A stretch of DNA of 64,000 bases. Origin: Halomonas stenophila. Lineage in GTDB: Bacteria; Pseudomonadota; Gammaproteobacteria; Pseudomonadales; Halomonadaceae. This document shows positions 1 to 64,000 of this stretch, piece after piece. The translations under genes were made by a program, and so were the position numbers. The notes beneath the pieces are model-generated. The model made no database searches and was not told the DNA's origin. It was given only the letters and a program-made list of their open reading frames with translations. The DNA lies in assembly GCF_014192275.1 (NCBI RefSeq), contig NZ_JACHXR010000001.1, positions 186,001 through 250,000 of the forward strand, in the 5' to 3' direction. Each line of letters starts with the position of its first letter. The stretch's first letter is position 1.

Positions 1-229
1 CGGTGCCCCCGGCGGAGACCTGCTCGTAGGTCGGGTCTTCCACGTGGCCCCCGCTGAAGCCGGAGGTGGTCTCGACCACGCCCTCGACCTTGTCGTAGGC
101 CTGTTCCATGCACCAGAAGCAGCCGCCGGCGAAGACGGCGCTCTCGGTCTCGGCGGCCAGGGCAGGGGATGTCAGAGCGGCGATGAGCAGGATAGTACCC
201 CACCGGCGGCCAGTGGGCGTGCTGGTCAT
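1..229 (-). CDS. msrA: Peptide-methionine (S)-S-oxide reductase MsrA, partial (N-terminal part only)
   Basis: The minus-strand frame starting at 229 gives a hydrophobic, signal-peptide-like N-terminus ending in LAAETES, followed by the MsrA active-site motif GCFWC and then GGVVETTSGFSGG-like residues typical of the family. The gene runs out of the window at base 1, so only about 76 residues are seen. MsrA reduces the S-epimer of methionine sulfoxide using thioredoxin or an equivalent donor. The N-terminal segment (start MTSTPTGRRWG, then a run of hydrophobic residues) suggests export to the periplasm, which is inferred. An msrB homologue without a signal peptide is at 44531-44932. The gene is divergent from the fusion oxidoreductase to its right. 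Confidence 0.85.
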   Translation of the reverse strand, partial: MTSTPTGRRWGTILLIAALTSPALAAETESAVFAGGCFWCMEQAYDKVEGVVETTSGFSGGHVEDPTYEQVSAGGT

Positions 230-279
230 GGTGTTGCTCCCTGTCTGAAGGATGTAGATTCAATAGTCCGATGGAAGTG

Positions 280-312
280 GGAATCCTTACAAGTCTGAAC
301 TGTAAGGATTCC
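280..312. promoter_or_regulatory. Perfect 12-bp inverted repeat between msrA and the fusion oxidoreductase
   Basis: The arm GGAATCCTTACA at 280-291 is repeated in perfect inverted form at 301-312, separated by 9 bp. There is no T-run, so it is unlikely to be a terminator. Its place between divergent genes fits a dimeric regulator's operator or a stem in the leader RNA. It also argues that the coding start of the right-hand gene is downstream, not at the ATG at 271 just left of the repeat. Confidence 0.6.
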
Positions 313-375
313 GCTGTCGCCGCGACCGAAGGCGTTGTCCTGACCAGCGACCGGGTTCCACAGGGAGTGACCGAA

Positions 376-2520
376 TTGACCAAGCGCCGCCTGATACTGC
401 TCAGCCTCATCGCCCTCGCCTTCGCCGCCTTCTTCCTCTCCGGCGCCGATCAGGCGCTGACCCTGGACAACCTCAAGGCCGAGCAGGTCCGCTTCCAGGC
501 CTGGCTGGCCGAGGACCCTGTCACGGTGGCCGGTGGCTTCTTCGTCATCTACGTGGTGATGGCGGCCCTGTCGCTGCCCGGCGCGACCCTGCTGACCCTG
601 CTGGGTGGCGCCCTGTTCGGCTTCGGCTGGGGATTGCTGCTCATCTCCTTCGCGAGTTCCCTGGGCGCCACCCTGGCGGCGCTGATCGCCCGGACCCTGG
701 CCCAGGAGCCGCTGGAGCGACGCTTCGCCACCCAGCTCGGGCGCATCAATGCCGGCATCCGTCGCGAGGGGGCCTTCTACCTCTTCACCCTGCGGCTGAT
801 CCCGCTGTTTCCGTTCTTCGTCATCAACCTGGTGATGGGCCTGACGCGGATGCCCCTGACCACCTTCTACTGGGTCAGCCAGCTGGGCATGCTGCCGGGC
901 ACCGCGGTCTACGTGAATGCCGGCCGCGAGCTGGGGGAGCTACAATCGCTGTCCGGCATCCTCTCGCCGGGCTTGATCGGGTCCTTCGTGCTGGTCGGGC
1001 TCTTCCCCTGGATCGCCCGGGGCCTGGTGGCTGTCGCCAAGCGCCGCCGGCTGGCCCGGCGCTTCGCCCGGCCGACCCGCTTCGGCCACGATATCGTGGT
1101 GATCGGCGGCGGTTCGGCGGGACTGGTGGCGAGCTACATCGCCGCCGCGGTCAAGGCGAAGGTGGTGCTGGTGGAGCGCGACAAGCTGGGGGGCGACTGC
1201 CTGAACACCGGCTGCGTGCCCTCCAAGGCGCTGATCCGGGCGGCCCGGGCCGCGGAGGAGATCCGTCGGGCGCCGCGCTACGGCGTCAGTGCCGGTGCGC
1301 CTGAGGTGGACTTCGCCGCGGTCATGGCGCATGTCCATGGCGCCATCCGCGAGGTCGAGCCCCACGACAGCCGGGAGCGCTACGAGGGCCTGGGGGTGGA
1401 GGTCCTCGAGGGCGAGGCGCGGCTGGAGGACCCCTGGCGGGTTCGGGTCGGCGAGCGAGTGCTCACCACCCGGCACGTGATCATCGCCAGCGGCGCCGCG
1501 CCCCGGGTCCCGCCCCTGCCGGGCCTGGAGGGGATCGAGGTATTGACCTCCGACAACCTCTGGCGGCTCGCGTCGCTGCCGGATCGCTTGCTGATCCTCG
1601 GTGGCGGTCCCATCGGTTGCGAGCTCGGCCAGAGTTTCGCGCGCCTGGGCAGCCGCGTCACCCTGGTGGAGATGGGCGGGCAGCTGCTCCCCCGGGAGGA
1701 CCATGACGTGGCCGCCGAGATCGAGACGTGCCTGCACGCGGAAGGCGTCGAGGTACACCTGGGGCGTCGCGCCACGCGGGTGGTCGAGGTCGAGGGCGAG
1801 GGCGGTGGCCATGGCCTGGAGGTCGAGGATGGCGAGGTCACCACCATCCTGCCCTTCGACCGTCTGCTGGTGGCGGTGGGGCGCCAGGCCAACGTCGAGG
1901 GCCTGGGCCTGGAAGCGCTGGGGGTGGAGACCCGCCCCGACGGCACCCTGGCGGTGGATGGGACCCTGCAGTCGGTGCTGCCCAACGTCTGGGCCTGTGG
2001 CGATGTAACGGGGCCCTACCAGCTGACCCATGCCAGCGCCCATCAGGCCTGGCATGCTACCGTCAACGCCCTGTTCGGCGAGTTCAGGCGCTTCCGGGTC
2101 AGCTACCGGGCGTTGCCGGCGGTGACCTTCACCGAGCCCGAGGTGGCGCGTGTCGGCCTCAACGAGCGCGAGGCAATGGAGCAGGGCATCGCCTTCGAGG
2201 TGACGCACTACTCGCTCGCCGAGCTGGACCGTGCCATCGCCGATGGTCACCGGGAGGGCTTCGTCAAGATCCTCACCGTCCCGGGCAAGGATCGCCTCCT
2301 GGGGGCCACCCTGGTGGGGGTGGGGGCTGGGGAGATGCTGGCCGAGTTCACCCTGGCCATGACCCAGGGGATCGGCCTCAACAAGCTGCTCGGGACGATC
2401 CACCCCTATCCGACCCGCTCCGAGGCGGTCAAGGCCACCGCCGGCGTGTGGAAGAACGCGCACAAGCCGGAGCGCTTGCTGGGCTGGTTGGCCCGCTACT
2501 TCGCCTGGCGTCGGGGCTGA
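376..2520 (+). CDS. Fusion protein: TVP38/TMEM64 (VTT) membrane domain plus FAD-dependent pyridine nucleotide-disulfide oxidoreductase
   Basis: About 714 residues. Residues 1-220 are a polytopic membrane domain of the TVP38/TMEM64 (SNARE-associated/VTT) type, with hydrophobic helices and the family's glycine-rich loops (GATLLTLLGGALFG; LRLIPLFPFFVIN). From about residue 230 it is a class I flavoprotein disulfide reductase: dinucleotide-binding GGGSAG, the redox pair in GGDCLNTGCVPSK (Cys275 and Cys280), a second nucleotide site GGGPIGCE, the ACGDVTG FAD motif and a C-terminal HPYPTRSE box as in mercuric reductase/lipoamide dehydrogenase relatives. Substrate unknown; there is no NmerA metal-binding domain. 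I prefer the TTG at 376 because AGGGAG lies 8 bp upstream; an in-frame ATG at 271 lacks such support and would place an inverted repeat inside the gene. The next gene follows after 31 bp and is probably cotranscribed. Confidence 0.85.
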   Translation: MTKRRLILLSLIALAFAAFFLSGADQALTLDNLKAEQVRFQAWLAEDPVTVAGGFFVIYVVMAALSLPGATLLTLLGGALFGFGWGLLLISFASSLGATLAALIARTLAQEPLERRFATQLGRINAGIRREGAFYLFTLRLIPLFPFFVINLVMGLTRMPLTTFYWVSQLGMLPGTAVYVNAGRELGELQSLSGILSPGLIGSFVLVGLFPWIARGLVAVAKRRRLARRFARPTRFGHDIVVIGGGSAGLVASYIAAAVKAKVVLVERDKLGGDCLNTGCVPSKALIRAARAAEEIRRAPRYGVSAGAPEVDFAAVMAHVHGAIREVEPHDSRERYEGLGVEVLEGEARLEDPWRVRVGERVLTTRHVIIASGAAPRVPPLPGLEGIEVLTSDNLWRLASLPDRLLILGGGPIGCELGQSFARLGSRVTLVEMGGQLLPREDHDVAAEIETCLHAEGVEVHLGRRATRVVEVEGEGGGHGLEVEDGEVTTILPFDRLLVAVGRQANVEGLGLEALGVETRPDGTLAVDGTLQSVLPNVWACGDVTGPYQLTHASAHQAWHATVNALFGEFRRFRVSYRALPAVTFTEPEVARVGLNEREAMEQGIAFEVTHYSLAELDRAIADGHREGFVKILTVPGKDRLLGATLVGVGAGEMLAEFTLAMTQGIGLNKLLGTIHPYPTRSEAVKATAGVWKNAHKPERLLGWLARYFAWRRG

Positions 2521-2551
2521 GCCCCGGTACTGCCCCGAGCGAGGAGATCCC

Positions 2552-3172
2552 ATGCTCGACCGCTGGACCATGCCGTTGACCCAGAGACCCCTGCTGCGCC
2601 TGGCCCGCTGGCTGGCCGCCGCCGGCGTGCGCCCCGACCAGGTCACCCTGCTGGCCTTCCTGGTCGGCATGCTGGCATTGCCGCTGCTGGCCTGGGAGGC
2701 CTATGGCTGGGCCCTGGTGGCGGTCCTGATCAATCGGCTCGGCGACGGCCTGGACGGGGCCCTGGCTCGCCTCACCCGGCGGGCCAGTGACGCCGGGGGC
2801 TTTCTGGATATCGGCCTCGACTTCGTCTTCTACGCCGCGGTGGTGCTGGGCTTCGCCCTGGCCGACCCGGCCGCCAATGCGCTGGCCGCGGCGGTGTTGC
2901 TGTTCGCCTTCATTGGCACCGGCACCTCCTTCCTGGCCTTCGCGATCATGGCCGCCCGGCACGGGTTGGACCGGCCGCACTTCCCGCAGAAGGCCTTCTA
3001 CTACCTGCATGGTCTCACCGAGGGCACCGAGACGGTGCTCGCCCTGGTGGCCTTCTGCCTGTGGCCCGCCCATTTCCCGGTGCTGTCCGGCGTCTTCGCG
3101 GCGGCCTGCCTGGTCACCACCGCAATGCGCCTGTGGGGCGGCTACGCCACCCTCAAGGCGTTGCCAGGGTAG
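2552..3172 (+). CDS. CDP-alcohol phosphatidyltransferase family membrane protein
   Basis: The 206-residue product contains the complete family signature D-x2-DG-x2-AR-x8-G-x3-D-x3-D, starting at the GDGLDGALAR segment (about residues 66-92), which binds the CDP-alcohol and the divalent metals. The remainder is hydrophobic with about five or six membrane helices. The enzyme class joins a phosphatidyl or similar group to an alcohol; which alcohol cannot be told from sequence. A GAGGAG ribosome-binding site precedes the ATG. It lies 31 bp after the VTT/disulfide reductase gene on the same strand, suggesting an operon, and a bidirectional hairpin ends it. Confidence 0.85.
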   Translation: MLDRWTMPLTQRPLLRLARWLAAAGVRPDQVTLLAFLVGMLALPLLAWEAYGWALVAVLINRLGDGLDGALARLTRRASDAGGFLDIGLDFVFYAAVVLGFALADPAANALAAAVLLFAFIGTGTSFLAFAIMAARHGLDRPHFPQKAFYYLHGLTEGTETVLALVAFCLWPAHFPVLSGVFAAACLVTTAMRLWGGYATLKALPG

Positions 3173-3188
3173 GCCGGAGCGCCCGACA

Positions 3189-3222
3189 TGAAAAAGGGGG
3201 CAGCCACTGGCTGCCCCCTTTT
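3189..3222. terminator. Bidirectional intrinsic terminator
   Basis: A strong GC stem (GGGGGCAGCC paired with GGCTGCCCCC) is flanked by an A-run on the left and a T-run on the right. It sits between the convergent phosphatidyltransferase and SlyD-like genes and can serve both. Confidence 0.85.
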
Positions 3223-3269
3223 GCAACGAGGCGCGCGACCGGGCCGCGGCGCTCTGCCATGACGAGCGA

Positions 3270-3752
3270 TCAGTGCTCGTCGCCGCCCTCGCCATGGACG
3301 TGACCGTGCTCGATCTCTTCCTGGCTGGCCTCGCGAACCTCGGCGATCTCGACGTCGAAGTTCAGGGTCTGGCCGGCCAGCGGGTGGTTGCCGTCGACGG
3401 TGACGGTGTCGCCCTCGACCTGGGTCACGGTGACCATCAGCGGGCCGCCCTGGGTCTGGGCCTGGAACTGCATGCCCGGCTCCACGTTCTCGACGCCCTG
3501 GAAGGCGTCGCGCGGAACTTCCTGTACCAGCTGCGGCTGGACTTCACCGTAGCCTTCCTCCGGCGCGACCGTGGCCTGGAGCTTGTCGCCTGCCGCACGA
3601 CCTTCCATTTCCTTCTCGAGACCCGGAATGATGTTGCCGGCGCCGTGGAGATAGGTCAGCGGCTCGCGGCCTTCCGAGCTGTCCAGCACTTCACCTGCAT
3701 CGTTGGTCAGGGTGTAGTGGAAGGCGACAACGGAATTCTGCGCAATCTGCAT
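3270..3752 (-). CDS. slyD: FKBP-type peptidyl-prolyl cis-trans isomerase, SlyD-like
   Basis: 160 residues. The N-terminal half is the FKBP fold (FHYTLTNDAGEVLDSS, then GAGNIIPGLEKEMEG), interrupted by the IF chaperone insert typical of SlyD (APEEGYGEVQPQLVQEVPR). The C-terminus is short and His-rich (HGHVHGEGGDEH), as in metal-binding SlyD proteins, though shorter than in E. coli. The role would be prolyl isomerisation, folding assistance and possibly nickel handling in the cytoplasm. The start at MQIAQN (3752) is preferred over an in-frame ATG 24 bp upstream because it matches the usual N-terminus. Confidence 0.85.
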   Translation of the reverse strand: MQIAQNSVVAFHYTLTNDAGEVLDSSEGREPLTYLHGAGNIIPGLEKEMEGRAAGDKLQATVAPEEGYGEVQPQLVQEVPRDAFQGVENVEPGMQFQAQTQGGPLMVTVTQVEGDTVTVDGNHPLAGQTLNFDVEIAEVREASQEEIEHGHVHGEGGDEH

Positions 3753-3961
3753 TGATGAACCTGTTGGTGAGTGCATGTAAGAGAGTATGGTAACGTGGCA
3801 TCCGGGGAGCTGTCAGGGGCGAGGGACAATTTTCAGGTTGAAAATGCGTATCCTGAGCGATATTCACGACTCGCGGCGTGGTTGCGTGGCCCTCCCGGCA
3901 GGGATACCCTTGCAGGATTCGCTTTTCCCACCTGCCATCGATGTCCCTGCTGGAGACCGCC

Positions 3962-4243
3962 ATGACCGTAACCCTGATCTGGCTGATCGCCTTCGCCGTG
4001 ATCCTCTTCCTGTGCCTGTCCCGCTGGGAGGCCTCCGTCAGCGCGCTGTTGAGCAAGCTGCTGCCCGCGGTGCTGCGCAGCGAGGATGACCGCTGGGTGT
4101 GGAGCCCGGCCATTGCCGTGCTGGGGGCCACCGCCATCGTGCGTCCGGTGGACATGCTGCTGACCCTGATCCTCATCGGCCTGATCACCTGGGTCGTCGT
4201 CAAGCTGGGCGGCTGGGCGATGAACAAGGTCGACCTGCACTGA
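3962..4243 (+). CDS. Small two-helix membrane protein of unknown function
   Basis: 93 residues with two clear hydrophobic segments (about 3-20 and 55-85) around a polar stretch containing EDDRWVW. I do not recognise the family. GGAGA lies upstream of the ATG at 3962; another in-frame ATG is at 3941. It stands alone on the plus strand between the divergent slyD and the convergent slyB-like gene, and a hairpin with a T-run follows it, so it is likely a monocistronic gene. Confidence 0.6.
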   Translation: MTVTLIWLIAFAVILFLCLSRWEASVSALLSKLLPAVLRSEDDRWVWSPAIAVLGATAIVRPVDMLLTLILIGLITWVVVKLGGWAMNKVDLH

Positions 4244-4280
4244 GGTCGACGGCCGGCGCCCCGGTGATCGTTCGATATTG

Positions 4281-4314
4281 GAAAAGGCCCGCGGAGTGAT
4301 CCGCGGGCCTTTGT
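4281..4314 (+). terminator. Intrinsic terminator
   Basis: The stem GGCCCGCGGA/TCCGCGGGCC is preceded by A residues and followed by TTTG. It lies between the small membrane protein and the convergent lipoprotein gene. Confidence 0.8.
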
Positions 4315-4334
4315 CGTCATGCCGTCCGGGCGGT

Positions 4335-4390
4335 GCGCGATCCGGTCGGCGCGACCCGGTCAGCGTGACCCGGTCAGCGTGACCCGGTCA
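4335..4390 (-). repeat. Four 14-bp tandem repeats starting at the slyB-like stop codon
   Basis: Read on the minus strand, the unit TGACCGGGTCACGC occurs twice exactly (4390-4377, 4376-4363). Two degenerate copies follow (4362-4349 with one change, 4348-4335 with more). The first three bases of the first unit are the TGA stop codon of the lipoprotein gene. See the finding on stop-codon-anchored arrays. Confidence 0.85.
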
Positions 4391-4855
4391 GTAGGGCACC
4401 ACGCTCACGCTGGAGCCGCTGCCGACCAGCCGTACCCGCTGGCCGACCTGGAAGGCCTGGTCGGCCTTCTGTACCACGACCACGCTCTGGCCGTTGTCTT
4501 GGCGGACCTCGATCTCCCAGGCGGGGATGCGGTTGGTGGATTCCTCGATCTTGCTGCCGGCCACGGCGCCGCCCAGCGCGCCCGCCACGGTGGCGAGCTG
4601 GCGCCCCGAGCCGCCGCCGACCTGGTTGCCGAGCAGGCCACCGATGACCGCGCCACCGCCGCCGCCGAGCAGGCCCCCGGCTCGGCTATCGGCCTGGATC
4701 TGCACCCGGCGCAGGGCGGTGATGGTGCCGAAGGTCACGCTCTGGGCGGCCTTGGCCTGGTTGCCGGTGTAGACGTTGCCCCCATAGGGCGCCGTGTTGG
4801 CACAGCCGGCCAGGGTCAGGGTGCCCAGGACCAGGGCGGGAAGAAGACGTTTCAT
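4388..4855 (-). CDS. Outer-membrane lipoprotein with glycine-zipper 2TM domain, SlyB-like
   Basis: 155 residues. The signal peptide ends in a lipobox (LTLAGC, Cys18), so the mature protein is lipidated. The centre has a glycine zipper (GGLLGGGGGAVIGGLLGNQVGG, about residues 63-100) typical of the SlyB/Pcp family, and the C-terminal domain is a small beta region (EIEVRQDNGQSVVVVQ) ending in VVPY. Such proteins sit in the outer membrane and contribute to envelope integrity. The ATG at 4855 is chosen because AGGAG lies a short distance upstream and it gives a standard signal peptide; an in-frame ATG at 4876 is less likely. Confidence 0.85.
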   Translation of the reverse strand: MKRLLPALVLGTLTLAGCANTAPYGGNVYTGNQAKAAQSVTFGTITALRRVQIQADSRAGGLLGGGGGAVIGGLLGNQVGGGSGRQLATVAGALGGAVAGSKIEESTNRIPAWEIEVRQDNGQSVVVVQKADQAFQVGQRVRLVGSGSSVSVVPY

Positions 4856-5028
4856 GCAGGAACTCCTTGGCATCACGGGCGCGCCCTCTGAGTGGGGCGC
4901 CCTTCCGGTGGTGTCACGAGTCTAGCGAGGTGAGCGGGATTGGCCAACCGGTCGCCATCGCGTCCCGGAACGAAAAGGGGGAGGCTAGGCCTCCCCATGG
5001 GTTCCAGTCTCGTTGTCTTCGACGCCGA

Positions 5029-6627
5029 TCAGCCGAACTGGTTCATGGTATTGTCCTTGCCGCCGGCCTTGAGCGCCGCCTCGCCGTGGAAGAACTCCTT
5101 GTGGTCGTCACCGATGTTGGAGCCGGCCATGTCCTGATGCTTGACGGTGGCGATACCCTCGCGGATCTCGCGGCGCTGGACGCCGGCCACGTAGGCCAGC
5201 ATGCCTTCCTCGCCGAAGTAGCCCTTGGCCAGGTTATCGGTGGACAGGGCCGCGGTGTGGTAGGTCGGCAGGGTGATGAGGTGGTGGAAGATGCCGGCCT
5301 CGCGGGCGCCATCGCGCTGGAAGTTGCGGGTCCACTCGTCGGCCAGTGCCGCCAGCTCGGTGTCGTCGTACCTGGCGTTCATCAGGTCGGCGCGGTCGTA
5401 GGCGCTGAGGTCGCGGCCCTCCTGCTCCCAGGCGTCGAAGACTTGCTGGCGGAAGTTCAGGGTCCAGTTGAAGGACGGCGAGTTGTTGTAGACCAGCTTG
5501 GCGTCCGGGCAGACCTCGCGGATGCGGTTGACCATGCCGGCGATCTGGCCGACGTGGGGCTTCTCGGTCTCGATCCACAGCAGGTCGGCGCCGTTCTGCA
5601 GGCTGGTGATGCAGTCCAGCACCACCCGATCCTCGCCGGTGCCCGGCTTGAACTGGTAGAGCCCGGAGGCCAGGCGCTTGACCTTGACCAGCTTGCCGTT
5701 CTGCTTGATGACCACGTCGCCGTTGTCGATATCGGAGGCCGAGGTGATCTCGTCGCCGTCCAGGTAGCCGTTGTACTGGTCACCCAGGTCGTCGGGTTCC
5801 TTGGTCACGGCGATCTTCTGGGTCAGGCCGGCCCCCAGCGAGTCGGTACGGGCGACGATCACGCCGTCCTCCACGCCGAGCTCCAGGAAGGCATAGCGCA
5901 CGGCGTTGATCTTGGCGATGAAGTCCTCGTGGGGCACGGTGACCTTGCCGGCCTGGTGACCGCACTGCTTCTCGTCGGAGACCTGGTTCTCGAGCTGGAT
6001 GCAGCAGGCCCCGGCCTCGATCATCTTCTTGGCCAGCAGGTAGGTGGCCTCCGCATTGCCGAAGCCGGCGTCGATGTCGGCGATGATCGGCACCACATGG
6101 GTCTCGAAGTCGTCGATCCTGGCGATCAGCTCGTCGGCCTTGGCCGGGTCACCGGCGTTCCTGGCCGCTTCCAGGTCGCGGAACAGGTGGTTCAGCTCCC
6201 AGGTGTCGGCCTGGCGCAGGAAGGTGTAGAGCTCCTCGATCAGCGACGGCACGCTGGTCTTCTCGTGCATCGACTGGTCGGGCAGCGGGCCGAACTCGGA
6301 GCGCAGGGCGGCGACCATCCAGCCGGAGAGGTAGAGGTAGCGACGCTTGGTGGTGCCGAAATGCTTCTTGATGGAGATCAGCTTCTGCTGACCGATGAAG
6401 CCGTGCCAGCAGCCCAGCGACTGGGTGTACTGGGCGCTGTCGGCGTCGTAGGCGGCCATGTCGTCGCGCATGATCCTGGCGGTGTAGCGAGCGATGTCCA
6501 GGCCGGTCTGGAAGCGGTTCTGCAGCCGCAGGCGGGCCGCATGCTCGGGGTTGATGTTGTCCCACTTGCCGCGCTGGGCCTCGCGCAGCTGGGTCAGTGC
6601 CTGGAGTTCGTCTTTGAATGCTGCCAT
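5029..6627 (-). CDS. aceA: Isocitrate lyase
   Basis: 532 residues, the long form found in Pseudomonas and relatives rather than the ~430-residue E. coli form. The catalytic cysteine motif is KQCGH (with QAGKVTVPHED after it), and LENQVSDEKQCGH and VARTDSLGAGLT match the long subfamily. It cleaves isocitrate to glyoxylate and succinate, the first step of the glyoxylate shunt, needed for growth on acetate and C2 units. The ATG at 6627 has GAGAGGA upstream; upstream in-frame starts would add a proline-rich tail. No malate synthase is in the window; icd, which competes for isocitrate, is at 13660. Confidence 0.95.
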   Translation of the reverse strand: MAAFKDELQALTQLREAQRGKWDNINPEHAARLRLQNRFQTGLDIARYTARIMRDDMAAYDADSAQYTQSLGCWHGFIGQQKLISIKKHFGTTKRRYLYLSGWMVAALRSEFGPLPDQSMHEKTSVPSLIEELYTFLRQADTWELNHLFRDLEAARNAGDPAKADELIARIDDFETHVVPIIADIDAGFGNAEATYLLAKKMIEAGACCIQLENQVSDEKQCGHQAGKVTVPHEDFIAKINAVRYAFLELGVEDGVIVARTDSLGAGLTQKIAVTKEPDDLGDQYNGYLDGDEITSASDIDNGDVVIKQNGKLVKVKRLASGLYQFKPGTGEDRVVLDCITSLQNGADLLWIETEKPHVGQIAGMVNRIREVCPDAKLVYNNSPSFNWTLNFRQQVFDAWEQEGRDLSAYDRADLMNARYDDTELAALADEWTRNFQRDGAREAGIFHHLITLPTYHTAALSTDNLAKGYFGEEGMLAYVAGVQRREIREGIATVKHQDMAGSNIGDDHKEFFHGEAALKAGGKDNTMNQFG

Positions 6628-7009
6628 GGGGCCATCCTCTCGATCGCTGGGGTATCTCGTCTCGACGGCGTCACCGGGAGGCGGCGTCGTCACCGCTGGA
6701 ATCGCCTGTTGCACCATTCGGCATGGCCTTATGCTGCACCTGCGAAGTCCTGTTAGGTTCGTAGAGTTCCCAGGGCCTGTCTCTAGGGCCTTGGTCGAAC
6801 CCGGGCGAGTGGGGGAGCGGGGCCGCGACCACAGGCGACCTGCCCTGGCTCGGCGGCTCCCTCACGCGTCTTGGGATCCACTATGGCCCGGCATGGCGGG
6901 CGTGAACAATTGATCCTTGGGGGCAGGCAGCGTTGTAGCCCGACTACAGGAAGGTCGGGAAATAGGCTTTTCTTGTAGTCGGGTTCCCCCGGACGGGTGG
7001 CGGGAGGCC
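6628..7009. other. Intergenic region upstream of aceA with a REP-like inverted repeat
   Basis: No gene is supported in these 380 bp. The right part holds a perfect 10-bp inverted repeat, CCCGACTACA at 6939-6948 and TGTAGTCGGG at 6974-6983, around a 25-bp centre that repeats part of the motif (GGTCGGG). It lies between the 3' end of the GNAT gene and the promoter region of aceA. It looks like a dispersed palindromic element or the terminator hairpin of the GNAT gene; no clear T-run. Confidence 0.5.
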
Positions 7010-7444
7010 TCAGTCGCTCAGCCGGCGGACCATGTTGCGATGCGGGATGCCGGCCTCGAGAAAGACCTCGCCCTCGGCCCGAAAGCCCAGCCGCTCGTAG
7101 AAGGCGAGGGCATGGGTCTGGGCGGCGAGCTCGACCGCGGCGAAGCCCCGCCGGCGGGCGGCCTCGATGGCCGCCTCCATCAGGGCCACGCCGATGCCCA
7201 GGCCGCGGGCCGCTTCCAGCACGGCGACCCGGCCGATATGGCCATCGGGCAGCAGCCGGGCGGTGCCCACGGCGACGCCGTCGTGCCAGGCCAGGAAGTG
7301 CACGCAGTCCGGGTCGCGGCCGTCCCATTCCTCGTCCCGGGGGACGGCCTGTTCCTCGATAAAGACGATCCGGCGTATCTGGGTTGCCTCGGCGCCCAGC
7401 TCATCCCAGCCGCCCTCTTCAATGGCCAGCTCTGTCTCTTTCAA
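7010..7444 (-). CDS. GNAT family N-acetyltransferase (ElaA/YjcF-like)
   Basis: 144 residues. The pattern IRRIVFIEEQ near the N-terminus, then GTARLLPDGHIGRVAV and the acetyl-CoA-binding ARGLGIGVALM, followed by AAQTHALAFYERLGF, is the standard GNAT fold of the ElaA/YjcF type. The acceptor substrate is unknown. The frame is open far upstream through a 7-bp repeat array into the next gene. I place the start at the TTG at 7444, which has AGGAGA 6 bp upstream and gives the usual family N-terminus. It follows roxA on the same strand, separated by the heptad array. Confidence 0.8.
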   Translation of the reverse strand: MKETELAIEEGGWDELGAEATQIRRIVFIEEQAVPRDEEWDGRDPDCVHFLAWHDGVAVGTARLLPDGHIGRVAVLEAARGLGIGVALMEAAIEAARRRGFAAVELAAQTHALAFYERLGFRAEGEVFLEAGIPHRNMVRRLSD

Positions 7445-7473
7445 TTCTCTTCTCCTGGCAAGACATTGTCTTC

Positions 7474-7550
7474 CTTGCTCCTTGCTCCTTGCTCCTTGCT
7501 CCTTGCTCCTTGCTCCTTGCTCCTTGCTCCTTGCTCCTTGCTCCTTGCTA
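7474..7550 (-). repeat. Heptad tandem array, 11 units, anchored at the roxA stop codon
   Basis: On the minus strand the array is TAGCAAG followed by ten exact copies of GAGCAAG. The first three bases of the first unit are the TAG stop codon of roxA. The array lies in the gap before the GNAT gene, and each junction contains AAGGAG, a Shine-Dalgarno-like string, so the transcript would carry many of them. Confidence 0.95.
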
Positions 7551-8723
7551 CTCCTCGAAATCATCTGCCCAGGCCAGGCTGCCGGCGTCGAGCAGGCGGG
7601 CGAGCACCCGGGGGGCCTCCTCATGGGCCAGCAGACCGGCGTCGAGAGGCGCGCCGTCGGCCAGGGCCCGGGCCAGGCCGACCGAGCAGGCCAGGCCGTC
7701 GCCATCGGCGAACAGCGTCGCCCGGTCGCCGCCCAGCGCGCGCCAGGCGAAGCGCGAGCCGGGGCTGCGCTCCAGCGGCTCGCCTGCCTGTAGGGCGGCG
7801 ACAAGGGCATCGGGGGCGGTGGGGGTCTCGGCGGGCACCAGCTGGTCGACGTACTTGGGCTGGGTCATCACCCGGCCGAACCACTGGGCCAGCTGGTCCG
7901 GATCGTCGAGGGTCTCGAGGATCAGCGCGCGCATGCGCGCCAGCGACGCGTCGTCGAGCTCGGCCGGATCGGCGGGCGGCGCCATGCCGGCGTCGCCGTA
8001 GCGCCGGGAAGCCGGTAGCTGTTCGCCGATGTAGTCGGCGAAGGAGGTGATGGCCTCGTCGGCCGAGGGGGCGCGGAAGCCCACCGAGAAGGTCATGCAG
8101 TCCGCGGACTGGCTGACGCCATGGTGGGCCCAGGCCGGGGGCAGGTAGAGCATGTCGCCCGGCTCGAGGATCCAGTCCTGGCCGGCCTCGACCTCGAAGC
8201 GCTCGAGGATGCGCAGGTCGAGGCCGTCGAGGATCGCGGCGTCATCGGGGACCTGGCCGCCGAGCTGCCAGCGCCGCTGGCCGCTGGCCTGGAGCAGGAA
8301 GACGTCGTACTGGTCCACATGGGGGCCGACGCTGCCGCCGGGCGGTGCATAGCTGACCATGATGTCGTCGAGGCGCCAGCTCGGCAGGAAGTCGAAGGCC
8401 TCGAGCAGCGCGGCCACCTCGGGCACGTAGTGGTCCACCGCCTGCACCAGCAGGGTCCAGTCGCGCTCCGGCAGTCGGGCGAAGGTGGTATCACTGAAGG
8501 GGCCGTGGCTGACCTGCCAGGGGCCCTCGGGGCCGTGCTCCTCGACCAGGCGGGCCTCGATGTTCTCCTCGCAGGCCAGGCCCGCCAGTTCGTCGGGCTC
8601 GAGCGGGCTCTCGAAGTCGGGGAAGGCGCCGCGGATCAGCAGCGGCCGGCGCTGCCAGTGGTCGCGCAGGAAGTCGGCGGCGGTGAGGCCGCCGAGCAGG
8701 GTGAGGGGTTCGTCTGGTGACAT
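7548..8723 (-). CDS. roxA: JmjC/cupin-domain ribosomal protein L16 arginine hydroxylase (YcfD/RoxA)
   Basis: 391 residues, matching the RoxA/YcfD family in length and layout. The N-terminus has DFLRDHWQRRPLLIRGAF; the jelly-roll core carries the Fe(II) ligands H-x-D (GPHVDQYDVF, about residues 133-135) and the distal histidine (PAWAHHGVS). It is a 2-oxoglutarate-dependent oxygenase that 3-hydroxylates an arginine of ribosomal protein L16. In E. coli the gene is in the same neighbourhood as purB (with phoPQ between, absent here). The C-terminal half is the winged-helix/dimerisation region of the family. Confidence 0.9.
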   Translation of the reverse strand: MSPDEPLTLLGGLTAADFLRDHWQRRPLLIRGAFPDFESPLEPDELAGLACEENIEARLVEEHGPEGPWQVSHGPFSDTTFARLPERDWTLLVQAVDHYVPEVAALLEAFDFLPSWRLDDIMVSYAPPGGSVGPHVDQYDVFLLQASGQRRWQLGGQVPDDAAILDGLDLRILERFEVEAGQDWILEPGDMLYLPPAWAHHGVSQSADCMTFSVGFRAPSADEAITSFADYIGEQLPASRRYGDAGMAPPADPAELDDASLARMRALILETLDDPDQLAQWFGRVMTQPKYVDQLVPAETPTAPDALVAALQAGEPLERSPGSRFAWRALGGDRATLFADGDGLACSVGLARALADGAPLDAGLLAHEEAPRVLARLLDAGSLAWADDFEE

Positions 8724-8824
8724 GGACTCGCGCTCGCGAAGGGGTGAAACGGCGACAGGCGCCGTCTGGCGCCTGTCGGGATACTAGCATGTCGCTGCCC
8801 GGGGCAGCGGGGGGAGCGGCTGTT

Positions 8825-8918
8825 CCGGGGACAGGTCTGTGCGAGGGCGCTGTGAACCCTTCCCTGGGCGTTACCTTTGCCATCCATGGCAAAGGACCCT
8901 CTCAAGACCTGTCCCCGG
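8825..8918. repeat. Palindromic intergenic element, copy 1 (94 bp)
   Basis: Bounded by perfect 14-bp terminal inverted repeats, CCGGGGACAGGTCT (8825-8838) and AGACCTGTCCCCGG (8905-8918). The interior has a second perfect palindrome, CCTTTGCCAT-CC-ATGGCAAAGG, and a segment GCTGTGAACCCTTCC that recurs, slightly changed, in copy 2 at 12253-12428. It carries no gene, so it is a candidate MITE- or ERIC-like element. Confidence 0.85.
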
Positions 8919-8937
8919 CGCCGCTCACCATCGCCGC

Positions 8938-8962
8938 CAGCTTCCGGCTTCCAGCTTCCGGC

Positions 8963-8965
<3 letters not shown>
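8938..8965 (-). repeat. Heptad tandem array, 4 units, anchored at the purB stop codon
   Basis: Minus strand: TAAGCCG, GAAGCTG, GAAGCCG, GAAGCTG. The first unit begins with the TAA stop of purB. Its unit is related to the TAAGCCG array at 39497-39580. Confidence 0.85.
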
Positions 8966-12128
<3,163 letters not shown>

Positions 12129-12489
12129 GGCGTTCTCGGATTGGATGGGTCGCAAATGGGCGGGGATTATACCCGATATCGGCACGATGCTTCGAGTGCT
12201 CCTGACCCCCAGCGTAGGGCTAGGGCGGTTAGCTGTGTCGCTCGGGGCGGATCCGGCGACAGGTCTTCGAGGAGGCGCTGTAAACCCTTCCTTGGGCGCT
12301 ACCGACGCCCTGCGGCGCTCTCGCGTCCCGCTCCGCTTGCAGGTCCGGTGCTGGCCATCCATGGCCAGCCCGTTCGGAGCCGTGCTCCTCACCCATGGCG
12401 TAGGACCTCCTCTCCGACCTGTCCCCGGTGCCCCTCGTCATATCCAACTGCGATAGCCCTGGACTCCGGCGTCGCGATTTGCTGGGGGA
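12129..12489. other. Intergenic region between mnmA and nudJ containing a palindromic element
   Basis: No gene is supported. Most of the space (12253-12428) is a diverged copy of the element seen at 8825-8918. The translated frames across it (for example one reading [13 protein letters not shown]) reflect the repeat, not a protein. Confidence 0.7.
12253..12428. repeat. Palindromic intergenic element, copy 2 (176 bp)
   Basis: The ends are CCGGCGACAGGTCT (12253-12266) and CGACCTGTCCCCGG (12415-12428), inverted copies of each other with mismatches. The inner segment GCTGTAAACCCTTCC corresponds to copy 1, but the middle is about 80 bp longer, holding CTGGCCATCCATGGCCAG and CACCCATGGCG. It appears to be a long variant of the same family. 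Confidence 0.75.
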
Positions 12490-12939
12490 TCAGCGCTCGT
12501 GCAGCACGTCCATGGGGAAGGTGCGCCCGGCCAGGGCGTCACGCAGTCGGCGCATCACCAGGGGGCTGCGCAGCCGGTCCTCCCGTTCCAGGGTCTCCAA
12601 CTCCTCGAGGGTCAGCCAGTGCACGGCGTGGATCGCCGGGTCCAGGGCGTTGCCGAGGTGGGCCAGGGCCATGCCGAAGAAGGCGTGGCTATGAAAGGTC
12701 TTGCCGTCCGGGGCCTGGAAGACATAGAGGCCCAGGTAGTCGGTGATGCCCACCTGCCAGGCGGTCTCCTCGCGCAGCTCGCGCAGGGCGGCGTCGCGGA
12801 TGCGCTCGCCGGGCTCCAGGTGGCCGGCGGGCTGGTTGAACTGGGTGCGGGGACCGCCGCGGTCCTCCTCCACCATCAGGTAGCGGCCGGCGCGCTCCAC
12901 CACGGTGGCGACGGTGACGAAGGGGTGCCAGCGGTTCAT
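12490..12939 (-). CDS. nudJ: Nudix hydrolase NudJ (HMP-PP / nucleoside-diphosphate phosphatase family)
   Basis: 149 residues. The Nudix box is clear (GHLEPGERIRDAALRELREET, about residues 38-58), except that the glycine following the REUXEE core is replaced by alanine (TAW). The start MNRWHPFVTVATVVERAGRYL is typical of NudJ. The E. coli enzyme hydrolyses thiamine-precursor pyrophosphates and nucleotides. It begins within the last codons of rluE (4-bp ATGA overlap), the same order as in E. coli (rluE, nudJ, mnmA). Confidence 0.88.
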   Translation of the reverse strand: MNRWHPFVTVATVVERAGRYLMVEEDRGGPRTQFNQPAGHLEPGERIRDAALRELREETAWQVGITDYLGLYVFQAPDGKTFHSHAFFGMALAHLGNALDPAIHAVHWLTLEELETLEREDRLRSPLVMRRLRDALAGRTFPMDVLHER

Positions 12940-13541
12940 GGGCGTTTCCTCGGCGGGCGGCGGCGCTGGGCCGGTGGCTTGGGGGCATGCAGGGTCTCGC
13001 GGCGCCACTCGCCGGGGGCCAGGCCGTCGAGCCGCCAGGGGCCGATGGCGACCCGCACCAGGCGCAGGGTGGGAAAGCCGACGTGGGCGGTCATGCGCCT
13101 CACCTGGCGATTGCGGCCCTCTTCGATCGTCAGCTCCAGCCAGGTGGTGAGCGGGTGGCGCCGGGGGTCCAGCGGCGGGTCCCGCTCCGGCAGGCCGCTC
13201 GCGTCGAGGCGGCGGACCCTGGCCGGCCGGGTGAGGCCGTCCTTGAGCTCGACGCCGTCCCGCAGCGCCCGCAGGGCCGCCTCGTCGGGCGCGCCCTCCA
13301 CCTGGACCCGGTAGGTCTTGGGCTGCTTGTGGCGCGGGTGGGCGATGCGATGGATCAGCTCGCCGTCATCGGAGAGCAACAGCAGGCCCTCCGAGTCGTG
13401 GTCCAGGCGCCCGGCGGGATAGATGCCCGGCACGTCGATGACGTCGGCCAGGGTCGCCCGACGCTCGCCCGTCGCCGCGGCACGGTCGGTGAACTGGGAG
13501 AGCATGCGGTAGGGCTTGTGCAGGAGATAGAGGGCGCTCAT
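12936..13541 (-). CDS. rluE: 23S rRNA pseudouridine(2457) synthase RluE
   Basis: 201 residues of the RsuA/RluB/E/F family without a clear S4 domain, as expected for RluE. The catalytic aspartate lies in GRLDHDSEGLLLLS, followed by KTYRVQVEG and EGRNRQVRRMTAHVGFPTLRLVR. The C-terminus is a basic tail (PAQRRRPPRKRP). It isomerises a uridine in the peptidyl-transferase region of 23S rRNA. Divergent from icd and overlapping nudJ by 4 bp. Confidence 0.9.
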   Translation of the reverse strand: MSALYLLHKPYRMLSQFTDRAAATGERRATLADVIDVPGIYPAGRLDHDSEGLLLLSDDGELIHRIAHPRHKQPKTYRVQVEGAPDEAALRALRDGVELKDGLTRPARVRRLDASGLPERDPPLDPRRHPLTTWLELTIEEGRNRQVRRMTAHVGFPTLRLVRVAIGPWRLDGLAPGEWRRETLHAPKPPAQRRRPPRKRP

Positions 13542-13659
13542 TCGACCAATGTCTTGCTACCATGGATTGTCGACAAATACCCGGCCAAGCCTACTCCGAG
13601 CCGTGGGGTGAATGCTATACTCCGCGCTCCACTGAACAGACCAGACAGGGGAGTTCTCA

Positions 13660-14916
<1,257 letters not shown>

Positions 14917-14934
14917 CGTCCGGCGCCGCGACCT

Positions 14935-14969
14935 GGGCCCCCGTCCGCCTGGCGGACGGGGGCCCTTTT
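14935..14969 (+). terminator. Intrinsic terminator of icd
   Basis: A 15-bp stem (GGGCCCCCGTCCGCC with its complement) with a 1-nt loop, followed by TTTT. Confidence 0.9.
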
Positions 14970-15095
14970 GCGTCCTGGCCGCCCCGGCGTGAACCCTGTC
15001 GCGCCAGAGGCGTCCAATCACGGTTGAGACGCTCCGCGGTGCTTGGCTTGTCGATATCGATAGTGATGCTTATGTTCAAGAGAAAGGAGGAGGGC

Positions 15096-15458
15096 ATGGT
15101 GGACCGTCTCGCTGTGCCCCGAGCCGGGATGACGCGTCCCTCGGGGCCTGAGGAGGAAGGCGACGACGACCTGGCGGTCCAGGCGTCGGAGCCGGAGCTG
15201 GCGCAGCCGCCGATGTACAAGGTAGTGCTGCACAACGACGACTTCACACCCATGGAGTTCGTCGTGGAGGTCCTGCAGAGCTTCTTCAACATGGACAACG
15301 AGACCGCGGTGCAGGTGATGCTGGCCGTGCATACCCAGGGCAAGGCCACCTGTGGCGTCTTCACCCGCGACATCGCGGAAACCAAGAGTCATCAAGTCAA
15401 TCAATATGCACGAGAGTGCCAGCATCCGTTGCTGTGCGACATCGAGGCAACGGATTGA
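15096..15458 (+). CDS. clpS: ATP-dependent Clp protease adaptor ClpS
   Basis: 120 residues. The conserved core ([20 protein letters not shown], then [19 protein letters not shown]) contains the residues that bind N-degron side chains and the ClpA N-domain. The N-terminal ~45 residues are acidic and variable, longer than in E. coli. AAAGGAGG lies 5 bp before the ATG at 15096, so I prefer it to in-frame ATGs just upstream. It hands N-end-rule substrates to ClpAP; clpA follows 135 bp later and the two tagging transferases are at 18380 and 19149. Confidence 0.93.
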
Positions 15459-15593
15459 CCGTCGGCATGGTCGAAGGGAGGACTGGCGTGCGTTGGCGGG
15501 GTGACTTGCAACGCCGTCGTTTGTACCCGATGTTGATGATGCCGGGCCGAGTTAGATCCGACGCAAGCCCTAAGCGGCGAGAAGGGGACTGCC

Positions 15594-17870
15594 ATGCTGA
15601 GCAAAGAACTTGAACTGACCCTGAACACGGCCTTCACCGTGGCACGCTCCAAGCGCCACGAGTTCATGACCGTGGAGCACCTGCTGCTGGCGCTGCTCGA
15701 CAATGCCTCGGCGGCCGATGTGCTGCGTGCCTGCGGGGCCAACCTCGACAAGCTGCGGTCCGACCTGCAGGATTTCATCAATTCCACCACGCCGCTGATT
15801 CCCGAGGACCAGGGCGACCGCGAGACCCAGCCGACCCTGGGCTTCCAGCGGGTCCTGCAGCGCGCCGTCTTCCACGTGCAGTCCTCCGGCAAGAGCGAGG
15901 TCACCGGGGCCAACGTGCTGGTGGCGATCTTCTCCGAGCAGGAGAGCCAGGCCGTCTACTTCCTCAAGCAGCAGAACGTGGCCCGGGTGGACGCCGTCAA
16001 CTATATCGCCCACGGCATCTCCAAGGTGTCCGGTCACGGCCAGAGCCCCAGTTCCCCGTCTCCCGAGGCGGAGGATGCCGAGGAGGCGGGCGGCGAGCCC
16101 GGCGGCAATCCGCTCACCGGCTACGCCACCAACCTCAACGAGCAGGCGCGGATGGGCAAGATCGATCCGCTGATCGGGCGTGACCACGAGCTCGAGCGGG
16201 TGGTGCAGATCCTCGCCCGGCGGCGCAAGAACAACCCCCTGCTGGTCGGCGAGGCCGGCGTCGGCAAGACCGCCATCGCCGAGGGGCTGGCCAAGCGCGT
16301 CGTCGAGGAGGACGTGCCCGAAGTGATCGGCGACGCCGTCGTCTACTCGCTGGACATGGGCGCGCTGCTGGCCGGCACCAAGTACCGCGGTGACTTCGAG
16401 AAGCGTCTCAAGAGCCTGCTGGCCGAACTGCGCAAGCAGCCCAATGCCATCCTGTTCATCGACGAGATCCACACGGTGATCGGTGCCGGGGCGGCCTCCG
16501 GCGGGGTGATGGACGCCTCCAACCTGCTCAAGCCGCTGCTGTCCTCCGGCGAGCTGCGCTGCATCGGCTCCACTACCTTCCACGAGTTCCGCGGCATCTT
16601 CGAGAAGGACCGGGCGCTCGCCCGTCGCTTCCAGAAGGTCGATGTCATGGCGCCCTCGGTGGAGGACACCATCCGCATCCTCAAGGGGCTGCGCTCGCGC
16701 TTCGAGGAGCACCATCGCCTCAAGTACACCGATGCGGCTCTCGAGAGCGCCTCGCGGCTGGCGGATCGCTATATCAATGACCGCCACCTGCCCGACAAGG
16801 CCATCGACGTGATCGACGAGGCCGGGGCCCATCAGCGGCTGCTGCCGCCGGAGGTGCGGGTCGACACCATCGACGTCGACCAGGTCGAGGCGGTGGTCGC
16901 CTCCATCGCGCGGATCCCGCCGAAGAGCGTGTCCAGCTCCGATCGCAAGCTGCTGGCCAACATCGACCGCGACCTCAAGATGCTGGTGTTCGGCCAGGAC
17001 GAGGCCATCGACAGCCTGGCGGCGGCCATCAAGCTGTCCCGGGCGGGCCTCAAGTCGCCGGACAAGCCGGTGGGCAGCTTCCTGTTCGCCGGTCCCACCG
17101 GGGTCGGCAAGACCGAGGTTGCCCGCCAGCTGGCGCATATCATGGGCATCGACCTGGTGCGCTTCGACATGTCCGAGTACATGGAACGCCACACCGTGTC
17201 GCGGCTGATCGGTGCGCCCCCGGGCTACGTCGGCTACGACCAAGGCGGCCTGCTCACCGAGGCGATCACCAAGCAGCCCCACTGCGTGCTGCTGCTCGAC
17301 GAGGTCGAGAAGGCCCATCCGGAGGTCTTCAACCTGCTGCTGCAGGTGATGGACCACGGTCGCCTGACCGACAACAACGGCCGGGAGGCGGACTTCCGTC
17401 ACGTGATCCTGATCATGACCTCCAATGCCGGGGTCGAGCAGGCCACGCGGCGTTCCATCGGCTTCCAGACCCAGGATCACTCCACCGATGCCATGGAGGT
17501 CATCCGCAAGACCTTCTCGCCGGAGTTCCGCAACCGCCTGGACGGCATCATCCAGTTCCATGCCCTGCCCACCGAGGTGGTGCGCAACGTGGTCGACAAG
17601 TTCCTGATCGAGCTCCAGGCGCAGCTGGACGAGAAGCGCGTGCAGCTCGACGTGGACGAGGCCGCCCGGGACTGGCTGGCCGAGAAGGGCTACGATCCGG
17701 ACATGGGGGCAAGGCCCATGGCGCGGCTGATCCAGGAGAAGCTCAAGAAGCCGCTGGCCGAGCTGATCCTCTTCGGCGAGCTGGCCGAGCATGGCGGGGT
17801 GGTGCACGTCAGCGTCGAGGACGGCGAGTTGCACCTGGCCTCGGAGTCGGAGCTGGCCGACGCGCCCTGA
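15594..17870 (+). CDS. clpA: ATP-dependent Clp protease ATP-binding subunit ClpA
   Basis: 758 residues. Order: Clp N-domain repeats (1-145), AAA1 with Walker [14 protein letters not shown] (about 220) and [15 protein letters not shown]2 with [13 protein letters not shown] (about 500) and [12 protein letters not shown], then the C-terminal sensor 2 region with [11 protein letters not shown]. ClpA hexamers unfold substrates for ClpP (not in the window). GGGGAC lies before the ATG. It forms a unit with clpS upstream and a hairpin downstream. Confidence 0.95.
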
Positions 17871-17895
17871 TCACGGCGCGTCAACCGCTCCCATG

Positions 17896-17929
17896 AACAC
17901 AGCGCCCTGTCTGCGGACGGGGCGTTGTT
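17896..17929. terminator. Probable terminator between clpA and infA
   Basis: Imperfect hairpin AACACAGCGCCC...GGGGCGTTGTT between the convergent clpA and infA. The T-tract is weak. Confidence 0.5.
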
Positions 17930-17977
17930 CGTCTGGGGAGGCGCGATCGGTAGGTGGGCCGGCGGGCCCGGCAGGGC

Positions 17978-18196
17978 TCAGCGGGAGCGGTAGACGATGC
18001 GGCCCTTGGACAGGTCATAGGGAGTCAGCTCGACCTTGACCTTGTCGCCGGTGAGGATACGGATGTAGTTCTTGCGCATCTTGCCCGAGATATGGGCGGT
18101 CACCACGTGGCCGTTCTCGAGTTCGACCCGGAACATGGTGTTGGGCAGCGTGTCGACGACGACGCCTTCCATTTCGATATGGTCTTCGCGTGCCAT
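17978..18196 (-). CDS. infA: Translation initiation factor IF-1
   Basis: 72 residues, the exact family length, starting [13 protein letters not shown] with the S1/OB fold and the basic [10 protein letters not shown] stretch that contacts 16S rRNA helix 44. It assists IF-2 and IF-3 at the ribosomal A site. The in-frame ATG 42 bp upstream is not the start by family comparison. Downstream of bpt and aat on the same strand and convergent with clpA. Confidence 0.96.
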
Positions 18197-18379
18197 ATAG
18201 GCGATTCCTCGCTGGTGATAACGAAAGAAGAACGGCACGTGCTGCGGTGCGTCCGCCCGTGCCGATCAGGATAGCGCGATATTGTGCCGCATGCCGGTCG
18301 TCAAGGCAAAAAGGAGTGCCGGTCGGGGAGCGTGGGTAGGCCATCGCTCCTTTCGAACCCGCGGTGGTGGGACAGGCGC

Positions 18380-19117
18380 TCAGCTGGGGATCAGGCGACG
18401 CCAATGGCGTCCCTCGAGCATTTCCAGGGGCTGGAAGGCCTGCTTGTAGGCCATCTTGCGGCACTCGCGGATCCAGTAGCCCAGGTAGACATGGGGCAGG
18501 CCCAGTTGGCGGGCGCGCTCGACCAGGCTGAGCACGGCGTAGGTGCCCAGCGAGCGGCGCTCGAAGGCCTCGTCAGGGTCGAAGAAGGTGTAGATGGCCG
18601 AGAGGCCGTGCTCCAGCTGGTCGAAGGCCGAGACGGCCAGCAGGCGGCCCTCGAGGCGCAGCTCCAGCAGGCGCGCATAGTCCTGGTCCAGGGTCAGGAA
18701 GGTGCGGTACTGCTCATGGCTCGGCGGGTACATGTCGCCGTCGCTGTGACGGGTACGGATGTACCGCGCATAGAGGGCATAGTGTTCGGCATCGAAGAGC
18801 GCGGGACGCACCCGCAGCTCGAGGTCCGCATTGCGACGGACCAGCTTGCGCTGGGTGCGGTTGGGGGCGAAGTCGGCCACCGGGATGCGCACGGAAATGC
18901 AGGCACTGCAGCCCTCGCAATGGGGACGGTAGAGATGCCGGCCGCTGCGGCGAAAGCCCAGCAGGGCGAGGGCGTCGTAGACGCCCCCGCCCGGCGACTC
19001 CTGGGGGTCGAGAAACAGCGTCGTCGCCTCGCGTCCCGCCAGGTAGCTGCAGGCGTGCGGCACGGTCAGGAAGAACCGCAGGTCGCGTATCGGCTGCCGG
19101 GGAGTGTTGCTGCTCAA
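18380..19117 (-). CDS. bpt: Aspartate/glutamate leucyltransferase (arginyl-tRNA-protein transferase family)
   Basis: 245 residues. The ATE/Bpt family signs are the N-terminal CSYLAGREATTLFLDP, the cysteine-rich RPHCEGCSACISVRIPV and the C-terminal GNAT-like domain with YLGYWIRECRKMAYK. Bacterial Bpt adds leucine to proteins with N-terminal Asp or Glu, making them ClpS/ClpAP substrates. It is one of a complete set here with aat, clpS and clpA. aat ends 31 bp upstream, which suggests aat-bpt cotranscription. Confidence 0.9.
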   Translation of the reverse strand: MSSNTPRQPIRDLRFFLTVPHACSYLAGREATTLFLDPQESPGGGVYDALALLGFRRSGRHLYRPHCEGCSACISVRIPVADFAPNRTQRKLVRRNADLELRVRPALFDAEHYALYARYIRTRHSDGDMYPPSHEQYRTFLTLDQDYARLLELRLEGRLLAVSAFDQLEHGLSAIYTFFDPDEAFERRSLGTYAVLSLVERARQLGLPHVYLGYWIRECRKMAYKQAFQPLEMLEGRHWRRLIPS

Positions 19118-19148
19118 GGCTGCCGTCTCCTATGCATGCGGGGCCCGT

Positions 19149-19886
19149 TCAACGTGCGGCGTCGAGTCTCGCGAACGACCATGCCGGCGCCAGGAGGGTG
19201 CAGGCCTCCTCGACCCGGGCGGTCTCCGGCATCTCGCTCAGCCACTGTTCAAGATAGCCGATGAACTCTTCCCGGGCGATGTCCCGGGCCCCCAGGCTGG
19301 CCAGGTGGGCGGTGTGCATCTGGCAGTCGATCAGCCGGCCGCCCTCGGCGGCCATGCTGCGTGCCAGGGCCACCAGGGCGACCTTGGAAGCGTCCGACAC
19401 CCGGGAGAACATCGACTCGCCGAAGAATACCGGACCCAGCGCGATGCCGTAGAGGCCGCCGACAAGGCGCTCACCCTGCCATACCTCCACCGAGTGGGCC
19501 GCACCGAGGTGGTGCAGCCGGGCATAGGCGACCTGCATCTCGGCGGTGATCCAGGTCTCGGGCTGGCCGTGACGGGGCGCCGCGCAGGCTGCGACCACGG
19601 CCTCGAAGGCGCTGTCGGCGGTCACCCGGAAGCCGCCGTTGCGCAGGCGCTTGGCGAGGCTGCGGCGCACCCGCACCTCCTCGGGGAAGAGCACCATGCG
19701 CGGGTCCGGGCTCCACCACAGGATCGGCTGCCCCTCGCTGTACCAGGGAAAGATGCCGTGGCGGTAGGCGGCGAGCAGCCAGGCCGGGCTCAGGTCGCCG
19801 CCGGCGGCCAGCAACCCGCCCGGGTCGGCGAGGGCGGTGGACACCGGGGGGAAGCGGACGGGGCGCTCGGGGAGCCAGGGCAGCAT
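19149..19886 (-). CDS. aat: Leucyl/phenylalanyl-tRNA-protein transferase
   Basis: 245 residues. The family core is intact: [43 protein letters not shown] and [19 protein letters not shown]. The enzyme conjugates leucine or phenylalanine from aminoacyl-tRNA to proteins with N-terminal Arg or Lys, creating N-degrons read by ClpS. It is divergent from ftsK and upstream of bpt, the arrangement typical of pseudomonads and relatives. Confidence 0.94.
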
Positions 19887-20042
19887 GGTGTCGTGTCTTC
19901 CGGATAACGTGAGTCCCCAGTGTGACGGGCCTGGTGGTGGGGCTCAAGTCACCACCTGCCCCTGTAATGGTCGGCCTTGGCTCGGTATGATTGGTGGCCG
20001 TGGAATCCGGAAGACGCCGTGTGGCGCAAGGGAGATGGCCGC

Positions 20043-23000
20043 TTGACTGCCAAGAACAAGTCCACGCCGCACAGCCGTGCGGCGAACGCCAAGGAAACGG
20101 CAAGACGCTTCGGCCTTCGGCTGCAGGGCTCGGCGCGGGAAGGCGTCGTGATCCTGTTGCTGGCGGCCTGCGTCTTCCTGTTGCTGGCGCTGTACAGCTT
20201 TCGTCCCGAGGATCCGGGCTGGTCGCGCAGCGGCCCGGAGACCGAGGTGGCCAACTGGATGGGCGCCTTCGGGGCCTGGCTGGCCGATGTGCTCTATTCA
20301 CTGTTCGGCGTCAGTGCCCTGTGGTGGCCCGGCATGCTGGGCTTCGCCGCCTGGTGGCTGATCCGCTCGCGGCAAGTGCACCTGGAGTGGGATGCCACCG
20401 CCCTGGCGGTGCGCTGCGGGGGGCTCGTCCTGCTGCTGCTGGGCACCACCACCCTGGGCGCGCTGCATTTCTATCATCCCGAGAGCACCCTGCCCTATGC
20501 CGCCGGGGGCATCCTCGGGGAGGGACTGGTCGGCGCCCTGCTGCCCCTGGTGGGCAGCGGCGGCACCTCGCTGCTGGCGCTGGCCGCCATCCTGTGTGGC
20601 GTGCCGCTGTTCACCGGGCTGTCCTGGCTGACGGTGATGGACGAGCTGGGCCGCCTGGCCCTGCTGGCCTGGCGCTGGGTCGCCGAGCGCTTCGCCTTCC
20701 GGCGTGAGACCGAGGCGACCGAAGCGGATGCGATGGATGAGCCGGCCCCGCGCCGTGAGGCGGCGCCAGGGCCGGTCGACGAGCCCGATCCAGCGCCGCG
20801 TCCCGCCTGGTGGCGGCGACTGCTGCCGGGACGTGCCGAGTCGGCCATGCCGGCGCTGCAGGCCGCCGGCGGCCGTCGCGATCCAGGCTTCGGCGATGAC
20901 GGCAAGACCGAGATCCCCTGGGACGTGCCCGAGCGCACGCCGTCCGCCAAGCGCCCCGAGGCGGCCTATACCGCCCGCGAGCCGAAGGTGTCGCTGGAGC
21001 CCTCCGTGCCCCTGGGGGCGGCGTCCGGTGCCGCCCCCTCGCGCGAGGCCCCCCCGGCCGCGCATCGCGACGAGCCCGAGCCGCTCCGGGCGACCCGCGA
21101 CGAGCCGGAGTTCGCCGAGCCCCCATCGTCGCCGGCGACCGCGCCCTCGGCCTTCGTGACGCCGAAGGCGCCGCCCTCGGCCGACCCTGCTCCTCCGCGC
21201 GAGCCGTCGCTGTCCGCCCGGAACGAGCGACCGAGCCCCGCGCCGGCCGGGTCGAGCGAGCCGCGGGCCGAGGCGCGCCCGGCAACCCCTGAGGCCGCCC
21301 CTCGGCCCGCCGAGGGCGACTCGGGGTCAACCGGCGATGACGCCGGCGAGCCCCGCGGCCCGGCCACGCCGCGTCGGGTGCCCGAGGTCGTGCCCGAGCC
21401 GGTCCTGCCGGATGACGACGACGCGCCCCTGGCACCCTGGCAGGCCGAGACCCGTCCGGTCGCCGAGGAGCCGGCGGCCCCGCGGCCAAGCCCGCCGTCC
21501 CCGGCCGAGGGGACGGCGACCGATGACCACGACGGCCCCCGGCAGGCCACCGCCGAGCAGGCCCGGGAGGCGACGGACGACGCTGCCCCCACCCTGTGGA
21601 CCGTGGAGCACCTGCAGAGCCAGCGGCCGGAGATGGAAGCCTTCGCCGACCCCGAGGGCGAGCTGCCCAGCCTGCGACTGCTCACCCCGCCCCAGGCCCA
21701 TCAGCCCAATTACTCGGACGCCCAGCTCGCCGAGATGGCCGAGTTGCTGGAGGTGCGGCTGCGCGAGTACGGGGTCAAGGCCGAGGTGGTGGACACCTGG
21801 CCGGGGCCGGTGATCACCCGCTTCGAGATCAAACCGGCGGCCGGGGTGAAGGTCTCCAAGATCAGCAACCTGGCCAAGGACCTGGCGCGCTCGCTGATGG
21901 TCAAGAGCGTGCGGGTGGTGGAGGTGATTCCCGGGCGTCCCACGGTGGGCATCGAGATCCCCAACCCCCATCGGGCGATGATCCGCCTGCGCGAGGTGAT
22001 CGACTCCGATCGCTATCAGCACGAGGCCTCGGCGCTGACCCTGGCGCTGGGCCAGGACATCGGCGGCGGCCCGGTAGTGGCCAACCTCGGCAAGATGCCT
22101 CACCTGCTGGTGGCCGGGACCACCGGCTCGGGCAAGTCGGTGGGGGTCAACGCCATGCTGATCTCCATGCTGCTCAAGGCCAAGCCCGACGAAGTGCGCA
22201 TGATCATGGTGGACCCCAAGATGCTGGAACTGTCGGTCTACGACGGCATTCCGCACCTGCTGGCGCCGGTGGTCACCGACATGAAGGAGGCGGCCAACGC
22301 CCTGCGCTGGTGCGTGGCCGAGATGGAGCGGCGCTACAAGCTGATGGCGGCCATGGGCGTGCGCAACATCGCCGGCTTCAATGCCAAGCTCGACGAGGCC
22401 GACCGAGCCGGGGCCCAGGTCGCCGACCCGCTGTGGGAACCGCAACCCTGGGAGATGCACCAGGCGCCGCCGGTGCTGGAGAAGCTGCCCTATATCGTGG
22501 TGGTGATCGACGAGTTCGCCGACATGTTCATGATCGTCGGCAAGAAGGTCGAGGAGTTGATCGCGCGGCTGGCCCAGAAGGCCCGCGCCGCCGGCATCCA
22601 CCTGATCCTGGCCACCCAGCGGCCCTCGGTGGACGTGGTGACCGGCCTGATCAAGGCCAACATCCCCACCCGCATGGCCTTCCAGGTTTCTTCGAGGGTC
22701 GACTCGCGCACCATCCTCGATCAGGGCGGCGCCGAGAACCTGCTGGGCCACGGCGACATGCTCTACCTGCCGGCGGGATCCGGCATGCCGACCCGGGTGC
22801 ACGGCGCCTTCGTCGATGACGACGAGGTGCACCGGGTGGTCGAGGACTGGAAGCGTCGCGGCGAGCCGGAGTACATCGAGGAGATCCTCTCCGGCGGCGT
22901 TTCCGCCGACGCCCTAGCCGGCCTCGAGGCCGAGGGCGGCGGCGGCGACGACGATGCCGAGCAGGACGCCCTCTACGACGAGGCGGTGGCCTTCGTCACC

Positions 23001-23162
23001 GAGAGTCGCCGGGCCTCCATCTCGGCGGTCCAGCGCCGCTTCAAGATCGGCTACAACCGGGCCGCCCGCCTGGTCGAGGCGATGGAGATGGCCGGCGTGG
23101 TCTCGACCATGGGCACCAACGGGGCCCGCGAGGTCCTGGCGCCGCCACCGGCCGGTGACTGA
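20043..23162 (+). CDS. ftsK: DNA translocase FtsK
   Basis: About 1039 residues. The N-terminal quarter has four membrane helices (about residues 38-200), followed by an unusually Pro/Ala/Glu/Arg-rich linker (about 210-500). The motor has Walker A GTTGSGKS (about 691-698), [30 protein letters not shown] and [17 protein letters not shown], and it ends in the winged-helix gamma domain that reads KOPS sites ([21 protein letters not shown]). FtsK moves sister chromosomes at the septum and activates XerCD. The TTG at 20043 is chosen because AGGGAGA sits 8 bp upstream; an ATG at 19977 in the same frame lacks a good ribosome-binding site. Confidence 0.93.
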
Positions 23163-23276
23163 GGCCGCCCCGATCATGCAACCACCATGCAACGCGCGGC
23201 CGGGATGCAACCCGCCGCGGCACCCCGGGTCCGAGACACAGGACGCGACCATGGACCCGCTCAGGGAGACAGTGAG

Positions 23277-23906
23277 ATGACAGTGAAGACGACCCTTGCC
23301 GCCCTGGCCCTGGCGGCGCTGGCCCCGGCCTCGGCGCTGGCCAGCGAAGGCGCCGACCGGCTGGCCCGGATGCTGGAGCCGGTGCAGACCTACGTCGCCG
23401 ACTTCGACCAGCAGATCCTCGACAGCAGCGGCCAGCGCCTCCAGGAGGCCAGCGGGCAGATGTGGCTGTCCCGCCCGGGGCGCTTCCGCTGGGAGGTGGA
23501 GGCGCCCTACGAGCAGATCGTGGTGTCCGACGGCGAGCAGGTGACCCTCTATGACCCGGACCTGCAGCAGGCCACGGTCCAGGCGCTGGACGAGCGGGTC
23601 ACCCATACCCCGGCGCTGCTGCTCTCCGGCAGTGCCGACGAGCTCACCGGGAGCTACGAGGTGTCGCGCAGCCAGCAGGGCGCGGCGGAGACCTTCACCC
23701 TGCTGCCGAAGAGTTCCGACACCCTGTTCGAGGAGCTCAAGCTGACCTTCTACGGCGAGCGGCTGGGCTTCCTGCAGATGACCGACAGCACCGGCCAGCG
23801 CACCGCCATCGAGTTCGATGACGTGCAGCAGAACGTCGAGGTGCCCGATGCACGCTTCCGCGTGGACCTGCCCGAGGGCACCGACGTGATCCGCGAATCC
23901 CGATAA
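23277..23906 (+). CDS. lolA: Outer membrane lipoprotein carrier protein LolA
   Basis: 209 residues with a Sec signal peptide (ALAALAPASALA, cut after about residue 22) and the LolA pattern: TYVADFDQQILDSSGQ, SGQMWLSRPGRFRWE, and IVVSDGEQVTLYDPDLQQ. The periplasmic carrier takes lipoproteins from LolCDE to LolB. GGGAGA lies upstream of the ATG at 23277. It follows ftsK by 114 bp in the conserved order ftsK-lolA-rarA, although rarA here is on the other strand. Confidence 0.93.
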   Translation: MTVKTTLAALALAALAPASALASEGADRLARMLEPVQTYVADFDQQILDSSGQRLQEASGQMWLSRPGRFRWEVEAPYEQIVVSDGEQVTLYDPDLQQATVQALDERVTHTPALLLSGSADELTGSYEVSRSQQGAAETFTLLPKSSDTLFEELKLTFYGERLGFLQMTDSTGQRTAIEFDDVQQNVEVPDARFRVDLPEGTDVIRESR

Positions 23907-23928
23907 GCGGGGACACCCGGCGACCCTG

Positions 23929-23964
23929 ATCGCCCCCGGGAAAGACAGCTTCCCCGGGGGCGAT
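23929..23964. terminator. Hairpin after lolA
   Basis: 12-bp perfect arms (ATCGCCCCCGGG and complement) with a 12-nt loop, between lolA and the convergent MFS remnant/rarA. There is no T-run. Confidence 0.6.
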
Positions 23965-23969
23965 GTCGT

Positions 23970-24187
23970 TCAGGTCGCGTCGAGCGAGTGAGGCGACCGT
24001 CGCCACAGCCAGCCGTACACGAGCAGGCAGGCGCCGAGCAGTGCCAGGCCGAAGACGGCCAGGGCGTCGGCCTGGCCGAGGTGCTCCATCAGTGCGCCGA
24101 TGACGACGACCGGCACGCTGAAGCCGAGGTAGGCCATCAGGAAGAAGCCGGCGCTGGTGCGGGCGTTTCTGGGCGACCCGCGATGAC
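23970..24187 (-). pseudogene. C-terminal remnant of an MFS transporter
   Basis: Immediately after the rarA stop codon the minus strand reads RTSAGFFLMAYLGFSVPVVV and continues through two more hydrophobic stretches to WLWRRSPHSLDAT and a stop. This resembles the last two membrane helices of a major facilitator transporter (the R-x-SAGFF-x-AYLGFS-P pattern precedes helix 11). Nothing of the other ten helices is present, because the frame runs straight into rarA. An internal ATG at 24137 could make a 55-residue peptide. I read it as a deletion relic; expression is unknown. Confidence 0.6.
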
Positions 24188-25528
24188 TCAGGGCGTTTCC
24201 CGATCGGCGGCCGCATCGAGCTCGGCACGCCACTCCTGCATCTGCTTGAAACGCTTTTCCTGACCGTAGTCGCTGGGGGCGTAGAAGCGCTCGACCGGCA
24301 CGTCCTCCGGCCAGCAGTCGTGGGCGCTGCCGGCGGGGTAACCGTTGGGCTCGTTGTGCGCGTAGCGGTAGCCCTCGCCATGGCCGAGCGACTCCATCAG
24401 CCTGGTCGGAGCGTTGCGCAGGTAGGTGGGCACCTCGAGGCGCGGCTGGGCGGCGGCGAAGGCCTTGGCCCGCTTCCAGGCCTGGTCGATGGCGTTGCTC
24501 TTGGGGGCCACGGCCAGATGGATGGCGGCGTGGGCGATGGCGCGCTGGCCCTCGTAGTCGCCGAGGCGCAGGTAGGCGTCCCAGGCCGATATGGCCAGCG
24601 GCAGTGCGCGGGGGTCGGCGTTGCCCACGTCCTCGGAGGCGATGGCGGTCAGCCGGCGGATCACGTCCAGCGGGTCGCCGCCGCCCTGGAGGAAGCGGGC
24701 GATGTAGAGCAGGGCGGCATCGGGACGCGAGGAGCGCACCGACTTGTGGACGGCCGAGAGCAGATCGTAGTAGTGGTCGCCCTGCTTGTCGAAGGCGCTG
24801 GCCTGATGGCCGATGACGTCCTCCAGCGCCTCGCGGGGCAAGCGCTCGCCGTCGCCTTCCGGGGTGGTGAAGTCGCAGGCGGTCTCCAGCAGCCCCAGGG
24901 CACGGCGGGCATCCCCGGCGGCGGCCCGTGCCAGCAGGGCCAGCACCTCGTCGTCCACGGCGATGCGCCGGGCGCCCAGGCCATGGGACGCGTCGGCGAG
25001 GGCCTGGTGCAGTACCCGGATCAGCTCTTCCTCCGACAGCGCCTTGAGCACGTGGACCCGGGCCCGGGACAGCAGCGCCGAGTTGACCTCGAAGGAAGGG
25101 TTCTCGGTGGTGGCGCCGATCAGCGTCAGCAGGCCGGATTCCACATGGGGCAGCAGGGCGTCCTGCTGGCTCTTGTTGAGCCGGTGGATCTCGTCGAGGA
25201 ACAGCAGGGTGCCGCGTCCCTGCCCCTGGGCGGCCCGGGCGCGGTCCACCGCGGCGCGGATGTCCTTGACGCCGGCCATCACTGCCGACAGCCGCTCGAG
25301 GTGGGCGCCGGACTCCTCGGCGAGGATCTCCGCCAGGGTGGTCTTGCCGCTCCCCGGCGGCCCCCACAGGATCATCGAGCGCACCAGCCCGCTTTCGACC
25401 ATGCGGCGCAGTGGCTTGCCGGGCCCCACCAGGGCCTGCTGGCCGACATAGTCGGCGAGCCGGCGCGGTCGCATGCGCCAGGCCAGGGGCGCGGTCTCCT
25501 CGGACGTGGCCTGCTGGAACAGGTCCAT
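24188..25528 (-). CDS. rarA: Replication-associated recombination protein A (AAA+ ATPase RarA/MgsA)
   Basis: 446 residues. Walker A GPPGSGKTTLAEI (about 52-64), Walker B LLFLDEIHRLNK, sensor TTENPSFEVN and the C-terminal tetramerisation domain (KSVRSSRPDAALLYIARFL, then SNAIDQAWKRAK) match RarA in full length. It acts at stalled replication forks and binds SSB. In E. coli it follows lolA; here it is convergent with it, and an MFS relic separates them. Confidence 0.95.
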   Translation of the reverse strand: MDLFQQATSEETAPLAWRMRPRRLADYVGQQALVGPGKPLRRMVESGLVRSMILWGPPGSGKTTLAEILAEESGAHLERLSAVMAGVKDIRAAVDRARAAQGQGRGTLLFLDEIHRLNKSQQDALLPHVESGLLTLIGATTENPSFEVNSALLSRARVHVLKALSEEELIRVLHQALADASHGLGARRIAVDDEVLALLARAAAGDARRALGLLETACDFTTPEGDGERLPREALEDVIGHQASAFDKQGDHYYDLLSAVHKSVRSSRPDAALLYIARFLQGGGDPLDVIRRLTAIASEDVGNADPRALPLAISAWDAYLRLGDYEGQRAIAHAAIHLAVAPKSNAIDQAWKRAKAFAAAQPRLEVPTYLRNAPTRLMESLGHGEGYRYAHNEPNGYPAGSAHDCWPEDVPVERFYAPSDYGQEKRFKQMQEWRAELDAAADRETP

Positions 25529-25724
25529 TTCTGACTCCTCCGCTGACGGCTGCTAGAGTGGATACGTCCAGTCTGGACTTTCGACCATGGATGGCGGGCA
25601 AACATCCCGATGGCAGGCTAGCTTGATAGCGCCATCGCGCATCACCGGGAACCCCACGGGACAAGGCGAGTCGAATCGAAGGTGCCTTGCGTCCATGTGC
25701 CTGATTACAGAGGAGGCCTCCGCA

Positions 25725-26276
25725 ATGCCCATGCTGAATCAACTGCGCCAGGATCATGCCAATATGGCCCGCATATTGCACGTTCTGCAGCTCAAGCAGA
25801 AGACCCTGGCGGCCGGTGAACGGCCGAATTTCCAGCTGGTACGCGAAGTCGTGGACTATATCCTCGATTATCAGGAGGGGTTCACCCAGCCCCTGGAGAA
25901 GGTCTGCACCGAGCGGCTGAAGCAGGTGGTGCCCGAGTCCGAGGAGGTGACCGCGCGGCTGGCCAGGGACTACCGGGCGCTCAAGGCCCAGCTCAAGCGC
26001 CTGTCCGATGACCTCGACATGATCCTGATGGATGCGGTGATTCCCATGGACCGCTTCGCCGACGACCTCAGGGCCTATGTGGAGGCGCACCGCGCCTACC
26101 TGCGCGACGAGCGGGAGCTGCTCTTCCCGATGATCCGTGAACATTTCCAGGACGGCGATCTCGAGACCCTCGCCGAGTCCCTGCCCGAGGGCGCCGCCGA
26201 GAAGCTGGAGCGCCTGCAGGAAGCCTACCCGGAGCTCTATGCCGAACTGCGGGACGCGCCCGAACCCGCGACCTGA
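25725..26276 (+). CDS. Hemerythrin-fold (HHE-domain) protein with most metal ligands replaced
   Basis: 183 residues. The pattern LNQLRQDHANMARILHVLQ, ERPNFQLVREVVDYILDY and a final RELLFPMI is the bacterial HHE/hemerythrin four-helix bundle. His11 is conserved, but the usual YHHPKE motif reads FTQPLE (residues 53-58), the histidine of the third helix is Tyr83 and that of the fourth helix region appears to be Tyr125. The diiron site is therefore probably lost and any oxygen-binding role is doubtful. AGAGGAGG lies upstream of the ATG at 25725. Monocistronic by context, divergent from rarA. Confidence 0.75.
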   Translation: MPMLNQLRQDHANMARILHVLQLKQKTLAAGERPNFQLVREVVDYILDYQEGFTQPLEKVCTERLKQVVPESEEVTARLARDYRALKAQLKRLSDDLDMILMDAVIPMDRFADDLRAYVEAHRAYLRDERELLFPMIREHFQDGDLETLAESLPEGAAEKLERLQEAYPELYAELRDAPEPAT

Positions 26277-26419
26277 GGGCTGCCACCCCTCCCGACGGGG
26301 CACGTCATTGGCCCGGGCGGTGCGGCGGGACCGTCCGGGCGTCGTATGACGCCATGCACCTTCGAGTCCTCGCACGGCTGAGGTAGAATGCCCCGCATCC
26401 TGAGACGGGGCCTGACGCC

Positions 26420-26509
26420 ATGCCGGACACCACCCTTGCCATTGCCTTGCCGACCGCGCCCTGCCGGGGGCCGCGGTGGTGGGCGCTCGGCCCGTCGGAG
26501 GTGGCCTGA
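26420..26509 (+). CDS. Possible 29-codon upstream ORF coupled to murI
   Basis: A short frame from ATG at 26420 ends in a TGA that overlaps the murI ATG (TGATG). The product would end in RWWALGPSEVA. No convincing ribosome-binding site is seen. Coupling by overlap is the only support, so this is a weak call. Confidence 0.25.
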   Translation: MPDTTLAIALPTAPCRGPRWWALGPSEVA

Positions 26510-27285
26510 TGGCGGGGCCGATCCTGGTCTTCGATTCCGGGGTGGGCGGGCTCTCGGTGGTCGCGGCACTGCGCCGACGGCTGCCCGACGTGGCCCTCGC
26601 CTATGCCTGTGACAACGCCATGTTGCCCTATGGCGTCCGCGAGGACGACTGGCTGGTGGCTCGCATCCTGAGGGTCTGCCGGGCAGCGGTGGCCGCCAGT
26701 GGTTGCAGTGGCCTGGTGGTGGCTTGCAATACCGCCAGCACCCTGGCCCTCGAGGCGCTGCGCGCCAGCCTGTCGGTACCGGTGGTGGGGACCGTGCCGG
26801 CGATCAAGCCGGCCGCGGGGCTGAGCGAGAGTCGCCATATCGGCCTGCTGGCGACCAGTGCCACCGTGGCCCGCCCCTATACCCTGCGCCTGATCCAGGA
26901 GTTCGCCCGGGATTGTCGCGTCACGCGCCTCGCCGCCGACCCCCTGGTGGGCGAGGCCGAGCGCCTGGTGCTCGGCGAGACGCCCGACGTCGCCCGGCTC
27001 CGTCGCGTGCTGGCGCCGCTCGAGGCACTGCCCGACCTCGATACCCTGGTGCTGGGGTGCACCCACTTCCCGCTGCTGCGGGACCGGCTCGCCGAGGCCG
27101 CCCCCCGGCCGCTGCGCTGGGTGGATTCCGGCGATGCCATCGCCCGGCGTACCGGGCAGGTCGTCGTCTCGCCGCAGCGCCGTCCGGCGCTCGAGCTGGG
27201 CTGGGTGACCGCCCCGTCGCCGGCCCTCGCGCGCGGGCTCGCCGGCTTCGGCTTCGTCGACACTCGCCGGCTCGCCCTGGCCTGA
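26509..27285 (+). CDS. murI: Glutamate racemase
   Basis: 258 residues. The two catalytic cysteines are in VACNTAST and LGCTHFPLL, and the N-terminus has the family's VFDSGVGGLSV. It makes D-glutamate for peptidoglycan in the cytoplasm. The motif usually read DNAAFPYG is DNAMLPYG here, a mild change. The ATG at 26509 is the first start giving a family-like N-terminus. A possible short upstream ORF overlaps it. Confidence 0.92.
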   Translation: MAGPILVFDSGVGGLSVVAALRRRLPDVALAYACDNAMLPYGVREDDWLVARILRVCRAAVAASGCSGLVVACNTASTLALEALRASLSVPVVGTVPAIKPAAGLSESRHIGLLATSATVARPYTLRLIQEFARDCRVTRLAADPLVGEAERLVLGETPDVARLRRVLAPLEALPDLDTLVLGCTHFPLLRDRLAEAAPRPLRWVDSGDAIARRTGQVVVSPQRRPALELGWVTAPSPALARGLAGFGFVDTRRLALA

Positions 27286-27345
27286 GCGCCCCGGGCCCCG
27301 TTCCCTAGCCTTTCGTATCCTTTCGATCACCATCCAGGAGCCGCC

Positions 27346-28464
27346 GTGGCCATTCCCGTTGTCGATCCCGACCGCTATGACGACCAGCTCGCGGCCAAGC
27401 GCGAGCGCTTGACCGCGGAGTTCGCGCACTTCTCGCCTCCGCCGCTGGAGGTCTATCCCTCGCCGGCCAGCCACTACCGGCAGCGCTGCGAGTTCCGCCT
27501 GTGGCACGAGGGCGACGACCTCTTCTATGCGATGTTCGAGGTCGACCCCGCGGACCCCAAGCAGAAGACGGTGGTCCGGCTGGACGACTTTCCGGTGGCC
27601 AGCCGGCGCATCAACGCCTTGATGCCTCGGCTCCGCGAGGCCCTGCGTGACACGCCCGTGCTGCGCCACCGGCTCTTCCAGGTCGAGTTCCTCACCACCC
27701 TGTCCGGCGAGGCGCTGGTCACCCTGATCTACCATCGCTCGCTCGACGAGGCCTGGGAGGCCGAGGCGCGTGCCCTGGAACGGGCGCTGGACATCATGAT
27801 CATCGGTCGGGCTCGCAGGCAGCGTCGGGTGCTGACCCGGGACCACGTCTGGGAGCGTCTGGCCGTCGACGGTCGCGAGTTCGCCTACCAGCAGGTGGAG
27901 AACAGCTTCACCCAGCCCAACGCCGAGATCTGCCGGGCCATGCTGTCCTGGGCGCGGAACGTCACCGCCGGCAGCGGTGACCGCGACCTGGTGGAGCTGT
28001 ATTGCGGCAATGGCAACTTCACCGTCGCACTGGCCGAGAACTTCCGCCGCGTCCTGGCCACCGAGATCTCGCGGACCTCGGTGGCCAGCGCCAGGGAGAA
28101 CCTGGCGGCCAACGGCATCACCAATGCCGAGGTGGGGCGCATGTCTGCCGAGGAGTTCGCCCAGGCCCTTCGCGGCGAGAGGGGCGGGCGGCGAGTCGCG
28201 GAGATGGGCCTCGACGACTACGATTTCTCCACGGTGCTGGTGGATCCGCCCCGGGCCGGGCTGGACGACGCCAGCTGCCGCCAACTCAGCGAGTACGAGC
28301 GGATCGTCTATATTTCGTGCAACCCGAAGACATTGGCAGATAACCTGGAGACCCTGACCCGAACCCATGAGGTGCAACGGTTCGCCCTGTTCGACCAGTT
28401 TCCCTGGACCCACCACTGCGAATGCGGGGTGCTGCTGACGAAACGGGACCGATCGCGGTCGTGA
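27346..28464 (+). CDS. trmA: tRNA (uracil-5-)-methyltransferase TrmA
   Basis: 372 residues with GTG start; CAGGAG precedes it. The enzyme has the TrmA N-terminus without a TRAM domain (SHYRQRCEFRLWHEGDDL), the SAM-binding LYCGNGNFTVAL, VLVDPPRAGLDD and the nucleophilic cysteine in VYISCNPKTL. It makes m5U54 in the T-loop of tRNA. It stands after murI with a 60-bp gap on the same strand. Confidence 0.95.
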   Translation: MAIPVVDPDRYDDQLAAKRERLTAEFAHFSPPPLEVYPSPASHYRQRCEFRLWHEGDDLFYAMFEVDPADPKQKTVVRLDDFPVASRRINALMPRLREALRDTPVLRHRLFQVEFLTTLSGEALVTLIYHRSLDEAWEAEARALERALDIMIIGRARRQRRVLTRDHVWERLAVDGREFAYQQVENSFTQPNAEICRAMLSWARNVTAGSGDRDLVELYCGNGNFTVALAENFRRVLATEISRTSVASARENLAANGITNAEVGRMSAEEFAQALRGERGGRRVAEMGLDDYDFSTVLVDPPRAGLDDASCRQLSEYERIVYISCNPKTLADNLETLTRTHEVQRFALFDQFPWTHHCECGVLLTKRDRSRS

Positions 28465-28608
28465 CGGGTCGCGCCGACCTTGTCAAGGCGCGATGCGCAA
28501 CCGACATGCACCATGAGCAAAAGGGCATGTCATTAGGGATGGTGCGGGGATTGACGTAAGCTCTTGACCCATGGGGCGGAAGGGTCGTTTCCCTACGTCA
28601 AGTGATCC

Positions 28609-28627
28609 CGGCCGCGTTTCGCGGCCG
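28609..28627 (+). promoter_or_regulatory. Leader hairpin upstream of the NAD-glutamate dehydrogenase gene
   Basis: CGGCCGCG-TTT-CGCGGCCG, a perfect 8-bp stem, lies 19 bp before the ATG of the next gene. It would be in the 5' untranslated RNA close to the ribosome-binding site and could affect translation, which is inferred. Confidence 0.45.
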
Positions 28628-28646
28628 CTGGCAGTCGAGGTGATGG

Positions 28647-31600
28647 ATGCTACAAGTCGCACACGAGGAGAGCCGTCAGGATCTGCTCAAGCAGCTCACG
28701 GAACGGCTGCAAAGCCGTCTGGACAAGGACAAGGCCGCGGCGGTCTACGCCTTCGCTCGGCTCTTCTACGCCAATGTGCCGCTGGAGGATCTCGCCGACC
28801 GACGGCTGGACGATCTCTATGGGGCGACCCTGTCGGTGTGGCACTTCATCCAGCAGTTCGAGCCCGATGCGCCCAAGGTGCGGGTCTTCAACCCGGACTT
28901 CGAGGAGCATGGCTGGCAGTCGACCCACACCTTCGTCGCCGTGCTCCACGAGGACATGCCGTTTTTGGTCGACTCGGTGCGGGTGGAACTCAACCGTCGT
29001 GGCATGACCGTGCATGCCATCCACAATGCCGTGCTGGCCGTGGAGCGCGACCAGGCGCATTGCCTCAAGGCCGTGGCGGGGACGAAGGACGCCGGGGCGC
29101 CCGCGGCACGGGAGTCGCTGATTGCCATCGAGGTGGATCGCCACTCCGACCCCGCCGAGCTGGAGGATATCGAGGCCAGCCTGCACGAAGTGCTGCGCGA
29201 CGTGCGCACCGCGGTCCGCGACTTCGAGCCCATGTGCGAGCAGGCGCGGGCGGCCATCGCCGAGCTCGAGGCAAGCCGGCCCGAGCAGGTCGACCCCGAG
29301 GACCATGCCGAGGCCATCGCCTTCCTGAACTGGCTGCTCGAGGACAACTTCACCTTCCTCGGCTATGACGAGTACGAGGTCCAGGAGGACGGCACTCGCC
29401 AGCGCCTCGACAAGGTGGCCGGCAGTGAGCTCGGCGTGTTCCGCCTCGACCAGCCCCGTTATCGCGAGCGGATCCGCACCGACATGGGGGTCGATGGCGA
29501 CCAGTTCGTGCTGGTGCCCCAGCTCTTGTCCTTCGCCAAGAGTGCCCACCACGCCCGGATCCACCGACCGACCTATCCCGACTACATCTCCGTCGACCGC
29601 TACGACGAGCACGGTAGCGTGATCGGTGAGCGGCGCTTCCTGGGCCTGTTCACCTCCACCGTCTACAACGACTCGCCGCGTCACGTGCCGATCCTGAGGC
29701 GCAAGCTCCAGTCGGTGATGGAGATCTCCGGCTTCAACCCGAAGGGGCACAACGGCAAGCAGTTGTTGCAGATCCTCGAGGTCTATCCCCGCGACGATCT
29801 CTTCCAGATCGACATCGACGAGCTGACCCAGACGGCGCTGGGCATCCTCGATATCCGCGAGCGTCGCCGGGTGCGGCTGTTCATCCGCGAGGACCGCTTC
29901 GGCAAGTTCTATTCCTGCCTGGTGTTCGTGCCCAGGGACGTGTTCTCCACCGAGCTGCGTTTGCGTCTCCAGGCGCTGCTGTGCGAGGAGCTCGACGCCA
30001 CCTTCGGCGACTTCAATACCTACCTGTCGGAGTCGGTGCTGGCGCGGATCCAGTTCATCCTGCGCTTCAATGACCAGCGCCCGGTGGACTACGACATCAA
30101 GCGCCTGGAAGACAAGCTGGTCAAGTTGGCCCGCAACTGGCGCGACGACCTGCTCAACGCCTCCATCGAGGGGTTCGGCGAGGAGCAGGCCAACCTGCTG
30201 ATGAGCCGCTTCCGCGATGCCTTCCCGGCCAGCTACCGCGATGACTTCAGCGCCCGCACTGCGGTCTATGACCTGCAGCATATCGGCGAGCTCGACGACG
30301 GCTTGCCCCTGGCGCTGTCGCTGTACCGGCTGATCGAGGAGGAGGGCAGCGGGGTCAACCTCAAGCTCTTCCATGCCGACGCGCCGATTCCGCTCTCCGA
30401 CGTGCTGCCGATGATGGAGAACCTCGGGCTGCGGGTGCTCGGCGAGCGGCCCTACGGGGTCCAGGCCACCGATGGCTCCTACTGGATCCATGACTTCACC
30501 CTGGAGCACCATACCAGCGTCGAGGTGAACCTCCAGGAGATGCGCGAGCCGTTCATCGACGCCTTCCAGCGCATCTGGACCAGAGAGGCCGACAACGATG
30601 CCTTCAACCGACTGATCATCGGCGCCAACCTGGACTGGCGGGAAGTGGCGATGCTGCGGACCTATGCCCGCTACCTCAAGCAGATCCGCTTCGGCATGTC
30701 TCAGGACTACATCGCCACCACCCTGGTCAATCATCCCGAGATCACCCGGGAGCTGGTGACCCTGTTCGAGCTGCGCTTCGATCCCGCCGACCGCCCCGAG
30801 CCCAGCGAGATCACCGAGTGCGAGGCGCGCATCCTGGCGCTGCTGGACGAGGTCCCGAGCCTCAACGACGATCAACTGCTGCGCCGCTACATGGAGCTGA
30901 TCCAGGCGACGCTGCGCACCAACTACTACCAGAAGGCCGACGACGGGCGCTTCAAGGACTACATCGCCATCAAGATGGAGCCCTCGCGGGTCTCCGGCAT
31001 GCCCAAGCCGCGTCCCGCCTACGAGATTTTCGTCTGCTCGCCGCGGGTGGAGGGCGTGCACCTGCGGGGTGGCAAGGTGGCCCGCGGGGGGCTGCGCTGG
31101 TCGGACCGTCAAGAGGACTTCCGTACCGAGGTGCTCGGCCTGGTCAAGGCCCAGCAGGTCAAGAACGCGGTGATCGTGCCGGTGGGTGCCAAGGGCGGCT
31201 TCGTCTGCAAGCGCCTGCCGGAGGGGGGCGGTCGCGATGCCCTGCAGCTGGAGGGCATCGCCTGCTACAAGACCTTCATCCGCGCCCTGCTCGATGTCAC
31301 CGACAACCTCGAGGGGGGCGAGGTGGTGCCGCCCCGCGACGTGGTCCGCCACGACGACAACGACATCTACCTGGTCGTGGCCGCGGACAAGGGCACCGCG
31401 ACCTTCTCCGACATCGCCAACGAGATCTCCGCCGAGTACGGCCACTGGCTCGGCGACGCCTTCGCCTCCGGCGGGGCCAACGGCTATGACCACAAGAAGA
31501 TGGGCATCACTGCCAAGGGCGCCTGGGAGTCGGTCAAGCGCCACTTCCGCGGCCTCGGCGTCAACACCCAGCAGGACGAGTTCAGCGTGCTGGGCATCGG

Positions 31601-33488
31601 CGACATGGCCGGCGACGTCTTCGGCAACGGCATGCTGCTCTCCGACCGGATCCGCCTGGTGGGGGCCTTCAACCACCTGCACATCTTCGTCGACCCCATC
31701 CCGGACGCCGCCGCCAGCTTCGCCGAGCGCCAGCGCCTGTTCGCGATGCCGCGTTCCAGTTGGGAGGACTACGACACCTCGCTGATCTCCGAGGGCGGCG
31801 GCGTCTTCCCGCGCAGCGCCAAGTCGATCCGCATCACGCCGCAGATGAAGCAGGTCTTCGGCATCCGCGAGGACAGGCTCTCGCCCAACGAGCTGATTCG
31901 CGCCATGCTGGTTTCCCGGGTCGACCTGATCTGGAACGGCGGGATCGGCACCTACGTCAAGAGCAGCGAGGAGACCGATACCCAGGTCGGCGACAAGGCC
32001 AATGATGCCCTGCGCATCGACGGGCGGAACCTCAACTGCCGCGTGGTCGGCGAGGGCGGCAACCTCGGCCTGACCCAGCGTGGCCGGATGGAGGCCGCCG
32101 CCAAGGGCGTGCGCGTCAACACCGACTTCATCGACAATGCCGGTGGCGTCAACTGCTCCGACCACGAGGTCAACATCAAGATCCTCATCGACGAGGTGGT
32201 CGCCCGGGGGGACATGACCGACAAGCAGCGCAACCAGCTGCTCGCCGAGATGACCGAGGAGGTCTCCGACCTGGTGCTGCGGGACAACTATCGCCAGACC
32301 CAGGCCCTGGACCTCGCCGAGCTGCTCTCCCAGCAGGGCATCGGCCCCTTCCGCCGCTTCATCAGCGAGCTGGAGGCCGCCGGCCAGATCGACCGCGAAC
32401 TGGAGTTCCTGCCCAGCGACGAGGAGCTGCTGGAGCGGACCCATCACCACCAGGGCATGACCCTGCCGGAACTCGCGGTGCTGATCTCCTATGCCAAGAG
32501 CGTGCTCAAGGGGGACCTGATCGTCTCCGACGTGCCGGATGACCCGACCATCATCCGTTACGTGGAGCGTGTCTTCCCCGCGGTGCTGGTGGAGCGCTAC
32601 CGCGACGAGATGTACGGGCACCGCCTGAAGCGCGAGATCGTGGCGACCCAGGTGGCCAACGACATGATCGACCACATGGGGGTGGTCTTCGTGCGCCGCC
32701 TGATCGACTCCACCGGCGCCGGCCGGGCGGACATCGCGCGGGCCTATGTCATCGCCCGGGACAGCTTCCAGCTGGCGCGTACCTGGGAGCAGGTCGAGGC
32801 GCTGGACAACCAGGTACCGAGCCAAGTGCAGTACTCGATGATGCTCGACCTGATGCGCATGCTGCGCCGCTCCACCCGCTGGTTCCTGCGTCAGCGCAGC
32901 GGCATGACCACCCGGGACGCCATCGACTACTTCGCCCCGCGCCTGGCTCAGCTGCAGGAGAACATCGGCAAGCGCCTGCGCGGCGAGGAGCATACCCAGT
33001 GGCAGCAGCGCCGCGTCGAGCTGGTCGAGGCCGGCGTGCCCGAGGCCCTGGCCAGCACCGTGGCCGCGGCCAACAGCCTCTATGCGGCCCTGGGCATCAT
33101 CCACACCGCCCGGCAGACCGGCGACAAGCCTCAGCGGGTCGCCGAGATCTTCTACGAGGTCGGCGCGCGTCTCGAGCTGCCGTGGCTCCTGCAGCAGGTC
33201 ACCCGCCTCGATGTCGCGGACAGTTGGCAGGCCAAGGCCCGGGAGACCTTCCGTGACGACATCGAGCGCCAGCAGCTGGCGCTGACGGCCAGCGTGCTCG
33301 GCATGGAGGAGGGGCCTCGCGAGACCGCCGAGCGCGTCGAGCGCTGGCTGTCGCTCCATGAGGGCATGCATCAGCGCTGGTGCCGCCTGATCGACGAGGT
33401 GGGCGGCGGCAGCCAGGGCGGCTTCCCGCTGTTTGCCGTCGCGGTCCGCGAACTGGTGGACCTGGCCGAGAGCAAAAGCGAGGCATAG
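28647..33488 (+). CDS. gdhB: NAD-specific glutamate dehydrogenase, 180-kDa type
   Basis: 1613 residues, the size of the large bacterial NAD-GDH (Bac_GDH) first described in Streptomyces and Pseudomonas. The N-terminal ~700 residues are the regulatory ACT-like domains. The catalytic dehydrogenase region follows (GGLRWSDRQEDFRTEVLGL, then VKNAVIVPVGAKGGFVCK, about residues 810-860, then GDMAGDVFGNGML). It deaminates glutamate to 2-oxoglutarate, a catabolic role. The start MLQVAHEESRQDLLKQL matches the family. Alone in its operon; a 16-bp hairpin ends it. A very long minus-strand ORF over it is only its shadow. Confidence 0.95.
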   Translation: MLQVAHEESRQDLLKQLTERLQSRLDKDKAAAVYAFARLFYANVPLEDLADRRLDDLYGATLSVWHFIQQFEPDAPKVRVFNPDFEEHGWQSTHTFVAVLHEDMPFLVDSVRVELNRRGMTVHAIHNAVLAVERDQAHCLKAVAGTKDAGAPAARESLIAIEVDRHSDPAELEDIEASLHEVLRDVRTAVRDFEPMCEQARAAIAELEASRPEQVDPEDHAEAIAFLNWLLEDNFTFLGYDEYEVQEDGTRQRLDKVAGSELGVFRLDQPRYRERIRTDMGVDGDQFVLVPQLLSFAKSAHHARIHRPTYPDYISVDRYDEHGSVIGERRFLGLFTSTVYNDSPRHVPILRRKLQSVMEISGFNPKGHNGKQLLQILEVYPRDDLFQIDIDELTQTALGILDIRERRRVRLFIREDRFGKFYSCLVFVPRDVFSTELRLRLQALLCEELDATFGDFNTYLSESVLARIQFILRFNDQRPVDYDIKRLEDKLVKLARNWRDDLLNASIEGFGEEQANLLMSRFRDAFPASYRDDFSARTAVYDLQHIGELDDGLPLALSLYRLIEEEGSGVNLKLFHADAPIPLSDVLPMMENLGLRVLGERPYGVQATDGSYWIHDFTLEHHTSVEVNLQEMREPFIDAFQRIWTREADNDAFNRLIIGANLDWREVAMLRTYARYLKQIRFGMSQDYIATTLVNHPEITRELVTLFELRFDPADRPEPSEITECEARILALLDEVPSLNDDQLLRRYMELIQATLRTNYYQKADDGRFKDYIAIKMEPSRVSGMPKPRPAYEIFVCSPRVEGVHLRGGKVARGGLRWSDRQEDFRTEVLGLVKAQQVKNAVIVPVGAKGGFVCKRLPEGGGRDALQLEGIACYKTFIRALLDVTDNLEGGEVVPPRDVVRHDDNDIYLVVAADKGTATFSDIANEISAEYGHWLGDAFASGGANGYDHKKMGITAKGAWESVKRHFRGLGVNTQQDEFSVLGIGDMAGDVFGNGMLLSDRIRLVGAFNHLHIFVDPIPDAAASFAERQRLFAMPRSSWEDYDTSLISEGGGVFPRSAKSIRITPQMKQVFGIREDRLSPNELIRAMLVSRVDLIWNGGIGTYVKSSEETDTQVGDKANDALRIDGRNLNCRVVGEGGNLGLTQRGRMEAAAKGVRVNTDFIDNAGGVNCSDHEVNIKILIDEVVARGDMTDKQRNQLLAEMTEEVSDLVLRDNYRQTQALDLAELLSQQGIGPFRRFISELEAAGQIDRELEFLPSDEELLERTHHHQGMTLPELAVLISYAKSVLKGDLIVSDVPDDPTIIRYVERVFPAVLVERYRDEMYGHRLKREIVATQVANDMIDHMGVVFVRRLIDSTGAGRADIARAYVIARDSFQLARTWEQVEALDNQVPSQVQYSMMLDLMRMLRRSTRWFLRQRSGMTTRDAIDYFAPRLAQLQENIGKRLRGEEHTQWQQRRVELVEAGVPEALASTVAAANSLYAALGIIHTARQTGDKPQRVAEIFYEVGARLELPWLLQQVTRLDVADSWQAKARETFRDDIERQQLALTASVLGMEEGPRETAERVERWLSLHEGMHQRWCRLIDEVGGGSQGGFPLFAVAVRELVDLAESKSEA

Positions 33489-33530
33489 TCCGGTCCGGCC
33501 TCCCCGAGTCCCGCTTGGTGCGGGGCCTGA

Positions 33531-33566
33531 AACGCGACCCCCCGCCATCTGGCGGGGGGTCGCGTT
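33531..33566. terminator. Terminator between gdhB and mgtE
   Basis: AACGCGACCCCCCGCC with its complement around a 4-nt loop (16-bp stem) ending in TTCG. The two genes converge on it. Confidence 0.75.
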
Positions 33567-33590
33567 CGTGGCCGGTAGGGCGGGGACGGG

Positions 33591-34943
33591 TTACAGCAGG
33601 AAGAGCGTGGCCAGGCCCAGGAAGGACATGAAGCCCACCACGTCGGTGACCGTGGTCAGCACCACCGAGCCCGACAGGGCCGGGTCGATGCCCACCCGCT
33701 TTAGCAGCAGCGGGATGACGATGCCGGCCACGCCGGCGGCGAGCATGTTGATCACCAGGGCCGCGGCGATGATCACGCCGATGCCGAGGCTGCCGAACCA
33801 GAGCACCGCCAGGACGGCCACCACCAGGGCCCACAGCAGGCCATTCAGGGCGGCGATGCCGACTTCCTTGCGCAGCAGCCAGTTGCTGTTGGTGCGACTG
33901 ATCTGACCCAGCGCCAGGCCGCGGATGGCCAGGGTCAGCGTCTGGCTGCCGGCGATGCCCCCCATGCTGGCGACGATCGGCATCAGCACCGCCAGGGCCA
34001 CCAACTGGTCGAGGGCATCCTCGAAGCGCCCGATCACCCAGGCGGCCAGGAAGGCAGTGAGCAGGTTAATGCCGAGCCACACTGCCCGGCGCTTGGCGCT
34101 GGGCAGAACCGGGGCGAAGAGATCCTCCTCCTCGTCGAGGCCCGCCATGTTCATTAGTGCCTGCTCGGAGTGCTCGCGAATCACGTCGACGATGTCATCG
34201 ATGACGATGCGGCCGAGCAGCAGACCCTGGTCGTCGACCACCGGTGCCGAGACCAGGTCGTGGGTCTGGAAGAGAGTGGCCACGTCCCGTGACTTCATGG
34301 CCACCTGGATGCTGTCCACCTCCGGGTCCATCAGGTCGGCCACCGCCTGCTCGGGGTCGTTGGCCACCAGCCTCGCCAGCGACAGCACGCCCATGAACAG
34401 GCCGTTGCGGTCGACCACCATCAGCGAGTGGGTGTTGTCCGGGACGGCCTCCCTCCAGCGCAGGAAACGCTGTACCGTCTCCAGGCTGACGTCGGCCCGC
34501 ACGGCGATGGTGTCGGTGCGCATCAGGCGCCCGGCCGAGTCCTCCTCGAAGGCCAGGGTCTCCTGCAGGCGGGTGCGCTGCAGCTCGTCCATGGAGCGCA
34601 GCATGTCCTCGGCGACCAGCTGGGGCAGGTCCTCGAAGATCTCGGCGAGGTCGGTGGTGTCGAGGCCCGAGGTGGCCGCGACGATCTCGGCATGGTCCAT
34701 GTCGTCGATGAGGGTGCTGCGGACCTCGTCATGGACATGCAGCAGCACCTCGCCGTCGACTTCCTGGGGGACGCGCTCCCAGAGCCGGATCCGCTCGTTG
34801 GGCGGCAGCGACTCCAGCAGCAGGGCGACTTCCGCGGGTTCCAGGTCGGCGATGACATCGTCGACCTTCTCCAGGTGCTCTTGTTCGAGGGCCAGGTGAA
34901 TGCGCGACAGGCGGTGTTCCAGCGTCTCGGTCGTCTCGGTCAT
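33591..34943 (-). CDS. mgtE: Magnesium transporter MgtE
   Basis: 450 residues: an N-terminal MgtE superhelical domain (1-130), two CBS domains (about 135-255, with MRTDTIAVRADV and VSAPVVDDQGLLLGRIVIDD), a connecting helix and five membrane helices with the pore-region ASMGGIAGSQTLTLAIRGLALG and SGSVVLTTVTDVVGF. The family conducts Mg2+ under control of cytosolic Mg2+ binding. The start MTETTETLEHRL (34943) is preferred over the ATG eight codons upstream. Confidence 0.93.
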   Translation of the reverse strand: MTETTETLEHRLSRIHLALEQEHLEKVDDVIADLEPAEVALLLESLPPNERIRLWERVPQEVDGEVLLHVHDEVRSTLIDDMDHAEIVAATSGLDTTDLAEIFEDLPQLVAEDMLRSMDELQRTRLQETLAFEEDSAGRLMRTDTIAVRADVSLETVQRFLRWREAVPDNTHSLMVVDRNGLFMGVLSLARLVANDPEQAVADLMDPEVDSIQVAMKSRDVATLFQTHDLVSAPVVDDQGLLLGRIVIDDIVDVIREHSEQALMNMAGLDEEEDLFAPVLPSAKRRAVWLGINLLTAFLAAWVIGRFEDALDQLVALAVLMPIVASMGGIAGSQTLTLAIRGLALGQISRTNSNWLLRKEVGIAALNGLLWALVVAVLAVLWFGSLGIGVIIAAALVINMLAAGVAGIVIPLLLKRVGIDPALSGSVVLTTVTDVVGFMSFLGLATLFLL

Positions 34944-35046
34944 GTCGTCTCCCTGGCAGCGCGCCATTGAGGCCGCCTGTCAGCCTCGATGTGTCCTATG
35001 TTGGACTCCTGTTCCGTGCGTCAGTAGACCATAAAAGGAGCGTCAC

Positions 35047-35094
35047 ATGGCAGGTGCCGGCGAGGGCTATCACGAGAGCCGGTCGAGGAGCTGA
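35047..35094 (+). CDS. Candidate 15-residue microprotein or leader peptide
   Basis: ATAAAAGGAG sits 6 bp before an ATG that opens a 15-codon frame (MAGAGEGYHESRSRS). Its TGA stop is the first base pairs of a 13-bp hairpin at 35093-35122. The arrangement ribosome-binding site, short frame, hairpin is that of a tiny gene or a leader peptide ahead of pyrD (start 35196). No homologue is known to me. Confidence 0.4.
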   Translation: MAGAGEGYHESRSRS

Positions 35095-35122
35095 CGAACC
35101 CCGCCCTTCGGCGGGGTTCGTC
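35093..35122. terminator. Hairpin upstream of pyrD
   Basis: GACGAACCCCGCC-CTTC-GGCGGGGTTCGTC: perfect 13-bp stem with a CTTC tetraloop. It lacks a T-run, so it may be an attenuator or RNA-stabilising hairpin as well as a terminator. Confidence 0.6.
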
Positions 35123-35195
35123 GTGAAGGGGCGGCTGCGCTATACTCGCGCCCCGATTTCGGCCCGCGTGGTCCCGCCGCCCGTCAGGAGATGTC

Positions 35196-36209
35196 ATGTA
35201 TTCGCTTGCCCGCTCGCTGCTGTTCCGCCTCGACGCCGAGAAGGCCCATTCGGTCGCGCTCTCGGCGCTGGATCTGGCCGAACGCCTCGGGCTGTCGGGG
35301 CGGCTCGCCGGGGGGCGGGTCGAGGACCCGGTGGAACTGATGGGCCTGCGCTTCCCCAATCGGGTCGGCCTGGCCGCGGGGCTCGACAAGAACGCCGATC
35401 ACCTGGATGCCCTGGGGGCGTTGGGTTTCGGCTTCGTCGAGGTGGGCACCGTGACGCCCAGGCCCCAGGACGGCAACCCTCGGCCGAGGCTGTTCCGCCT
35501 GTCCGAGGCCGGGGCCATCATCAACCGCATGGGCTTCAACAACGCCGGCGTCGACCATCTGGTCGAGCGGGTCCGGCGTTCCCGGTATGACGGCGTGATC
35601 GGCATCAATATCGGCAAGAATCTGACCACGCCGGTGGAGCGCGCGGTGGACGACTACCTCCTCTGCCTGCGCAAGGTGCATGCCCATGCCCACTACATCA
35701 CGGTGAACATCTCCTCGCCGAATACCCCGGGACTGCGCAACCTGCAGTTCGGCGAGCACCTGGACCAACTGCTGGGGGCCCTGCGCGAGGAGGCGAGTCG
35801 GCTGGATCGTGAAGGCGGCCGGCGGGTGCCCCTGGCGGTGAAGATCGCCCCCGACATGGACGCCGAGGAAGTGCGCCTGGTCGCGGCGAGCCTCGAGGCC
35901 AACGGCATCGATGCGGTGATCGCCACCAACACCACCATCTCCCGGGAGGCGGTGGCGGGCCTGCCCGGAGCCGACGAGGAGGGCGGTCTCTCGGGGCGGC
36001 CGGTGTTCGAGCTCTCCAACAGGGTGATCCGCGAGTTGCGTCGTCACCTGCCTTCCATGCCGGTCATCGGGGTGGGCGGCATCGACAGCGGCCAGGCGGC
36101 GCTGGCCAAGGTCGAGGCCGGGGCCGACCTGGTGCAGCTCTATTCCGGTTTCATCTATCGGGGGCCGGCGCTGGTGGGGGAGTGCGCCCGGGCGCTGCAG
36201 CGGGGCTGA
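35196..36209 (+). CDS. pyrD: Dihydroorotate dehydrogenase (quinone), class 2
   Basis: 337 residues. The N-terminal helices ([20 protein letters not shown]) mark the membrane-associated class 2 enzyme. The FMN barrel shows [42 protein letters not shown] and VGVGGIDSG. It oxidises dihydroorotate to orotate in pyrimidine synthesis with quinone as acceptor. CAGGAG lies before the ATG; TATACT at 35140-35145 is a likely -10 box. Confidence 0.95.
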
Positions 36210-36215
36210 GAGGCA

Positions 36216-36245
36216 CTAAAAAGCCCATGGCCTGGCCATGGGCTT
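36216..36245. terminator. Bidirectional terminator between pyrD and rmf
   Basis: AAGCCCATGGCC/GGCCATGGGCTT stem. The run of five T residues is on the minus-strand (rmf) side. Confidence 0.8.
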
Positions 36246-36290
36246 GAGGGTTCGTCCTGTCGACGAGGTGCGATCCACCCGGACTCGGGG

Positions 36291-36497
36291 TCACATCACC
36301 ATGGGGTTCTTGTGAATACCGGAGACGCCCGTCATGCCGGACCATTGATCTCCACGACCTTCACGCCAACCGCTCATCCAGTACTCGCGTAGATTGATAT
36401 CTTGACTCGGACAGTCATCACGGGAACGACCTGAGAGACCCGCCTTGTACCCATGAACATAGGCACGCTGGAAGCGATCACGTTTCTGTCGTTTCAT
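36291..36497 (-). CDS. rmf: Ribosome modulation factor
   Basis: 68 residues, starting MKRQKRDRFQRAYVHGYKAG and continuing with the conserved SGRSRDDCP and REYWMSGWREGR. RMF dimerises 70S ribosomes into inactive 100S particles in stationary phase and stress. It is longer at the C-terminus than the 55-residue E. coli protein, as in pseudomonads. AGAGGTAG precedes the ATG at 36497. Placed between pyrD and rlmKL as in E. coli. Confidence 0.93.
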   Translation of the reverse strand: MKRQKRDRFQRAYVHGYKAGLSGRSRDDCPSQDINLREYWMSGWREGRGDQWSGMTGVSGIHKNPMVM

Positions 36498-36581
36498 TGG
36501 ACTACCTCTTGCTAAGGTACCGATTGAATTCGACGCACACACAGAGGAACGTCGAACCCGTGTTGTCGGGTCCCGTAAGGC

Positions 36582-36644
36582 GGCGTAAGACGCCGCCAGT
36601 GAGAAAGACCCATTGACAGGAACGCATGCGTTGTCAGGTAGCTA
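36582..36644. promoter_or_regulatory. Palindromes and possible promoter between rmf and rlmKL
   Basis: A hairpin GGCGGCGT-AAG-ACGCCGCC lies at 36582-36600. To its right is TTGACA (36613-36618), a perfect 12-bp palindrome AACGCATGCGTT (36621-36632) inside a TGACA...GTCA frame, and TAGCTA (36639-36644), giving a 20-bp spacer between the two hexamers. A palindrome inside an over-long spacer is typical of MerR-type promoters, but no MerR gene is nearby. Tentative. Confidence 0.4.
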
Positions 36645-36759
36645 CCACCTCATAGATAGCGCAACCCGGTCACCGCTGTCGACAGCTGATTTGTAACAAG
36701 ACGTACACCCGGTCGTCACGATAACGAGGCGGGCCAGAGGCCACGCCGATGGACATCCC

Positions 36760-38979
36760 ATGAGCGATACACGAGATCCTGATTCCCATGCCTATCTGGC
36801 CACCTGTCCCAAGGGGCTCGAGCTGCTGCTGGCCGACGAGCTGGCCGCGTTGGGGGCCGAGCCCGGCAAGACCACCGTGGCCGGGGTGCATTTCCGCGCC
36901 GACCTGGCCGGTGCCTACCGTGCCTGCCTCTGGTCGCGCCTGGCCAACCGGGTGGTGCTGTGCCTGGCCCGGGAGGAGGGGATCGAAACGCCCGAGCAAC
37001 TGCGTGCGGCCACGGCAGGGGTGGACTGGCGGGCGCACCTGGCCCCCGGCGCGACCCTGGCGGTGGACTTCCACGGCCGCTCCGAGGCGATCCGCCACAC
37101 CCGTTTCGGGGCCCAGACGGTCAAGGATGGGGTCGTGGATCGACTGCACGCCGAGGGGCTGGCCCGGCCCGACGTGGACACCCGGCGGCCCGACCTGCGC
37201 CTCTATGCGCACCTGCACCGGGGGCGCCTGATCCTGGGGGTGGACCTCTCCGGCGACAGCCTGCATCGCCGCGGCTATCGCCGCGACGTGGGCCATGCCC
37301 CCCTCAAGGAGAACCTGGCGGCGGCACTGCTGGTGCGGGCCGGCTGGCCGGCGCTGGCCCGCCAGGGGGCACCGCTGGTGGATCCCTTGTGCGGGGCCGG
37401 GACCCTGCTGATCGAGGCGGCGATGATCGCCGCCGACATGGCGCCCAACCTGCACCGTGAGCGCTTCGGCTTCCACGGCTGGGTCGGTCACGACGCGGTC
37501 CTGTGGCGCGAACTCAAGCGCGAGGCCGAGGCCCGGGCGAGCATCGGCCGCAAGCGCTGCCGCTGCCGGCTGTACGGCTTCGACCAGAGCCCGCCGGCGC
37601 TGTCGGCGGCCAAGGCCAATGCCATGCGCGCCGGCATCCCGGCGCTGATCGAGTTCCAGGGCGGGAGTCTTGCCGACCTGGCGCGCCCCAAGGTGCTCGG
37701 CGAGCAGGACCGGGGACTCGTGATCACCAACCCGCCCTATGGCGAGCGGCTCGGCGAGTTGCCGGAACTCGTCGGCCTCTATGCGACGCTCGGTGAGCGG
37801 GCGCGCCTCGCCTTCCCCGGCTGGCGGCTGGCGCTCTTCACCGCCAACCCCGACCTCGGCCACCGCACGGGGCTGCGCGCCTACAAGCACTATTCGCTGA
37901 AGAACGGGCCCCTGGATGCCCGGTTGCTGCTGATGGAGGTGCCGGAAGGCGCGGCCGACGGACGCGACGAGACGCCGGATGCACCTGGCCCCGTACGGCG
38001 CTCCGAGGGCGCGCAGATGTTCGCCAACCGCCTCGAGAAGAACCGCAAGCGGCTGAAGAAGTGGCTCAAGCGCTCCGGCGAGACCTGCTATCGGCTCTAC
38101 GACGCCGACATGCCCGAGTATGCCCTGGCGATCGACGTCTACGGTGACCGGGTGCATGTCCAGGAATATGCCCCCCCGAAGTCCGTGGATGCCGGCCAGG
38201 CTCAGAAGCGGCTGTTCGATGCCCTGACGGTGATCCCCGAGGTGCTGGAGGTCGACCCGTCGCGGGTGGTGATCAAGCGCCGAGAGCGCCAGAGCGGCCG
38301 GGCCCAGTACCAGAAACAGGCGGCCAGCGGCGAGCGCTTCGAGGTTCGCGAGGGGCGGGCGCGGTTGTGGGTGAACCTGCGCGACTACCTCGACACCGGG
38401 CTCTTCCTGGACCACCGCCCGGTGCGTCGCCTGCTGGCCGAGCTGGCCCCGGGCAAGCGCTTCCTCAACCTGTTCTGCTATACCGCCACGGCCACCGTGC
38501 AGGCGGCGCTCGGCACCGAGCGGGATGGTGGCGCCAGCGACAGTGTCAGCGTCGACCTGTCCAATACCTATCTCGACTGGGCCCGGGACAACTTCGCCCT
38601 CAACCGCCTGGACCCGTCGCGGCACCGGGTGGTGCGCGACGATTGCCTGCACTGGCTGGAGACCGCCGGTGGTCAGTTCGACCTGATCTTCCTGGATCCG
38701 CCGACCTTCTCCAACTCCAAGAAGATGGCCGAGACGCTGGACGTGCAGCGCGACCATGGCCGGCTGGTACGCCTGGCCATGGCGCGCCTGGCCCCGGGCG
38801 GGACCCTGGTGTTCTCCAACAACCAGCGACGCTTCACCCTGGATGCCGACCTGGCCACGCGCTACGCCGTGGAAGATATCTCGGCGAAGACCTTCGATCC
38901 GGATTTCCAGAGACGACCCGACCTGCACCACTGCTTCCTGATCCGTCACCGTCAGGCGGGCGAGGGGGAGAGCGCATGA
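36760..38979 (+). CDS. rlmL: Bifunctional 23S rRNA methyltransferase RlmKL (m2G2445 / m7G2069)
   Basis: 739 residues in two fused enzymes. The N-terminal RlmL half has a THUMP domain (about 45-155), DPLCGAGTLLIEAAM (about 207) and the N6/N2-methylase box TNPPYGER (about 322). The C-terminal RlmK half has VNLRDYLDTGLFLDHRPVR, NLFCYTATATVQAAL and LDPPTFSNSKKM (about 644). It modifies helix 74 of 23S rRNA. No strong ribosome-binding site precedes the ATG. Its last ~30 codons are tandemly duplicated just after the stop codon. Confidence 0.95.
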   Translation: MSDTRDPDSHAYLATCPKGLELLLADELAALGAEPGKTTVAGVHFRADLAGAYRACLWSRLANRVVLCLAREEGIETPEQLRAATAGVDWRAHLAPGATLAVDFHGRSEAIRHTRFGAQTVKDGVVDRLHAEGLARPDVDTRRPDLRLYAHLHRGRLILGVDLSGDSLHRRGYRRDVGHAPLKENLAAALLVRAGWPALARQGAPLVDPLCGAGTLLIEAAMIAADMAPNLHRERFGFHGWVGHDAVLWRELKREAEARASIGRKRCRCRLYGFDQSPPALSAAKANAMRAGIPALIEFQGGSLADLARPKVLGEQDRGLVITNPPYGERLGELPELVGLYATLGERARLAFPGWRLALFTANPDLGHRTGLRAYKHYSLKNGPLDARLLLMEVPEGAADGRDETPDAPGPVRRSEGAQMFANRLEKNRKRLKKWLKRSGETCYRLYDADMPEYALAIDVYGDRVHVQEYAPPKSVDAGQAQKRLFDALTVIPEVLEVDPSRVVIKRRERQSGRAQYQKQAASGERFEVREGRARLWVNLRDYLDTGLFLDHRPVRRLLAELAPGKRFLNLFCYTATATVQAALGTERDGGASDSVSVDLSNTYLDWARDNFALNRLDPSRHRVVRDDCLHWLETAGGQFDLIFLDPPTFSNSKKMAETLDVQRDHGRLVRLAMARLAPGGTLVFSNNQRRFTLDADLATRYAVEDISAKTFDPDFQRRPDLHHCFLIRHRQAGEGESA

Positions 38980-39077
38980 GACCTTCGATCCGCTCTCGAT
39001 CTGGCAACCGCCGCTCGGACCTGCATCATTGCTTCCTGATCCGTCACCGTCAGGCGGACGAGGGGGAGGGGGCATGA
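38889..39077 (+). repeat. Tandem duplication of the rlmKL 3' end
   Basis: Unit 1 (38889-38979) is the end of rlmKL, including its TGA and the overlapping ATG. Unit 2 (38980-39077) repeats it, beginning ACCTTCGATCCG and then diverging in the middle. The last ~60 bp are nearly identical, and in one frame unit 2 still encodes DLHHCFLIRHRQA-EGE-A and a stop. Unit 2 supplies the ribosome-binding site and ATG of the next gene. Confidence 0.9.
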
Positions 39078-39412
39078 TTCGCCTGACGCTCTACACCACC
39101 CTGGGCTGCCACCTCTGCGAGGCCCTGGAGGCCTGGCTGGGGCGACTGGCCAGCGACGAGGTCACGCTGGAGCGAGTCGAGATCAGCGAAGACGAGGCGC
39201 TGATCGCGCGCTACGGGGTGCGGATCCCGGTGCTGAGGGATGCCGAGGGAAGCGAGCTGGAACGCGGCTTCGAGCCGGCGCGGCTGGCCGACTGGCTGGC
39301 GGCCCGGGGCTGGCTGGACGAGGCGGCCTGGAGAGAAGTCCGGGAAGGCGGGGAAGCGGGGCCGGAACCTCGGGGGGCGGAGATCCGGGGGGGACGGCGG
39401 TATCTGGGCTGA
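39074..39412 (+). CDS. Glutaredoxin/thioredoxin-fold family protein (DUF836-like)
   Basis: 112 residues. The start MIRLTLYTTLGCHLCEALEAWL has the redox motif C-x-x-C (GCHLC, Cys11 and Cys14), followed by VEISEDEALIARYGVRIPVLRD with the conserved cis-proline, as in the glutaredoxin-like DUF836 family. The partner is unknown. The last ~25 residues are Gly/Arg-rich and variable. Translation starts in the second copy of the duplicated rlmKL end, where GAGGGGGAGGGGGC precedes the ATG. Confidence 0.8.
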   Translation: MIRLTLYTTLGCHLCEALEAWLGRLASDEVTLERVEISEDEALIARYGVRIPVLRDAEGSELERGFEPARLADWLAARGWLDEAAWREVREGGEAGPEPRGAEIRGGRRYLG

Positions 39413-39432
39413 CCCGGCTGCGCCGGGAGTTG

Positions 39433-39460
39433 TAAGCTTTAAGCTGTAAGCTATAAGAGA
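39433..39460 (+). repeat. Short heptad array downstream of the thioredoxin-fold gene
   Basis: TAAGCTT, TAAGCTG, TAAGCTA, TAAGAGA: four consecutive 7-bp units on the plus strand, 20 bp after the stop codon. The units are the inverse partner of the CGGCTTA array (plus strand) at 39497-39580, so the two arrays could pair as a long imperfect hairpin. Confidence 0.8.
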
Positions 39461-39496
39461 AAACCGTTACCGCAGATAGGGTGAGAGACAGCATCT

Positions 39497-39856
<360 letters not shown>

Positions 39857-39973
39857 GGCGGCTCCCGGTGTCGGCGGCGGCGCAGGGCAGCGCCGCTCGT
39901 GTAACATAGGCCGGTATTGTAAGCCCTCATGGCCGGTGAACAAGCCATGCGGGCCAAGTGGCAGGAGAGAATC

Positions 39974-41122
39974 ATGCGAATCGTCGTCGACGCCAATGTG
40001 CCGGCCGCCACGGAGTGCTTCGCGCCCCTGGGCGAGGTCGTGCGCCTCCCGGGTCGCGAGATCGATGCCGCCACGGTGCGCTCGGCCGATGCCCTGGTGG
40101 TGCGCTCCATCACCCGGGTCGACGAGGCCCTGGTGGCCGGATCGCGGCTGCGCTTCGTGGGGACCTGCACGATCGGCACCGACCATGTCGACTCGGCGGC
40201 CCTGGCCGAGCGGAGCATCGCCTTCGCCAGCGCCCCGGGCTGCAACGCCGAGGCGGTGGTGGACTATGTGCTGGCGAGTCTGGCCACCCTGGCCGAGCGC
40301 CAGGGCTTCCGGCTCCTCGAGCGACGCGTGGGCATCGTCGGGGTGGGCAATGTCGGCGGGCGGCTGCTGGGGCGCCTCCAGGCCCTGGGGATCGACTGCC
40401 TGGCCTGCGACCCGCCGCGGGCCGAGCGGGAGGGCCCCACGGGCTTCGCCGACCTGGAGACGCTGATCGAGGCCTGCGACGTGCTGTGCCTGCACACGCC
40501 GCTGGTGCGCGAGGGGCCCCATGCCACCCACCAGTTGCTCGATGCCCGGCGCATCGCCGAGCTGGCGCCGGGCACCATCGTGCTCAATGCCGGCCGCGGC
40601 GACTGTGTCAACGGCCAGGCCCTGCGGGGCCGGCTCTCCGCCCAGGGCGACATCACCGCGGTGCTGGATGTCTGGGAAGGCGAGCCGGCCATCGACGCGG
40701 CCCTGCGGGACCTGGCGGCGATCGCCACGCCGCATGTCGCCGGCTACAGCCTCGATGGCAAGCTGCGCGGTACCCATCAGATCTACCAGGCGCTGGCACA
40801 TCGCCTGGGGCTGCCGACACGGCTGACCTTCGAGATGCTGGCGCCCCCGCCGCCCTTGCGGAGCCTCACCCTCGAGGCCGGCCTCGAGGTCGAGGACGCA
40901 CTGCGGCTGTGCATGCGCGCCGTCTATGACGTGCGCCGGGATCACGACAGCCTGATTCGCGAGAGCCGCCGCCAGGGAGCAGCCAGAGGCTTCGACGCTT
41001 GCCGGGCGAGCTACCCCCTGCGCCGGGAGTTCGCGACCCTGGCGGTGGCCCTGCGTCCGGGTGCCGACGCCCTGGCGGAGCCGCTGCGGGCCGCCGGCTT
41101 CCAGGTGACGCAGGCCTCCTGA
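39974..41122 (+). CDS. pdxB: Erythronate-4-phosphate dehydrogenase
   Basis: 382 residues. D-2-hydroxyacid dehydrogenase fold with the NAD site VGIVGVGNVGGRLLGRL (about 118-134), LNAGRGDCVNGQAL, DVWEGEP and HVAGYSLDGKLRGT, plus the C-terminal dimerisation domain that distinguishes PdxB. It catalyses the second step of the DXP-dependent pyridoxal phosphate pathway. AGGAGAG lies before the ATG at 39974, the start used here in place of two earlier in-frame ATGs. Confidence 0.94.
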   Translation: MRIVVDANVPAATECFAPLGEVVRLPGREIDAATVRSADALVVRSITRVDEALVAGSRLRFVGTCTIGTDHVDSAALAERSIAFASAPGCNAEAVVDYVLASLATLAERQGFRLLERRVGIVGVGNVGGRLLGRLQALGIDCLACDPPRAEREGPTGFADLETLIEACDVLCLHTPLVREGPHATHQLLDARRIAELAPGTIVLNAGRGDCVNGQALRGRLSAQGDITAVLDVWEGEPAIDAALRDLAAIATPHVAGYSLDGKLRGTHQIYQALAHRLGLPTRLTFEMLAPPPPLRSLTLEAGLEVEDALRLCMRAVYDVRRDHDSLIRESRRQGAARGFDACRASYPLRREFATLAVALRPGADALAEPLRAAGFQVTQAS

Positions 41123-41149
41123 GACGGCCGGCAGGTTCGAGCCCGGAAT

Positions 41150-41180
41150 GCAGAAGGCCCGCCATTGGCGGGCCTTCTGC
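41150..41180. terminator. Bidirectional hairpin between pdxB and htpX
   Basis: GCAGAAGGCCCGCCA with its complement around a single T: a 15-bp perfect stem. The genes converge here. Confidence 0.75.
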
Positions 41181-41198
41181 GCTGCGGTGAAGCGGCGG

Positions 41199-42098
41199 TC
41201 AATCGCGGTAGGCCGCCTCCTTGAGGGCGCGGATGCGCTCGTCCAGCGGAGGGTGGCTGGCGAAGAGCTTCTCCATCAACTTGCGGGTCTGGCCGGTGGT
41301 GATGGCGAAGGCCGTCAGGGTGTCCGGCATCTGGTCGGGCATCTGGGTCTCGGCCTTGAGCCGCGCCAGGGCGTTGATCATGGCGCCGCTGCCGGCCAGC
41401 CGGGCGCCGGCGGCGTCGGCACGGTATTCGCGGAAGCGCGAGAACCAGGCGACGATGGCCGAGGCGATCAGGCCGAAGACGATCTCGGCGACGATCACCA
41501 CCGCGAAGTAGCCGAAGAAGCCCAGGCCCCCGCTGTCGTCCCGGCGCAGGAAGCTGTCCACCAGCTGGGCCACCACCCGGGCGAAGAACATCACGAAGGT
41601 GTTGAGCACCCCCTGGATCAGGGCCAGGGTGACCATGTCGCCGTTGGCCACGTGGCCGATCTCGTGGGCCAGCACCGCACGGATCTCCTCCGGGCGCATG
41701 CGGTTGAGCAGGCCGGCGGAGACCGCCACCAGGGCGTCGTCCTTGTTCCAGCCGGTGGCGAAGGCGTTGGATTGCTGGGCGGGGAAGATGCCCACCTCCG
41801 GCGTCTTGATGCCGGCATCCCGGGCCAGTTCGGCCACGGTATCCAGCAGCCACTTCTCGCTGCTGTTGGACGGCTGCTCGATGATCACCGTGCCGGTGGT
41901 GCGCTTGGCCATCCACTTGGAGATGAACAGCGACACCATCGAGCCGGCCATGCCGAAGATGAAGCAGAAGATCAGCAGGGCATTGAAGTTGATCCCTTGG
42001 GCAGTGAGGTAGGGTTCCACGCCGAGCAGGCGCAGGGTGATGCTGGCCACCAGGATCACCGCCAGGTTGGTGCCCAGGAAGAGCAGGATTCTCATCAT
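41199..42098 (-). CDS. htpX: Membrane zinc metalloprotease HtpX
   Basis: 299 residues. N-terminal helices ([19 protein letters not shown]), the zinc motif HEIGH preceded by AVLAHE and followed by VANGDMVTL, and the third ligand region [15 protein letters not shown]. It degrades misfolded inner-membrane proteins and is a heat-shock and envelope-stress gene in E. coli. Start at the first of the paired ATGs (42098). Confidence 0.94.
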
Positions 42099-42212
42099 TG
42101 CCGGAGGTCTCCCGTCGGGGTTGTCGCGCAATGGCCGCACCGGCGAGGTGCGGCGTGAACAAGCAGATGCTTAGATACGGGCTTTTGCGCCGGGTTTCAA
42201 GCGTGACGTGAT

Positions 42213-43442
42213 CTATTGGCGATAGCGTGACAGGAAGCGGGCGAAGCGATCCAGGGCATCCTCGAGCTGGTCGGCCCAGGGCAGGGTGACGATGCGCACA
42301 TGGTCCGGGTCCGGCCAGTTGAAGGCGGTTCCCTGGACCAGCAGGATCTTCTCCTGGAGCAGCAGGTCCAGCACCAGCTGCTGGTCATCCTCGATATTGA
42401 ACACCTTGGGGTCGAGCCGCGGGAAGGCGTAGAGCGCCCCCTTGGGCTTGACGCAGGACACGCCGGGAATGGCGTTGAGCTTGTCGTAGGTGATGTCGCG
42501 CTGCGCCAGCAGTCGACCACCGGGCAGGATCAGGTCGTTGATCGACTGATAGCCGCCCAGTGCGGTCTGGATGGCATGCTGGGCCGGCACGTTGGCGCAC
42601 AGGCGCATCGAGGCCAGCATGTTGATGCCCTGCAGGAAGTCCTCCGCCCTCTGCTTGGCGATGTTGCCCGAGAAGGTCATCCAGCCACTGCGGAAACCGG
42701 CGCAGCGATAGCTCTTGGACAGCCCGTTCATGGTCACCACCAGCTGATCCTCGGCGGCCAGCGAGCCGGTGGCCACATGTTCGGTGCCGTCGTAGAGGAT
42801 CTTGTCGTAGATCTCGTCGGAGAACACCACCAGGTCGTGTTCGCGGGCGATATCGAGCAGCTCGCGGACCACTGCCGGCGGATAGACGGCACCGGTGGGG
42901 TTGTTGGGATTGATGATGACGATGGCCCGGGTGTGGCCGGTGACCTTCTCGCGGATATCGGCCAGGTCCGGGGCCCAGTCGGCCTGCTCGTCGCACAGGT
43001 AGTGCACGGCACGCCCGCCAGACAGGTTGGCGGCGGCGGTCCACAGCGGGTAGTCCGGTGCCGGGATCAGCACCTCGTCACCATCGTTGAGCAGCGCCTG
43101 CATGGCCATCACGATCAGCTCGGAGACACCGTTGCCGATGAAGATGTCCTCGATGCCCACCCCGGGGATCGCCTTGCGCTGGCATTCCTGCATGATCGCC
43201 TTGCGCGCCGAGTACAGCCCCTTGGAGTCGCAGTAGCCCTGGGCGGTGGGCAGGTTGTGCATCACGTCCTGGAGGATCTCCTCCGGCGCCTCGAAGCCGA
43301 ACGGCGCGGGGTTGCCGATGTTCAGCTTGAGGATGCGCTGGCCTTCTTCTTCCAGCCGCTTGGCGTGGTCGAGCACCGGGCCGCGGATGTCGTAGCAGAC
43401 GTTGTCGAGCTTGTGCGATTTCCTGAGGGGGGCTGTATCCAT
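42213..43442 (-). CDS. alaA: Alanine aminotransferase AlaA-like class I/II aminotransferase
   Basis: 409 residues. Fold-type I PLP enzyme: NPNNPTGAVYPP, FSDEIYDKILYDG, the Schiff-base lysine in NGLSKSYRCAGFRSGWM, and the C-terminal substrate arginine region. The N-terminus LRKSHKLDNVCYDIRGPVLD and overall length match E. coli AlaA/AlaC, which moves amino groups between pyruvate/alanine and glutamate/2-oxoglutarate. Start at 43442; no strong ribosome-binding site. Confidence 0.87.
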   Translation of the reverse strand: MDTAPLRKSHKLDNVCYDIRGPVLDHAKRLEEEGQRILKLNIGNPAPFGFEAPEEILQDVMHNLPTAQGYCDSKGLYSARKAIMQECQRKAIPGVGIEDIFIGNGVSELIVMAMQALLNDGDEVLIPAPDYPLWTAAANLSGGRAVHYLCDEQADWAPDLADIREKVTGHTRAIVIINPNNPTGAVYPPAVVRELLDIAREHDLVVFSDEIYDKILYDGTEHVATGSLAAEDQLVVTMNGLSKSYRCAGFRSGWMTFSGNIAKQRAEDFLQGINMLASMRLCANVPAQHAIQTALGGYQSINDLILPGGRLLAQRDITYDKLNAIPGVSCVKPKGALYAFPRLDPKVFNIEDDQQLVLDLLLQEKILLVQGTAFNWPDPDHVRIVTLPWADQLEDALDRFARFLSRYRQ

Positions 43443-43497
43443 GGGTCGGGTCCAGTGGTGTCCAGGTGCCGCTTGGGCGGCGGGTATCGGGGTGGGG

Positions 43498-44454
43498 CTA
43501 ATAACGGTCGGCGGCGGTGTCGCCGCCGACCTCGGTGGCGTCCTCGGCCGGGATGTCGGCCGGGGTCTCGAGGGTAAGTCGGCCGAGCTTGCCGTCGCGC
43601 AACTCGTGGAGCAGTACCTCGGCGCCACGATGCAGGTCCACCTCGCCGCCGGCGCGCAGGCCGCCGCGCTTGCCGGCGATGGTGGTCAGGATGGCATGAC
43701 CGTCGAAGCCGGCCAGCGCCAGCAGGTCGGGTCGGGCGTCGCCGTCCGCGTCGACCCGGTCGGCATCGGGGTTCGGTTGGTAGGCCGGCAGTTCCTTGAG
43801 CCTGTAGCGGGCGGCGAGTGCCTCGGGGTAGCGCCGGGCCAGCTCGGCGGCGGCCACCACCGCCACGTCCACATAGTCGATGGCGGTGTCGCGGATGGCA
43901 CCGCTGGCGGCCAGGCGGTAGGCGCTGGCCTGGTCCTCGATCTTCGGCCATAGCACCCCGGGAGTGTCGATCAGGGCCACCTGGCCGGCGATGCGGACCT
44001 TCTGCTGGCGCTTGGTGACGGCCGGCTCGTTGCCGGTCTTGGCGATGGTGCGCCCGGCCAGGCCGTTGATCAGCGTGGACTTGCCCACGTTGGGAATGCC
44101 CATGACCATCACCCGAACATCCCGGTCGGCGCGCACCTGGCCGGCCAGGTCGTGGCACAGCCCGGGAATGCGCTTGAGGTCCCGGGCGTTGGTGGTGGTC
44201 ACCGCCAGGGCCCGGGTGTCGGGCTGGGCGTCGAAGTGTGTCGTCCATTCCCGGGTGCGCGCGGGGTCGGCCAGGTCGGCGCGGGAGAGGATCTTGAGCA
44301 CCGGCTTGTGGCGCGTGAGGCTCGCCAGCATGGGGTTGGCGCTGGAGTAGGGCAGGCGGGCATCGAGCACCTCGATCACCACGTCGATCTCCGGCAGCGC
44401 CTCGAGGATCTGGCGGCGCGCCTTGTTCATGTGTCCCGGGTACCAGCCGAGCAT
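43498..44454 (-). CDS. ylqF: Ribosome biogenesis GTPase YlqF (RbgA-like)
   Basis: 318 residues. Circularly permuted GTPase, with the motif order G4 (ILSRADL), then G1 (GIPNVGKSTLINGL, about 120) and G3 (DTPGVLWPKI), and the N-terminus WYPGHMNKARRQILEALPEIDVVIEVLDAR. The G4 motif reads SRAD instead of NKxD. The family helps late 50S assembly. AGGAGAGG precedes the ATG at 44454. It follows msrB on the minus strand after a hairpin. Confidence 0.9.
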   Translation of the reverse strand: MLGWYPGHMNKARRQILEALPEIDVVIEVLDARLPYSSANPMLASLTRHKPVLKILSRADLADPARTREWTTHFDAQPDTRALAVTTTNARDLKRIPGLCHDLAGQVRADRDVRVMVMGIPNVGKSTLINGLAGRTIAKTGNEPAVTKRQQKVRIAGQVALIDTPGVLWPKIEDQASAYRLAASGAIRDTAIDYVDVAVVAAAELARRYPEALAARYRLKELPAYQPNPDADRVDADGDARPDLLALAGFDGHAILTTIAGKRGGLRAGGEVDLHRGAEVLLHELRDGKLGRLTLETPADIPAEDATEVGGDTAADRY

Positions 44455-44480
44455 CGGTCCTCTCCTGCTTGCCATGTGAA

Positions 44481-44512
44481 ACGGCCGACCATCATAGCAG
44501 ATGGCCGGCCGT
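44481..44512. terminator. Hairpin between msrB and ylqF
   Basis: ACGGCCGACCATC and its complement with one mismatch and a 6-nt loop (12 of 13 bp paired). On the minus strand it is followed by TTT. A likely msrB terminator. Confidence 0.6.
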
Positions 44513-44530
44513 CTCAGGGCAGGGCGGCGC

Positions 44531-44932
44531 CTACTCGCCGGCGTGGAAATCGATGGCCACCGAATTGATGCAATAGCGCTGGCCGGTGGTCTCCTGTGGC
44601 CCGTCGGGGAAGACGTGGCCGAGGTGGGCATTGCAGCGGGCACAGATGATCTCGGTGCGCTGCATGCCATGGCTGCCGTCGGGCTGTTGCTCGACGCAGC
44701 CCGAGGAGAGGGGGCGGTCGAAACTCGGCCAGCCGCAGCCGGCATCGAACTTGTGCTCGTTCTCGAACAGCGGTGCATGGCAACACACGCAGTGGTAGAT
44801 GCCGTGTTCCTCGGTGACCTGGTAGTCACCGGAGAAGGGCCGCTCGGTGCCCTTCTCCCGGGTCACGTGGTATTGCTCGGGGGTGAGCTGTTCGCGCCAC
44901 TCGGCGTCGCTCTTCTCGATCTTCCTTCGCAT
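44531..44932 (-). CDS. msrB: Peptide-methionine (R)-S-oxide reductase MsrB
   Basis: 133 residues. Zinc-binding pairs CVCC and CARC, the [10 protein letters not shown] loop and the catalytic cysteine in [12 protein letters not shown]. It reduces R-methionine sulfoxide in proteins; cytoplasmic, no signal peptide. GGAGAC lies before the ATG at 44932. Divergent from the tRNA operon. Confidence 0.94.
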
Positions 44933-45051
44933 GGCCTGTCTCCTCGTCACGGTGGAGCCTGCACCCTCATTGTGACATCCAGGGTAGGCATTTTTTCCAC
45001 CCCGCTTTGCCAACGCTCAACGGCCGGTGAGCCCCTCCCGGAGGGGCGGGC

Positions 45052-45080
45052 TTGACACCTTCGGGGGCGGTGCGTAATAT
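45052..45080 (+). promoter_or_regulatory. Promoter of the tRNA-Glu/Gly operon
   Basis: TTGACA (45052-45057), 17-bp spacer, TAATAT (45075-45080), followed by GCGCGCC, a GC-rich discriminator typical of stringently controlled stable-RNA promoters. The first tRNA starts 30 bp downstream. Confidence 0.85.
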
Positions 45081-45110
45081 GCGCGCCATCTCGACGAGGC
45101 GAGCAACTGT

Positions 45111-45186
45111 GTCCCATTCGTCTAGTGGTCCAGGACACCGCCCTTTCACGGCGGGAACAGGGGTTCGAACCCCCTATGGGACGCCA
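45111..45186 (+). tRNA. tRNA-Glu (TTC), copy 1
   Basis: 76 bases, encoded CCA (GCCA end). The anticodon loop CTTTCAC gives TTC; the cloverleaf has a 7-bp acceptor GTCCCAT/ATGGGAC and T-loop GGTTCGAACC. First gene of three Glu-Gly pairs. Confidence 0.95.
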
Positions 45187-45210
45187 CTCGACTCATCAAG
45201 ATACCGGAGT

Positions 45211-45285
45211 GCGGGAATAGCTCAGTGGTAGAGCATCGCCTTGCCAAGGCGAGGGTCGCGAGTTCGAATCTCGTTTCCCGCTCCA
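45211..45285 (+). tRNA. tRNA-Gly (GCC), copy 1
   Basis: 75 bases, encoded CCA. Acceptor GCGGGAA/TTCCCGC, anticodon loop TTGCCAA (GCC), T-arm CGAGTTCGAATCTCG. The 3' half of this gene is the parent of the repeats at 45760-46197. Confidence 0.95.
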
Positions 45286-45289
45286 ATGC

Positions 45290-45365
45290 GTCCCATTCGT
45301 CTAGTGGTCCAGGACACCGCCCTTTCACGGCGGGAACAGGGGTTCGAACCCCCTATGGGACGCCA
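45290..45365 (+). tRNA. tRNA-Glu (TTC), copy 2
   Basis: Identical to copy 1; begins 4 bp after the first tRNA-Gly. Confidence 0.95.
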
Positions 45366-45394
45366 CCTTCCGGTGGTTTGACAATGCGAGACCT

Positions 45395-45469
45395 GCGGGA
45401 ATAGCTCAGTGGTAGAGCATCGCCTTGCCAAGGCGAGGGTCGCGAGTTCGAATCTCGTTTCCCGCTCCA
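45395..45469 (+). tRNA. tRNA-Gly (GCC), copy 2
   Basis: Identical to copy 1. Confidence 0.95.
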
Positions 45470-45499
45470 ACCTTCCTTCGGGAGGCTGGTCAGGAGTCA

Positions 45500-45574
45500 A
45501 GGGCCTGCGAGGGTCGCGAGCTAGTACACCAGTCCGCTGGAGTGCCAGCCCAGTCGAATCACGCTGCCGCTCCA
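45500..45574 (+). pseudogene. Degenerate tRNA-Gly 3' part
   Basis: After the second tRNA-Gly the sequence CGAGGGTCGCGAG recurs (tRNA-Gly variable/T-arm region). An inserted stretch containing GCCAGCCCAG follows, and then a mutated T-arm and acceptor end (TCGAATCACGCTGCCGCTCCA). It has no 5' half. It matches the plan of the repeats further right. Confidence 0.6.
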
Positions 45575-45578
45575 ATGC

Positions 45579-45654
45579 GTCCCATTCGTCTAGTGGCCTA
45601 GGACACCGCCCTTTCACGGCGGGAACAGGGGTTCGAACCCCCTATGGGACGCCA
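45579..45654 (+). tRNA. tRNA-Glu (TTC), copy 3
   Basis: Same as the other copies except in the D-loop, GGCCTAGG instead of GGTCCAGG. Encoded CCA. Confidence 0.95.
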
Positions 45655-45684
45655 CTTCGCACTGTCGACATCACCACATGTAGA

Positions 45685-45759
45685 GCGGGAATAGCTCAGT
45701 GGTAGAGCATCGCCTTGCCAAGGCGAGGGTCGCGAGTTCGAATCTCGTTTCCCGCTCCA
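45685..45759 (+). tRNA. tRNA-Gly (GCC), copy 3
   Basis: Identical to the other tRNA-Gly copies; its CCA end directly abuts the repeat array. Confidence 0.95.
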
Positions 45760-46197
45760 TTCTGTTTTTTGATGTACTCTTGATGGCCAAGGCTCGCGTC
45801 ACGAGCCGGAGCGCCGGTCCGATCGATCTCGTTTCCCGCTCCATTCTCTTATGTAGCAATGATTGACAAGCCAAGGCTCGGGTCACGATCCGGTGTGCCG
45901 GCCCAGTCGAATCTCGTTTCCCGCTCCATTCTGTTTTTTGATGTACTCTTGATGGCCAAGGCTCGCGTCACGAGCCGGAGCGCCGGTCCGATCGATCTCG
46001 TTTCCCGCTCCATTCTGTTTTTTTGATGTACTCTTGATGGCCAAGGCTCGCGTCACGAGCCGGGGTGCCGGCCCAGTCGAATCTCGTTTCCCGCTCCATT
46101 CTCTTATGTAGCAATGATCGACAAGCCAAGGCTCGGGTCACGATCCGGAGTGCCGGTCCGGTGGAAGGCCGCCCCATCGATCTCGTTTCCCGTTCCA
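45760..46197 (+). repeat. Five tandem ~85-bp repeats derived from the tRNA-Gly 3' half
   Basis: Units at 45760-45843 (type A), 45844-45928 (B), 45929-46012 (A, identical to the first), 46013-46098 (A-like, hybrid end) and 46099-46197 (B-like, longer). Each ends with about 20 bases of tRNA-Gly 3' end (ATCTCGTTTCCCGCTCCA; the last unit has GTTCCA). Each also carries GCCAAGGC, matching the tRNA anticodon arm, then GTCACGA, and an inserted mini-hairpin such as CCGG-AGCG-CCGG. Type A starts TTCTGTTTTTTGATG, type B TTCTCTTATGTAGC. No open reading frame of interest. No obvious terminator separates the tRNAs from the array. Confidence 0.92.
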
Positions 46198-46372
46198 CTC
46201 CTGTCTCTCTTTTCGGCTTCTCCGGTCGCATCGGCGATGCGCTCTGCCTCCGCTCGGTGTCGTCGCCGTGCGCCATCGTCCGCTCGTGGCGCCTGCCAAC
46301 TTGAACCGATGACGATATGCCCCCATGTTGTGGGGCTTCGACGACATTCACCCAGCTTCCACAGGATCGCTC

Positions 46373-47329
46373 ATGGCCGAACCGGCGCTGTCCATTCGTG
46401 GCCTGACCAAGGTCTATGGCAATGGCTTCCATGCCCTCAAGGGGATCGATCTCGATGTCGCCCGGGGCGACTTCTACGCCCTGCTGGGCCCCAATGGGGC
46501 GGGAAAGTCGACCACCCTGGGCGTGGTCTGCTCCCTGGTGCAAAAGACCGCCGGCAAGGTCTCGATCTTCGGTATCGATATCGACACCGACTTCGCCCGC
46601 GCCAAGTACCACCTCGGCGTGGTGCCCCAGGAGTTCAACTTCAACCAGTTCGAGAAGGTCATCGACATCATCATGGCCCAGGCCGGTTACTACGGCATGT
46701 CGCGTCGCGAGGCGCTGCCGCGGGCCGAGCAGCTGCTCCGCGACCTGGGCCTGTGGGACAAGCGCAACGGCAGCGCGCGGATGCTCTCCGGCGGCATGAA
46801 GCGCCGGCTGATGATCGCCCGGGCGCTGATCCACCGCCCGAAACTGCTGATCCTCGACGAGCCCACCGCCGGGGTCGACATCGAACTCAGGCGCAGCATG
46901 TGGGAGTACATGCGCCGCATCAACCGCGAGGAGGGCACCACCATCATCCTCACCACCCACTACCTCGAGGAAGCCGAGAGCCTGTGCCGCCACGTCGGCA
47001 TCATCAATCACGGCAAGATCATCCGTGACACCAGCGTCCGGGAGTTGCTCGCCGAACTAAATACCGAGACCTTCCTGCTCGACCTGGCCCATCCGGTCGA
47101 GGCGCCTCCCGAGGTGGCGGGCTTCGAGGTCAGGCAGGTCGACGATGCCCAGCTGGCGGTGGTGATCCACCGCGGCCAGCGCCTCAACGACGTCTTCGAG
47201 AGCCTGGGCGAGCAGGGCATCGAGGTGATGTCGATGCGCAACCGCGCCAACCGCCTCGAGGAGATGTTCGTCTCCATGGTCGAAGGCAGCCAGGGCGCTC
47301 TGGACCAGAACCAGGAGGTTCGCGCATGA
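46373..47329 (+). CDS. yadG: ABC transporter ATP-binding protein YadG
   Basis: 318 residues. Walker A GPNGAGKST (about 41-49), Q-loop VVPQEFNFN, signature LSGGMKRRLMIARAL, Walker B LLILDEPTAGVD and the switch TTHYLEEAE. The sequence matches E. coli YadG along its length, including the C-terminal MRNRANRLEEMFVSMV. With YadH it forms an ABC-2 type exporter of unknown substrate. Start chosen at ATG 46373; the upstream in-frame ATG at 46325 would add an unusual leader. It overlaps yadH by 4 bp. Confidence 0.92.
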   Translation: MAEPALSIRGLTKVYGNGFHALKGIDLDVARGDFYALLGPNGAGKSTTLGVVCSLVQKTAGKVSIFGIDIDTDFARAKYHLGVVPQEFNFNQFEKVIDIIMAQAGYYGMSRREALPRAEQLLRDLGLWDKRNGSARMLSGGMKRRLMIARALIHRPKLLILDEPTAGVDIELRRSMWEYMRRINREEGTTIILTTHYLEEAESLCRHVGIINHGKIIRDTSVRELLAELNTETFLLDLAHPVEAPPEVAGFEVRQVDDAQLAVVIHRGQRLNDVFESLGEQGIEVMSMRNRANRLEEMFVSMVEGSQGALDQNQEVRA

Positions 47330-48099
47330 ATCCCATGCAGATCGCCATCGCGCTCTGGACCCTGGTGGTCAAGGAGATCAAGCGCTTCACGCGGATCTGG
47401 CCGCAGACCCTGCTGCCGCCGTCGATCACCATGACCATGTACTTCATCATCTTCGGCAACCTGATCGGCTCGCGTATCGGCGAGATGGACGGCTACAGCT
47501 ACATGGACTTCATCGTCCCCGGGCTGATCATGATGTCGGTGATCACCAACAGCTACTCCAACGTGGCCTCCAGCTTCTTCTCCAACAAGTTCCAGCGCAG
47601 CGTCGAGGAGATGATGGTCTCGCCGATGCCCAACTGGGTGATCCTCTCCGGCTTCGTGCTCGGCGGCATGGCCCGCGGGCTAGGGGTCGGGGTGATCGTC
47701 ACCATCGTCTCGCTGTTCTTCACTCGCCTCGAGGTGGTCCATCCGCTGCTCACCCTGGGGGTGGTGGTGCTGACCGCGGCGCTGTTCGCCATCGGCGGCT
47801 TCATCAACGCCCTGCTCGGCAAGAAGTTCGACGACATCTCCATCGTGCCGACCTTCGTGCTGACGCCGCTGACCTACCTGGGCGGGGTGTTCTACTCGAT
47901 CTCGCTGCTGCCGGCCTTCTGGCAGGGCGCCTCGATGCTCAACCCCATCCTCTACATGGTCAACGTCTTCCGCTACGGCTTCCTGGGGGTCTCCGACATC
48001 CCGGTGGGCTGGGCGCTGGCCGCCATCCTGGGCTTCATTGTGGTACTCTTTACCGTCGCCCTGTGGATGCTCGAGAACGGCAAGGGCATCAGGAGCTAA
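47326..48099 (+). CDS. yadH: ABC-2 type transporter permease YadH
   Basis: 257 residues with six membrane helices of the ABC-2 permease fold, starting ALWTLVVKEIKRFTRIWPQTL and with the family segment LTPLTYLGGVFYSISLLP. It is the membrane half of the YadGH exporter; ATGA overlap with yadG shows coupling. queF follows 3 bp later. Confidence 0.92.
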   Translation: MNPMQIAIALWTLVVKEIKRFTRIWPQTLLPPSITMTMYFIIFGNLIGSRIGEMDGYSYMDFIVPGLIMMSVITNSYSNVASSFFSNKFQRSVEEMMVSPMPNWVILSGFVLGGMARGLGVGVIVTIVSLFFTRLEVVHPLLTLGVVVLTAALFAIGGFINALLGKKFDDISIVPTFVLTPLTYLGGVFYSISLLPAFWQGASMLNPILYMVNVFRYGFLGVSDIPVGWALAAILGFIVVLFTVALWMLENGKGIRS

Positions 48100-48102
48100 C
48101 GC

Positions 48103-48939
48103 ATGTCGCACCACCGTCCCGACACCCTCGCCCATGCCCCCTTGGGGCGAGAGTCCGCCTATCCCGAGCACTATGATGCGGGACTGCTGTATCCCATCGA
48201 GCGGGCCGCCAATCGGGCGCCGCTGGGCATCGAGGAGGGCGCCTTGCCCTTCGTCGGCGAGGACGAATGGCACGCCTTCGAACTCTCCTGGCTCAATGCC
48301 CGCGGCAAGCCCATCGTCGCCGTGGCCCGCTTCCGGCTGCCGGCGGACTCGCCGCGGCTCATCGAGTCCAAGTCCTGGAAGCTCTACCTCAACGGCTTCA
48401 ACCAGACGCGCTTCGCCTCGCGGGATGAGGTGGTGGCGATCCTCGAGCGAGATCTCGCCCGCGCCGCGGGGACCGCCGTGAGCGTGGAACTGTTCGGCGT
48501 GGACGACGAGGCGCTCGCGCCACGACGCTTGCCCGGCGAGTGCCTCGACGATCGTGACATCGCGGTCGACGACTATACCCCCAGCGCCGAGCATCTCGGG
48601 GTGGGCGAGGAGGTCGTCGAGGAGACCCTGTATTCGCATCTGCTCAAGTCCAACTGTCCGGTGACCGGCCAGCCCGACTGGGGCAGCGTGCTGATCCGCT
48701 ATAAGGGGCCGCGCCTGGACCGTGACGGCCTGCTGCGCTACCTGATCGGCTATCGCCAGCACCAGGACTTCCACGAGCACTGCGTCGAGCATATCTTCAT
48801 GGACCTGATGGCCCGGGCCCGTCCCGAGCGGCTGCTGGTGCTGGCGCGCTACGTGCGCCGGGGCGGGCTCGACATCAGCCCCTGGCGGGGCACGCCGGGT
48901 GAACGGCCGCCATTGCCGCTGCGCCTGGCACGACAGTGA
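48103..48939 (+). CDS. queF: NADPH-dependent 7-cyano-7-deazaguanine reductase
   Basis: 278 residues, the long two-domain (tunnel-fold) form. ESKSWKLYLNGFNQTRF is the QueF NADPH motif and SNCPVTGQPDWGSV contains the cysteine that forms the thioimide with preQ0. It reduces preQ0 to preQ1 for queuosine in tRNA. Read in the same run as yadGH, though not functionally linked as far as known. Confidence 0.95.
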   Translation: MSHHRPDTLAHAPLGRESAYPEHYDAGLLYPIERAANRAPLGIEEGALPFVGEDEWHAFELSWLNARGKPIVAVARFRLPADSPRLIESKSWKLYLNGFNQTRFASRDEVVAILERDLARAAGTAVSVELFGVDDEALAPRRLPGECLDDRDIAVDDYTPSAEHLGVGEEVVEETLYSHLLKSNCPVTGQPDWGSVLIRYKGPRLDRDGLLRYLIGYRQHQDFHEHCVEHIFMDLMARARPERLLVLARYVRRGGLDISPWRGTPGERPPLPLRLARQ

Positions 48940-48999
48940 CCGCGTCGCTTGGTAGAGTGACGAGAACTCTTCTCGTTTGAACCTCGCAAGGAGACCACA

Positions 49000-49560
49000 A
49001 TGGATGCGATGACGCTGCTGCATGAACGCAGCTCCATGGGCAAGCTGATGGGCCCGCCGCCGACGTCCGAGCAGCGGGAGGCGATGTACTGCGCCGCCCT
49101 GAGGGCCCCGGATCACAAGGAGCTGCGGCCGTGGCGCTTCATCGAGTTCTCCGGCGAGGGGCTCGACCGCCTCGGCGAGCTGTTCGCCGAGGCCGAGTTC
49201 CGCGAGGACCCGCATGCCGAGGACGTGGTGCTCGACGCGGCGCGCAAGAAACCCAAGCGGGCGCCGATGATCATCGCCGTGATCGCCAAGGTGACCGCGG
49301 ACGAGCCCAAGGTGCCCCGGGTGGAACAAGTCATCTCCGCCGGCTGTGCCGCCCATGGCATCCTGCTCGCCGCTCATGCCCAGGGCCTCGGCGCCATGTG
49401 GCGCACCGGCAAGTACGCCTTCGACCCCACCGTGCGCAAGGGGCTCGGTCTCGGTGAGGAGGACGAGCTGGTGGCCTTCCTCTACCTGGGACAGCTGGGC
49501 GGGCGTCACCGGCCGCTGCCCGAGCACGACATCGACGACTTCGTGGAACGCTGGGACTGA
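49000..49560 (+). CDS. Nitroreductase family protein, YdjA-like
   Basis: 186 residues. FMN-binding pattern APDHKELRPWRFIEFSG near the N-terminus and AAHGILLAAHAQGLGAMWRTG in the second half, as in the small minimal nitroreductases of the YdjA type. The physiological substrate is unknown. AGGAGA lies before the ATG; the next gene starts 2 bp after the stop, so the two are coupled. Confidence 0.88.
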   Translation: MDAMTLLHERSSMGKLMGPPPTSEQREAMYCAALRAPDHKELRPWRFIEFSGEGLDRLGELFAEAEFREDPHAEDVVLDAARKKPKRAPMIIAVIAKVTADEPKVPRVEQVISAGCAAHGILLAAHAQGLGAMWRTGKYAFDPTVRKGLGLGEEDELVAFLYLGQLGGRHRPLPEHDIDDFVERWD

Positions 49561-49562
49561 GC

Positions 49563-50066
49563 ATGCGCGAGATCGGCATTCCCCACCCGCGGCTGCCGCT
49601 GCCGCCGGCGGGCGAGGCAGACGAGCCGGCGACCTTCCTCGCCTGGCTCGGCGAGGCCATCCCCATGGTCGAGCATCTGGGCATCGAGGCGATGCGCCGC
49701 GACGGCGACACCCTCGAATGGCGGCTGGCGCTGGCGCCGAGCCTCAACGACAAGGGCACCGGCTTCGGCGGGGCACTCACTGCCCAGACCACCCTGCTCG
49801 GCTGGTGCTGGACCACGCTCTGGCTGCGTCGACACGGCTACGACCGGGACGTGGTGGTGGCAGAGGCGGGCCAGCGCTTCCTGGCGCCGGTGACCGGCGA
49901 CTACCGCCTGGTCTGCTTGCCGGAGGCCGAGGAGGGCATCGAGCGGCTTGCCGAGCGCCTGGAGAGCCGTGGAAAGGGACGCATCGCCCTGGTGCAGCAA
50001 CTGTGGTGGGGCGACACCCTCTGCCTCGAGGCCCGCGGCGACTACGCGGTGCTGCCGGCCAGGTGA
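49563..50066 (+). CDS. YiiD C-terminal-like hot-dog thioesterase domain protein
   Basis: 167 residues. GTGFGGALTAQTTLLGWCWT followed by VVVAEAGQRFLAPVTGDYRL matches the hot-dog fold YiiD_C putative thioesterase family (LNDKGTGFGGAL is the helix and substrate region). Substrate unknown. Starts 2 bp after the nitroreductase gene. Confidence 0.75.
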   Translation: MREIGIPHPRLPLPPAGEADEPATFLAWLGEAIPMVEHLGIEAMRRDGDTLEWRLALAPSLNDKGTGFGGALTAQTTLLGWCWTTLWLRRHGYDRDVVVAEAGQRFLAPVTGDYRLVCLPEAEEGIERLAERLESRGKGRIALVQQLWWGDTLCLEARGDYAVLPAR

Positions 50067-50124
50067 GGGCGCTTCCCGCGGCACTGCCCGTACCTGACGA
50101 TACGGCGAAAAGCCGAAAACCGGC

Positions 50125-50153
50125 TTGCATTCGCGGACTTAAGCCGATAGTAT
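50125..50153 (+). promoter_or_regulatory. Promoter of tRNA-Ser
   Basis: TTGCAT (50125-50130), 17-bp spacer, TAGTAT (50148-50153), then ACGCCCCG. The tRNA begins 55 bp downstream. Confidence 0.65.
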
Positions 50154-50207
50154 ACGCCCCGTTCTTGAGCAAAAGGCCACGCGCCAGAGCCTCGGGAATG
50201 ACAATGC

Positions 50208-50295
50208 GGAGGGGTGTCCGAGTGGTCGAAGGAGCACGCCTGGAAAGTGTGTAAGTCGAAAGGCTTCGAGGGTTCGAATCCCTCCCCCTCCGCCA
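50208..50295 (+). tRNA. tRNA-Ser (GGA)
   Basis: 88 bases, class II with a long variable arm, anticodon loop CTGGAAA (GGA), T-loop GGTTCGAATCC and an encoded GCCA end. Acceptor GGAGGGG/CCCCTCC. Confidence 0.95.
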
Positions 50296-50305
50296 CAGAA
50301 TATTG

Positions 50306-50336
50306 AAAAAGCCGCTGAGATCAGCGGCTTTTTTTT
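50306..50336 (+). terminator. Intrinsic terminator of tRNA-Ser
   Basis: AAAAAGCCGCTGA and its complement around a short loop, followed by eight T residues. Confidence 0.92.
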
Positions 50337-50368
50337 ATGGCTCTTCAAAGCGGGTTCCCCAGATGAAT

Positions 50369-50464
50369 TCACAATGGGGGACCTGTCCTGTCACTCCGCC
50401 AGCACTGGCAATCCTGCTGCCGGCTCTCGTACTCGCTGACTCCGAAGCCTGAATAACGTTGCAT
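50369..50464 (-). pseudogene. soxB: Relic of the sarcosine oxidase beta subunit gene soxB (start only)
   Basis: Directly after glyA on the minus strand, GAGGAGATACCT precedes an ATG opening MQRYSGFG, the characteristic first residues of bacterial heterotetrameric sarcosine oxidase SoxB. Homology stops there: residues 9-31 do not continue the SoxB sequence and a TGA ends the frame. In pseudomonads the order is glyA-soxBDAG. This looks like the surviving 5' edge of a deleted operon; a 31-residue peptide could still be made. Confidence 0.55.
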
Positions 50465-50508
50465 AGGTATCTCCTCGAGGGGCCTGCCGGGGGCCGGCGG
50501 GAACGGGC

Positions 50509-51807
50509 TCACGCGGTGGCAGTGCCGGTCTGCTCGGCGACGGCCTTGGCATAGACGGGGTGGCGGTCGCACAGCTCGGCGACCTTGCCACGCACCTCGG
50601 ACTCGACCTCGGTGGTGTCGGTCTCGGCGGCCAGGGCGTCGAGGATGTCGCAGATCCAGCCGGCCAGGGTCTCGCAGTCGGCCTGGTCGAAGCCGCGGGT
50701 GGTCACCGCCGGGGTGCCGATGCGCAGGCCCGAGGTCACGAAAGGGCTCTGGGGGTCATTGGGCACGGCGTTCTTGTTGACGGTGATATGCGCCCGGCCC
50801 AGGGCGGCATCGGCGTCCTTGCCGGTCACGCCCTGCTTGATCAGCGAGACCAGGAAGAGGTGGTCGTCGGTGCCGCCGGAGACCACGTCGAAGCCGCGCT
50901 CGACGAAGACCTTCGCCATGGCCCGGGCGTTGTCGATGACCTGGGCCTGGTAGCGCCCGAAGTCCTGGCTCATGGCCTCGCGGAAGGCCACCGCCTTGGC
51001 GGCGATGACGTGCATCAGCGGGCCGCCCTGCTGGCCCGGGAAGACCGCGCCGTTGAGCTTCCTGTAGAGCGCCTCGTCGCCGCTGGCGGAGAGGATCAGG
51101 CCGCCGCGGGGACCGCGCAGGGTCTTGTGGGTGGTGGTGGTCACCACATGGGCGTGGGGCAGCGGGCTCGGGTAGTGGCCGGCCGCGACCAGGCCGGCGA
51201 CATGCGCCATGTCGACCATCAGCCAGGCGCCGATCTCATTGGCAATGCGCCGGAATCGGGACCAGTCCACCACGCGCGCGTAGGCCGAAAAGCCGGCAAT
51301 GATCAGCTTGGGCTTGTGGCCGCGCGCCAGGCGCTCGACCTCGTCATAGTCGATCTCGCCGGTGTCCGGGTTCAGGCCATACTGCACGGCGTGGTAGTAC
51401 TTGCCAGAGAAGTTCGGCGCCGCCCCGTGGGTCAGATGGCCGCCGTGGGCCAGGCTCATGCCCAGCACGGTGTCGCCGGGCTTCACCAAGGCCATGAAGG
51501 CCGCGGCATTGGCCTGAGCGCCGGAGTGGGGCTGGACGTTGGCGTAGTCGGCCCCGAACAGGTCGCAGGCGCGGTCGATGGCCAGCTGCTCGACCACATC
51601 GACGTGCTCACAACCGCCGTAGTAGCGCCTACCCGGATAGCCCTCGGCGTACTTGTTGGTCAGCTGTGTGCCTTGAGCCTGCATTACGGCGGGGCTGGCA
51701 TAGTTCTCGGAGGCGATCAGCTCGATATGCGCTTCCTGACGCGTGACCTCGTCGGCGATGGCGGCGGCGAGTTGGGCATCGAAGCTGGAAAGGGAGGAAG
51801 GGTTCAT
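50509..51807 (-). CDS. glyA: Serine hydroxymethyltransferase
   Basis: 432 residues. Fold-type I PLP enzyme with [34 protein letters not shown] and the lysine in [14 protein letters not shown]. It interconverts serine and glycine with tetrahydrofolate. AAAGGAG lies before the ATG. The downstream soxB relic suggests that this is the paralogue belonging to the glycine betaine/sarcosine pathway rather than the housekeeping copy, which is inferred. Confidence 0.95.
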
Positions 51808-52579
51808 GGAAGACTCCTTTGTTGTTGGTTCCTAGGAAAGTCCCTTGCCAGCAATCTATTTTCGACGGGTGATCAAGACCAATTAGAAGAACAAATGTCA
51901 GGATAAGGTAAGCGATACGGGAGGGTTGATAAGGGTACGCCACAAGGTGAGGATGGTAGGTATACCCGCTCAAAAAGCTTGGAGGTGTGGAAGTAAGATA
52001 CGTGAGTCGGCTGAATTGATATCGAAGCGTAGCTTGTCACTGATACCATGCTAAATGGGTCAGGAAGTTTGACGGTGAATTTGAGTTAAGACTCGGATGA
52101 CATTGCAAGAAGGGGGCGGCGCCGAAGGTGAAAATGTCCAGCCCGATACCCATGAGGGTGTGCTTGACATTCCTTTCTGGAAGGCACTAGTGCCAAGTGC
52201 CGCAATCACGCTCGTCATGAGAGTCCTCTGAACTGCCTCAGTATGGCGTCATCGATAGGGACATGGGGAGGCATCGAAAGTCCCGATACCTGGAGTCTTG
52301 CTGCGAAAGGCTGACCTGTATTCAACAGAAGTCGCCAGTAGTTTGACTGAGCGAAAGATAGCTCAATAAATTCCATTTATATAGTGGTTGTTTCTGTGGT
52401 TTTCAGGATAAATGGTAGAATAATTCGATAGCGTGCTACTCAGGAGAATGGTGTTTAAATTTTATTTTAGAAAAAATGAATTATTATGACGTGTCGCGAG
52501 TGGCGGGTGTGTTTTACGTGCATGATCCGCGTAAATTTGTATAATCAATGGTCTAATCAGAGATCGAAATGGCTGACCG
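51808..52579. other. Lower-GC intergenic region between glyA and the LysR gene
   Basis: About 770 bp without a supportable gene. Base composition drops, with TA-rich stretches near 52380-52500. At the left is a possible minus-strand glyA promoter (TTGGTC at 51882-51877, 18-bp spacer, TAGATT at 51858-51853). At the right is a perfect TATAAT at 52540-52545 with a poor -35, probably for the LysR gene. Likely the boundary of an acquired segment. Confidence 0.55.
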
Positions 52580-53443
52580 ATGACAAACATACCCACCGAT
52601 TTGCTGCGGACCTTCGTCACAATAAAGGACCTGGGGGGCTTCACCAGCGCAGGTGAACTCCTTGGCCGGTCGCAGCCGGCCATCAGCCTTCAGGTCAAGA
52701 AGCTGGAAGAAATCCTCGATACCAAGATCTTCCTGAGGGGGGCTAGCCTGGAACTGACCGAGGATGGGGAGTTCCTTTATGAAGCCGCTCGACAGATGCT
52801 GGAGATAAATGACCAGATCATCGCCAAGATCAGGGGAGACAATATCTCCGGAAAGGTCAGGCTCGGCATACCCAATGATTTCGAGCTGGCGTTCCTTCCC
52901 AAGGCACTGAGGAATCTCTCGCGTGTCTACCCCAACATCATCGTGGAAGTCGACTGTGAGATCAGCAAGGTCATACTCCAGCGCTATCAGAAAGGACATT
53001 ACGACATCGCCCTGGCCATGGAGCGTGTCAAACAGGATGAGGACAGGGACACTCGCGACTATCGTCTGGAAAGCCTGGAGTGGGTCTACAAGGAAAGCCG
53101 GCTCATGGATGAGCAAGACGAGCCAATACCGCTAATCGCCTATCCGCAGGGATGTGTCTACCGCTCTATCATGGAAGAATATCTGAAGGGGCAGCAACAT
53201 CCTTACCGCTTCATGTATACGAGCACCAGTTTGCTGGGTATCTTCTCTGCGGTGGAGGAGGGGCTCGGGATCACGGCAATGGCGAAGTCTGTTGTTCCAG
53301 ATCACTTGAAGCATGCCGCCAGTACCAGAAGACTCCCGGAACTCGAAAGGGTCTGTATTGGGCTGCATTATAAGGAGCGTGAGCTCAATATCGCATCGCG
53401 CCACGTTCTCGACTTCTTACGCACGGGTCTAGCTAACATGTAA
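52580..53443 (+). CDS. LysR-family transcriptional regulator
   Basis: 287 residues. The N-terminal helix-turn-helix (LLRTFVTIKDLGGFTSAGEL, LGRSQPAISLQVKKLEEIL) is followed by the periplasmic-binding-like effector domain (KVRLGIPNDFELAFLPKALR). It is convergent with the creatininase gene, so it does not show the usual divergent arrangement, but it is the only regulator in the creatinine cluster and probably controls it. Codon and base composition are less GC-rich than the core genes. No strong ribosome-binding site at 52580. Confidence 0.9.
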   Translation: MTNIPTDLLRTFVTIKDLGGFTSAGELLGRSQPAISLQVKKLEEILDTKIFLRGASLELTEDGEFLYEAARQMLEINDQIIAKIRGDNISGKVRLGIPNDFELAFLPKALRNLSRVYPNIIVEVDCEISKVILQRYQKGHYDIALAMERVKQDEDRDTRDYRLESLEWVYKESRLMDEQDEPIPLIAYPQGCVYRSIMEEYLKGQQHPYRFMYTSTSLLGIFSAVEEGLGITAMAKSVVPDHLKHAASTRRLPELERVCIGLHYKERELNIASRHVLDFLRTGLANM

Positions 53444-53467
53444 GGTGCAAAGACTAGGGCTTAAGGA

Positions 53468-53494
53468 CACTGCCATCCATCATGGATGGCAGTG
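53468..53494. terminator. Perfect hairpin between LysR and creatininase
   Basis: CACTGCCATCCAT and its complement around a single C (13-bp stem), centred between two convergent genes. No T-run. Confidence 0.6.
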
Positions 53495-53506
53495 CCCGTT
53501 ACCGGT

Positions 53507-54268
53507 TCAACTGAATGTGGTGGCAATCTTCTCGATGCACTCATCGAGAATCCATTCGCCTTTCTCGGCAGTTGCCTTCGACGGTGATGAGAGTGTGCCC
53601 GATTCGGGAACCCAGGAGGGATCCGGCGGGAAGACGTCATACGGAGGAAACTCCGCTGGTGGAATATCGACCGCTCTTGACATGTCTACCAGCTCGGGAT
53701 GGATCTTAAGCATTATGGACGTCTCGAGAACGCCCCCATGCTCGACGGCCCAGCCCGAGAAACCCTCGGGAAAGACTTTATCGACGGTGGCCTCGCTGAT
53801 GAAGTCCCAGTAGGAGAGAAGAATCACCTTGACCTCCTTCCCTGATAGCCTTGCCTGCTTCACGACGCGATCTGCCGCCTCGACGAGGCACATGGAGTTC
53901 TCGAAGTGCCCATTGATCAGGATGAACTCCCGATTTCCATGCTCGGCAAAGGCCAGGATAATGTCATAGACATACTCCTCCAGTGAGCGACTGCTGACAC
54001 AGGTCGTGCCCGGGAAGAAATTTCCACCCCCTGACTTCACCTGTGACTTGTAGCCGTAGGCGATCGGTGGCGCCACCAGCATTCCCCCCGCGCGCTCCGC
54101 CACCTGACAGGCGATATGCTGGGGAATCAGCACATCCGGATTTAGCGACATATGCAGCCCATGCTGCTCGATGGCGCCCACGGGGATCAGAATCCTGGAC
54201 TGGCCGTTCTCGACAAGCTCCCGATATGACATCCAGTCCAGATTTTCAATCTTCACGCTCATTTTCAC
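53507..54268 (-). CDS. Creatininase (creatinine amidohydrolase)
   Basis: 253 residues. The metal and active-site patterns of Pseudomonas creatininase are all present: PVGAIEQHGLHMSLNPDV (Glu, His and Asp ligands), YGYKSQVKSGGGNFFPGTT, INGHFENSM, LSYWDF, EGFSGWAVEHGGVLETS and PPYDVFPPDPS. It hydrolyses creatinine to creatine in the cytoplasm. It is the last gene of creatinase-BCCT-creatininase and overlaps the BCCT gene by 4 bp. Confidence 0.92.
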   Translation of the reverse strand: MKMSVKIENLDWMSYRELVENGQSRILIPVGAIEQHGLHMSLNPDVLIPQHIACQVAERAGGMLVAPPIAYGYKSQVKSGGGNFFPGTTCVSSRSLEEYVYDIILAFAEHGNREFILINGHFENSMCLVEAADRVVKQARLSGKEVKVILLSYWDFISEATVDKVFPEGFSGWAVEHGGVLETSIMLKIHPELVDMSRAVDIPPAEFPPYDVFPPDPSWVPESGTLSSPSKATAEKGEWILDECIEKIATTFS

Positions 54269-55851
54269 CCCCCCTGAGAGGATTGCTGCGGCTTAAGGCC
54301 AAGTTTTTTTTCCTGGCTGACCGCCTTGTAGATCGAGAAGGCCATCATCACCATGATGATCGAGAACGGCAGTGCGGCCAGGATGGCGGCCGTTTGAAGT
54401 GTCGTGAGCGCCCAAGCGCCTCCCGCCACCAGCAGCACCGCCGCAATGACCCCTTCGATGATGCCCCACATCAGCCGGTGACGAGAGAGGGGATGCGGAT
54501 CGCCTTCGCTGAGGATGGTGGTGACCACCAGGGTGCCGGAGTCGGATGAGGTAATGAAGTAGGTCGAGACCAGCACGGTACCGAGCACACCTGCGATAAG
54601 CCCTATGATGCCGGAGTCGATCGCCTCGAATGTGGCATAGAGTGCCAGTGAGACATCGTTGGCCACCATGCCCGTGATACCGCCACCCCCGAAGAGCTCC
54701 ACGAAAATGGCAGAGCCACCATAGGCCGACAGCCAGACAAAGGAGAGGATTGAGGAAACCCCGACCACACCGAAGATAAACTCTCGAATCGTACGACCGC
54801 GTGAGACCCTGGCCACGAAGACACCGACGAAGGGCGCCCAGGACATCCACCAGCCCCAGTAGAAGATGGTCCACCAGCCCTGCCATACGTCTTTCCAGGA
54901 GCCACCTCCATTGCTGGCCACCTCATTCGCGCCAGCGTAGAAGCTCAACGGAATCAGGTGAACGAAGTAGTCGCCGATGGAATCCAGGAAATTGTTGATG
55001 ATATACCGAGTTGGGCCGAACACCAGGAAGAAGCCAAGTATGATAAAGGTCAACCACATATTGGCTTCAGAGAGGTACTTTATCCCTCTCTTGAGCCCTG
55101 TCAGAACGGAAATCAAGGCAAGTACGGTAATGGCCGCGATAAGCACCATCTGGACGTTCACGGAAATCGGAACATCCCACACAAAGTTAAGGCCAGAATT
55201 GATTTGCTGAACACCAAGCCCAAGAGAGGTGGCGATACCAAAGAGGGTGGCGAAGAGCGCAATGATATCGATGAGGTTGCCAATCCAGCCATTGACCTTC
55301 TCCCCCAGGATCGGGTAAAGCGTGTGCCGAATGCTCAAGGGTTTACCGTAGCGGTATGCCATCAGGGCGAGAGACAGCGCCACGATACAGTAGATACCCC
55401 AGGCATTGAGCCCCCAATGGAAATACGCCAGACGCATCGCGACTGTGGCGGCTTCCGGTGAGTTCGTGGCGTCAGAGAATGGTGTCCCCTGAGAAAGGTG
55501 CATCATCGGCTCGGCAATGGACCAGAAAATGATGCCGATCCCTTGTCCGGCGGCATATAGCATGGCAAACCACGCAAAATAGCCGAACTCCGGCCTTTCA
55601 TCATCCTTGCCTAACCTCAGCTTTCCATAAGGGCTGATTGCCAAACCAATCAGAAAGAAAAGAAAAACTGCTGCCAACGCCACATACCACCAGTTGAAAT
55701 AGTAGGTGATGTAGCTTCTACCAATATCTGTCGCTGCCGTAAGTCCCTCTGGAAAGAATACTGCCGCCGCAATCACCAACCCTATGATCACGAGGGTGAG
55801 TGACGCCACAAGGGGGTTGATACCTCTAAATGGCCCTGAGTGTAGAATCAT
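54265..55851 (-). CDS. BCCT-family betaine/carnitine/choline-type transporter
   Basis: 528 residues, twelve membrane helices. The aromatic signature GWWMSWAPFVGVFVARVSRGRTIREF and the N-terminal GKDDERPEFGYFAWFAMLYAAGQGIGI are those of the BCCT family. Between creatinase and creatininase it is most simply a creatine or creatinine uptake system, an inference from context; family members take zwitterionic ammonium compounds. Preceded by a terminator-like hairpin after creatinase. Confidence 0.9.
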   Translation of the reverse strand: MILHSGPFRGINPLVASLTLVIIGLVIAAAVFFPEGLTAATDIGRSYITYYFNWWYVALAAVFLFFLIGLAISPYGKLRLGKDDERPEFGYFAWFAMLYAAGQGIGIIFWSIAEPMMHLSQGTPFSDATNSPEAATVAMRLAYFHWGLNAWGIYCIVALSLALMAYRYGKPLSIRHTLYPILGEKVNGWIGNLIDIIALFATLFGIATSLGLGVQQINSGLNFVWDVPISVNVQMVLIAAITVLALISVLTGLKRGIKYLSEANMWLTFIILGFFLVFGPTRYIINNFLDSIGDYFVHLIPLSFYAGANEVASNGGGSWKDVWQGWWTIFYWGWWMSWAPFVGVFVARVSRGRTIREFIFGVVGVSSILSFVWLSAYGGSAIFVELFGGGGITGMVANDVSLALYATFEAIDSGIIGLIAGVLGTVLVSTYFITSSDSGTLVVTTILSEGDPHPLSRHRLMWGIIEGVIAAVLLVAGGAWALTTLQTAAILAALPFSIIMVMMAFSIYKAVSQEKKLGLKPQQSSQGG

Positions 55852-55874
55852 TGTTATTCACCTCGGTGCTTGGA

Positions 55875-55900
55875 CAAAAAAGGGGGCGTCGGCCCCCTTT
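55875..55900 (-). terminator. Terminator/attenuator between creatinase and the BCCT gene
   Basis: Minus strand: GGGGGCC-GAC-GCCCCC-type stem followed by TTTTTT. It would cut transcription of the downstream transporter and creatininase relative to creatinase. Confidence 0.8.
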
Positions 55901-55911
55901 CCCGTGTGTTG

Positions 55912-57120
55912 TTATTTGATGATATTGTGCTCCGGTCCGTACGGGAAGCCGGTGATATTCTCGGCCCCGTGCTCGTTCACTACAAGGATGTCGTGTTCGC
56001 GGTAGCCACCGGCCCCGGGACGTCCTTCCGGCACCATGATCATCGGCTCCATCGAGACGACCATGTTGGGTTCGAGAACGGTCTCGATGTCCTCACGCAG
56101 CTCGAGGCCCGCCTCGCGGCCATAGTAGTGGCTCAGGGTGCCGAAGGAGTGGCCATAGCCGAAGGTGCGGTACTTGAGCAGGTCATGCCTGGCGAAGATC
56201 TCGTTGAGCTCGTGAGCGATATCGCAGCAGCGCGCGCCGGGCTTGATCAGCTGCTGGCCACGCTCGTGGACCTCGCAGTTGGCCTGCCAGAGGCGCAGGT
56301 GCTCATCGGAGGCATGCTCGCAAAACAGGGTACGCTCCAACGCGGTGTAGTAGCCGGAGATCATCGGGAAGGTGTTGAGGCTCAGGATATCGCCGGCCTG
56401 CACACGGCGGCTGGTCACCGGGTTGTGGGCACCGTCGGTGTTGATGCCGGACTGGAACCAGACCCAGGTGTCCATCAGCTCGCTGTTCGGGTAGGTCTTG
56501 GCGATCTCGCGGACCATCGCGCGCTGACCGGCCAGGGCGACCTCGTACTCCGGCACGCCGGCGGCGATGGCATCGCGCACCGCGACACCGCCCACGTCGG
56601 CCACCCGCGCGCCCTGGCGGATCAGGGCGATCTCCTCGGCGGACTTGATCATGCGCATCTGCATGGTGGGCACGCCGGTGTCGACCAGTTCCACATCCCC
56701 CAGGGCGTCGAGCAGCTTGCGCTGGTTCTGCAGGGTCAGGTGATCGAACTCGACGCCGACGCGCTGCTTGCCCTCGCAGAGCTGCTTGACAGCCTTGAAG
56801 AAGTTGTCCTTCTGCCAGTCGGTATAGACGATGTTGTCGCCCAGCCGGTTGCGGCGATAGGGCTGACCGCCATCGATATTGGCCGTCACGGTGGTGAAGG
56901 AGTCCTGGGTGACGACCAGGCCATAGTCGCGGCCGAACTTGCAATAGACGAAGTCGCTGAAGTAGTTGATGTTGTGATACGAGGTCAGCACCACGGCCTC
57001 GACGCCCTCGGCTGCCATGTGACTGCGCAGGCGATCGAGACGGCGCTGCATCTCGGTATCTGAGAAGGTGGGGACGACCTTGTCGCCGTTGGGGATTTCG
57101 ATGAGTGAAGGCAGTTGCAT
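55912..57120 (-). CDS. Creatinase (creatine amidinohydrolase)
   Basis: 402 residues, the length of the Pseudomonas enzyme, which it follows closely (VLTSYHNINYFSDFVYCKFG, NIVYTDWQKDNFF, LMDTWVWFQSGINTDGAHNP, RTFGYGHSFGTLSHYYGRE, SMEPMIMVPEG). It is a pita-bread-fold hydrolase that splits creatine into sarcosine and urea without metal. CCAGGAG lies before the ATG at 57120; an earlier in-frame ATG (57153) is possible. Sarcosine would feed the demethylation pathway whose soxB is only a relic nearby. Confidence 0.94.
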   Translation of the reverse strand: MQLPSLIEIPNGDKVVPTFSDTEMQRRLDRLRSHMAAEGVEAVVLTSYHNINYFSDFVYCKFGRDYGLVVTQDSFTTVTANIDGGQPYRRNRLGDNIVYTDWQKDNFFKAVKQLCEGKQRVGVEFDHLTLQNQRKLLDALGDVELVDTGVPTMQMRMIKSAEEIALIRQGARVADVGGVAVRDAIAAGVPEYEVALAGQRAMVREIAKTYPNSELMDTWVWFQSGINTDGAHNPVTSRRVQAGDILSLNTFPMISGYYTALERTLFCEHASDEHLRLWQANCEVHERGQQLIKPGARCCDIAHELNEIFARHDLLKYRTFGYGHSFGTLSHYYGREAGLELREDIETVLEPNMVVSMEPMIMVPEGRPGAGGYREHDILVVNEHGAENITGFPYGPEHNIIK

Positions 57121-57139
57121 CTTGTTCTCCTGGCTTTTA

Positions 57140-57453
57140 TCAAGCGACTTCAAGGGTTGAATGGGCGCCGATCTTTATTCGCACAGCAGCCCCGCTTGAC
57201 GATATGTCTTTCTCTGAAAATTCGAAAAGAGCGACCTGGTAACGTTGTTCAAGGATCTTTATTAGTCTGCAGATGTGGTTGAAGTCCTCGCTGTCATAGG
57301 TGAATTTAAATCCCAGGAGCCTCACTCCGTAAAGGTTGATGGCATAGCAGTGTTCAATCTTTCCGATCAGTGCGATGTCTTTTTTATGCCTCCGGGCATC
57401 AGCTCGTCAGCCGTCGAGTTTCTTGTCCTGAAGATGAGTTTCAATATTCGCAT
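57140..57453 (-). pseudogene. Small unknown gene split by a -1 frameshift at an A AAA AAG heptamer
   Basis: From ATG 57453 (GGGAGA 8 bp upstream) the zero frame gives 28 residues and stops at 57367-57369. The -1 frame is open before and after and runs to TGA at 57140-57142, giving about 80 further residues (NLYGVRLLGFKFTYDS, LIKILEQRYQVALFEF). The two frames meet at ATA AAA AAG (57387-57379), where A AAA AAG is in the exact phase for -1 slippage as in dnaX. Either a programmed frameshift makes a ~104-residue protein, or one A was lost from a run of seven. No family recognised. It ends 19 bp before creatinase. Confidence 0.45.
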
Positions 57454-57881
57454 GTGGGTTTTCTCCCTCGCTTGTAGAGAGACTATCGGCAGCTTGAGGG
57501 TTGTGAGCAAATTACTTGTCCAAATGTGCTCATTGTGGGGTCAAATGTCTCTTGATTTCAGCTAGATACCTCTTGTCTCCGATGTGGTTTCTGGAGATGT
57601 CGAGACCGAAGCACATGGCTCCACGCGTGGTGTGTCATGCTGCATTTCGCCGGGGTTCTGGCTGGCTATTCCTGATGGAACCGCAGGCGGCTGCAGCTAT
57701 CCCCGGTGCCTGTTGTAAATCTCATGATGGGGTGGACTCAGCAAGGAGTGACACGCCAGGCTTGGAGGAGGAGGGGACTACCTCATAGCAGGATGTGGTC
57801 GTGTAACCATTTCCAGTGGGCGCATGCTGGCGGTCCTCCCGGGAGGGAGGACCGCGGTGGCCGGAGACGGCGCACGTGACG
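57454..57881. other. Intergenic region between the small gene and the M20 amidohydrolase
   Basis: No gene supported over about 420 bp. It holds a hairpin at 57830-57855 (GCGGTCCTCCC and its complement, 4-nt loop) just after the amidohydrolase end. It probably carries the promoter of the creatinase operon, which I could not place with confidence. Confidence 0.5.
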
Positions 57882-59180
57882 TCAGGTCAGGTAGGCGAGC
57901 GCTCCGGCCGCCATGGCCTCGATGCCGGTGCGCAGGGTCACGGAGTTGCCCGGGAAGTAATACGGCGAGTGGGGCATCTCCAGGCGCCGCATCTTCTCCG
58001 CTACGCTCTGGCCGGGGGTGTCCTCCCAGCGCTCCTCGGGGGTGGCGCCGATGAACCAGTAGACGTAGGGAATATCCTCGCCACCGAAGCCGCCCGCCTC
58101 GGCGTTGCCGAAGTAGGGGAAGTCCTCGCTGCCGTTCAGCCGGGGCATGTCGTACAGATTGGCCTCGCCGAAGTGCTCGTCGTGGGCCTGGCGGACTTGT
58201 GCCACCGCCGCTGGGTCGTTGTGCAGGGCGATGGTCTCGTTGAGCACGCGAAATTCCGGCGGCCTGGGCGTGCGGCCGGCCTCGCACTCGGCACGCACGA
58301 TGCGCTCGATCGCGCCCACCACCTCCCGATGGAGGGTGTCGTCGAAGCTGCGGATATTGATCTCGAGCTCTGCCGTATGGGGAATGATGTTGGCCTGGGT
58401 GCCGGCGTGCAGCTTGCCGACGGTCACGACCACGGTCTGTTCTGGCGGGACCTCCCGGGCGACGATGGTTTGCAGGCGGGTGACCACATGGGCGGCGATC
58501 ACCACCGGGTCCACGGCCTGAGCGGGCATGGAACCGTGGCCGCCTGCGCCGTGAATCGTCACGGCCAGGTTGGTGCACGCGGCCATGGCGCTGCCGGCGA
58601 TATGGCCCACCGTGCCGGCCAGAGCCGGCATGTTGTGCTGGCCAAGGATCACATCCGGCCGAGCGAAACGGGTATAGAGGCCGTCCTCGAGCATGGCCTT
58701 GGCGCCGCCGAAGATTTCCTCGGCGGGCTGGCAGATCAGCATCAGGGTCCCCTGCCAGCGCGCCTTGAGCCCGGCCATCACGGCGGCGGCCCCCACTACG
58801 CAGCTGCTGTGCAGGTCATGGCCGCAGGCATGCATCAGCGGCACCATCCCGCTCTCGGTCTCCGCCGTCCGCGTGCTGGCGAACTCCAGGCCGGTGTCTT
58901 CCTTGATCGGCAGGGCGTCCATGTCGCCGCGCAGCATCACCGTGGGACCGTCGCCGTTGCGCAGCAGGGCGACCACGCCGGTGCCGCCCACGCCGCGGGT
59001 CACCTCGAAGCCCAGTGTCTCCAAGGCCGTGGCGAGTCGCTTGCTGGTCTCGTGCTCCTCGAAGGGCAGCTCGGGATGCTGATGAATCTGGCGGTACAGC
59101 GCCTGGACGTCCTCGAAGGTCGCCTCCACCTGGGCGCGGATGGCACCCTTGAGATCCGGCATGTCGGTTTGCGTCGTCAT
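57882..59180 (-). CDS. M20-family amidohydrolase (hippurate/N-acyl amino acid hydrolase type)
   Basis: 432 residues. Metal-binding MLRGDMDALPIKED, HACGHDLHSS and ICQPAEE, then GQHNMPALAGTVGHIAGS and the dimerisation-domain GAGGHGSMPA match the M20D amidohydrolases that cleave acylated amino acids. The substrate is not known. GGGAGA precedes the ATG at 59180. The SSS symporter gene ends 16 bp upstream, so the operon DUF3311-SSS-amidohydrolase suggests uptake and hydrolysis of one substrate class. Confidence 0.9.
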   Translation of the reverse strand: MTTQTDMPDLKGAIRAQVEATFEDVQALYRQIHQHPELPFEEHETSKRLATALETLGFEVTRGVGGTGVVALLRNGDGPTVMLRGDMDALPIKEDTGLEFASTRTAETESGMVPLMHACGHDLHSSCVVGAAAVMAGLKARWQGTLMLICQPAEEIFGGAKAMLEDGLYTRFARPDVILGQHNMPALAGTVGHIAGSAMAACTNLAVTIHGAGGHGSMPAQAVDPVVIAAHVVTRLQTIVAREVPPEQTVVVTVGKLHAGTQANIIPHTAELEINIRSFDDTLHREVVGAIERIVRAECEAGRTPRPPEFRVLNETIALHNDPAAVAQVRQAHDEHFGEANLYDMPRLNGSEDFPYFGNAEAGGFGGEDIPYVYWFIGATPEERWEDTPGQSVAEKMRRLEMPHSPYYFPGNSVTLRTGIEAMAAGALAYLT

Positions 59181-59196
59181 CGTGGTCTCCCGGGGC

Positions 59197-60657
59197 TTAG
59201 TGGCTGTTGCGGGTCTGGGGCTGGCTGTCCTGCGTGACGCGACTGACACGCTGGCAGACGGCCACGACGATGACGTTGAGCAGCATCGCCCAGACGCCGG
59301 CATGCCAGCCCAGCGGTGAGCTCCACATGAACTCCATCAGCAGGAAGGCCAGGCTGCCGACCAGCGCGCCGAGCATGACGCTGGTGCGGCGCAACTGCGG
59401 CATGAACAGCGCGCCGATCACCATCGGGAACAGCTGGATGATCACCCCGTAGGCGGTGAGCAGGATCAGCACCAGCGAGCCGGGGTTGAGCAGCGCGATC
59501 AGGTAAGCCGCCAGCGACAGGCCCAGCACGCTCCAGCGCGTGACGCTTACCGTGCTCTTTTCGCTGGCGTCCTTCATCACGGTGGGGCCCATCACATCGC
59601 GCACCAGCACGATGGCCGCGGTGTGGGCCAGGTTGGCCCCGGTGGACATGGCCGCCGCCAGGGCGCCAGAGAGCATCAGGCCGATCACCCAGGGCGAGAA
59701 GTTGGCCACCTCCATCACCATCTTCAGCAGCACGGTGTCGGCCCGCTCCAGCGGCGAGTCGGCGAAGGCCAGGATGCCGGCGAAGCCGATGAACAGCAGC
59801 GGCACCAGCAGGTAGGCATAGAGCGGATAGAAGACACTGACCTTGCGCAGGGTCCTGCCGCTGTCAGCCGAATAGAATTTCATGAACAGGTGCGGCCACA
59901 TGGCGCCGCCGAAGGCACTGACCAGCACCGCGGTACTGAAGTAGCCCCAGCCCATGCCGGTGGCCCCGGGCATGGTCAGATACTCGGGCGCCTGCTGCTG
60001 GAGCTGGGCGAACATCTCGCCCACGCCGCCATAGAGGCGCTCGGAGATGGCCAGCCCCAGGAACCAGGCGATGGCGATCATCATCACGCCCTGTACCAGG
60101 TTGGTCCAGCCGATACCGCTCAGGCCGCTGCAGAACACGTAGGCCGCCACCACCACGAAGGCCAGCAGGCCGCCCAGCCAGAAAGGCACCATGCCGTCGG
60201 TCGCGGCCTGGAACAGCAGGCCGGCGCCGGCGATCTGGATGGTCAGGTAGGGCACCAGGGCCACCACGCCGATGATGCCGGCCAGCATGCCGAGCGGCTT
60301 GCTCCGGTAGTGATCGGCGATCATGTCGCCCTGGGTGAGGTAGCCCCGCTCGCGGCCCAGTTTGGCCACCCGCGGGCCCAGCGCCCAGATGGTGATCGGC
60401 ACCAGCGACAGGTAGGCGAGGATATAGAAGGCCGGCGCACCGTGCTGATAGGCCCAGCCGGGGGTGCCAAGGAAGGCGAAGGCGGAGAAGATCTCGGCGC
60501 CGAGGATGAAGAACAGGATCACCACGCCCACGTGACGGCCGCCGGCCACGTAACCTTCCAGGCTGGAACTCGACTGGCCGCGGGCGCGCAGGCCCACCAC
60601 CAGTACCATCACCAGGTAGACGAGCGTAATACCAACGATGATCGCGGAATCACTCAT
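59197..60657 (-). CDS. Sodium:solute symporter (SSS family)
   Basis: 486 residues, about thirteen membrane helices. Pattern typical of SSS: SLEGYVAGGRHVGVVILFFI, ILGAEIFSAFAFLGTPGWAY, LTQGDMIADHYRSK and GALAAAMSTGANLAHT. The partner DUF3311 gene overlaps its start, an arrangement common to this subfamily. GGAGGTGA precedes the ATG at 60657. Substrate probably an organic acid or acyl amino acid given the amidohydrolase downstream. Confidence 0.9.
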   Translation of the reverse strand: MSDSAIIVGITLVYLVMVLVVGLRARGQSSSSLEGYVAGGRHVGVVILFFILGAEIFSAFAFLGTPGWAYQHGAPAFYILAYLSLVPITIWALGPRVAKLGRERGYLTQGDMIADHYRSKPLGMLAGIIGVVALVPYLTIQIAGAGLLFQAATDGMVPFWLGGLLAFVVVAAYVFCSGLSGIGWTNLVQGVMMIAIAWFLGLAISERLYGGVGEMFAQLQQQAPEYLTMPGATGMGWGYFSTAVLVSAFGGAMWPHLFMKFYSADSGRTLRKVSVFYPLYAYLLVPLLFIGFAGILAFADSPLERADTVLLKMVMEVANFSPWVIGLMLSGALAAAMSTGANLAHTAAIVLVRDVMGPTVMKDASEKSTVSVTRWSVLGLSLAAYLIALLNPGSLVLILLTAYGVIIQLFPMVIGALFMPQLRRTSVMLGALVGSLAFLLMEFMWSSPLGWHAGVWAMLLNVIVVAVCQRVSRVTQDSQPQTRNSH

Positions 60658-60862
60658 GGCGGTCACCTCCGTGACGGACGACGAAGGCGACCCACATGCC
60701 GGCGAAGAGCACCAGCATCCACAGGGCGTACCAGAAGAGCAGGAAGGGCAGGCCCAGCACGGTGGGCTCGATGCGGTTGGCGATCAGGGCGCCGGGCCAG
60801 ATCATGGCCAGGGTACACACCGCAAAGTGCAGCCCCGTCAGTAGGTGATAGGTCTTGTTCAT
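60650..60862 (-). CDS. DUF3311 small membrane protein
   Basis: 70 residues with two membrane helices (LHFAVCTLAMIWPGALIANR; LPFLLFWYALWMLVLFAG), the DUF3311 signature, which is usually found upstream of SSS symporters. It overlaps the symporter start by 8 bp. It may assist assembly or function of the transporter. Confidence 0.85.
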   Translation of the reverse strand: MNKTYHLLTGLHFAVCTLAMIWPGALIANRIEPTVLGLPFLLFWYALWMLVLFAGMWVAFVVRHGGDRHE

Positions 60863-60941
60863 GGGGATCGTCCAGCTCGCCGAGGGCGAGTCTTGTTATG
60901 GATTGTCGTCTCACTATGGAACAGATCTTTCGATACCAATA

Positions 60942-60967
60942 ATATGGGTTTTGGATATGACCCATAT
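60942..60967. promoter_or_regulatory. Candidate LysR operator between divergent symporter and regulator genes
   Basis: ATATGGGT (60942-60949) and ACCCATAT (60960-60967), a perfect 8-bp dyad with 10-bp spacing, in the intergenic region of the DUF3311/SSS operon and the divergent LysR gene. Position and symmetry fit a LysR-type binding site. Confidence 0.6.
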
Positions 60968-61043
60968 ATTCTCAGCATGGCAATGTGGTGTGCCATCGAC
61001 GATACTGGCCGAACCTGGATCCGGGAGGGGCGTCGGTGCCATC

Positions 61044-61934
61044 ATGGAATTTCGACAGCTGGAGTACTTCGTGGCGGTCGTGGAGACCGGCTCCATTTCC
61101 GCGGCCAGCCGCCGGGTCCACGTCGCCCAGCCGGCGCTCACGCGCCAGATGCGGCTGCTGGAAGACGACGTGGGCACCCGGCTGTTCGAGCGCCATGCCC
61201 GAGGCGTTCGGCTCACGGTGGCCGGTCGTGCGCTCTACGAGGAGGCCATCCAGCTGCTCGATGACCGGGCGCAAATCAAGGCGCGCCTCACGGCGCTGGG
61301 CAGTGGCCTAAGTGGCAAGCTGAGCCTCGGGATCACCGTGACCCATCTCTGGGTGCCCGAGGTCGCCCAACTGATGGGGCACTATCGGACGCGCTACCCC
61401 GGCGTCGCCTTCGAGGTCTTTCCGCTGCTCTCGGGACCGCAGCTGGAGCGGCTCAGGGAAGGCACGCTGGATGCCGGGATCCTCTATCTCGATGGCCCCG
61501 ACCACCCCGGATTGGAAACGCAGTTGCTGCAGCATGATCATCTGATCCTGGCGGTGCCGGAGCGCTCGCCATGGGCGTCAATGCCGCCGTCAAGCCTGGA
61601 CGAGCTCAAGGAGGCCGACTTCGTCTGGGGCTTTCGCAGTGCCTCTCCGGTTTACTACGATCGCATGTTGGCGCACTTCCAGCGTCTGGGTTTCTCGCCT
61701 CGCGTCGTCCAGTACGGGGCGGATAACATCACCATCCTGAGCATGGTCGCGGCGGGCCTGGGGATCGCCATCGTGCCCTCGGCCAGCAGCGCCCACCCCA
61801 TGCCCGGCATCCGCTTCATGCGCCTCCCCGAACTCGACCGCTGTGACATGCCGCTATGGATGGCCTGGCGGTCGAGCAACGACTCGCCGGCGCTCCACAA
61901 CCTGATTGGCCAGGTCGACGAGGTGTTCGGGTGA
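61044..61934 (+). CDS. LysR-family transcriptional regulator (CynR/GltC-like)
   Basis: 296 residues. Helix-turn-helix MEFRQLEYFVAVVETGSISA and RVHVAQPALTRQMRLLEDDV, then the effector domain (KLSLGITVTHLWVPEVAQLM). It is divergent from the DUF3311-SSS-amidohydrolase operon, the classic arrangement for a regulator of its neighbour, with a dyad between them. Start at ATG 61044; GGAGGGG lies somewhat far (14 bp) upstream. Confidence 0.92.
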   Translation: MEFRQLEYFVAVVETGSISAASRRVHVAQPALTRQMRLLEDDVGTRLFERHARGVRLTVAGRALYEEAIQLLDDRAQIKARLTALGSGLSGKLSLGITVTHLWVPEVAQLMGHYRTRYPGVAFEVFPLLSGPQLERLREGTLDAGILYLDGPDHPGLETQLLQHDHLILAVPERSPWASMPPSSLDELKEADFVWGFRSASPVYYDRMLAHFQRLGFSPRVVQYGADNITILSMVAAGLGIAIVPSASSAHPMPGIRFMRLPELDRCDMPLWMAWRSSNDSPALHNLIGQVDEVFG

Positions 61935-62378
61935 GTGGTGTTTCAGTGCTTGGGCGATCCCACCACTCCGGTCATCCAGTCGCTTCGTGGCATGCTCTGG
62001 ATATCCTCCAGCCTGCGGTACCGTTGCCACATGGAAGGGGGCGCTGGCGACCACTATCTTCCGCGAGGGTGATGCTCGGGAGGATGAGACGCTGCCATCC
62101 GACGGATAGGGAGCGGTCGGCATGCGTGTTGGGTGGAGAAGCGTTGCGGTACTGTGTGCAGCACCAGACAGTGATTCGGAGAAGAAGCCGGCATAATTTG
62201 CACCAATTGGACATTTAGGCTGCGAGGCAGTAGGGTACGCCTCCCTCGGGCCGTACCGCTGTGCCTCACAGGTCCGACACCATCCCGCAACGGGATACGT
62301 TGATCTCGCTACCACGATGACAGGTTCACCGGCACATTCGACTGTATAACGCCGGCGTCATCGCTAGAGAGGAAATCC

Positions 62379-62453
62379 ATGTCGCCCCATTACGCCGATC
62401 AGGGCCGCTGCATGCCGCGCCGCCCGCCACCGTTCCATCCCTTCCAGGGCTAA
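62379..62453 (+). CDS. Candidate 24-residue leader peptide
   Basis: AGAGAGGAAATCC precedes an ATG opening a 24-codon frame rich in proline, arginine and histidine (MSPHYADQGRCM, PPPFHPFQG), ending in TAA. Position 210 bp before the symporter and the hairpin in between suggest a regulatory leader. Weak, but the ribosome-binding site is good. Confidence 0.4.
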   Translation: MSPHYADQGRCMPRRPPPFHPFQG

Positions 62454-62592
62454 CGTCGACCGACGACGTTTCGCGCCTCTGCCGTCACGACGGCCGACAC
62501 CGCGCGCGCCATTTCCCCGGGTTCGAGCTTCCTAGCCGTCCGGGAGGACTGGGTCGTGCTTGTTCTCCGTGCCATCACGGCGGCTTTTCACC

Positions 62593-62640
62593 GCGCCCTA
62601 CGCACGCCGGCGAGGGCTGGTGCGTGTGGCGCGCTTCCGT
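62593..62640 (+). promoter_or_regulatory. Long hairpin before the second symporter
   Basis: GCGCC, TACGCAC, GCC pair with GGC, GTGCGTG, GGCGC with one mismatch and a small bulge. No T-run follows; the ribosome-binding site GAGGGA (62652-62657) lies 12 bp beyond. Could control access to the start. Confidence 0.5.
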
Positions 62641-62663
62641 TCCACCCACCGAGGGATTGCCCT

Positions 62664-64000
62664 TGAACAACGCATCACTCCATCAATTCTCGACCCTGAC
62701 GGTCATCCTGTTGATGCTTGCCTTCTATGGCGGCACCTACCTGATGACGCTCGGCATTCGCAAGAAGAAAGAGGATGCCGACGCCTTCATGGTGTCCAAC
62801 CACCGCGTCGGCTTCGGCATCGGCGCGGCCAGCATGACCGCCACCTGGATCTGGGCAGCTTCCTTCTACGCCGCCGCCACCTCCGGCTACACCTACGGTG
62901 TCTCGGGCCCGATCCACTATGGGCTGTGGGGGGCACTGATGATCCTGTTCATCTATCCTTTCGGACGCCGCTTCCGCAAGCTGGCTCCCAATGCCCACAC
63001 CCTGGGCGAGCTGATCCATGCCCGTCACGGTGCCTCCAGCCAGCTGATCCTGGCGCTGTCGAATCTGCTGGGCAGCATCATCAGCTTGATGGTGAATTTC
63101 ACCGCCGCCGGGGCCCTCGTCTCGGTGCTCTCGCCGCTCTCCTTCCAGGTCGGGGTGATCTTCGCCGGTGTCGGTGTGCTGCTCTATACCCTGTGGTCGG
63201 GCTTCCGCGCCTCGGTGCTGACCGACTTCGCCCAGCTGGTGGCGCTGATGGCCATCGCCGTGGTGATCATTCCCGCGGTCTTCTTCGCCATGGGGGGGCC
63301 GAGCGAGCTGGTGGCAGGCCTCGACAACCTGACCGCCGAGCAGGCCGACTTCTTCTCCGTCGACGCCATCCTCAACCAGGGCGCGCCGTTCTTCGTCGCC
63401 GTGCTGGCCTATGCCATCGGCAACCAGACCATTTCCCAGCGGCTGTTCGCGGTCAACGAGGACCACATCAAGCCGACCTTCCTGACCGCCACCGTGGGCT
63501 ACGGTGCCATCGTCATCGGCCTGGGCATGATCGGGCTGATGGCACTGACGCTGGGCATCGAGCCGCTGAACGGCGACATGAACAACCTGATCCCGCAGAT
63601 GGTATCGGGCTACCTGCCGCCGCTGTTCATCGCGTTGTTCTTCATCCTGGTGATCGGCTCGCTGTCCTCCACCGCCGACTCCGATCTCTCGGCGTTGTCG
63701 GCGATCATGATGGCCGATGTCTACGGCAAGAACATCGCCCGCGGCAAGGCCGACCCCCAGCGCATGCTGCTGGTGGGCCGGTTGACCATGATCATCGCCA
63801 CCGCGGTCGGCATCGTCTTCGCCAGCTTCTCGCTGGACATCCTGGTGATGCTGGTGTTCGTCGGCGCGCTGTGGGGCGCCATCGTCTTCCCGGTGATCGC
63901 CAGCTGCTTCTGGAGCCGGGTCACCAACGCCGCCTTCACCACTTCGGTGATCGTCGCCATGGTGACGTTCTGCCTGGCCCGCTTCGAGTGGCTGCCCCTG
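62664..64000 (+). CDS. Sodium:solute symporter, urea-transporter (DUR3)-like, partial
   Basis: TTG start at 62664 with GAGGGA upstream; the frame stays open to the window end (445 codons seen). The segment ATWIWAASFYAAATSGYTYGVSGP and RKLAPNAHTLGELIHARHG resemble the DUR3 branch of the SSS family, which carries urea and polyamine-like compounds. Other parts (GNQTISQRLFAVNEDHIKPTF, SLSSTADSDLSALSAI) agree. Creatinase next door releases urea, which makes urea a plausible substrate, but this is inferred. Confidence 0.82.

Follow-up and report, generated by a model that had tools for sequence, protein, structure and literature searches.

The window, a stretch of 64,000 nucleotides from Halomonas stenophila (contig NZ_JACHXR010000001.1, positions 186,001 to 250,000 of the forward strand), carries a cluster of six tRNA genes; behind its third tRNA-Gly(GCC) gene we found five tandem units of 84–99 nt spanning 45760–46197. 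The features of the locus are as follows.

45052–45080, plus strand: promoter-like TTGACA-17-TAATAT, upstream of the first tRNA-Glu gene (consensus scan)
45111–45759, plus strand: host operon, three tRNA-Glu(TTC)/tRNA-Gly(GCC) pairs (ARAGORN; Rfam tRNA)
45470–45575, plus strand: decayed unit in the spacer between Gly2 and Glu3, with two tandem hairpins at 45521–45536 and 45537–45553
45760–45843, plus strand: unit 1, type A, 84 nt; T-loop module at 45806–45822
45844–45928, plus strand: unit 2, type B, 85 nt; T-loop module at 45890–45906
45929–46012, plus strand: unit 3, type A, 84 nt; T-loop module at 45975–45991
46013–46098, plus strand: unit 4, mosaic (5′ part of A, 3′ part of B), 86 nt; T-loop module at 46060–46076
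46099–46197, plus strand: unit 5, 5′ part of B, 99 nt; double module at 46145–46161 and 46162–46176; one mismatch in the tail

A preliminary description of this DNA had started the array at 45500; the array proper begins at 45760. The five tandem units of alternating types that it had listed were confirmed, with types assigned by eye and unit 4 recognized as a mosaic. Units 1 and 3 are 99% identical across a 113-nt repeat; units 2 and 5 have (by eye) a common 5′ part different from that of type A. The units had been said to end in the 3′ end of tRNA-Gly, and indeed the last 18 nt of the gene recur exactly in four of the five, with a single mismatch in the fifth. The degenerate unit noted within the tRNA cluster is also there, in the spacer that separates Gly2 from Glu3. 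An Rfam scan of 44900–46400 returned only the six tRNAs above gathering score and no family inside the array.

Aligned to the tRNA, each unit is a 3′ part of tRNA-Gly devoid of the 5′ acceptor strand. What is left of the anticodon arm (GCCAAGG or similar) is followed by the variable loop (GGGTC or similar), the 5′ strand of the T-stem (e.g. GCGAG), an insert of 17 nt where the T-loop begins, the sequence TCGAATC and the tRNA tail through CCA; the unit tails correspond to the last 18–22 nt of tRNA-Gly. Both the anticodon-arm sequence and the inserted mini-hairpin of the preliminary description are present; however, only the 3′ side of the arm is left, and the hairpin sits in the T-loop. Unit length ranges from 69 to 138 nt with a median of 85 (140 units).

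The insert, hereafter the module, has the consensus CYGG-NNYG-CCRG-YCCRR: a hairpin of 4 bp, capped by a tetraloop and followed by a 5-nt linker. The tetraloop is able to pair with the linker, which is itself closed by a lone pair; the fold resembles what we take to be a short pseudoknot with a lone-pair triloop. Among 92 distinct units, 75 had a single module, 15 had a double one and two had a 4-nt linker, ACCG; where the module is double, GG is often found at the end of the second tetraloop, with CCC in the linker in those cases. The rest of the unit could be drawn as a minihelix with the T-stem below the module and the GGG of the variable loop paired to CCC of the tail; 89.5% of cells are paired in this drawing. 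The outer GGG/CCC helix showed no covariation (46 units), and the T-stem is imperfect (87% of cells paired), as 20 of 142 units set GTGAG, GTGAT or ATGAG against CTCCT. In free folding the drawn minihelix was reached by only some of eight units.

An array confined to this genome was named in the preliminary description as an outcome that would speak against it. With a covariance model of the units at a threshold of E 1e-9 (the tRNA itself scores near 1e-8), we found units in 168 of the 254 family genomes with a completeness of at least 90%, representing 14 of 24 genera. As relatives carry the same units, the array is not a product of chance; as 86 of the 254 genomes have no unit at E 1e-9, the units are dispensable. 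Of 194 genomes sampled from the order, 10 matched, five of them from three other families. In a sample of the class, the module pattern matched two of 369 genomes, both from the window's own family; thus, within this sample, no genome from beyond the order showed the tRNA-Gly form.

A scan for one exact form in one genome per species (84,980 species) gave 60 copies in 49 stretches. The genera were Halomonas, Vreelandella, Billgrantia, Litchfieldella, Salinicola, Chromohalobacter, Modicisalibacter and Bisbaumannia, as well as Alcanivorax, Alloalcanivorax, Thalassolituus, Oceanobacter, Saccharospirillum and Aliikangiella, with one more record labelled Pseudomonadota only; three species of Alloalcanivorax are among the carriers. 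The repeats recur, then, across many halophilic and marine relatives. The nearest upstream tRNA was tRNA-Gly(GCC) in 58 of the 60 copies, the other two being at the edge of a stretch with the upstream side out of view; the pattern contained the Gly tail, and the scan would therefore have missed copies ending in any other tail. We also collected 142 distinct units from 83 loci, some of them overlapping; all lie downstream of tRNA-Gly(GCC), in a collection that kept only strands with a tRNA-Gly(GCC) gene. Units occur in operons of two types, Glu-Gly and Gly-Cys-Leu. A literature search found no paper on Halomonas with tRNA-Gly repeats, T-loop insertions or pseudoknots; in a dRNA-seq paper on Alcanivorax dieselolei (PMC9788540), which names the data set CRA008652 for strain B-5, the term tRNA-Gly is absent from the main text.

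Pairing inside the module was assessed in a set defined by the flanks only, with the 17 module bases left free (32 distinct modules, of 17 nt only, double and short ones excluded). The pair 37-46, between loop base 3 and linker base 4, was Watson–Crick in 32 of 32 modules (22 C-G, nine T-A, one G-C); the lone pair 43-47, between the first and the last linker base, in 30 of 32 (the others being one T-G and one C-A); and the hairpin pair 32-41 in 31 of 32, all of these being counts that kinship among the units inflates. For each of the three pairs, none of 5000 shuffles equalled the observed count. As 37-46 is paired in every module of this set and the lone pair in all except two, the data indicate that a fold of pseudoknot type has been conserved, as opposed to a scar left by chance. 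The same three pairs had the top covariation scores among the 75 distinct single-module units, a set preselected for hairpin pairing but not for 43-47 or 37-46. At 37-46, T-A was seen next to relatives with C-G, both in other families and in several of the family's own genera.

The first set of units came from 59 places selected for a paired hairpin; after seven were dropped (two false, two overlapping registers of one double hairpin and three decayed), the remainder collapsed to 46 distinct units. The second hairpin pair is U-A in 24 of these and C-G in 22. Cells changed on both sides numbered 53, as compared with 17.8 in shuffles and no more than 10 in slid versions; the preselected hairpin accounts for 25 of them, and the other 28 lie outside it. 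G-U pairs were nearly absent. Among 568 hairpin cells, where the search expression limited the letters to pyrimidine/purine patterns, 566 were Watson–Crick, none G-U and two A-C; loop–linker cells were Watson–Crick in 244 of 244 cases; and the 122 lone-pair cells comprised 119 Watson–Crick, one G-U and two A-C. So few G-U pairs mean less wobble than expected of an RNA helix, and a constraint at DNA level is possible; the exceptions are too few for a comparison of G-U with A-C to discriminate between RNA and DNA constraint. Exceptional modules had the 4-nt linker ACCG (four matches: G030, G194, G245 and G247), a broken hairpin pair (G214) or a C-A lone pair (G217).

The tRNA genes and the array share one strand, and the array is downstream of the promoter-like site at 45052–45080; the consensus scan of 44900–46500 revealed no other such site (one found, 0.3 expected). 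The six-tRNA cluster would be read as one transcript, of which the units would form trailer or spacer sequence. Terminator-like sites in the region of the window numbered zero, with 1.8 expected. Elsewhere, locus L061 has terminator-like hairpins after the unit and one also before it (three found, 1.8 expected), and L108 has one after its units (one found, 1.2 expected); these counts are not above chance, and only the positions fit. The terminator scans of L064 and L095 missed hairpins visible by eye after the units; we think that the scan extends the stem into the T tract. In the 12 nt that follow each CCA, A+T makes up 59%, versus 38% in the rest (140 units), a bias that a cleavage site would permit. 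The release of several small RNAs, considered in the preliminary description, would agree with the layout: cuts after each CCA would give tRNA-like RNAs of ∼70–100 nt, which would fold as a mimic of the top half of tRNA: an acceptor/T-like minihelix with a built-in elbow.

Some spacers hold no unit and leave 3–4 nt between the tRNA and the next gene; others hold long rows. In L118 (Aliikangiella marina) there are seven units of about 107 nt each. In L166 we saw a row of at least eight units of 72 nt, with the T-loop intact and no module; judged by its sequence, this row is simply the 3′ part of the tRNA and its trailer, duplicated in tandem. Among 142 units, 75 have CTCGT in the tail together with CTCGT in the tRNA, 49 have CTCCT together with CTCCT, one shows a swap and 17 are otherwise changed; thus, unit tails change together with the tRNA tail between lineages. 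The L166 row and the concerted tails support unequal recombination, one of the origins offered in the preliminary description, as the process by which units increase in number and remain similar. Given tandem rows and concerted tails, duplication and recombination across the common tail could therefore explain the origin, number and likeness of the units; for the pairs kept in the module they offer no explanation. Units would arise by tandem duplication of a tRNA 3′ part plus trailer, and recombination across the common tail would multiply, remove and homogenize them.

Repeats of this general kind are known as tRNA-linked repeats (TLRs). They are found in tRNA or rRNA operons, and their last 18–19 bp repeat the 3′ end of the gene just upstream (Egan and Landy 1978 and Rudd 1999, as cited in PMC8144298, seen in extract); E. 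coli has 22 of them at ten loci, one to five per locus (PMC8144298). The array has the sequence features of this definition: it follows the tRNA-Gly gene of a six-tRNA cluster, four of its five tails are identical to the gene over 18 nt, and it comprises five copies plus a decayed one; elsewhere, copy number reaches seven (L118) or, in units without the module, at least eight (L166). With a probability of about 0.7 we consider the repeats to be TLRs behind tRNA-Gly(GCC) that have been duplicated and homogenized in their tails, are transcribed together with the operon and are probably cleaved behind each CCA.

Copies of tRNA tails were encountered at other places as well. We checked 58 tRNA gene contexts in the window's genome for a repeat of the gene's own tail within 450 nt. 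Behind tRNA-Met(CAT) on contig C19 (L215, L226) there are three tandem 132-nt repeats, a second TLR locus of this genome; each has a terminator-like hairpin (by eye), a 3′ part with altered anticodon arm and an exact 18-nt tail. Behind tRNA-Leu(CAA) on contig C12 (L221) a single copy of the 3′ end, ending 370 nt downstream, has an intact T-arm and similarity continuing beyond CCA; it looks like an integration scar. In L064 a copy of the tRNA-Glu tail, in the orientation of the units, lies between tRNA-Glu (1144–1219) and tRNA-Gly (1419–1494); with its long multi-hairpin insert it is closer to the E. coli repeats than to the Halomonas module. In family f6 (L061, L062 and L073), near full-length copies of tRNA-Gly, with a changed anticodon loop and extra variable-loop sequence, stand next to the true gene, and L129 (Saccharospirillum sp. 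MSK14-1) reads like L062. Further copies behind tRNA-Gly in L068 and L099 end in CCCGCTCCA, have a different insert and are followed by terminator-like hairpins. In L162 (genome G032) an integrase gene directly behind the tRNA-Leu of a Gly-Cys-Leu operon points to an island there.

One could argue that such repeats are neutral debris of recombination: a duplicated tRNA 3′ part propagated by slippage over the 18-nt tail, with nothing under selection. Copy number varies widely, unit-free spacers occur (e.g. ATGC in L001 and L008), near-identical and mosaic units are seen, tails track the tRNA as gene conversion would make them do, and 86 of 254 genomes are without units at the threshold. However, three covarying pairs kept in nearly all modules across several families would be unexpected in neutral sequence, as would the changes from C-G to T-A and G-C at the loop–linker pair 37-46; template-switch repair could maintain the hairpin but not the loop–linker pair. 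We consider this explanation unlikely. Even less weight is given by us to an antisense role like that of E. coli 3′ETS-leuZ, where the trailer would pair with another sRNA. E. coli tRNA trailers can serve as sRNA sponges (PMC8144298, extract), and some units are found in the equivalent Gly-Cys-Leu operon (L009, L011); on the other hand, the conserved part of the unit is the folded module, and the 5′ parts vary between units and species.

The preliminary description had also offered scars of repeated integration, the tails then being attachment sites, or decoys, of tyrosine integrases of the ICEclc kind. The repeated tail is in fact the gene stretch targeted by ICEclc, for which the last 18 bp of tRNA-Gly(GCC) genes serve as the integration site (PMC6563109, extract). 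Nevertheless, no integrase was seen (by eye) beside an array among those listed for 41 genomes; the only listed integrase near a tRNA-Gly, that of L162, adjoins tRNA-Leu; the scar-like tRNA-Leu(CAA) copy keeps its T-arm and matches beyond CCA, unlike the units; and an attachment site has no need of a T-loop module, let alone one that keeps compensatory pairs. Integration scars are not favoured, and we regard them as very unlikely. Presence and absence with exact joins, the occurrence in both Glu-Gly and Gly-Cys-Leu operons, and the near absence of G-U in the module could all be accommodated by a small selfish DNA element that is aimed at tRNA-Gly tails and moves through the module folded as single-stranded DNA. 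No copy was located away from tRNA-Gly, though (58 of 60 are downstream of tRNA-Gly(GCC) and two are out of view, for a pattern that had the Gly tail), and the module pattern without the Gly tail matched only the array in the window's genome; we can give such an element scant credence.

Returning to repeats transcribed with their tRNA operon and cut after each CCA, one could speculate about what the RNA does. The released RNA may act in trans by occupying a protein that handles the tRNA end or elbow, or an RNA chaperone; this is the least certain step of the scheme. Our preferred guess is that a top-half mimic occupies a tRNA-handling protein. More broadly, and tentatively enough that we would sooner expect it to fail than to hold, TLRs may extend more widely through the Gammaproteobacteria, as a class of tRNA 3′ parts whose loops have been expanded. 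In the Gly form a compact module (hairpin plus lone-pair triloop, with two loop–linker pairs) would replace the missing D-loop, and the operon would make both tRNA-Gly and a self-folding top-half mimic that binds a tRNA-handling protein. If true, the free level of that protein would be tied to tRNA transcription.

TLRs have been known since 1978, and with the Gly set the class can be compared broadly, across many genomes and across species with and without units, by means of a defined module of structure and testable base pairs. The units also represent a tRNA-derived element under structural constraint, located in spacers without an Rfam entry.

Among known systems, the ICEclc site coincides with the unit tails in being the same 18-bp gene 3′ end (compared by position, not by core letters, with the account in the extract of PMC6563109); the units differ from it by their conserved T-loop module, and no integrase adjoins the arrays among those listed. 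3′ETS-leuZ is likewise an RNA of a tRNA operon trailer, and its Gly-Cys-Leu operon type is one that bears some of the units, but we found no tRNA-tail repeat in E. coli glyW-cysT-leuZ.

The likeness to the E. coli tyrT region drawn in the preliminary description holds in part. Membership in the TLR class is common to both, and the tyrT repeats, the source of RtT RNA, are tandem repeats ending in a tRNA 3′ end; the array does not belong to the RtT family itself, however, as the best score for RF00391 in the window's genome was 15.6 bits, away from the array, against a cut-off of 45. In control searches RF00391 matched in four of 14 genomes, including E. coli, with one of the four (which one is not named) above the cut-off. 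An early claim of function for the tyrT repeat was retracted (PMC8144298, extract).

We compared the units by eye with 13 E. coli repeats from four K-12 loci; four further K-12 loci had no repeats. Both groups are located in tRNA operons, take an 18-nt tail from the gene upstream, stand in tandem in one to five copies and have hairpins before the tail (by eye). The array differs by its position behind tRNA-Gly, its units being of a kind that measures 69–138 nt, and by an insert that is a 17-nt hairpin-plus-linker module; this module is absent from the 13 E. coli repeats, which have other hairpins instead. The notion that the E. coli repeats are T-loop insertions as well is one formed by eye: eight of the 13 have five T-stem pairs, but 50% of shuffles equal this.

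By the account given in PMC8144298 (extract), TLRs had no known function until evidence appeared in 2021 for three of them in rRNA operons, rrA, rrB and rrF, which are processed and bind CsrA and Hfq. These three lie behind 5S rRNA, measure 173 nt, are transcribed and have the two named partners; the Gly array, in contrast, is known from sequence only. They resemble it in being of the TLR class, with a 3′ part that repeats the end of the upstream stable RNA, and the hairpins of L061 recall their two-terminator layout. The array fits into this little-understood class as a tRNA-Gly form, equipped with a small folded module the pairs of which have been kept in evolution.
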